Virus record (IMG/VR): IMGVR_UViG_3300044608_001994
Span: 1 to 30,335 of that record
DNA from: a virus
DNA: 30,335 nucleotides
Strand: one strand, 5' to 3'
Shown: positions 1 through 30,335 of the stretch, piece after piece
Numbering within the stretch: the first letter of the stretch is position 1
How the letters are laid out: every line of letters starts with the position of its first letter
Notes under the pieces: generated by a model
Database searches by the model: none
Seen by the model: the letters and a program-made list of their open reading frames with translations, nothing else
What the model was told of the DNA's origin: nothing
Program-made: the position numbers and the translations under genes

Positions 1-226
1 GCCCTATTGGTCCAATTGGCAACACAGGACCACAGGGGCCACAAGGACCACAAGGTCCCATTGGACCCATTGGACCAATTGGTGCTCAAGGAGCACAAGG
101 CCCTATTGGTCCAATTGGCAACACAGGACCACAGGGGCCACAAGGACCACAAGGTCCCATTGGACCCATTGGACCAACAGGAGCACAAGGAGCACAAGGC
201 CCTATTGGTCCAATTGGCAACACAGG
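1..226 (+). repeat. 99-bp tandem repeats coding for collagen-like triplets
   Basis: Copies begin at 1, 100 and 199, all with GCCCTATTGGTCCAATTGGC. The first two are near-identical over 99 bp; the third matches for about 28 bp and then diverges. The period of 33 codons is exactly 11 Gly-X-Y triplets, so gain or loss of a unit keeps the reading frame. The array may extend upstream of the window. Confidence 0.95.
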
Positions 227-854
227 TCCTCAAGGCCCACGAGGACCACAAGGACCACAAGGCCCGCAAGGCCCCATTGGACCATCAGGACCAACTGGGC
301 CATCAACCGCTATCAATGCTACCAATACCACAACGGGATCTACATACTATCCAGTTTTTGTAGCAGCGGCTGGTTCAAATCAAACACCTAGAGTTCGAAC
401 TACTGCCACAGCTTTCAGTTACGATGCTGTCAATAATGTGCTGACAGTGACTTCTACCACAGCTCGCTATGCTGACTTGGCAGAAAATTATCTAGCTGAC
501 AGTGATTATGCACCAGGCATTGTGCTGATGTTTGGCGGTAAACACGAAGTAACTCAAGCAGTTGACAGTCATACTGGTCGTATTGCTGGTGTAGTATCAA
601 CTGCGCCAGCTCACTTAATGAATGGTCATTTGCTTGGTCAACACGTTGCGCCAGTGGCCTTGTTGGGACGAGTACCCTGTAAGGTTGTTGGTCAAATTGC
701 CAAAGGAGATCGATTGGCTGTGAGTACAATACCAGGAGTGGCCCAGAAATTAGATCTAACTCAATATCAGCCAGGTTGTATAATTGGCAAAGCACTGGAA
801 GACTACAACAGTGATCTGCCAGGCATAATTGAAATTGCGGTGGGCAGAATCTAA
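3..854 (+). CDS. Collagen-like tail fibre protein, 5'-truncated by the window edge
   Basis: The frame is open from base 3 to a TAA at 852-854 (283 residues visible); the start lies upstream. The first ~100 residues are uninterrupted Gly-X-Y triplets (GPI, GPQ, GAQ, GNT), i.e. a collagen-like triple-helical shaft. All prolines sit in the X position. The shaft is followed by a non-repetitive head domain from about base 300. Its C-terminal part starts at [17 protein letters not shown] and contains [20 protein letters not shown] and GRVPCKVVG. This domain is familiar from T4-like marine phage tail fibres and resembles peptidase-G2-type self-cleaving fibre tips. Role (inferred): a distal fibre or tip contacting the host surface. 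Glycan-synthesis genes lie immediately downstream on the same strand. Family assignment is good; exact fibre identity is unknown. Confidence 0.85.
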
Positions 855-876
855 GCCAGTACGCAGCAAGGCTGTA

Positions 877-904
877 AATACCCAGTAAACAAATACTGGG
901 TATT
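877..904 (+). terminator. Perfect 11-bp hairpin between the fibre gene and the glycosyltransferase
   Basis: AATACCCAGTA (877-887) pairs perfectly with TACTGGGTATT (894-904) around a 6-nt loop (AACAAA). No T-tract follows, so it is not a classical intrinsic terminator. The last stem base directly abuts the ATG at 905, so the structure covers where a ribosome binding site would be. It could be a transcript end or processing site for the fibre mRNA, or a translational gate on the next gene. A weak late-promoter-like TGTAAATA lies at 873-880 and overlaps the left arm. Confidence 0.5.
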
Positions 905-1978
905 ATGAAACCAACCTTACACGTTTTGGCCAATCCGCATGGCATTACGGATCTAAAATACAGAATGGATCCGTTCAACATTGCTGTTGCTAAATTCATT
1001 GCCAACATGCTGCCACTTGATTGGCCTATTATTCATTATGGTCATGAACATAGCCAGGTCAATTGCGAACATGTCAGTGTGATTTTTAACAAAGAAGTTT
1101 CTGCTCGCGGAGCTGATGATCTTTTTGTTCAAGATCCACGCACAGCAGCCATGTTCTGCTCAAGAGCTCGAACAGAGTTGAAAAAACGATACAAATCTGG
1201 TGATTTGATTTTGTGTTTTTTTGGACAAGATCACTCAGCAGCAGTCAGAGATGAGCCAGATTGGCTTGTGGTCGAGCCCAGCATTGGTTACAGGCCTGAG
1301 TGTATTTTTGCTCCATATAGAGTTTTTACAAGCCATGCTGTGATGAATTATTTCTATGGCATGCGAAACATGCTGTTGAATCCCAGCTGGTTTGATGCTG
1401 TTATCCCCAATGCTTTTAGTCCAGGCGAGTTTGGGTTTTCAGACATCAAACAAGATTATTTGGTTTATTTGGGCCGTGTCAGCGCAGACAAAGGCATAGA
1501 TTTGGCCATACAAGTTGCCGAGTACACAGGCAAACGATTGGTCATAGCTGGTCCAGGCGATTTGAAAGCACTGAATTATAGCCAAATACCTCAACATGTT
1601 GAAATGTATGGTTATGCGGACATCCTGCGGCGAAAACAAGTGTTGCGCAATGCCTATGCGTTGATTGCGCCCACACATTATCTTGAACCTTTTGGTAACA
1701 TTGTTGTGGAAGCTGCCATGTGTGGCACACCAGCCATTACCACAGATTGGGGCGGATTCAGTGACACAGTGTTGAATGGCCACACTGGTTATCGTTGTAA
1801 AAGTTTTATGGATTTTGTACAAGCAGTGGAAGACATACCCAAAATTAGAAATCAAGACTGTAGAGATTGGGCTATGAAAAATTACAGCGAATCAGTGGTT
1901 CATCAAAAGTTTGATCGTCATTTACAATATATTAGTTCAAAGAATTTTTACCATGGAAAAAATACACAGCCAAGTTAA
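905..1978 (+). CDS. Glycosyltransferase family 4 (GT-B fold)
   Basis: A 357-residue protein with a typical GT4 C-terminal nucleotide-sugar-binding half: YLGRVSADKG at about residues 188-197, RLVIAGPG at 211-218, and the E-x7-E motif EPFGNIVVE with E261 and E269, followed by CGTPAITTDWGG. It is expected to transfer a sugar from an NDP donor onto a growing glycan in the cytoplasm; the acceptor is unknown. It is the first gene of a packed glycan cassette. The start at 905 directly follows a perfect hairpin and has no obvious Shine-Dalgarno sequence. The 3' end overlaps the next gene by 26 bp. GT4 assignment is firm; donor and acceptor cannot be read from sequence. Confidence 0.9.
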   Translation: MKPTLHVLANPHGITDLKYRMDPFNIAVAKFIANMLPLDWPIIHYGHEHSQVNCEHVSVIFNKEVSARGADDLFVQDPRTAAMFCSRARTELKKRYKSGDLILCFFGQDHSAAVRDEPDWLVVEPSIGYRPECIFAPYRVFTSHAVMNYFYGMRNMLLNPSWFDAVIPNAFSPGEFGFSDIKQDYLVYLGRVSADKGIDLAIQVAEYTGKRLVIAGPGDLKALNYSQIPQHVEMYGYADILRRKQVLRNAYALIAPTHYLEPFGNIVVEAAMCGTPAITTDWGGFSDTVLNGHTGYRCKSFMDFVQAVEDIPKIRNQDCRDWAMKNYSESVVHQKFDRHLQYISSKNFYHGKNTQPS

Positions 1979-2363
1979 TTCTCAAGTTCTATGCCACATG
2001 ATCAACAGACTGGACGAAATTCAAGAACGCACTGACGTTGCTCCCAACACTGAATTTCTACAACTGGCCACATTACGCATGCCTCAAGGCAAAACTTTTA
2101 GGCCGCATCAACATATCTGGAAAGCACACTCCACTGAACAGACCATAGCTCAAGAAAGTTGGGTGGTTATCAAAGGCCGAGTGCGCTGTCATTTTTTTGA
2201 CATTGACGGTTCGCTTCTAGCTGAGCGAGAAATTGGACCTGGCGATTGCTCCATGACTTTTCAAGGCGGGCATACCTATACCATACTAGAAGACGATACA
2301 GTGGTTTATGAGTACAAAACTGGTCCTTACACAGGACAGGCCAACGACAAAGTGTTTTTATGA
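1953..2363 (+). CDS. WbuC-like cupin protein
   Basis: A 136-residue cupin. I chose ATG 1953 (MEKIHSQVNS); an in-frame upstream start at 1911 would add 14 residues lying inside the preceding gene. The core resembles the WbuC family found in O-antigen clusters: FRPHQHIWK (H52, H54), ESWVVIKGRVR (E68), FFDIDGSLL, a late GGHTYTIL (H107), and a C-terminal EYKTGPYTGQANDKVFL resembling the WbuC GPY...DK ending. H52, H54, E68 and H107 fit a cupin metal site. WbuC's exact reaction is not established; its consistent location in lipopolysaccharide O-antigen loci supports a sugar-modification role. The TGA stop overlaps the next ATG (ATGA). Confidence 0.75.
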   Translation: MEKIHSQVNSQVLCHMINRLDEIQERTDVAPNTEFLQLATLRMPQGKTFRPHQHIWKAHSTEQTIAQESWVVIKGRVRCHFFDIDGSLLAEREIGPGDCSMTFQGGHTYTILEDDTVVYEYKTGPYTGQANDKVFL

Positions 2364-2896
2364 AGCAAGGTCAAGACGTCTATATCAGTGCCACAGCTGA
2401 AATACGCAGACCAGAATTGTGTGCGATTGGCAACCACGTGGCCATTGACAGTTTTTTCTATTGTACCACTCAGTTAACTGTGGGCGATTATGTTCATATC
2501 AGCCCACATGTGGCTGTGATTGGAGGCCGCACCACTGGCCTTACCATAGAAGATTTTTGCTTTCTCAGTGTTGGCTCGCGTTACATCTGCGGCAGTGAAC
2601 TGTTTGAAGGAGCTGGCCTGATTGGTCCACTGATTCCTGACGAGTACAAAGATGATCAAGATCTAAGACCCATAGTGTTGAAAAGATTCAGCGGTGCGCT
2701 GGCCAACTCTGTGATACTGCCAGGAGTGATCATGGCCGAAGGTTCTGTGCTGGGTGCCAACAGCTTGCTCAAACACAACACTGAGCCATGGACAGTGTAT
2801 GCTGGATCTCCAGCTAGGCCCATAAGGCTGCGCAGCTCAGAGCGTGCCTATGAGTATGCTGCCAAATTAGGATATCTTTATGACTCAAATACATAA
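2360..2896 (+). CDS. Left-handed beta-helix (hexapeptide) acyltransferase, probably sugar O/N-acetyltransferase
   Basis: A 178-residue protein with loosely spaced hexapeptide-repeat turns (ISATAEIRRPELCAIG, VGDYVHISPHVAVIGG, VILPGVIMAEGSVLGANSLL) and the typical family ending TVYAGSPARPIRLR. Enzymes of this type (WbbJ/NeuD/PerB-like) move an acetyl or similar group from acyl-CoA to a sugar or nucleotide sugar. It starts by 4-bp ATGA overlap with the cupin gene and ends 17 bp inside the aminotransferase-like gene, indicating translational coupling in a cassette. The acceptor is unknown; with an aminotransferase and a GDP-sugar dehydratase next door, an amino-deoxysugar is plausible. Confidence 0.85.
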   Translation: MKQGQDVYISATAEIRRPELCAIGNHVAIDSFFYCTTQLTVGDYVHISPHVAVIGGRTTGLTIEDFCFLSVGSRYICGSELFEGAGLIGPLIPDEYKDDQDLRPIVLKRFSGALANSVILPGVIMAEGSVLGANSLLKHNTEPWTVYAGSPARPIRLRSSERAYEYAAKLGYLYDSNT

Positions 2897-3578
2897 ATTC
2901 AACAGTTGGCCCTCAGGCAAATTACCACCAGAATGGCAACGCCCTGAGCTGGAATTGGTCAAACGTGCTGGATACTCGTGGTCTGATCCTAGAGACATTG
3001 TGGATATTTTTGAACACAAGGTGGCCGAGTTTGCTGGCGCCAAATACGGAGTCAGTGTAGACTGTTGTACTCACGGGGTATTTCTCAGTTTGCTGTATCT
3101 CAAAGCACATGGACTGGTAGAAATACCCAAACACACATATCAAAGCATACCCATGTACATCAAACATGCTGGTTGTCAGCCAGTGTTTAGAGATGAGCAA
3201 TGGTCAGGCATGTACCAACTGCGTCCATACCCTGTATGGGACGCAGCCACACGCTGGCGTCGTGGCATGTATCAAGGTGGATTTCATGTTGTCAGCTTTC
3301 AGATCAAAAAACGTGTGCCCATTGGGCGCGGTGGCATGATCTTGACTGATGATTACGATGCTTACAAATGGCTGATTCAGGCCAGATATGACGGCAGAGA
3401 CATGGCAGTGAGCCAATGGGATGATGATGCTGATATCTGTGGGTGGCACATGTACATGACTCCTGAAGATGCTGCCAGAGGTATATTACTAATGGATCAA
3501 GTGCCTGACAATAATCCAGACTGCGGCGGCTGGGAAAATTACTCTGATCTGAGTCAAAAGAAATTGTGGAAAGAATAA
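2880..3578 (+). CDS. Short DegT/DnrJ/EryC1-type aminotransferase homologue
   Basis: A 232-residue protein with the fold-type I PLP enzyme signature of sugar aminotransferases: a DAATR motif at D121 (equivalent of the family EDAAQ aspartate that contacts the pyridine ring) and SFQIKKRVPIGRGG at about 139-152, in which K144 aligns with the Schiff-base lysine of SFxxxKxxxxGxGG. Usual DegT enzymes are about 360-390 residues, so most of the C-terminal small domain is missing, yet the reading frame is clean and the next gene starts immediately after the stop (TAA-ATG). It may be a compact sugar aminotransferase or a non-catalytic derivative. Function is inferred from the motif and from the neighbours gmd and an acyltransferase. 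Confidence 0.75.
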   Translation: MTQIHKFNSWPSGKLPPEWQRPELELVKRAGYSWSDPRDIVDIFEHKVAEFAGAKYGVSVDCCTHGVFLSLLYLKAHGLVEIPKHTYQSIPMYIKHAGCQPVFRDEQWSGMYQLRPYPVWDAATRWRRGMYQGGFHVVSFQIKKRVPIGRGGMILTDDYDAYKWLIQARYDGRDMAVSQWDDDADICGWHMYMTPEDAARGILLMDQVPDNNPDCGGWENYSDLSQKKLWKE

Positions 3579-4547
3579 ATGAGCAAACGAGCATTGATAA
3601 CCGGTATTACCGGTCAAGACGGCAGTTATCTGTCTGAATATTTGTTGGAAATGGGCTACGAAGTTCATGGCATTGTGCGGCGACACAGTGTGCCAGAAAA
3701 TCAAAGCTCTAGGTTACATCATGTCAATGATCAAATAACCAGGCACTACGGAGATTTGACTGATCCATTGAGTTTACACTCAGTGATCAATCGTGTCAAA
3801 CCCACTGAGATTTACAATCTAGCTGCCATGAGTCATGTGAGAATCAGTTTTGACATGCCTGCGTTTGCGCTTCAAACCAACACCATGGGTGTGCTGTACA
3901 TGCTGGACTATTACAAAGATTTATGTCCAGAAGCAAAGTTTTATCAAGCCAGCAGCAGCGAAATGTTTGGCAACAGCATAGATTCTGATCAAACACAACG
4001 ATTGACAACTCCAATGGTGCCTGTGAGTCCCTACGGTATCAGTAAATTGGCAGCATTCAATCTAACCCGACACTACCGAGCTGCCTATAAACTTCATGCC
4101 TGTAATGGCATCTTGTTCAATCATGAAAGCCCCAGACGTGGCACCAACTTTGTCACAAACAAAGTGGTAAAAACTGCTGTGGAAATCAAAAAAGGCCTTG
4201 CCCAACGTCTTGAGCTGGGTAATCTTGACAGTTGTAGAGACTGGGGTCACAGTTATGATTATGTGCGTGCCATACATGCCATCACCAATCATGACACTGC
4301 TCGAGACTGGATTGTGGCCACTGGCGAGACTCGCAGTGTGAGAGATCTGTGCGAGTTAACGTTCAAATCTCTGGGCATGAATTACCTAGACTATGTGGTT
4401 CAAGATTCAAAGTTCATGCGGCCTGAAGAATTGAAGTACCTCAAAGGCGACAGTTCAGACATCAGAACCATACTGGGTTGGCAGCCACGCTACACATTTG
4501 AAACCATGATTGAAGAAATGATTGAACATTGGATGACAGTGCTATGA
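3579..4547 (+). CDS. gmd: GDP-mannose 4,6-dehydratase
   Basis: A 322-residue extended short-chain dehydrogenase. It has the NAD(P)-binding GITGQDG at residues 9-15, EIYNLAAMSHV at about 77-87, the active-site stretch SSSEMFG at 125-131, the catalytic pair Y152-x3-K156 in PYGISK, and the family motif NHESPRRG followed by FVTNKV. It converts GDP-mannose to GDP-4-keto-6-deoxymannose, the branch point to GDP-fucose, GDP-rhamnose, GDP-perosamine and related sugars. Length and motifs match the intact family. No GDP-fucose synthase (fcl) is in the window, so the next enzyme is either upstream, supplied by the host, or replaced by the aminotransferase-like neighbour. The stop overlaps the next start (ATGA at 4544). 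Confidence 0.97.
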   Translation: MSKRALITGITGQDGSYLSEYLLEMGYEVHGIVRRHSVPENQSSRLHHVNDQITRHYGDLTDPLSLHSVINRVKPTEIYNLAAMSHVRISFDMPAFALQTNTMGVLYMLDYYKDLCPEAKFYQASSSEMFGNSIDSDQTQRLTTPMVPVSPYGISKLAAFNLTRHYRAAYKLHACNGILFNHESPRRGTNFVTNKVVKTAVEIKKGLAQRLELGNLDSCRDWGHSYDYVRAIHAITNHDTARDWIVATGETRSVRDLCELTFKSLGMNYLDYVVQDSKFMRPEELKYLKGDSSDIRTILGWQPRYTFETMIEEMIEHWMTVL

Positions 4548-5389
4548 ACAATATACATGTGATACTGCCAGGCGGTGGCCCTTTTAGTCGTTTTTTACAA
4601 TGCGGGGTGATACCACTGGCTGACGTAGAATTTGACAATGTGTTTTTGGAACTCAGTCCATTTGTGGAAAATGACGCCACAGATGAATACAGCCAAATTG
4701 CTGTGGATTATATTGTTCACAATACCAGGGCCATGGCAGCTTATGGCATTGAACGACCATATCAACACATCATGAGTTTTGTCACTGATCAAAAGTTTGA
4801 CGAGACTTATAGATATCATGGATTTTTGCCTGTGGGTGTCTGGTATGATCGCAATCGTCCCATTGAACACAGTGACCGTCTCAGTGATTATCAACGTGTG
4901 TTAAAAAAGATTCACATCAAAAATGAAATCAAGACTCGAGTTGACAATCTTTGTAAACTGGTCAATATCAATGAACAAACTCTGGGCGTTCATGTGCGAT
5001 TGACCACAATGAGCCTTCACAATCATGTGCCAGTGACCATAGAAAATTATTTTGACGCTGTTGACAAAGAACTAGAATCAGGTCGTTGGAACGGAATCTA
5101 TGTCAGTACCGACAATGTTGAAAGCCTGGTCAAGATGGAACAAAGATATTCTCGTTGGATTAGATATTATCCTAATTTGTTACGATTGCCCAAAGAGACC
5201 ATTGGCAATGACAACGAATGGGCCTGGGAATACGACATGTTTTTTCACAAACGATTCTGGCAAGAAAGTTTTATGGAAGCCATGACATTGGCTCGCTGCG
5301 GAGGATTGGTGTGTAGAGACAGCAATTTCAGCAATGCTGCCATAGTGTTCAGCGACACTATCAAACAGGTCATACGAGTTGGTAATTAA
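4544..5389 (+). CDS. Fucosyltransferase-like protein (GT11/GT23/O-FucT superfamily type)
   Basis: A 281-residue protein. The ATG at 4544 overlaps the gmd stop (ATGA) and gives MNNIHVILPGGGPFSRFLQC; an upstream in-frame ATG at 4529 is less likely. LGVHVRLTTM at about 147-156 resembles the HVR-x-TD GDP-binding motif of the NodZ/FUT8/O-fucosyltransferase group, followed by GIYVSTDN and near the C-terminus SFMEAMTLARCGGLV, which fits the closing part of that fold. Known enzymes of the group transfer fucose from GDP-fucose. Placement directly between gmd and a GT10 gene supports use of a GDP-6-deoxyhexose. The overall match is weak outside the motifs, so the sugar and linkage are inference. Confidence 0.6.
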   Translation: MNNIHVILPGGGPFSRFLQCGVIPLADVEFDNVFLELSPFVENDATDEYSQIAVDYIVHNTRAMAAYGIERPYQHIMSFVTDQKFDETYRYHGFLPVGVWYDRNRPIEHSDRLSDYQRVLKKIHIKNEIKTRVDNLCKLVNINEQTLGVHVRLTTMSLHNHVPVTIENYFDAVDKELESGRWNGIYVSTDNVESLVKMEQRYSRWIRYYPNLLRLPKETIGNDNEWAWEYDMFFHKRFWQESFMEAMTLARCGGLVCRDSNFSNAAIVFSDTIKQVIRVGN

Positions 5390-5392
5390 CAC

Positions 5393-6220
5393 ATGCCTGT
5401 GATTGCACACTATGGATATCTACCAGCTTACGGACCAAATCCGCCTCACAGATTCACGCGGCAGTTTGATCAAACTGTGGCAGTGAGTTGCGATACTCTG
5501 TACACTGATTCATCTGCCAGTGTTCGTGTCCTGATGCAGTGTGAACCTCCATCATTGTACAGAGATTTTTATGGCATGGTCATGGCCAACTGGCAAAATT
5601 TTGATCTTATCTTGACTTATGATGATCGACTGTTGGTGTTGCCCAACGCCAAAGAGTTCTTGCCAGTGGATGCCTGGGTTGGTGATATTGAGTGTGACAA
5701 ACAGAACCAAATCACATACATGATGAGCAGTAAAATCTGGACTAGAGAACATCGCATGAGGTTTATGATACTGCGTGAAGTTGAAGGTAAAAGCAAGCTG
5801 GGATCGTTTGATTTTAAAATGCATCGCAGTCCGCCTCGCATACCCAGCAAAGAAGATTTTTATCGCAATGCCAAGTTCAACATAGCCTGCGAAAATCAAG
5901 CAATGACCAATATGTTTACAGAAAAATTATTGGACTGTTTTAGAACACTGACCATTCCAATATATTATGGTTGTGTAAATATTGACCAATATTTCAATCC
6001 CAAAGGACTGATACGGTTTGATTCTTTTGAACAATTCAAAGACATTGTGTACTCATTGACTCCAGATCAGTACGAACAAATGCTGCCTTACGCCCTGGAA
6101 AATCAACAATTGGCCAAGCCCTATTGGCAAAAAAACATTTTTGCTCGCATTGAAGATGAAGTTGAAAAATACATCAGGTCATCTTTGGAGCAAAATCAAA
6201 ATCAATTTTGTCACTTCTAA
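5393..6220 (+). CDS. Glycosyltransferase family 10 (alpha-1,3/4-fucosyltransferase type)
   Basis: A 275-residue protein with the GT10 C-terminal donor-binding block: FYRNAKFNIACEN at about 156-168, TEKLLDCF at 176-183, TIPIYYGCVNI at 187-197, and the GLIRFDSF segment that follows. GT10 enzymes transfer fucose from GDP-fucose to GlcNAc-type acceptors in surface glycans. Conserved acidic and lysine residues (E167, E177, K178) are present. It starts 3 bp after the preceding gene. Together with gmd this argues for phage-directed fucosylation or transfer of a related GDP-6-deoxyhexose. Acceptor (host O-antigen, capsule or phage protein) is unknown. Confidence 0.88.
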   Translation: MPVIAHYGYLPAYGPNPPHRFTRQFDQTVAVSCDTLYTDSSASVRVLMQCEPPSLYRDFYGMVMANWQNFDLILTYDDRLLVLPNAKEFLPVDAWVGDIECDKQNQITYMMSSKIWTREHRMRFMILREVEGKSKLGSFDFKMHRSPPRIPSKEDFYRNAKFNIACENQAMTNMFTEKLLDCFRTLTIPIYYGCVNIDQYFNPKGLIRFDSFEQFKDIVYSLTPDQYEQMLPYALENQQLAKPYWQKNIFARIEDEVEKYIRSSLEQNQNQFCHF

Positions 6221-6237
6221 CTGGCATAATTACTTGT

Positions 6238-6789
6238 ATGAAAACCAACGTCATTATCACTGATGATTTTTACAGCAACCCTGACGGGGTTAGACAATTT
6301 GCGTTACAGCAAGATTTTCGTGTGCGAGGTAACTTTCCTGGACATCGCACAGTGAGCTTTCTCAATGATGATGTCAAAGAAACCATACAAACAATATTGT
6401 GGAATGCTGCTGGAGAAGTCAAAGAATGGAATGCCACTGACGGACTCACGGGCAGTTTTGAAATAGCCACCGCAGCTGATCGCAGCTGGGTTCACACTGA
6501 TCATTTCAATACCTGGGCTGGAGTGCTTTATCTCACACCAGATGCTCCAGTCAGCGGCGGCACCGGTTTGTTTATGCATCGTCGCACAGGTGCCAGAACT
6601 GCTCAAGAACTGGAGCAATATGAATCACAAGACATGACCAAATGGGAATGTGTTGACAGGATTGGCAATCGGTACAATCGATTGGTCATGTACCGCAGCA
6701 ACTTGTTTCATACCAGTTTGGATTATTTTGGATCAGACTTACAAACAGGCAGACTGTTTCAGTTATTTTTTATAACAACACAATTTTAA
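6238..6789 (+). CDS. 2OG-Fe(II) oxygenase-like protein (DUF6445-like)
   Basis: A 183-residue protein starting at MKTNVIITDDFYSNPD. An upstream in-frame start at 6208 would run into the GT10 gene. The predicted double-stranded beta-helix core carries the iron triad and cosubstrate residues: H86-x-D88 (WVHTDHF), distal H158 (NLFHTS) and R172 (GRLFQLFF). The WAGVLYLTPDAP and GTGLFMHR stretches between them match the DUF6445-type family. These enzymes hydroxylate or oxidise a substrate using 2-oxoglutarate, O2 and Fe(II). It is the first of three consecutive, mutually dissimilar members of the superfamily downstream of the glycosyltransferases. The substrate is unknown. Confidence 0.8.
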   Translation: MKTNVIITDDFYSNPDGVRQFALQQDFRVRGNFPGHRTVSFLNDDVKETIQTILWNAAGEVKEWNATDGLTGSFEIATAADRSWVHTDHFNTWAGVLYLTPDAPVSGGTGLFMHRRTGARTAQELEQYESQDMTKWECVDRIGNRYNRLVMYRSNLFHTSLDYFGSDLQTGRLFQLFFITTQF

Positions 6790-6798
6790 GGACTCACA

Positions 6799-7332
6799 GT
6801 GATTAACCAACGATATGACTTCCTGGAACCATCAGTAGCAGATTCGCTGATCAAAAAATTTGAAGACAGTCGTGGGCAAGCTGTGTTTGAAGTCAACAAC
6901 ATGGGCCGCTGGGGTGCTGGTCTAGAAACAGGCAGTTACGCACCAGTGTTGGTGTTGCCGCTGGAAGAATATCGCGATTATTTCATACAAAAGTATATCA
7001 CAGACGTACATCCAGACTTTGAGCAATTTCAGAATTTAACACTGTTCATGCATGTATGGCTGCCAGGCAGTCAGATCAACTGGCATCACGACGCTCCAGA
7101 AAATCAACGACGATTGAGCAGCACCATTTATCTTAACCGCAGTTGGAGTTGGAATTGGGGAGGATTGTTTTTGTACGACGACCCTGAAATGCCTGGCAAA
7201 CAAGGTTGGGTATTTCCTCATTTCAACAGCATGGTTTGGTTTAGACCCCCACTGTGGCATTCTACTACCATGGTGACCAATCAGGCAGAAATGCCTAGAT
7301 TGAGCATACAACTATTTTTCAACCCCAGCTAA
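6799..7332 (+). CDS. 2OG-Fe(II) oxygenase, prolyl-hydroxylase-like (PF13640 type)
   Basis: A 177-residue protein starting with GTG at 6799, preceded by AAGGA at 6788-6792. The core shows H96-x-D98 in NWHHDAPEN, a SSTIYLNRSW strand, GGLFLYDDPE, the distal H154 in PPLWHSTT, and R167 in MPRLSIQLFF. This is the ordering of prolyl-4-hydroxylase-like 2OG oxygenases. Such proteins are frequent in T4-like aquatic phages but their substrates are unproven. The neighbours suggest a protein or sugar modification linked to the glycan cassette. Confidence 0.85.
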   Translation: MINQRYDFLEPSVADSLIKKFEDSRGQAVFEVNNMGRWGAGLETGSYAPVLVLPLEEYRDYFIQKYITDVHPDFEQFQNLTLFMHVWLPGSQINWHHDAPENQRRLSSTIYLNRSWSWNWGGLFLYDDPEMPGKQGWVFPHFNSMVWFRPPLWHSTTMVTNQAEMPRLSIQLFFNPS

Positions 7333-7333
7333 A

Positions 7334-7912
7334 ATGGAATTACATCATTGGTTCCCTAGTGTGGTAGGCAAAGTGTATGACCCATCATGGGTTGACAGCT
7401 TGCGAACTTTCACACAGCCAATTTTTCAAGAGGCCAACATCAACCAAAGTTTTTACCACAATGGTCGAACCACTTATGGCACTAGAAATCTAACTGAGCG
7501 TCCAGAATTTGCTCCATTTATCAATTGGGTTCAAGGCCTGGCCCGAGACTTTTTAGACAAACAAGGATTTGATGCTGATGCTGTGAATTGGCGACCATAT
7601 TTTTTTGCCAACCATTTTGAACAAGGCAGCACTCATCCCAAACATGTACATACTCAGTGTAGTATCAGCGGTATCTATTACATAGATACTCCTCCTGGTT
7701 CAGCAGACATTGTGTTTTATCCAAACCAGCCTTTTAGAGAATTTTTTGACTATCTATACGCTGTAAAAGATACCAACAATTGGTACAGCATGTCTAACAC
7801 ACGGTATCAAGCTCAAAGCGGTTTGTTGTTGTTGTGGCCATCTTGGTTGTATCATGAAGTGCCGCCCAATAACAGTGTGGCACCTCGCACCAGTGTGGTA
7901 TTCAACTTGTAA
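7334..7912 (+). CDS. Putative 2OG-Fe(II) oxygenase (TIGR02466 / PF13759 type)
   Basis: A 192-residue protein beginning MELHHWFPSVVG. The diagnostic stretch HPKHVHTQCSISGIYYID (about 101-118) contains H104-x-H106 and the ISGxYY motif of the TIGR02466 family. WPSWLYHEVPPN (H174) and R185 (PRTSVVFNL) supply the distal histidine and 2-oxoglutarate arginine. It ends the + strand cassette; its TAA abuts the stop of the convergent Nudix gene with no gap and no visible terminator. Function within the family is uncharacterised; Fe(II)/2OG-dependent oxidation is inferred. Confidence 0.85.
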   Translation: MELHHWFPSVVGKVYDPSWVDSLRTFTQPIFQEANINQSFYHNGRTTYGTRNLTERPEFAPFINWVQGLARDFLDKQGFDADAVNWRPYFFANHFEQGSTHPKHVHTQCSISGIYYIDTPPGSADIVFYPNQPFREFFDYLYAVKDTNNWYSMSNTRYQAQSGLLLLWPSWLYHEVPPNNSVAPRTSVVFNL

Positions 7913-8332
7913 TTATTCTATCACACGCAGTTTGTCTTGAACTGTGTCTAGACTCAGAGTATTCCACAGTCCAGGATGCATGGGTCTGGGCCAAGACCCT
8001 GAAGAAATCCACGCATATCCCAAATGTTCTTGATTGAGCACAGGGACAAATTCTTGATCAACACTACACCAAAAGGTGTGATACACAAAGCTCTTGTCGT
8101 TGCTGGTGAATTTTTCCAGCGGCACCAAACGGTTGTAGTCAGGCATGCTGCCAAGTTCTTCTTCGCACTCTCGCAGCAGACATTCCAGCAGGTTTTCACC
8201 AGGATCAATCTTGCCTCCAGGCAGTCCCCAACTGCCTGGATGACGATCGTCGTTTCTCAGCAAAAACAAGTAACGGCTGGTCTGACTGGCGTAAAAACAC
8301 ACGCCCACAGCATTTACAACACGATGCTCCAT
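7913..8332 (-). CDS. Nudix hydrolase
   Basis: A 139-residue protein from ATG 8332 (MEHRVVNAVGVCFY), preceded by GGAGG at 8336-8340 with a short 3-nt spacing. An in-frame ATG at 8371 would add 13 residues overlapping gp15 further and has no visible ribosome binding site. The Nudix box GX5EX7REUXEEXGU is intact at residues 40-62 (G40, E46, R54, E55, E58, E59, G61), directly after SWGLPGGKIDPG. These enzymes cleave nucleoside diphosphates linked to another moiety (oxidised nucleotides, NDP-sugars, capped RNA). The gene overlaps the gp15 3' end by 19 bp, so it is co-transcribed with gp14 and gp15. Substrate unknown; GDP-sugar turnover or nucleotide cleaning are both possible. Confidence 0.92.
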   Translation of the reverse strand: MEHRVVNAVGVCFYASQTSRYLFLLRNDDRHPGSWGLPGGKIDPGENLLECLLRECEEELGSMPDYNRLVPLEKFTSNDKSFVYHTFWCSVDQEFVPVLNQEHLGYAWISSGSWPRPMHPGLWNTLSLDTVQDKLRVIE

Positions 8333-9717
8333 GATCCTCCGTTGTACAAACCGTCGATGCTTTTTACCCATTGTGAGCCAGTCCAGCGAAATTGAATACC
8401 AGTATTTAAATTGGTCACATATTGCGGCACAGATATCAGTTGGCTGTCAAAGCTCACTTGCCACCATCCATTTTGGTATTCAATGATGTCGTTGGCATTG
8501 GCAATCAAAGGCTGTCCACCTATGCCCAGCCATGCTGTGGGATTTTGAGTGTTGTTGGCATTACCTGTTGATTCAGTGAGCAAATAGCGTTGACCGTCTT
8601 GACTACTGTCAAGTCCATCCAGCGGAGCACTGGTCAATGGGTTAATTACCGCAGTCACTGGATCCAGAGTGTTTTGAGGTTCAGTATCTGGGTCAATGTT
8701 GTAAATCAACAGCCGATCATCGCCAGGGTTCACTGTTATTGTGCCCACAATGTAGTTGTCAGGCGCAGCAGGATCATCTAGAGTAATGTAACTGATGCCA
8801 GGGCGCAATACTCCATAGGCATTGATAACCGCAGGCCAGGTAATTTGCGGAGTTTCTGACACAGGAAAATTAAACGGGTCAAAACTGGTAGCAGGCTCGG
8901 TGATGACTTGATTGGCATTCAGTATTTGTAGTTGATTGCCTAACAATGCTACTTTGTAGTTCCATGGAGTAACTTTGACTCTGGTGCCCAGCAGTAGATC
9001 GTTGTCAAGTACAGCATTGGCAGCATCGCCTTGAGCATCGTATATGCTGGCAATCACACGTTCCACAATGCCCAGCTTCTTGACTTTGACTGGCGAGCTG
9101 ATCCAAATTGGAATGCCAAATGTCAGAGTCATAATATCAATGGGATTTTCAGTGCCTTGGGGCACAGTTCTACTGCTCCACTGAACACGCTCTAACTCTA
9201 CCACACTGAGACTGGTCCAATCAATGAAGTTGTCTGTGCTTTGTATTTCCAAAGCAGGATTGAACAGTGTGGCAATCTGTTCAAAGATCTGCATTTTTTG
9301 ATTGGTATTTGAAGTCCATACATCCAAGTTTATGGTCATGCGATATGGCACTGGCATCAAACGTTCTATTGTAAAAGCATTGCCCTGTGTGGTTTCATAG
9401 GTTTCTGTGTTGACGTCATAGCTGCGTTGACGCACACCAACTTTGCCCACAAAATAAGGCTCCTGCATTCTGGGACGATCATAGTCCATGCCAGTGATGT
9501 AAAAAGTCATCAGCGGGGTGGCTGGCATACTGCTGGCGGAGTTCTGTTGAAGAATGGTCTGTGCTTGACGGCTGGCATCACCATAGCGTATGGGCACACG
9601 ATATAAATCATTGGCCAGCTGAGGATCGCGACCAAATTCAACTTGGAAATTGCTCAACATTCTGGTAAACTGTAACATGTACCTTCTTATCTGAGCATCA
9701 TAAAAATACTGTTGAAT
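8314..9717 (-). CDS. 15: Tail sheath stabiliser / tail completion protein, gp15-like, probable ATT start
   Basis: The first ATG in frame is at 9678, but the frame continues upstream as QQYFYDAQIRRYMLQFTR, which aligns with the T4 gp15 start (GYFYNSSFRRY). The only plausible initiation site giving this is ATT at 9717, with AAGGAG at 9725-9730 and 7-nt spacing. That gives 467 residues. The rest of the conserved part matches gp15: YRVPIRYGD, a PVPYRMTINLDVWT strand, MQIFEQIATLFNPALEIQ and MTLTFGIPIWIS. gp15 forms the ring capping the contractile tail where the head attaches. T4 gp15 is 272 residues; here about 200 extra C-terminal residues include YQNGWWQV and FRWTGSQWVKSI repeats like those in gp14 and gp18 of this phage. 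Confidence 0.85.
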   Translation of the reverse strand: MQQYFYDAQIRRYMLQFTRMLSNFQVEFGRDPQLANDLYRVPIRYGDASRQAQTILQQNSASSMPATPLMTFYITGMDYDRPRMQEPYFVGKVGVRQRSYDVNTETYETTQGNAFTIERLMPVPYRMTINLDVWTSNTNQKMQIFEQIATLFNPALEIQSTDNFIDWTSLSVVELERVQWSSRTVPQGTENPIDIMTLTFGIPIWISSPVKVKKLGIVERVIASIYDAQGDAANAVLDNDLLLGTRVKVTPWNYKVALLGNQLQILNANQVITEPATSFDPFNFPVSETPQITWPAVINAYGVLRPGISYITLDDPAAPDNYIVGTITVNPGDDRLLIYNIDPDTEPQNTLDPVTAVINPLTSAPLDGLDSSQDGQRYLLTESTGNANNTQNPTAWLGIGGQPLIANANDIIEYQNGWWQVSFDSQLISVPQYVTNLNTGIQFRWTGSQWVKSIDGLYNGGSWSIVL

Positions 9718-9724
9718 TTTTGCT

Positions 9725-9730
9725 CTCCTT
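9725..9730 (-). promoter_or_regulatory. Shine-Dalgarno AAGGAG deciding the gp15 start
   Basis: On the minus strand AAGGAG lies at 9730-9725, overlapping the gp14 stop (TAA at 9731-9729) and 7 nt upstream of ATT 9717. No ATG, GTG or TTG occurs in frame between it and ATG 9678, which is too far downstream (46 nt) to use it. Confidence 0.7.
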
Positions 9731-11105
9731 AGCTGCTGGGCTGACCAGGCTGTGTGTTTGGATAAGGGTTAGGCGGAAAATCTCCGCCTTGATTGCCATT
9801 GTCTCCGTCAGGGGACAGGGCCTGGCTAAGACTTTGACGACTGGGAATATTGCCTTGATCTGTGGTACGCATGGTATATGTATTGTTAACAAAGCTGGAC
9901 CTCAAGGTATTGTTGTCTGGTCCTGGTGTTAGATCTGTACGGGTAACATTTTCTATGCGCACCCAACGGCCGCCATCATATCTAAACAGTCGATTTGGAA
10001 AATAATCTTGTCGTAACCAATAGTCGCCCAATTGTGCTGTGGTAGGAAAAGCTATGCCTGCGCCTTTGACAGGAATCCCATTGGGCGGAGTTCCAGTACC
10101 AGTTCCAGTCAAGTAACCGTCAGTCCAGCCAAATGTGCTGGGTGTGTCTCCTTGATTGGCCACTGATGAACTGACCACAACCAGGGTATCGTCAGCTGAG
10201 TATGTGCCTGGGTTGGCTGGGTTGCCAGTGGGTGTGGTAGGCACAATGTAAAATTTCACAGTGTCATAACCGCTTTTTGGCACTATGGCTTCGGCCTGTA
10301 TCAGTATGGCATCGTTGATTTCCAGATCTTTGGGTCTGGTACTGCCCTTGTCTGCTATGGTTGTTGGATTGGGAATCACTGCCCAATAATCGGTGTTGGT
10401 AATGTCAGTGCCTGGCGGCACATTGCGTATGGCACGATAGTAAGTATCGCCACTATTGACCACAGTGCCATTGGGATAAAAATTGCCTGGATCCCAGATG
10501 TTGTTGGGCATGAATGGTTTGTCTAGTATTTGTCTAAATTCTTGAGCATTGACCAAGGGTGTGGCTTTCACACGCCACAGGTGAGGCAACCAAGTTTGAC
10601 TAAATCCTTCAGACGCAAAAGCAGCGTCTTGAATCACGTAGTATCTGGGCAAGGGCAACTGTATGTCAGGATCCAGCGGGTTGTAATCTTTTAAGTTTGG
10701 CATTTCCAAAACATCACCCGACATCAATTTGCGTCCAAACGTGTCTATCATGTCATTGTAATGAAACGTTATAAACAGTGTGTCATTGTTTAAAAATAGA
10801 CCAAACTGTGTTAGATCAAAATCAATGTCTTGCGTTTGGTACACACCTCGCATGACATACACATCGGGATCGTAGGAACGATCGCGATTTTCTAACAGCA
10901 GTAAGTCCTCAATGAACAACGGGTTGCTTTGATCATATTTGGGCAAGGTAGCATCAGAATTGCCCTCGTTGTCGGGCATGATTGGGCCCATGTACTTGTG
11001 AGTATAAATGTCTACTCCGCCCACAGTGTACATTTCTGATATGGTTCTATCAAAAAATTGATAATCATTGGTTCGATTGGGGCGGTAAAGTGACAAACGT
11101 GGCAT
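9729..11105 (-). CDS. 14: Neck protein gp14-like, with extended C-terminal modules
   Basis: 458 residues from ATG 11105 (MPRLSLYRPNRTNDYQFFDR); a TTG at 11111 is less likely. The N-terminal ~200 residues match gp14 of T4-like aquatic phages: FFDRTISEMYTVGGVDIYTHKY (about 17-38), YVMRGVYQTQDIDFDLTQFG, FITFHYNDMI and GDVLEMPNL. gp14 helps join head and tail at the neck. It is much longer than T4 gp14 (256 residues). The added part holds a CBM5/12-like stretch at about 204-245 (IWDPGNFYPNGT, YYRAIRNVPPG, DYWAVIP), a linker, and a GDYWLRQ...LFRYDGGRWVRI unit at 360-384. It is the first gene of a minus-strand unit 14-15-Nudix read from a late box at 11113-11120. Confidence 0.88.
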   Translation of the reverse strand: MPRLSLYRPNRTNDYQFFDRTISEMYTVGGVDIYTHKYMGPIMPDNEGNSDATLPKYDQSNPLFIEDLLLLENRDRSYDPDVYVMRGVYQTQDIDFDLTQFGLFLNNDTLFITFHYNDMIDTFGRKLMSGDVLEMPNLKDYNPLDPDIQLPLPRYYVIQDAAFASEGFSQTWLPHLWRVKATPLVNAQEFRQILDKPFMPNNIWDPGNFYPNGTVVNSGDTYYRAIRNVPPGTDITNTDYWAVIPNPTTIADKGSTRPKDLEINDAILIQAEAIVPKSGYDTVKFYIVPTTPTGNPANPGTYSADDTLVVVSSSVANQGDTPSTFGWTDGYLTGTGTGTPPNGIPVKGAGIAFPTTAQLGDYWLRQDYFPNRLFRYDGGRWVRIENVTRTDLTPGPDNNTLRSSFVNNTYTMRTTDQGNIPSRQSLSQALSPDGDNGNQGGDFPPNPYPNTQPGQPSS

Positions 11106-11112
11106 GGTCAAG

Positions 11113-11120
11113 TATTTATG
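11113..11120 (-). promoter_or_regulatory. T4-type late promoter box (CATAAATA) for gp14
   Basis: Minus-strand CATAAATA matches T4 late consensus TATAAATA at 7 of 8. Only 7 nt separate it from the gp14 ATG at 11105 and there is no Shine-Dalgarno, so the late transcript would be leaderless or nearly so. Confidence 0.7.
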
Positions 11121-11126
11121 GGCAGG

Positions 11127-11155
11127 TTGACTGAATATTCTATGCCTGCTACAAT
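11127..11155 (+). promoter_or_regulatory. Sigma70-type promoter for the 93-residue unknown
   Basis: TTGACT (11127-11132), 17-bp spacer, TACAAT (11150-11155). The ATG at 11162 is 6 nt past the -10 box, at the expected transcription start, implying a leaderless early mRNA. It is back-to-back with the gp14 late box. Confidence 0.75.
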
Positions 11156-11161
11156 TTGGGC

Positions 11162-11440
11162 ATGAAAGTAGTCAAACTCAACCGCAGATTCAAACAGTTC
11201 AAAGAAAACGGGCACACTGTGGCTTTGCGTTTTCCAAACTGGAGCAAACAAGCCATTGCTGTAGAAGATCATACTTGCAAAAAGTTAGGAGGTGGCGGTT
11301 GGAGTCGCACTGATTCTTGGTTCAGTTATTTCGGCGCCTCAAACGGTCATTCAGACAGGAAAACTTTTTGGATTACCTTTCGCAATGAAGCAGATCTTAC
11401 TTTGGTAATGCTTTCGCTTGACTTGACCAAAAATCAGTGA
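11162..11440 (+). CDS. Conserved small phage protein of unknown function
   Basis: 92 residues from ATG 11162 (MKVVKLNRRFKQFKENGHTV); a TTG two codons upstream lies only 1 nt past the -10 box and is unlikely. A basic N-terminus is followed by ALRFPNWSKQAIAVE and a WITFRNEADLTLVMLSLDL end. I recognise it as a type of protein that recurs in T4-like aquatic phages but know no function. There is no signal peptide or membrane segment. The sigma70-type promoter suggests early expression by host polymerase, unlike gp14 read divergently from the same gap. Confidence 0.75.
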   Translation: MKVVKLNRRFKQFKENGHTVALRFPNWSKQAIAVEDHTCKKLGGGGWSRTDSWFSYFGASNGHSDRKTFWITFRNEADLTLVMLSLDLTKNQ

Positions 11441-11451
11441 TTTGCTATAAT
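11423..11451 (+). promoter_or_regulatory. Strong sigma70 promoter with extended -10
   Basis: TTGACC (11423-11428), 17-bp spacer, TATAAT (11446-11451) preceded by TGC, giving an extended -10 (TGCTATAAT). The -35 lies inside the end of the preceding gene. Predicted start about 11458 gives a short leader with AGGAG before ATG 11476. Confidence 0.85.
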
Positions 11452-11475
11452 TAATGTTTGCCATCAGGAGTCCCA

Positions 11476-12609
11476 ATGAAAACTGCTGTTCTCAAGCCCT
11501 TGAATCCCCGCAGTGCTGATACCAAATACGTAGGTGACGAGCCACTGTGGCGCGAACAGCCCATGGTCAATCGTTTTGCTGTGCTTACTAGAGCATTCAA
11601 CTGGTATGGCTACTTCTACGGCAAAAAAGAAGCCAAAGATTTTATTGCTGGCTATCTTGACCGCCGTGAGCGTGATCGTGATGCTCGGCGAATTCGTGCT
11701 CTGCCCGACAGTCAAATACGCCTTACTCCAGGCTGGCTGTGCCGCATGGCAGACATGGGCCTCAATTTGGATCAGCATGAGCAGATCAAGTTGGACAATA
11801 TGATTGCTGAGTTGCTGGCAATCAAAAACAAGGAACAACCTGAAACACCAGCAGTGGAAGATGCTGTGCCTCGACAAAACATTCAGGACCGCCTGCGTGA
11901 AAAACTCAGCGAGTGCCTGGGTGAGTTGGAGGGCCAATTTGATGACTTTGTTCAAAATGGAGCCAAGCTCACTGCTGACTACAAACCTGTCAGTCTCATG
12001 CGTTCAATGAATGTGGCTCCGCAGCTGATTCACATGATCAAAGATCGGTGGACCAGCAAACTCAATGAATTTGAGTTGGCAGTGGCTGGACGGGATGCTG
12101 ACTTGGTCAAGGGCTATGATTACCTTACCAAAATTCAGCTCAAAAACTGTGTGAAGTTCTGTGAACTGGTGTTGACAGATTGCGGCTCTTACATTCAGAT
12201 CAAGAAAGTTGAGCGCAAGCCTCGCAAAGTCAAACCAGTGGCTCCTGAAAAACGAGCTGCCAAGTTCAAAATCTGCGCCGAAGTGGCTGAACTCAAACTC
12301 AAGAGCCTGAGTGCCGCACAGTTGGTAGACAAGTCAGAAGCCTGGCTGTACGACAGCAAAAAACGCAAATTGATTCACTTGGTGGCCGACGATCATGCCA
12401 AAGTTTTCACTGTGAAAAACAATTCAGTGATTGGATTTTCCACTGTGGAAACACAGCAAAAAACTCTGCGCAAACCTGCTGAAACAATCAAAGCCATGAT
12501 GTCAGCTGGCAAGCCAGCTGCTCGCAAATTGTTCAAAGAAATCCGTGCCACTGAAACTGCTTGGAACGCCCGGGGCACAGAGAACTTGGTGATTTTGCGA
12601 GTGTGGTGA
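11476..12609 (+). CDS. Conserved phage protein of unknown function (377 residues)
   Basis: Starts at ATG 11476 with AGGAG at 11466-11470, behind the best sigma70 promoter of the window. A TTG at 11458 would sit at the transcription start and is rejected. The protein is hydrophilic, rich in Lys, Arg, Glu and predicted helix. An N-terminal part (MVNRFAVLTRAFNWYGYFYG, then AKDFIAGYLDRRERDRDARR) is followed by a LTPGWLCRMADMGLNL segment and helical middle. A Lys-rich linker at about 240-260 (KKVERKPRKVKP) precedes a C-terminal domain (KSEAWLYDSKKRKLIHLV, then KVFTVKNNSVIGF). I do not recognise a family with known activity. Promoter type suggests early expression; it precedes gp13. Confidence 0.8.
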   Translation: MKTAVLKPLNPRSADTKYVGDEPLWREQPMVNRFAVLTRAFNWYGYFYGKKEAKDFIAGYLDRRERDRDARRIRALPDSQIRLTPGWLCRMADMGLNLDQHEQIKLDNMIAELLAIKNKEQPETPAVEDAVPRQNIQDRLREKLSECLGELEGQFDDFVQNGAKLTADYKPVSLMRSMNVAPQLIHMIKDRWTSKLNEFELAVAGRDADLVKGYDYLTKIQLKNCVKFCELVLTDCGSYIQIKKVERKPRKVKPVAPEKRAAKFKICAEVAELKLKSLSAAQLVDKSEAWLYDSKKRKLIHLVADDHAKVFTVKNNSVIGFSTVETQQKTLRKPAETIKAMMSAGKPAARKLFKEIRATETAWNARGTENLVILRVW

Positions 12610-12612
12610 TCA

Positions 12613-12620
12613 GCTAAATA
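12613..12620 (+). promoter_or_regulatory. Possible late promoter box for gp13
   Basis: GCTAAATA, 6 of 8 matches to TATAAATA, 4 nt after the preceding stop and 19 nt before the gp13 ATG. GGAG at 12629-12632 serves as Shine-Dalgarno. Confidence 0.5.
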
Positions 12621-12639
12621 TAGTCAGCGGAGTCCCACA

Positions 12640-13407
12640 ATGGCCCAGACAGCACTGACACTTGATCAATTAAAACGCAATCTTTTTGAATATGTTAGAT
12701 TCACCTTGGGTGATCAAATCATTGACATTGAATTGGATCCAGCCCACTTTGAAGCGGCCTATACCCGTACTTTGGGCACTTATCGGCAGCGGGCACAAAA
12801 CGCCTATGAAGAAAGTTATATCTTCATGGAGTTAATCAATGATTTGAACATCTATGAATTGCCGCAAGAAGTGGTTCAAGTACGACAGATTTTTCGTAGA
12901 ACATTTGGCATAGCCACTGGGCCCTTTGGTTCAAACTTTGATCCATTTAGCCAGGCGCAGATGAATGTGTACCTAATCAATTTCAATCAAGCAGGCGGCC
13001 TGGCCACCTATGACTTTTACACACAGTATGTGGAACTGGCTGCCAGAATGTTTGGTGGGTTTATCAACTACACCTGGAACCCAGTGACCAAAAAACTTCA
13101 GCTGATTAGAGATCCCAAAGGCAATGGCGAAACTGTGTTGCTGTGGTGCTACAATCTCAAACCCGAAGTAAACTTGCTTCAAGACTTTCAAATCAGTCAG
13201 TGGATTCGCGACTACATGGTAGCAGCCAGCAAAATGATCATTGGTGAAGCTCGTGAAAAATTTGGCACCATTGCTGGTCCGCAAGCCGGCACCAGTCTCA
13301 ATGGCAGTGCCATGAAGGCCGAAGCTCAAACTCAAATTGATGCTTTGTTAGGACAGCTGGTCAACTATGTAGATGGCTCACAGCCATTGACTTGGGTCAT
13401 TGGCTAA
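12640..13407 (+). CDS. 13: Neck protein gp13-like
   Basis: 255 residues. It matches gp13 of T4-like aquatic phages through ELPQEVVQVRQIFRRTFG, FDPFSQAQMNVYLIN, AARMFGGFINYTWN, a VLLWCYNLKPE strand, QWIRDYMVAASKMIIGEAREKFG at about 187-209, the AGPQAGTSLNG loop and the WVIG terminus. gp13 with gp14 forms the neck that closes the filled head and accepts the tail. Its partner gp14 is on the opposite strand 1.5 kb upstream, unlike the contiguous 13-14 order of T4. The stop TAA shares a base with the next ATG (TAATG). Confidence 0.9.
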   Translation: MAQTALTLDQLKRNLFEYVRFTLGDQIIDIELDPAHFEAAYTRTLGTYRQRAQNAYEESYIFMELINDLNIYELPQEVVQVRQIFRRTFGIATGPFGSNFDPFSQAQMNVYLINFNQAGGLATYDFYTQYVELAARMFGGFINYTWNPVTKKLQLIRDPKGNGETVLLWCYNLKPEVNLLQDFQISQWIRDYMVAASKMIIGEAREKFGTIAGPQAGTSLNGSAMKAEAQTQIDALLGQLVNYVDGSQPLTWVIG

Positions 13408-14108
13408 TGAAAACACTCATTGTTGGTTGTAGTTACGTAGAAAACCTCACCTGGCAAAAGTTAGTAAACGCAGATAAAATTACACTTCGAGGAACCAGTG
13501 GGGCTGGCAACCAAAGCATTGCGGCTCGGGTGGTGTACGAATGTAGTAAAGTCAATTATGACAATGTCATTGTTCTTTGGAGTGGAGTAAATCGGCTGGA
13601 TTTTCCAGTGGGGCGAGAACTACATTCTACTTTGCCTAGAAAGCGCAATAATGAATTTGTCTATGACTGCTTCACAGAAATGGATGATGTAGTTTGGTAT
13701 CACAGCGGTGGCTACCGATTATCAGGCACTGCAGACCATTCACCAAAATTTCTGCGAGAGTGGTTGCACCATCAATATCTATCAGCCACTCCAAATTATC
13801 TATCAACACTGACGTTGTTGAGCATTATTCAAGCACAAACCTTTTTGGAATCTAAAAATATTCGTTACCAAATGGGCTTTATATACGATGTTGACCAAGA
13901 CTACTCTCAGACAAAATGGGAACCAGGTTGTGGGAAACTTGATAGAACTTCCTCTCTAAATAGACTAATACACTGGGACAAATTTATCAAACCTGAGCCG
14001 TTTGAGTACACTCGAGATCATGGTGAGTATTTTGATATATTCCACCCTACGTTTGATACCATGGCCAAATGGTTTTTGCAACATGTTGGCATAGACATCG
14101 CTCAATAA
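13407..14108 (+). CDS. SGNH/GDSL-hydrolase-like protein
   Basis: 233 residues from ATG 13407, overlapping the gp13 stop by one base. Four SGNH blocks are visible in order: GCSY with S9 as candidate nucleophile, GTSGAGNQS (G/N35), WSGVNRLDF with N62 (the usual GxND position), and D210-IF-H213 near the C-terminus (DxxH). SGNH enzymes are esterases or deacetylases, often on polysaccharide. The protein lacks a signal peptide, so action would be in the cytoplasm or on the virion. A link to surface-glycan editing is possible but inferred. Family assignment rests on motifs and order only. Confidence 0.7.
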   Translation: MKTLIVGCSYVENLTWQKLVNADKITLRGTSGAGNQSIAARVVYECSKVNYDNVIVLWSGVNRLDFPVGRELHSTLPRKRNNEFVYDCFTEMDDVVWYHSGGYRLSGTADHSPKFLREWLHHQYLSATPNYLSTLTLLSIIQAQTFLESKNIRYQMGFIYDVDQDYSQTKWEPGCGKLDRTSSLNRLIHWDKFIKPEPFEYTRDHGEYFDIFHPTFDTMAKWFLQHVGIDIAQ

Positions 14109-14120
14109 TTGCGTTATAAT
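14092..14120 (+). promoter_or_regulatory. Sigma70-type promoter for the exonuclease / dNMP kinase pair
   Basis: TAGACA (14092-14097), 17-bp spacer, TATAAT (14115-14120). ATG 14126 is 5 nt past the -10 box, so the mRNA would be leaderless or have a leader of only 1-2 nt. Confidence 0.7.
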
Positions 14121-14125
14121 AGCGC

Positions 14126-14644
14126 ATGGACATAATGATTGACATCGAAGGCCTGGCAACTGGTCCTGAAGCTACAATTGTAACCATTGCCGCACAGTGC
14201 TTTGATCCGTTTGCTCGCGGATACTACAAGCAACAATATTATGCCCGAGTGACTTTAGAAAGTCAGGAAAATCGATCTATAGAGCAAGGAACGATTGAGT
14301 GGTGGGCAACACAAAAGGTCGCACAAGAAGAAGCATTCAATCCCGAAGGTAGAATAGCTCTTGACCAAGCTCTGAAAGAATTACACAAACTGTGCTGGAA
14401 ATGTAACAGAATTTGGATGAACGGGCCTACTTACGATGCCAATATTTTGGAGCATGCCTATAAAAGTTATGGCATGCCGTTGCCTTGGCAATACTACAAG
14501 ATTCGCGATGCTAGAACAGTTTATGGACTGGTGCCAGGGTTGAACAAATACCCAGCCAGTCATCATGCGTTGGAAGATTGTCGTCGGCAGATTGATCTGT
14601 TACACGACGCACTGGAATTTCTCAAAGTAAAGGAATTGGTATGA
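14126..14644 (+). CDS. DEDDh 3'-5' exonuclease, DexA/Rv2179c-like
   Basis: 172 residues. The DnaQ-fold motifs are present: D6-I-E8 (MIDIEGL), D104 in GPTYDANILEHAY, and H147 with D151 in ASHHALEDCRRQ, giving a complete DEDDh set. GTIEWWATQ (about 55-63) matches the STIEWW segment of T4 exonuclease A (DexA). These enzymes digest single-stranded nucleic acid from the 3' end, useful for host DNA breakdown or RNA trimming. The start at 14126 sits at the predicted transcription start; ATG 14135 is an in-frame alternative. The stop overlaps the dNMP kinase start by 4 bp (ATGA). Confidence 0.82.
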   Translation: MDIMIDIEGLATGPEATIVTIAAQCFDPFARGYYKQQYYARVTLESQENRSIEQGTIEWWATQKVAQEEAFNPEGRIALDQALKELHKLCWKCNRIWMNGPTYDANILEHAYKSYGMPLPWQYYKIRDARTVYGLVPGLNKYPASHHALEDCRRQIDLLHDALEFLKVKELV

Positions 14645-15285
14645 TCATTGGAATTTGCGGGCTGATCGGCGCTGGCAAAGACACAGCAGCAGACTACTTG
14701 GTCAACTTTCACGGATTTAGACGCGACAGTTTTGCAGCCACACTCAAAGATGCTGTGGCAGCAGTGTTTGGATGGAATAGGGATTTGTTGGAAGGGCGCA
14801 CCAAGGGAGCACGAGAATGGCGTGAACAAGTGGATCCATGGTGGAGCCAGCGCCTGGGCATGGAAATTACTCCAAGATGGATTTTACAAAATTGGGGTAC
14901 AGAAGTGTGTCGTAATGGATTTCACAAAGACATTTGGATTGCCAGCTTGGAAAATAAACTGCGTCAAACCAATGACAATGTTGTAATCAGCGACTGTAGG
15001 TTCTTCAATGAAGTTGATGCCATTAGAAATCTAGGCGGCAAGATTGTTTGGATTCAGCGAGGCCCCACACCACATTGGTACGACATTGCTGCCCGGGCAA
15101 ATCGCGGCGATGTCAAAGCACAACAGTGGCTAAAAAACGAAGGTATTCATGCCAGTGAAACTAGTTGGGCAGGCACTGATTTTGATTTGATCATTGCCAA
15201 TGACGGCATGATTGATGATCTTTATCAGCAGCTCAACGGTCTGCTTGAAGATCACTTACCTGCCAAGGATTTGGTAGTCGTTTGA
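14641..15285 (+). CDS. 1: Deoxynucleoside monophosphate kinase, T4 gp1-like
   Basis: 214 residues. The P-loop GLIGAGKDT lies at residues 7-15. FAATLKDAVAAVFGW, LLEGRTKGAREWRE, the MEITPRWILQNWGTE segment and VVISDCRFFNEVDAI match T4 gene 1 kinase and its relatives. The enzyme phosphorylates dNMPs (including those from degraded host DNA) to dNDPs for phage replication. It is coupled by ATGA to the exonuclease gene upstream, which could feed it dNMPs. Its last 53 bp overlap the 3' end of the antisense zinc-binding gene. Confidence 0.9.
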   Translation: MIIGICGLIGAGKDTAADYLVNFHGFRRDSFAATLKDAVAAVFGWNRDLLEGRTKGAREWREQVDPWWSQRLGMEITPRWILQNWGTEVCRNGFHKDIWIASLENKLRQTNDNVVISDCRFFNEVDAIRNLGGKIVWIQRGPTPHWYDIAARANRGDVKAQQWLKNEGIHASETSWAGTDFDLIIANDGMIDDLYQQLNGLLEDHLPAKDLVVV

Positions 15286-15577
15286 TTTCTTCCACACAGT
15301 TCAAACACACTGTTCTTAGATTGGACAGTTCAGTGTTGTGTAGTCGGCCATCAATGTGATAGACCAGTAACTGACTGGCATATTTGGCTTTGAAACCGCA
15401 GCGATCGCAGCGATCTTTTTTCTTGTATCCTGCTGACTGCCATCTGGACACAGGTGGTTTTTGTTTGCGGCCACGACTGATACAGTGTCCACAGCGTTGG
15501 CGATAATGAACAATGTCATTTCGACGGTAGTTCACTGCTGCTGGTCTTTGATTACATGCTTTACACACAGGTCGCAT
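15233..15577 (-). CDS. HNH-like zinc-binding protein
   Basis: 114 residues with four Cys pairs: C5/C8, C29/C32, C57/C60 and C91/C94. LLVYHIDGRLHNTELSNLR (H74, D76, N86) followed by CLNC is the HNH layout. The usual first histidine is replaced by tyrosine and the histidine after the last CxxC by valine, so nuclease activity is uncertain. Related proteins are common in T4-like aquatic phages. A homing-type nuclease remnant or DNA-binding regulator are both possible. It is antisense to its neighbours, overlaps the dNMP kinase 3' end by 53 bp, and starts 4 nt after a late box. Confidence 0.75.
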   Translation of the reverse strand: MRPVCKACNQRPAAVNYRRNDIVHYRQRCGHCISRGRKQKPPVSRWQSAGYKKKDRCDRCGFKAKYASQLLVYHIDGRLHNTELSNLRTVCLNCVEEIKRLPNPWQVSDLQADR

Positions 15578-15581
15578 GGCA

Positions 15582-15589
15582 TATTTATT
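15582..15589 (-). promoter_or_regulatory. Late promoter box (AATAAATA), minus strand
   Basis: Minus-strand AATAAATA with upstream AAGGTTTTTC. The ATG of the HNH-like gene (15577) follows after 4 nt, so a leaderless late transcript is expected. It is divergent to the sheath promoter at 15640-15647. Confidence 0.65.
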
Positions 15590-15639
15590 GAAAAACCTTT
15601 GCCAAAGGCCTGGCTAAACAAGCAAAATATCAAGGTTTC

Positions 15640-15647
15640 AATAAATA
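15640..15647 (+). promoter_or_regulatory. Late promoter box (AATAAATA) for the tail sheath gene
   Basis: AATAAATA preceded by AAGGTTTC (15632-15639). ATG 15674 follows with a strong AAGGAG Shine-Dalgarno at 15663-15668. Confidence 0.8.
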
Positions 15648-15673
15648 TTTGAAAGTTTTACAAAGGAGCCACC

Positions 15674-18600
15674 ATGGCACTGATTTCCCCAGGAGTACAA
15701 GTTACAGTAATTGACGAAAGCAATTACATTCCCGCAGCAACCAATTCTGTTCCCTATTTTGTAATTGCCACAGCAGAAAACAAAGTATCAGGATCAGGTG
15801 TTGGAGTGGCCGCTGGCACCACTGAAGCAAATGCTAACAAAGTTTATTTGATAACCAGTCAACGCGATCTCACTCAGACCTTTGGTGTACCATTTTTTTA
15901 CAAAACTACATCTGGCACAGCAATCAACGGATATGAACTCAATGAGTATGGATTACTGGCTGCGTACAGTGCTCTGGGAGCTACCAACAGAGCATATGTT
16001 CAACGTGTCAACATTGATCTAACTGAGCTCACTGGTACGCTGGTACGCCCTACTAGTGATCCTGCCAATGGCACTTGGTGGCTAAACACAACCAATACAC
16101 TGTGGGGTATATTTCAGTGGAATATAACCACTGGTACTTTTACTAACCAAGTACCTGCTGCCATTGTCAGCAGCAGTGATCTCACTGGTGGTATCCCTAG
16201 CACCAGCTTTGGCAGCATTGGTGACTACGCAGTTGATTATACCAACGCTGACAATCCAATGTACTACAAAAACAGCAGCAACGATTGGGTCCTGGTTGGC
16301 AGCGATGATTGGAAAGCCAGCTGGCCCACAGTTCAAGGCACCAAGACCGTGACTGGTACTTTGTCACCAGGGTGGACAATCAACATCAATAATCAAGGTG
16401 TGACTGTGCCAAGTTCGCCAGACAACGACCTAGATGGCTTGGTAGAAGATATCAACAACGCCAATATTCAAGGCGTAACTGCGGCCAATGTTGATAGCAA
16501 ATTGGTGCTTTATGCTGACAGTGCTGCTACCAATGACGGCAGCAGTGCCGACGGGCAAGGCATTATCTATATTGATGAAAGCAGTACTTCAGCACTGATG
16601 ACAGCGTTGGGTATCACTGCAGGTGCTGTGTATAACTCACCATTTTTACAACAAAGCCCAAATTACACTGTGCCACGTTGGAAAACCACTGACACAGATC
16701 CACGCCCAACTGGCAGTGTTTGGTTCAAAACCAATACTCCCAATCTTGGAGCTAATATATCTGTGCTACGTTACAATTCGTCATTGGAACAATGGGTCAG
16801 TCAAACTGTTGGATTGTATGAATCGCCTATTGCTGCCACAGCAGCCCTGGATCCCAGCGGCGGAGGCAAAAACATTGCGGCCAACACAGTGTTTGGATGG
16901 TATAATTTTGCGCCAGAAGAAAATCTTACAACATCTACTATTCATCAAACACAAACTGTATCATTGTTTTATCGACCCAGCACAGGTGCTTTGAATGTGA
17001 CTGGAGCCGTTGAAACTCCAAGCTTCACTGTGGGCGATCAATTTACTATTGCCACAGCCGCTCCAGGGTCTACCACTTACACCACTCCAGTGACTGCAAC
17101 CATTGGCGGCACTGGATCAGCAGCTGATTTTGTGGCGGCGGTCAGTGCTGCTGGTGTACCAGCGGTGAGTGCTACCATTGACAGTGCTGGTTACATTGTG
17201 TTGACTCAAAGCAATGGCAATACCATTAAACTGGCTGATGTTGGCGGAGACACAGCTCTGTCAGATGCTGGTTTTACCAATGCGCTGGACGGATCATACC
17301 TTGACATTGAAGGAAACTTGTATTTGTCAAATTGGTATGCCTTGGAATACACAGCCAGTGCCACTGAGCCCACAATATTGCCTGCTACTGGTCGTCTGTG
17401 GTATTACAGCACAGTAAGTCAAGTTGACATCATGATCAACGACGGTACCAATGGATGGGTAGGTTATCGCAATGAAACCAATGATGTGCGCGGTTTTAAT
17501 TTAAGCAACACAGATCCAAATGGTCCACTGATCAGTGCCAGCGCACCAACTGAACAAAGCGATGGCACCAGTTTGGTCTATGGTGATCTTTGGGTAGATA
17601 CCAGCGATTTAGAAAATTATCCAGTGATTCGCAGATGGCAAACAGTTGACAGTGTTGACCAGTGGATTTTGATTGACAACACTGATCAAACCACAGAAAA
17701 CGGAATATTGTTTGCCGATGCTCGTTGGAGTTCAACCGGCGATGTGAATCCTGTCACAGACAACTATCCAACTATCAAGAGTTTGCTGACCAGCAACTAT
17801 TTGGATGTTGACGCTCCTGACAGTACATTGTATCCATCTGGCATGCTGTTGTTCAACACACGTCGCAGTGGTTACAATGTCAAGAGTTTCCAGGCCAATT
17901 ATTTCAATCCGCAAGACTTTGACTATCCAATCTGGGACAGCACCACTGCGTATGTCACAGGCGATCAAGTGCTGGCTGGTACCACATTGTATGTTGCTAT
18001 TCAAGCCAGCACAAATCAGAATCCAACAACTCAAACTGCTTTTTGGCAGCCGCTGGAAACTGACACTTGGGTCACAGCCAGTGGTAATCGCAATGACGGA
18101 TCACCTTACATGGGACGTCAGGCCCAGCGTGTGATGATTGTAAATCAACTCAAGAGCGGAGTTGACGCCAACACTGATATCAGAGAAGAACAGCGCGAAT
18201 TCAACTTGTTGGCATGCCCAGGATATCCTGAAGTGATCAGCAATTTGATCCAACTCAACAACGACCGAGACAATACTGGATTTGTTGTGGGTGACACCCC
18301 AATGAGATTGGAAGGCACTGGTACTGCTATTGAAGCTTATGCGGCAACTACCAGTGACAGTGATCCGTATGCTGCTACATTCTATCCCAGCTGCCAGACA
18401 GTGGATCTCAGCGGATCAGCAGTGGTTCAACCGCCTAGCCATATGATGGTTCGTACCATGATTCGCAACGACGAAATCGCATATCCATGGTTGGCTCCAG
18501 CAGGTACTCAACGCGGTGTGATTGACAATGCTGATAACATTGGTTACATTGATGCCACAACCGGTGAGTTCGTTTCATTGGGTGTGAATCAAGGTCTTCG

Positions 18601-19045
18601 CGACATTCTGTACGAAAGACGCATCAACCCAATTACATTTGTGCCCGGAGTTGGTATCACAAACTTTGGTAACAAAACTACCTATAGTTTGGATTCTGCA
18701 CTGAATCGAATCAATGTTGGTCGCTTGGTAGCATTCCTAAGAGCAAGGTTACAGAGCATTGGTAAGAATTACTTGTTTGAGCCCAATGATCAAATTACTC
18801 GTAACGAAATCAGCAATTCTATCAACAGTCTCATGGTTGATTTGGTTGCCAAGCGCGGCGTGTATGACTTCCTGGTGGTGTGTGATGAAAGCAACAACAC
18901 ACCAGCTCGAATTGATCGCAATGAACTTTGGGTAGACATTGCTATCGAGCCAGTGAAAGCTGTGGAATTCATTTATATTCCGATCAGACTCAAGAACACT
19001 GGCGAAATTGCTGCTGGAGTTGTGGCATCGTCACAAACCGTCTAA
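15674..19045 (+). CDS. 18: Tail sheath protein gp18-like, greatly enlarged
   Basis: 1123 residues against 659 in T4. The N-terminus (MALISPGVQVTVIDESNYIP, LITSQRDLTQTFGVPFFY, NRAYVQRVNIDL) and the C-terminal ~330 residues (NLLACPGYPEVI, YPWLAPAGTQRGVID, LYERRINPITFVPGVGI, NVGRLVAFLRARLQSIGKNYLFEPND) are standard contractile sheath. The C-terminal part polymerises around the tube and contracts at injection. Between about 115 and 795 lie inserted surface modules: repeated Trp-rich GDLW-type units, two domains like the flagellin hook-IN motif (about 224-317 and 449-540), and a CBM5/12-like segment (W754-W791). Late box, strong AAGGAG and a terminator at the end indicate high late expression. Confidence 0.95.
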   Translation: MALISPGVQVTVIDESNYIPAATNSVPYFVIATAENKVSGSGVGVAAGTTEANANKVYLITSQRDLTQTFGVPFFYKTTSGTAINGYELNEYGLLAAYSALGATNRAYVQRVNIDLTELTGTLVRPTSDPANGTWWLNTTNTLWGIFQWNITTGTFTNQVPAAIVSSSDLTGGIPSTSFGSIGDYAVDYTNADNPMYYKNSSNDWVLVGSDDWKASWPTVQGTKTVTGTLSPGWTININNQGVTVPSSPDNDLDGLVEDINNANIQGVTAANVDSKLVLYADSAATNDGSSADGQGIIYIDESSTSALMTALGITAGAVYNSPFLQQSPNYTVPRWKTTDTDPRPTGSVWFKTNTPNLGANISVLRYNSSLEQWVSQTVGLYESPIAATAALDPSGGGKNIAANTVFGWYNFAPEENLTTSTIHQTQTVSLFYRPSTGALNVTGAVETPSFTVGDQFTIATAAPGSTTYTTPVTATIGGTGSAADFVAAVSAAGVPAVSATIDSAGYIVLTQSNGNTIKLADVGGDTALSDAGFTNALDGSYLDIEGNLYLSNWYALEYTASATEPTILPATGRLWYYSTVSQVDIMINDGTNGWVGYRNETNDVRGFNLSNTDPNGPLISASAPTEQSDGTSLVYGDLWVDTSDLENYPVIRRWQTVDSVDQWILIDNTDQTTENGILFADARWSSTGDVNPVTDNYPTIKSLLTSNYLDVDAPDSTLYPSGMLLFNTRRSGYNVKSFQANYFNPQDFDYPIWDSTTAYVTGDQVLAGTTLYVAIQASTNQNPTTQTAFWQPLETDTWVTASGNRNDGSPYMGRQAQRVMIVNQLKSGVDANTDIREEQREFNLLACPGYPEVISNLIQLNNDRDNTGFVVGDTPMRLEGTGTAIEAYAATTSDSDPYAATFYPSCQTVDLSGSAVVQPPSHMMVRTMIRNDEIAYPWLAPAGTQRGVIDNADNIGYIDATTGEFVSLGVNQGLRDILYERRINPITFVPGVGITNFGNKTTYSLDSALNRINVGRLVAFLRARLQSIGKNYLFEPNDQITRNEISNSINSLMVDLVAKRGVYDFLVVCDESNNTPARIDRNELWVDIAIEPVKAVEFIYIPIRLKNTGEIAAGVVASSQTV

Positions 19046-19062
19046 CGACATCGCTAGACCAG

Positions 19063-19092
19063 AAAATGGGGGTTTTGACCCCCATTTTTTTT
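19063..19092 (+). terminator. Rho-independent terminator after the sheath gene
   Basis: AATGGGGG (19065-19072) pairs with CCCCCATT (19079-19086) around TTTTGA, extendable by two A-T pairs, and runs into eight T. It separates the sheath from the tube gene, which has its own late box. Confidence 0.95.
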
Positions 19093-19104
19093 GACCACTC
19101 AGAC

Positions 19105-19112
19105 CATAAATA
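19105..19112 (+). promoter_or_regulatory. Late promoter box (CATAAATA) for the tail tube gene
   Basis: 7 of 8 matches to TATAAATA, just after the sheath terminator. AGGAGA at 19120-19125 is the Shine-Dalgarno for ATG 19134. Confidence 0.85.
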
Positions 19113-19133
19113 ACACTATAGGAGATATGTAAA

Positions 19134-19769
19134 ATGGCTGTGAATTCACTCTCAAGAATGACAGTACCGTTGGCCAGTGATCAAAGCTCGTCAACACAAG
19201 GTTTGTTGATGCCCAAACTCAAATATCGCTTTAGAGTGATATTTCAAAACTTTGGTGTGTCAACTCCTACCACTGAACTCACAAAGCAAGTCATGGACTT
19301 CAAACGTCCGTCAGTGAGCTACGATGACATCATCATCCCAATCTACAACAGTGAACTCAAACTGGCTGGCAAATACCACTGGGCCGAAGTTACCTGTAAT
19401 CTCAGAGACGATGCCAGTGGCAATGTCAGCAAGTTGGTTGGTGAGCAGGTTCAAAAACAAATGGACTTTTTGGAAATGGCCAGTGCGTCTGCTGGTATTG
19501 ATTACAAATTTACCACACGATTTGAAGTGCTGGACGGCGGCAACGGCGCATCTGAACCAAGAGTTTTGGAACAGTGGGAACTGTATGGTTGCTATCTGAA
19601 AAACGTAGATTATGGTGCCATGGACTACGGCAGCAGTGACCCAGTGACTATTTCTTTGACCATCTTGTTTGACAATGCTAACCAAGTGCCTGAAGGTTCT
19701 GGCATTGGTGGTGTTCTTGGACGTACTCTGGGAGACGTGGTCACTGGTATTGGTACTGCTCAGGTCTAA
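19134..19769 (+). CDS. 19: Tail tube protein gp19-like
   Basis: 211 residues (T4 gp19 is 163). It has the tube monomer layout: LMPKLKYRFRVIFQNFG, a TKQVMDFKRPSVSYDDIIIP strand pair, YNSELKLAGKYHWAEVTCNL, QKQMDFLEM, WELYGCYLKNVDYGAMDY and the VTISLTILFDNANQ end. The protein stacks in rings to form the channel through which DNA is injected. Location directly downstream of gp18 is as in T4. The C-terminal glycine-rich tail (GSGIGGVLGRTLGD) is longer than in T4. Confidence 0.92.
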   Translation: MAVNSLSRMTVPLASDQSSSTQGLLMPKLKYRFRVIFQNFGVSTPTTELTKQVMDFKRPSVSYDDIIIPIYNSELKLAGKYHWAEVTCNLRDDASGNVSKLVGEQVQKQMDFLEMASASAGIDYKFTTRFEVLDGGNGASEPRVLEQWELYGCYLKNVDYGAMDYGSSDPVTISLTILFDNANQVPEGSGIGGVLGRTLGDVVTGIGTAQV

Positions 19770-19780
19770 GCTACAGTACT

Positions 19781-20956
19781 ATGTCATTTGGCCAGGACTT
19801 TCTTAGAGGGTTTGCCGGACCGCGTGGGCTTAAAGATTATGCCCACGCCAGTAAAACTTTTCTTACCAACGGATATGAACTTGTACCCAATTACAAGTTC
19901 ATGTTCCATGTCAAGTTCAATCTCAACACCACACAGATACCTGCCTTGACATCAGTGTTTAATCCCACTGAAATTGCTCAGATGGGACTCATGGTCAAAA
20001 ACGTTCAGCTGCCCCAATTCACTGTTGACACTGAAGTGATGAATCAGTACAACAGAAAACGCATCATACAAAAGCGGGTTAACTATCAGCCAGTACAGAT
20101 TGAGTTTCATGACGACGGCGGCGATTTGATTCGCACACTTTGGTACAACTGGTTCAGCTACTACTACAAAGATCCTGTGTACCAATACGGCAATGCTCCT
20201 AACCAGCCAGGCAGATTTGTTACCGACAGCCAACCAGGATTTGGATACGGCTATCGAGATACCTACGAAAAGCAACGATCTGGCAATGCCAACGACTGGG
20301 GCTACATGAATGAAAGCTACTACGATGGCGGAGCAGGAGGCGAGTTTGCTCAAAAGAAACCTTACTTCTTTTCAGACATTACCATTTATGGCTTGACACC
20401 CAATCGCCACAAATGGATCAGCTATGTGTTGATCAATCCAATGATCAGAGACTGGCGTCATGATCAGTACAATTACACCGAAGGTGGTGGCACCATGAGT
20501 AACTTCTGTACCATTGAATACGAAACAGTGAAATACTACAGTGGTGGGCTTGGTGGAGTGCGTCCTGATACCAATGTCAAAGGCTTTGGTGATCCAGCCT
20601 ATTACGATACCATACCCAGCAGCTTGAGCAGACCTGGCAGTGGTGCCAGCGTGCTGGGACAAGGCGGATTGTTGGACGCTGGTATAGGCATTGCACAAGA
20701 CCTACAAAATAGAAACTTCCTGGGCGCAGCATTGACAGCTCTCACAACTAGAAACACTTGGAAAGGCAAAAATCTTCGTGCTGTGATCAACGAAGAAGCC
20801 AATGTGGCTGCTAGGTCAGTGATTCAAAACAGTTTGCCTGGCGCTGTGAGACAAATACAAAACAATTCAGGTGGATTTTTGTTTCCACGTGCGCCCACAT
20901 CCACTGCCACAACTGGCTTTGGCGGTGCTATATCTAGATCAACCACAACACAATAA
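19781..20956 (+). CDS. Tail-tube-like / baseplate tube-initiator-like structural protein
   Basis: 391 residues. MVKNVQLPQFTVDTEVMNQY, RKRIIQKRVNYQPVQIEFHD, FSDITIYGLTPNRHKW and VLINPMIRDWRHDQYNY follow the strand order of the gp19/gp48/gp54 tube superfamily. A Gly/Tyr-rich insertion lies in the middle (about 145-195), and a low-complexity Gly/Ser/Thr C-terminus follows. It is more like the larger tube-initiator or tube-cap proteins (T4 gp48 and gp54, 320-364 residues) than the tube monomer, but I cannot choose between them. It starts 11 bp after gp19 without its own promoter. A virion role is strongly suggested by context. Confidence 0.7.
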   Translation: MSFGQDFLRGFAGPRGLKDYAHASKTFLTNGYELVPNYKFMFHVKFNLNTTQIPALTSVFNPTEIAQMGLMVKNVQLPQFTVDTEVMNQYNRKRIIQKRVNYQPVQIEFHDDGGDLIRTLWYNWFSYYYKDPVYQYGNAPNQPGRFVTDSQPGFGYGYRDTYEKQRSGNANDWGYMNESYYDGGAGGEFAQKKPYFFSDITIYGLTPNRHKWISYVLINPMIRDWRHDQYNYTEGGGTMSNFCTIEYETVKYYSGGLGGVRPDTNVKGFGDPAYYDTIPSSLSRPGSGASVLGQGGLLDAGIGIAQDLQNRNFLGAALTALTTRNTWKGKNLRAVINEEANVAARSVIQNSLPGAVRQIQNNSGGFLFPRAPTSTATTGFGGAISRSTTTQ

Positions 20957-21321
20957 TGGCCACCGTAAACAATATCAATCCCAGAATTGACACCACTGTG
21001 CGAGTGTTTGACAGTTTCTACGGCTATGAAGAATTTGTGCCAGCTGCCGAATATGACATTGTGTACAGTTTTTTCAGATCAGTGGTACCAGATCCGCTGG
21101 CTGCTGGTAATTTTTCTATCAGTTTGTTTCGCATAGCTGACTCAACACAGACACCAGTGTTGACTCTGTTACAGACCATTCAAGAAAATGGTACCACTGC
21201 AATTCAGTTGACACAGACACTGACTTACTACCTCAACAACCTGCGTAGCCCAGCCACTTTACTGGGAGTTGGAGCTATCACAGCACCCAATCAATACACA
21301 GCAAGAAACGTGCTGGCATAA
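20956..21321 (+). CDS. Small conserved protein of unknown function in the tail block
   Basis: 121 residues; its ATG shares a base with the preceding stop (TAATG), so it is translationally coupled to the tube-like gene. DTTVRVFDSFYGYEEFVPAA and a mostly beta pattern followed by a Gln/Thr-rich stretch (TIQENGTTAIQLTQTLTYY) are visible. No signal peptide, membrane segment or catalytic motif. Position between tube-like and head-completion genes suggests a minor virion or assembly protein. I do not recognise a family with known function. Confidence 0.75.
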   Translation: MATVNNINPRIDTTVRVFDSFYGYEEFVPAAEYDIVYSFFRSVVPDPLAAGNFSISLFRIADSTQTPVLTLLQTIQENGTTAIQLTQTLTYYLNNLRSPATLLGVGAITAPNQYTARNVLA

Positions 21322-21324
21322 ACC

Positions 21325-21756
21325 ATGGCAAAGTGGGCACAAGGACCATACACAGTTCAAAACCCACAGAAATACGTGGGCAATAGAACTCCGAGATATA
21401 GATCAGGCTGGGAACTCAGTTTCATGCGGTTCTGTGACACAAACGATCATGTATTACAGTGGGCCAGTGAAGCCATACAAATACCATATCGTCATCCACT
21501 CACTGGCAAACAAACCATATACGTGCCTGATTTTTTGATCACGTATCGTACCAGAAACAACATGGTACGAGCAGAAGTGATTGAAATCAAACCCAAAAAT
21601 CAAAGTGTGGTTGAAAGCAAAATGAACAGCAGAGACCGCGCTGTGGTGGCCATAAATTATGCCAAATGGGATCAAGCCACCAAATGGTGTCGACGCAACG
21701 GCTTGCTGTTTAGAGTGATCACCGAAGATCAAATGTTCCATAACGGTAAAAAGTAA
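21325..21756 (+). CDS. 4: Head completion protein gp4-like (TnsA-type nuclease fold)
   Basis: 143 residues (T4 gp4 is 150). NPQKYVGN, RYRSGWELSFMRFCD, VLQWASEAIQIPYRHP, YVPDFLITY and VRAEVIEIKPKNQ closely follow T4 gp4/50. E30, P68-D69 and E87-x-K89 form a PD-(D/E)xK-type site. In T4 the protein is needed to finish filled heads before tail joining; a nuclease role at the packaged DNA end has been proposed from the fold. It starts 3 bp after the previous gene. Confidence 0.88.
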   Translation: MAKWAQGPYTVQNPQKYVGNRTPRYRSGWELSFMRFCDTNDHVLQWASEAIQIPYRHPLTGKQTIYVPDFLITYRTRNNMVRAEVIEIKPKNQSVVESKMNSRDRAVVAINYAKWDQATKWCRRNGLLFRVITEDQMFHNGKK

Positions 21757-21758
21757 GC

Positions 21759-21766
21759 CATAAATA
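21759..21766 (+). promoter_or_regulatory. Late promoter box (CATAAATA) for gp16
   Basis: CATAAATA then TGGC and ATG 21771: only 4 nt between box and start codon and no Shine-Dalgarno. This repeats the spacing of the minus-strand box at 15582-15589 (AATAAATA, TGCC, ATG). Confidence 0.7.
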
Positions 21767-21770
21767 TGGC

Positions 21771-22256
21771 ATGACCAAAAAACTTGAGGAATTGTTTGAT
21801 CTGCCGCCTAGCGAACACGACGTACAAATTTCTTTGCCTGAGATTCCGCTCACCCAACAGGCCATTCACAACATTGACGACGCCATTGACAAAATTGATG
21901 CTGCGCTGCCCACAGTGCGAGATCTATCAGCCAGTGACGCAGAGCTAGACGAGCTGGCCAAAAAAGCCGAACAAAGCTTTGACGACCTTATGAATCTGGG
22001 CATGAATGTTGATTCAAGATTTGCTGCTGAAATCTTTGCCACTGCTGGTGCCATGCTGGGCCATGCGCTCACAGCCAAAACAGCCAAGCTCAACAAAAAA
22101 CTCAAGATGATTGATCTACAACTCAAAAAAGCCAGACTGGATCAACAGGCTCCAGAGTCTGATCCCACACCCACTGGCACTGGACATGTGTTGGATCGCA
22201 ACGAAATACTGGACCGCTTGCTGGGTGACAGACGCACAAAAGCCAAAAAAGAATAA
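21771..22256 (+). CDS. 16: Small terminase subunit gp16-like
   Basis: 161 residues (T4 gp16 is 164). The central helical hairpin matches gp16: SFDDLMNLGMNVDSRFAAEI (about 69-88), AGAMLGHALTAKTAKLNKKL and KMIDLQLKKARLDQQ, then a loose Pro-rich link and HVLDRNEILDRLL. gp16 forms rings that regulate the large terminase during packaging. In T4 gene 17 follows directly; here it lies about 7.2 kb downstream. The transcript from the late box at 21759 would be leaderless. Confidence 0.87.
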   Translation: MTKKLEELFDLPPSEHDVQISLPEIPLTQQAIHNIDDAIDKIDAALPTVRDLSASDAELDELAKKAEQSFDDLMNLGMNVDSRFAAEIFATAGAMLGHALTAKTAKLNKKLKMIDLQLKKARLDQQAPESDPTPTGTGHVLDRNEILDRLLGDRRTKAKKE

Positions 22257-22259
22257 ATA
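22252..22259 (+). promoter_or_regulatory. Late promoter box (AATAAATA) for the head-cargo cluster
   Basis: The box overlaps the gp16 stop codon (TAA at 22254-22256). An AGGGA Shine-Dalgarno precedes ATG 22277. No further late box was seen until gp17, so the cargo genes may form one transcript. Confidence 0.75.
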
Positions 22260-22276
22260 TCATATAGGGAACAGCC

Positions 22277-22885
22277 ATGAAAACATTTCATCAGTATCTT
22301 GCCGAAAGCGAACGCACATACGACTATCGCATCAAGATTCTTGGGGACGCCGCACCTGATTTTGTAAAAAATCTCGAAGACAAACTCAAGCAATTTGACA
22401 TTGTAAAAATATCCAAGCCCAAGACCACGCCAGTGATGAAGTTGCTGAAAGATTTTCCAGGCGAGGAAAATCAAAGTGTGACTTCCATGGAAGTGAGTTT
22501 TAGATATCCAGCCATTGAGCCTCAAATCATGCAGATTGCTCAGTTGCTGGGACACAATCCCAATCATGTGCGATTGTTGACCACTCCTTACGAAAACAGC
22601 CAGGACAAAGAACTGTCTGACATCACTGCGCAAAACAAGGACCTGATCAAAGACACTGACTATCCCAACCCAGATGCTGAACAAGCAGCACTGAAAAAAG
22701 ACTATGGTGTAGAAGCTCACAAACATCAAGTGTTGAACAACGCTTACCGTTCAGATTTCACAGTGGCTGGAGGCAAAACACCACCAGCTCAAACCACCAA
22801 CGATTTGCCACAGGGCACTGCTAGCCCAATCAGCAATATCAAACGTCCAGCTAGACCTGTAACAGGTGCTCAACCTCAAGGATAA
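22277..22885 (+). CDS. Conserved phage protein with T4-like capsid-targeting N-terminus
   Basis: 202 residues. The N-terminus MKTFHQYLAES aligns without gaps to the capsid-targeting sequence of T4 internal head proteins (MKTYQEFIAEA), including an L-A-E at residues 8-10 where the prohead protease gp21 would cut. The body (YRIKILGDAAPDFVKNLEDK, then KISKPKTTPVMKLLKDFPGE, SMEVSFRYPAIEPQI) resembles a family I know from T4-like aquatic phages near the packaging genes, function unknown. The C-terminus is Pro/Gln-rich and disordered. Inference: a protein packaged in or assembled with the head core. First gene behind the late box at 22252. Confidence 0.75.
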   Translation: MKTFHQYLAESERTYDYRIKILGDAAPDFVKNLEDKLKQFDIVKISKPKTTPVMKLLKDFPGEENQSVTSMEVSFRYPAIEPQIMQIAQLLGHNPNHVRLLTTPYENSQDKELSDITAQNKDLIKDTDYPNPDAEQAALKKDYGVEAHKHQVLNNAYRSDFTVAGGKTPPAQTTNDLPQGTASPISNIKRPARPVTGAQPQG

Positions 22886-22889
22886 TGAC

Positions 22890-25286
22890 ATGACATTTTT
22901 TTACGATCTCAACAAACGATTGGCCGATCTAGACCGTCCACGAACACAGACTCTGACAGAGAGCAGCAAGATCAAAAAAGGCGAAGTTGACGAAGGACCA
23001 GAAGTGTTCAAACTCAAAGCCGATGCTGCTCGCCAAGCTGGCAAAAAAGAATTTCAAGGACCAGATGGCAAAACTTACCCTGTCAAAGAAGGCAATGACG
23101 GCAACTTGGCCAACAATGCCAAACCCTATGACAAAGTCACCCGCGGTGATGTCATAGCTGGGCGCTTGGGCAAAGATGAAATGGGTGGCAAAGCCAAAAA
23201 AATAAAAGAGCAAGGTGTGGCGGAAGGCCACAAGGATGACTGGGATGCCATGCTGGCTGATGTGGAAAAACGACGCAGTCAGCCCAAGAAAGGCGAAGTT
23301 ACTCATGGTCACAAGCACGACATCACACAAGGAACTACGGATCCAAAATACTCAGGTATCACTGTAACTCGGCGTAAAGATGCTCGAGGTATCTCAGTGG
23401 GAGCTGACGATGACGAACAGCCCACAGGCGAAAAGCGCAGAGTTGGTGCCCCAGAGAAAAAAAACAAAAAGCCAGAACGTGTCACAGCCAAGGCCTACAA
23501 ACACAAACATGGACGCATGGAAGAAGGCATGGACGACGACATGGCCGCCACAGGGTACGAAGCAGGCGAGCGTGGCGAATATGACCGTGAAGGTGACATG
23601 GCCAAAGAACAGCTTCATACCATTGAGCAAGCAGCACAAGAACTCAAAAGCATTCTCAGCGACGAAGAAAACTTGCCAGAATGGGTACAGAGCAAAATCA
23701 CCAAGGCCATGGACTATGTAGACACAGCCCGCGACTACATGTTGGCACAACACGACGATCAAATGAACGAACGTGAACTCACTGGTTCAGAGCGCCAGGA
23801 AAAAGAACGTGTGTTTAAAAAACACATGAAGCCACAGATGGCAAGTTTAAAAAAGCGCTACGGCAAAGATGAAGGCGAAGGTGTGGCACACGCCGTGGCT
23901 ACCAACATAGCCAAAGGCGTAAAGATGGGCAAAAAGAAAGAAGAATCAGTAGAAGAAACCACTACGTCTGGTTCAATAGCCGCCAGCACAGCTGAACCCA
24001 AAGGAAAAAAATCTATGTCATTTGGCAAAGGTATCTATGACAGTGTGAATCGCGAAGTTGAAAACCTCATAGCTGAGTCTATGAGCATCAACGCATCCAT
24101 GAACATGGATCATCATGGTGGTCCAACAAAATCACTCACAGTTACTGCCACCGACGAAGATGCTGAAAAATTGGCAGCCCTGTTGATGATGGCTGGCATT
24201 GGCCCCCAAGACAGCGGCTGCCCCAGCTGCGGTGCGGCCAGCTGCGGCTGCGATCAACAAATGGACGAAGCCTACGGAGACACCACTGCCACAGAAAACC
24301 AGCCCGACTGGCCCACTGCTCAAGAAGGCAGCGATGATGCGCTACAGTATTCGGGTGGATTGAACAAACCCAAAGTCACTGGCCAAACCACTGTGCCTGT
24401 AACAGGTGTACAGCCTGCGCAGAGTCCTCTGATGTACGAAGACAATGCTCTGGCTCGAATGATGGAAATGGCTGGCATTCCAAAATCTGAACTGGAACCA
24501 TATCGTCACACCATGAAAGAACAAGACATTGAAGAAGGCAGCGCAGACTCAGTGGTTAAAAAAGAACCAACAGGTTTTTCAGCCACTGCTCCAGCTGGTA
24601 AACGACTCAGTGTTTCAATGAGTGGCAAGCCCTTAAAACCGTCTGATGTCAAAGTTGTGAACAAAGAAAAAGACATGGACGAAAATCTCATTGTTACGCC
24701 AGCACCAAAATCAGGATCAACCACAACCGGTCAACCAGCCAAGCCTGCTCCTGCTCCTAGACCAGCACCTGCTGGCGGGCAAACCATGGGCACTATCAAA
24801 GGTGGTGTATGGACAGCTGATCCGCCAAAGAAAGGCGAAAAGGGCGTGCCAATGCCTACGCCAATCAGCGAACCAGTGAACGAAGCTAACCCTCCTGAAT
24901 TCAGCATGGGTGCTGGTAAACCCATGCCTAGAACCAGAACATACGAACCAGAGCCTGAGATGAGCATGGGCGCCACAGGCAAAGCGGACCGTAGTGCTGT
25001 GCCCATGACTGTACCCCCTGGTGTAGCTGGCAAGGCTTATGACGCAGATCAAACAGCTTCATTACGTAGAATATTCAAAGGTGCGCAAGATACACCTAAC
25101 TATGTGGGCACTCAACCCGAATATCAAATGGGCGCCACAGGCAATCCGCAACGTCCAATGCCTCCGTTGAAAAAATCACTGGACCTACACACTGATCCCA
25201 AAGTCAAAGCACTACCTACTGTGAGAGAAAATTCAATGGAAAACAATCTCATGCGTGAACTGGCCTATTTCAAGAGCAAAAAATGA
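22890..25286 (+). CDS. Large modular, charged phage protein, probable head core/cargo
   Basis: 798 residues from ATG 22890, with AAGGA at 22878-22882; an in-frame GTG at 22866 is unlikely. Very hydrophilic (Lys, Glu, Asp, Gly). The N-terminus has LTES (L22-T-E24), a possible gp21-type cleavage site. Visible modules: a helical unit at about 230-284 (AAQELKSILSDEENLPEWVQ, DYVDTARDYM), a basic unit at about 297-350 (KKRYGKDEGEGVAHAVAT), SLTVTATDEDAEKLAALLMM at 415-434, then a cysteine knuckle CPSCGAASCGC near 444-454. A Pro-rich C-terminal third has repeated S/Q-MGA motifs. The modules look familiar from hypothetical aquatic phage proteins. No enzyme motif. Scaffold or internal protein is inferred. 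Confidence 0.7.
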   Translation: MTFFYDLNKRLADLDRPRTQTLTESSKIKKGEVDEGPEVFKLKADAARQAGKKEFQGPDGKTYPVKEGNDGNLANNAKPYDKVTRGDVIAGRLGKDEMGGKAKKIKEQGVAEGHKDDWDAMLADVEKRRSQPKKGEVTHGHKHDITQGTTDPKYSGITVTRRKDARGISVGADDDEQPTGEKRRVGAPEKKNKKPERVTAKAYKHKHGRMEEGMDDDMAATGYEAGERGEYDREGDMAKEQLHTIEQAAQELKSILSDEENLPEWVQSKITKAMDYVDTARDYMLAQHDDQMNERELTGSERQEKERVFKKHMKPQMASLKKRYGKDEGEGVAHAVATNIAKGVKMGKKKEESVEETTTSGSIAASTAEPKGKKSMSFGKGIYDSVNREVENLIAESMSINASMNMDHHGGPTKSLTVTATDEDAEKLAALLMMAGIGPQDSGCPSCGAASCGCDQQMDEAYGDTTATENQPDWPTAQEGSDDALQYSGGLNKPKVTGQTTVPVTGVQPAQSPLMYEDNALARMMEMAGIPKSELEPYRHTMKEQDIEEGSADSVVKKEPTGFSATAPAGKRLSVSMSGKPLKPSDVKVVNKEKDMDENLIVTPAPKSGSTTTGQPAKPAPAPRPAPAGGQTMGTIKGGVWTADPPKKGEKGVPMPTPISEPVNEANPPEFSMGAGKPMPRTRTYEPEPEMSMGATGKADRSAVPMTVPPGVAGKAYDADQTASLRRIFKGAQDTPNYVGTQPEYQMGATGNPQRPMPPLKKSLDLHTDPKVKALPTVRENSMENNLMRELAYFKSKK

Positions 25287-26044
25287 AAACTCTAAAAGAT
25301 TACCTTGTTGAAAGTGAGCAGTGGCATGAATCTCCTGCTGCTGGTGACAACATTGGCATTGAATTAGATGATGGAACATTGATTGAAACTTGGATCATGG
25401 AAGCCACAGAAGATTCAGTGCTGGTTGATGCCACACCTGAAATTGTCACTGTGTTAGAGCAGTGGGCCACACTGTCTGATGTGTTGTTGGAAGACACTGA
25501 TGTTGATGAGCATGGTGGTGGCATTGGCCCCAAGCAACATTGGCAAAGCATGATGGAAGAAGGCCGCGGCATTGAATTCAATGGCCGTATGGTGGATCCG
25601 CGCAGCATCGAGCTGGACGGAGTACACACTTGGGATCATCCTGATTATACTGATGCTTATGTAAGTTCGGCTAGATACACAGATGGCACTGAACTCACTG
25701 ATCAGGAATTGGATGCTTTTACCCAGGAAAACGGCGACCTGGTCAATCAATTGGCACACGATAAATTGTACGAAGCCGAATATCAAGGTCGCAATGTGCC
25801 CCTGGGCAAACCCATGCGCGGTGATGTGAAAAAATTCAAAGTCTATGTCCGAGATCCCAAGTCAGGCAATGTTAAAAAAGTAAATTTTGGACACGGCGGT
25901 ACTTCTGCTCGACGAGCTGGGCAAAAGACCATGAAAATTAAAAAAAGCGATCCTGCTCGCAGACGCAGTTTCCGAGCTCGTCACAATTGCGACAATCCAG
26001 GACCCAGAACCAAAGCACGTTATTGGTCGTGTAGAAAGTGGTAA
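25283..26044 (+). CDS. Conserved phage protein with capsid-targeting-like N-terminus and basic C-terminal domain
   Basis: 253 residues; ATGA overlap with the previous stop. The N-terminus MKTLKDYLVESE again follows T4 MKTYQEFIAEA with L8-V-E10. Three parts follow: an acidic segment (GIELDDGTLIETWIMEATED), a middle segment (DPRSIELDGVHTWDHPDY, then DAYVSSARYTDGTELTD), and a very basic C-terminal domain (KKFKVYVRDPKSGNVKKVNF, RRRSFRARHNCDNPGPRTKA, ending RYWSCRKW). The last domain is conserved in many T4-like aquatic phages; its function is unknown to me. The charge suggests DNA contact inside the head, which is inference. Confidence 0.75.
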   Translation: MKTLKDYLVESEQWHESPAAGDNIGIELDDGTLIETWIMEATEDSVLVDATPEIVTVLEQWATLSDVLLEDTDVDEHGGGIGPKQHWQSMMEEGRGIEFNGRMVDPRSIELDGVHTWDHPDYTDAYVSSARYTDGTELTDQELDAFTQENGDLVNQLAHDKLYEAEYQGRNVPLGKPMRGDVKKFKVYVRDPKSGNVKKVNFGHGGTSARRAGQKTMKIKKSDPARRRSFRARHNCDNPGPRTKARYWSCRKW

Positions 26045-26045
26045 C

Positions 26046-26222
26046 ATGGAATACAAACCCTATCAACAAGTCATGGCAGACCTGGCCAAACAAACACCAC
26101 AGCCTGTGCCCGTGGCCACTGTGAAAAATCAGCCTGTTGAAATACCTGGCGTCATGGGCCAGACCATGGCCATGCTCAAACCGGTAAATACTCAAGAGCT
26201 ATACAAAGGACGAGATCGATGA
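26046..26222 (+). CDS. Small unknown protein (58 residues)
   Basis: ATG 26046 follows the previous stop by 1 nt and the TGA overlaps the next ATG (ATGA at 26219), so it fills an otherwise empty 174-bp gap with perfect coupling on both sides. Begins MEYKPYQQVMADLAKQ; Pro/Gln/Val-rich middle (PQPVPVATVKNQPVEIPG), ends ELYKGRDR. No recognisable domain. Coding potential is supported by spacing only. Confidence 0.65.
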   Translation: MEYKPYQQVMADLAKQTPQPVPVATVKNQPVEIPGVMGQTMAMLKPVNTQELYKGRDR

Positions 26223-26506
26223 GTCAAGCAAATGTGTATTCTACAGTGGCCAATGCTTATTGGTACACGGACCGCTGCGAGATTACAACTGGCAGCACTG
26301 GTGTTACATACAATGTGTATGCCACCGCGCTGGGGTCAGCTACGCCAGTGGGCAACATCTACAGTGCTGCTCCTCAAGTACCCCCAAATCAACGCAAAGA
26401 AATCTACGTGGGAGCTGGAAATCATTTGGACATCATTGGGGCAAACTTCACAGCTCAAGAACTGGGAACCAAGAGTTCAGCGCAGTTTGGCGTCATAGCA
26501 GGCTAA
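26219..26506 (+). CDS. Small beta-rich conserved phage protein, possible virion decoration
   Basis: 95 residues: NVYSTVANAYWYTD, TGSTGVTYNVYATALG, an RKEIYVGAGNHLDIIGANFT stretch and SAQFGVIAG. Small, Gly/Thr/Ala-rich and predicted beta. Proteins of this look recur in aquatic phage genomes beside virion genes; function unknown. Coupled by ATGA to the 58-residue gene. A capsid or fibre surface protein is a guess from composition and context. Confidence 0.7.
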   Translation: MSQANVYSTVANAYWYTDRCEITTGSTGVTYNVYATALGSATPVGNIYSAAPQVPPNQRKEIYVGAGNHLDIIGANFTAQELGTKSSAQFGVIAG

Positions 26507-26510
26507 CGCA

Positions 26511-26882
26511 ATGCGAGCTCGCGAATTTGTTATAGAGGCCAAAGTGGGACGCCTTAGCAAAACCAAACAGTTTGCCACAGTGGGTCTACACAAATTTCGC
26601 GACGAATCATTTGCTGACAGGTTCTATGAACTTGAACGGGTGATGAGAGCTGCTGCTGCCACAGACGGAACTTTTGTTCCCAACATTGACCAAGAAAGCT
26701 GGGCAGGACGACACAACATTGCTGTGCCTTACACTGCGGCTGAGGCCAATATGTTGAAAAAAGCTTATCAAGCCACCGGATCCTGGCACAGAGATCTCAA
26801 TCACAATGATCTTAGATCGCAGGAAATTCCCAGCACCAACAAAATCAGTCCAGTCAAAGCTTTTGGCGGATACCCACGATGA
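26511..26882 (+). CDS. MRAREF-type small phage protein, copy A (probable head cargo)
   Basis: 123 residues. Starts MRAREFVIEAK, comparable to the T4 capsid-targeting MKTYQEFIAEA (shared EF-hydrophobic-x-E core with cleavage expected after E9), and ends NKISPVKAFGGYPR. The next gene has the same two ends but a different middle. The middle holds DESFADRFYELERVMRAAAA and WAGRHNIAVPYTAAEANMLK. No catalytic motif seen. Overlaps the next gene by ATGA at 26879. Confidence 0.75.
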   Translation: MRAREFVIEAKVGRLSKTKQFATVGLHKFRDESFADRFYELERVMRAAAATDGTFVPNIDQESWAGRHNIAVPYTAAEANMLKKAYQATGSWHRDLNHNDLRSQEIPSTNKISPVKAFGGYPR

Positions 26883-27262
26883 GAGCACGAGAATTTGTGG
26901 TTGAAAATCGTGCTCATTTGCCCGATGAAGCCAGCTACCCCATGCATGACACGTTCATGCTGCCAGGGCTACGCAACAATGATGCTTATCGTGCTTACAG
27001 ATTGAGCGTGGCCATGGCTCGAGCTCGAGTTGACCTAGCTGGTCAAGATCAAGATTTGCCGCCCTGGGCCTCAGAAAGTGCTCTGGGCATGTACGCTGTG
27101 GTTGCTGGTTTTAACGACACAGTGGATCCTGTGATTGATCGAGCCTTGGCCATGACTGATACGCCTGGCGGCAAACGCCCTGTCAGTACCAATCCCAGTC
27201 GCGATCCGCCCAGTGTCAGCAAAATTAGTCCCATAAAACCATTCAAAGGATACCCACGGTAA
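26879..27262 (+). CDS. MRAREF-type small phage protein, copy B (probable head cargo)
   Basis: 127 residues. Starts MRAREFVVENR and ends SKISPIKPFKGYPR, the same bookends as copy A. The middle (YRLSVAMARARVDLAGQDQD, SALGMYAVVAGFNDTVDPVI, KRPVSTNPSRDPPS) does not resemble that of copy A. The pattern of constant ends and variable centre suggests a common targeting or processing scheme. Stop TAA shares a base with the next ATG (TAATG). Function unknown. Confidence 0.75.
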   Translation: MRAREFVVENRAHLPDEASYPMHDTFMLPGLRNNDAYRAYRLSVAMARARVDLAGQDQDLPPWASESALGMYAVVAGFNDTVDPVIDRALAMTDTPGGKRPVSTNPSRDPPSVSKISPIKPFKGYPR

Positions 27263-28953
27263 TGGCCATTCCACAACCAACAGAAGTAGCACCGTGGTAT
27301 CTTCGCAATATCACACAGGCTCTTGAACTCAACGAAGCCACAGGCCAAGTATTTGTTCGTACCGATGCTCAATTGACCATTGGCAACGTTGGCAATGTCA
27401 ATGTAACAGAAGTTGAAGTTCAAGCCTTAGGAAACATTGACATCTCGGGCAACACCATGCCAGTATCGGGCAATGTCACAGTGTTCCAAGGAACTATACC
27501 TTGGGTTGTTACAGGCAATACCAACGTGGCCATCACATCAGGTAACGTGGGCATTACTGGCAACCTAGCAGGAATTACAGGCAATGTCACAGTTAATCCT
27601 ATAACAGGCAATGTAGGCGTAGTTGGCAATGTCAACGTGGCCATCACATCAGGTAACGTGGGTCTCACTGGCAACCTAGCAGGAATTACAGGCAATGTCA
27701 CAGTGGTCGATGGTGGCGGAAGTATCACTGTGGACGGCAACGTAAATGCCACAATTACTGGTGGCAATATTGCTACAACTATAACAGGCACGAATATAGA
27801 TGCGTTTGGTCGACTGCGTGTTAGCAATCCCTTTACCCTGTTTGACAGCCAAAATCGTTACATAGACGGTGATCAGTTTTCAAACATCACAGCCACAGGC
27901 GGCAATGTGGTGTATGTGGCCAATGAAAGTTCATTCAATCTAAATGTATCCGCAACCAGTGGAAGCAGTGTGATCAGACAAAGCAAAACAGTGCAGGCCT
28001 ATCAGCCTGGCAAGAGTCTGCTAATCATGAACACCTTTGCCATGGCCACACTCAAGGCCAACTGTCGCCAGCGTGTGGGCTACTTTACAGCTGACAACGG
28101 CATCTACTTTGAAGCAGCAGGCACCACGTTGAATCTTGTGATTCGTAGTAGTGTCACTGGCGGCATAGTTGAAGAAAGAATTCCACAGGCTTCCTGGAAC
28201 GGAGATCCACTCAACGGTGCTGGAGCATCTGGAATCACACTTGATCCTACATTGACACAGATTTTTTGGTGTGATGTTGAGTGGTTGGGCGTGGGCAATG
28301 TACGAACAGGATTTGTGATCAACGGCCAATTCATTGTGTGCCATACATTCCAACATGCCAATCAGCCCGGCAACACCACAGTGTACATGACCACTGCCAC
28401 ACTAAATCCACGCTATGAAATAACCAACACCGGTGCCACCTCGGGTGCCAGCACCATGAAACAAATTTGTAGCACTGTGATAAGTGAAGGCGGATTCGCA
28501 CCCTCCACCAAACTTGGCTATGTGACCAACAACACTACGGCAACACGAATAAGTTCAGCCAACACTGTCACAGCCTTATGCAGTATCCGACTGAATCCAG
28601 CCTATCCTGACGCAGTGGTCTTGCCGTCTCAATTGGATATTTTATCGCTGGATGTAAGATATGGACAGTTCCAACTGATTGAAAATGCTACCTTCACTGC
28701 CAGTTTTAGTAATGTAGCAGGATCAGTTGTTCAAACCGCTATACACAGCAATGTTATCACCGACGGCACTGTGGTCTATGCTGGTCTGTCCAGTAGTCGC
28801 GATGAAGTGGAGATCAGCGAAGACATCAAGCGTCGTCTGCAACTATGGAGAACAGCGGCAGGAACACCCAGCACTTTGACTCTAGCTGTAGCCTACACCA
28901 GCGCCAATGCTGACCTGCTTTGGAAACTGGGCTGGGAAGAACTAACTAACTAA
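27262..28953 (+). CDS. Large virion/fibre-like protein with GNV repeats
   Basis: 563 residues. Residues ~35-190 are repeats of G-N-V/L-x-V/I-T (ITSGNVGITGNLAGITGNV), likely forming a regular beta-solenoid shaft. From about 191 comes a conserved head, DAFGRLRVSNPFTLFDSQNR with YIDGDQF after it, a signature I know from aquatic phage proteins, followed by a long beta-rich region to IKRRLQLWRTAAGTPS and LLWKLGWEELTN. No enzyme motif. The architecture suggests an exposed head or tail fibre. It is coupled to the small cargo genes upstream. Exact role unknown. Confidence 0.75.
   Translation: MAIPQPTEVAPWYLRNITQALELNEATGQVFVRTDAQLTIGNVGNVNVTEVEVQALGNIDISGNTMPVSGNVTVFQGTIPWVVTGNTNVAITSGNVGITGNLAGITGNVTVNPITGNVGVVGNVNVAITSGNVGLTGNLAGITGNVTVVDGGGSITVDGNVNATITGGNIATTITGTNIDAFGRLRVSNPFTLFDSQNRYIDGDQFSNITATGGNVVYVANESSFNLNVSATSGSSVIRQSKTVQAYQPGKSLLIMNTFAMATLKANCRQRVGYFTADNGIYFEAAGTTLNLVIRSSVTGGIVEERIPQASWNGDPLNGAGASGITLDPTLTQIFWCDVEWLGVGNVRTGFVINGQFIVCHTFQHANQPGNTTVYMTTATLNPRYEITNTGATSGASTMKQICSTVISEGGFAPSTKLGYVTNNTTATRISSANTVTALCSIRLNPAYPDAVVLPSQLDILSLDVRYGQFQLIENATFTASFSNVAGSVVQTAIHSNVITDGTVVYAGLSSSRDEVEISEDIKRRLQLWRTAAGTPSTLTLAVAYTSANADLLWKLGWEELTN
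27522..27704 (+). repeat. 72-bp direct repeat within the GNV-repeat gene
   Basis: Copies at 27522-27593 and 27633-27704 are identical except for about three bases (GGGCATTACT versus GGGTCTCACT). The offset of 111 bp is 37 codons, so recombination between copies keeps the frame. Confidence 0.9.
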
Positions 28954-28957
28954 AATT

Positions 28958-29392
28958 ATGAAAAAAATACTACTCTCTCTACTACTGATTCCATGCTTGG
29001 TTATGGCACAAAAAACACCACAAGGCGTGACCTATGACGCACAAATTGTGCGTATCAACGACGGCGACACTGTAGTGATCTCTGCACCATTCTTGCCTGC
29101 GCCGCTCAAGCCCGAACTCGCTGTCAGAATCTTTGGTGTTGACACACCTGAAAAAGGACACCGAGCGCAGTGTCCTCAGGAAAATGCTCGTGGTCTAGCT
29201 GCTACTGAATTTACCAAAGCTGCAATTGCCAACAGTAGGCAAAGACAGGTCACACTGTATGCCTGGGACAAGTTTGGCGGTCGTGTGCTGGGAGATATTA
29301 TTCTAGATGGCCGCAGTCTGCGTCAAGGCTTGATTGCCAATGGCTTTGCTAGAGAATATTTTGGAGAAGCCAAAACCAGCTGGTGTAATTGA
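28958..29392 (+). CDS. Secreted thermonuclease (staphylococcal nuclease family)
   Basis: 144 residues. A signal peptide is obvious: MKKILLSLLLIPCLVMAQ with likely cleavage after Ala17. The mature part has the SNase sites: DGDT (calcium Asp), VRIFGVDTPEKG (the Arg, Asp and Glu of the active site), and WDKFGGRVLGDIILDG (second catalytic Arg), then GLIANGFAREYFG. The family cuts DNA and RNA with Ca2+. Export would place it in the periplasm or outside, or it may act at lysis. It sits between virion genes and gp17, 4 bp after the preceding stop. Two cysteines (positions ~72 and 143) could form a disulfide. Confidence 0.92.
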   Translation: MKKILLSLLLIPCLVMAQKTPQGVTYDAQIVRINDGDTVVISAPFLPAPLKPELAVRIFGVDTPEKGHRAQCPQENARGLAATEFTKAAIANSRQRQVTLYAWDKFGGRVLGDIILDGRSLRQGLIANGFAREYFGEAKTSWCN

Positions 29393-29414
29393 CGCAGTAG
29401 ATAACTAATACATT

Positions 29415-30335
29415 ATGTCCAAACCTCTGGAAAGTGTATTAGTAAAAGCTCCCTATCGCAAGCAGCAGTATTCTGAAGAAGAACTCACGCAGTTTTTGAA
29501 CTGTGCTGATCCTGACACTGGTCCATACTACTTCATGGACAATTTTTTCTATATTCAGCATCCCACACAAGGCAAGATGCTGTATCATCCTTATGACTAT
29601 CAAAAACGCCTGATTGAAACCTACCATAACAATCGGTTTTCAATCTCCATGATGCCCAGACAAACAGGCAAGTCAACATCAGCTGCGGGCTACATCTTAT
29701 GGTACGCTATGTTTGTGCCAGACTCAACCATTCTTATAGCAGCACACAAGTATTCAGGCGCCCAGGAAATCATGCAACGCATACGATTTGCCTACGAATT
29801 GTGCCCAGACCATATCAGAGCTGGCGTGACCAGTTACAACAAAGGCTCAATAGATTTTGAAAACGGCAGTCGTATTGTGTCAGCCACTACCACCGAAACC
29901 ACTGGTCGAGGCATGAGTATTTCATTGCTGTATGCTGACGAGTTTGCGTTTGTGCGACCTACCATTGCCACTGAATTTTGGACTTCAATTTCGCCCACCT
30001 TGGCCACTGGTGGTAAAGCCATTATCACATCCACTCCCAACTCTGACGAAGATCAGTTTGCGCTGATTTGGAAGCTGGCCAACAAGTGTGTGGACGAATA
30101 CGGCAGTCCCACAGAACTGGGACAAAACGGCTTCCGAGCATATCGCAGCTACTGGCAAGAACATCCAGATCGTGACGAAGCCTGGGGCGAAAGCATGCGT
30201 GCGCAGCTAGGCGAAGATCGATTTCGTCGAGAAATTGGCTGCGAGTTCATTATCAATGATGAAACGCTGATTGCGCCTACCAAACTGATAGATTTACAAG
30301 GACGAGCACCACAGTATAAAACAGGGCAGGTACGC
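29415..30335 (+). CDS. 17: Large terminase subunit gp17-like, 3'-truncated by the window edge
   Basis: 307 residues visible, open to the last base. Begins MSKPLESVLVKAPYRK. The ATPase domain is clear: Walker A SMMPRQTGKST, then ILIAAHKYSGAQEIMQRI, SYNKGSIDFENGSRIVSAT, Walker B SLLYADEFAFV with the catalytic Glu, and the coupling motif ITSTPNS. Order and spacing match T4 gp17 (RQLGKTT, IYIDECAF). The C-terminal nuclease domain is beyond the window. gp17 is the packaging motor that fills heads and cuts concatemers. No clear promoter or Shine-Dalgarno is visible before ATG 29415. Confidence 0.97.
   Translation, partial: MSKPLESVLVKAPYRKQQYSEEELTQFLNCADPDTGPYYFMDNFFYIQHPTQGKMLYHPYDYQKRLIETYHNNRFSISMMPRQTGKSTSAAGYILWYAMFVPDSTILIAAHKYSGAQEIMQRIRFAYELCPDHIRAGVTSYNKGSIDFENGSRIVSATTTETTGRGMSISLLYADEFAFVRPTIATEFWTSISPTLATGGKAIITSTPNSDEDQFALIWKLANKCVDEYGSPTELGQNGFRAYRSYWQEHPDRDEAWGESMRAQLGEDRFRREIGCEFIINDETLIAPTKLIDLQGRAPQYKTGQVR

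Follow-up and report, generated by a model that had tools for sequence, protein, structure and literature searches.

The window (the whole stretch of DNA that was analysed, a virus record of 30,335 bases) is a genome fragment with structural genes from a jumbo T4-like myovirus, a virus of bacteria. PHROG and profile matches identify genes for the tail sheath (phrog_10581), the tube, and head closure and adaptor proteins. Among cultured phages, the PA5oct-like Pseudomonas phages and Agrobacterium phage Atu_ph07 are the nearest tail-sheath relatives, and from 9.7 to 30.3 kb the genes follow each other nearly gene for gene as in contig G001 (352,754 bases). At 905–4547, a glycosyltransferase, a hexapeptide transferase, a DegT aminotransferase and a GDP-mannose dehydratase stand in a row and form a sugar-nucleotide cassette. 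Between a terminase-small-like gene and the terminase large gene lies a cluster of genes with N-terminal tags:

21771..22256, plus strand: terminase-small-like protein, left border of the cluster (weak assignment; phrog_16202, E 4e-16; phrog_445, E 0.027)
22277..22306, plus strand: N-terminal tag MKTFHQYLAE, predicted to be cut after Glu10 (LxE kept in relatives found with the cargo only)
22277..22885, plus strand: tagged protein of 202 aa, mature part predicted to be ferredoxin-like with ribosomal-S6-like topology (AlphaFold2, weak Foldseek matches)
22890..22961, plus strand: N-terminal segment of the 798-aa protein, ending LTE|S (LxE kept in relatives)
22890..25286, plus strand: 798-aa protein (ATG at 22890), candidate head-core or internal protein (weak phrog_32745; G001 orthologue 35% identical)
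25283..25312, plus strand: N-terminal tag MKTLKDYLVE (11 family members, selected by tag, with MK.[LF].DY[LIF]xE-type starts)
25283..26044, plus strand: tagged protein of 253 aa with a C-terminal CDNPGPRTKARYWSC domain (phrog_7595, E 2e-12)
26219..26506, plus strand: untagged gene of 95 aa within the cluster (G001 orthologue 39% identical, syntenic)
26511..26537, plus strand: N-terminal tag MRAREFVIE (paralogue of 26879)
26511..26882, plus strand: tagged protein of 123 aa (G001 orthologue 51% identical)
26879..26905, plus strand: N-terminal tag MRAREFVVE (cargo-only search)
26879..27262, plus strand: tagged protein of 127 aa without database match (249 relatives in viral contigs)
27262..28953, plus strand: virion structural protein adjoining the cluster (phrog_1645, E 7e-102)
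29415..30335, plus strand: T4-type terminase large subunit, right border, cut by the window end (PF03237, E 3e-17; 79% identical to the G001 orthologue)

The first-pass annotation had likened five N-termini in this cluster to the capsid-targeting sequences (CTS) of T4 internal proteins, and all five read as it claimed: MKTFHQYLAE|S (22277), MKTLKDYLVE|S (25283), MRAREFVIE|A (26511), MRAREFVVE|N (26879) and, in the 798-aa protein, LTE|S at residues 22–24. As in a CTS, the predicted mature protein is preceded by a short stretch at the N-terminus that ends in [IL]xE, with V at the I/L position in 26511 and 26879 and I, L or V in relatives. We observed that the tag pattern M[KR]...[YF][LVI]xE matches four of the 36 window genes (22277, 25283, 26511 and 26879). 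Composition shuffles of the same genes gave a mean of 0.07 matches and a maximum of 3, so that none of 20,000 reached four, and only one of 138 internal methionines matches (Fisher p = 0.007 compared to gene starts). The same comparison in two large relatives gave 11/422 gene starts against 2/1407 internal methionines (p = 4e-6) and 12/311 against 1/959 (p = 4e-7), where a few of the matches look false. As a positive control, the pattern retrieves ipII and ipIII of T4 (MKTYQEFIAE), plus 61.1. The latter gene (NC_000866 18966–19130, L208) encodes a protein of 54 aa whose function is not known and which starts with the CTS-like MKTFKEFIKE|D.

The four short tags are thus real, but two of them stand on paralogues, 26511 and 26879 (31% identity, E 3e-10), which do not count as two independent cases. 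In all, there are therefore three tagged cargo families, with the 798-aa protein in addition. The inclusion of the latter in the tag series stands only in part: it has the LTE|S site but no M[KR] tag, and instead its own longer conserved start (MTFFYDLNK.L). In its family, LxE lies at about residues 18–31 in 9 of 10 readable relatives, while the site itself varies; in the exception, L284, the start is not readable. The protein contains twelve sites of the type hydrophobic-x-E|small residue, and a Pfam search gave no match to it.

For the 22277 protein, searching with a query that lacked the tag recovered 40 loci with 22 distinct N-termini. In all 22, LxE followed by S or N occurs near residues 8–12, at cargo identities down to 26%, and in an alignment of 29 sequences L8 and E10 are among only eight invariant columns. 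The AlphaFold2 model has a pLDDT of about 77–86 across residues 11–100, and Foldseek returned only weak, generic ferredoxin-like/S6 matches. As the matches are generic and the model is of moderate confidence, we claim no function. The PA5oct orthologue, EST35_0202, is named a structural protein and carries the record note ESI-MS/MS, which points to a virion protein by mass spectrometry. Its start, MKSFRDYYDA|S, is tag-like and lacks the cleavage Glu, so that it supports packaging but not cleavage; Phosso (MKNFYEYLSS) likewise lacks the Glu. The Atu_ph07 orthologue starts with MKTLQDYLTES, upstream of the annotated start: in MF403008 84393–85148 (L207), the start annotated at 85061 misses the tag, which is encoded from 85148.

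With the 26879 cargo as the only query, the tag was found at 78 of 78 loci, where M1, R2, A3, E5, F6 and E9 are invariant and positions 7, 8 and 10 are variable. With the C-terminal domain of 25283 as the query, the result is mixed: the top-ranked jumbo relatives are tagged (MKTLKDYLTE, MKSLKDYIVE) and other phages mostly have other N-termini; a count of 39/65 tagged loci came from a loose pattern and was set aside as evidence. This CDNPGP..YWSC domain (25745–26041 in the window), whose function is not known, is widespread in many phage types behind differing N-termini. We found no Pfam or PHROG match to the IPI–III/Alt families for 22277, 26511 and 26879, and 25283 matches only phrog_7595, also of no known function. 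A fold search with the AlphaFold2 model of 26879 (mean pLDDT 70) gave no match. Among cultured phages, the DNA stretch 26511–27262 had no match, the 26511 and 26879 proteins had no credible match, and MRAREF tags were absent from the phages tested.

If the tags are cut as in T4, a protease of the gp21 type is expected alongside them. The window contig, being a fragment, is without protease and capsid genes. We found the gp21-type protease (PF03420) in 13 of the 13 tagged contigs of at least 180 kb, among them G001, whose gene order the window shares; some tagged contigs of 133–177 kb show no PF03420, possibly because they are incomplete. In the contigs examined, the protease gene adjoins gp22-like and capsid genes. 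The proteases of the relatives start with MALYLRE|N and variants, and the PA5oct protease keeps an LxE start (QLYE). T4 gp21 itself starts with MNEPQLLIE|T, in agreement with its reported loss of nine residues (PMC9958956). An [IL]xE| site also precedes the major capsid domain of the relatives (KYLKE|NASAG), the counterpart in T4 gp23 being SFLTE|A. By analogy with T4, these phages would cut at the LxE sites of both protease and capsid protein.

In T4, gp21 strips short N-terminal peptides from the internal proteins and Alt, foreign proteins can be packaged via the CTS (PMC9958956; PMC5694885 for both), and the chain of docking, cutting, packaging and injection is known (PMC3012670; PMC5694885). 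We conclude, with a probability of roughly 85%, that the N-terminal 9–10 residues (more in the 798-aa protein) are T4-type capsid-targeting sequences that would dock the protein, be cut by a gp21-type protease and leave the cargo in the head. Following the T4 model, the tag would dock the protein into the prohead core during head assembly, the serine protease would cut after the Glu of [ILV]xE, and the mature protein would remain with the DNA inside the head. In relatives, the tagged unrelated enzymes would then probably enter the next host with the genome. We infer these steps from T4, the early ones with support from the sequences analysed here and packaging with support from the one orthologue noted as a virion protein.

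Alternatively, the tag might stay uncut and serve another purpose as a docking peptide or membrane peptide, for instance in tail or core attachment, with its Glu kept for binding. For the 26879 family, the complete conservation of E5 and of F6 goes beyond the needs of a protease site, and the PA5oct protein is in the virion though it has no Glu. However, a Glu at position 9 or 10 with I, L or V two residues before it matches the protease start and the capsid site, and the residue after the Glu is free to vary. Furthermore, a CTS has to be both bound and cut, which explains the extra conservation. We thus regard an uncut peptide as improbable.

The first-pass annotation had also proposed searching for the tag across relatives, and this search revealed the same label on dozens of different cargos in related uncultured phages. 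We ran the degenerate pattern MRA[RS]EFxxE over viral contigs and compared the cargo without its first 12 residues. Among the matches listed, at least 241 distinct tagged proteins fall into 47 cargo groups, about 44 of which have the M[RK]xx[EDQ][FLIY] form; at least one of the 47 is a false positive (L169, which reads like thymidylate synthase). The pattern matched 33 of 35 contigs, the reversed pattern none of the 35. The same peptide occurs on unrelated cargos of one phage, as is expected of a CTS, and tagged genes stand in rows, e.g. five within 8 kb in G033. Pfam matches on the tagged cargo include GNAT, GH19, M23+LysM, SLT+LysM, gamma-glutamylcyclotransferase and nucleotidyltransferase; a match to ART-PolyVal is below the curated cut-off. 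That the likeness of the tags is coincidence or the simple descent of duplicated genes is very improbable. The paralogy of 26511 and 26879 fits such descent, but the shuffle test, the 47 groups formed by cargo without the tag and the cargo-only searches that recover the tag all speak against it, and paralogy was ruled out as the whole explanation by the other tags on unrelated cargo. The original reading is supported in part: for T4-type capsid-targeting and prohead-protease tags on different cargo there is good support in cargo-only conservation, cargo diversity, the co-occurrence with the protease and the shared LxE motif, whereas cleavage and, above all, entry into the host are predictions from T4.

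Some tagged proteins (L421:4496–5410, L058:7733, L170:1543) open with YHYTG, YHATP or YHGTC and resemble ADP-ribosyltransferase-like domains, without a Pfam match. In L427 (Alishewanella phage Slicko01, 1056–4609), adjacent proteins share a lineage-specific start like MKI..LYESLLEE; three of them have an ART-like H-[SA]-T opening and one has the LPDDWD cargo that is MRA-tagged in other phages, the same cargo thus occurring with another tag. A kinase-like reading of the LPxDWD cargo found no support in a PDB sequence search or in Pfam. Matches of the pattern in CBB fall within genes of the opposite strand and are hence due to chance. Untagged ferritin/Dps-like genes occur within rows of tagged genes (L423:2080–2520, with PF00210, and L425:5101–5541). 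We found no papers describing these tags in the open-access literature, where MRAREF gives unrelated matches only.

The clearer cases of effector-like cargo (ART-like, GNAT, murein hydrolases) come from relatives and not from the window. The window's own tagged genes, which have no known function, belong to the head region and are conserved and syntenic, so that some of their products may be parts of the core and not injected effectors. They might form part of the head core or scaffold, in the manner of T4 gp67/gp68, and would then be cut in maturation and mostly leave the head. This is consistent with their position beside terminase and structural genes, where they are not accessory, and with the many potential LxE/VxE sites of the 798-aa protein, which resemble those of a protein shredded by gp21. 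However, the 22277 orthologue of PA5oct stays in the virion, each small protein has its conserved site right at the N-terminus, and in relatives the MRA tag is carried by enzymes (M23, GNAT, ART-like) that would make no sense as scaffold. We therefore consider a core or scaffold role unlikely, though it is a serious alternative for the window proteins.

The capsid-targeting reading places these proteins closest to T4 IPI–III and Alt, with which they share a 9–10-residue N-terminal tag of the shape MK.[YF]..[FY][IL].E|, a gp21-family protease (in relatives), the context of head genes and varied cargo behind one tag. They differ from T4 in the second tag type, MRAxEF[IVL]xE, and in a larger and different range of putatively delivered cargo (murein hydrolases, GNAT, nucleotidyltransferase), in part with a Tat signal that follows the tag. 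The ejection (inner-body) proteins of phiKZ and SPN3US are comparable: they too are packed in large number by a giant phage and processed by a prohead protease. Several of their propeptides exceed 100 residues and are far longer than the T4 CTS, with only one SPN3US propeptide of CTS length (PMC5694885), and we rejected the phiKZ type as the closest class. The polyvalent injected proteins of phages (Iyer 2017, cited in PMC7824862) also carry ART and GNAT domains, which are believed to enter the host along with the DNA; those are large multidomain proteins, whereas here the proteins are mostly smaller and separate, and each has a tag of its own. It has long been asked what large uncultured phages inject, and answering this usually takes virion proteomics. 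With a tag that is short and almost invariant, their candidate head cargo can be read from the sequence, and the tag predicts a sizeable arsenal of ADP-ribosyltransferase-like proteins, acetyltransferases, nucleotidyltransferases and murein hydrolases.

Lastly, we looked at tags followed by a twin-arginine pattern, which had matches in 23 contigs. At least 17 proteins have a Tat export signal directly behind the tag (18 tag+RRx[FL] proteins were read), with GH19, M48, GNAT, SLT+LysM or cargo of no known kind. The Pfam TAT_signal model matched all 10 proteins scanned plus L072, where only two matches are above the curated cut-off. If the tag is cut off, the Tat signal becomes the new N-terminus. 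We tentatively propose, as a possible but somewhat doubtful reading, a two-stage address in relatives: the capsid tag would be cut in the head, and once the enzyme (GH19/SLT murein hydrolase, M48 metalloprotease or GNAT) is injected, the Tat machinery of the new host itself would export it to the periplasm there. Such proteins may instead be exported uncut in the producing cell. If the two-stage address holds, some head cargo would be destined for the periplasm of the next host. Tag+Tat genes, which encode a murein hydrolase, a metalloprotease or a GNAT, include L072:413–1294, L174:2992–3609, L175:3861–4493, L179:1257–1928, two genes in L188, and others. In many of the tag+Tat proteins a Met stands right behind the tag (E-D-M-S-R-R), as if the tag had been added to an existing Tat protein.
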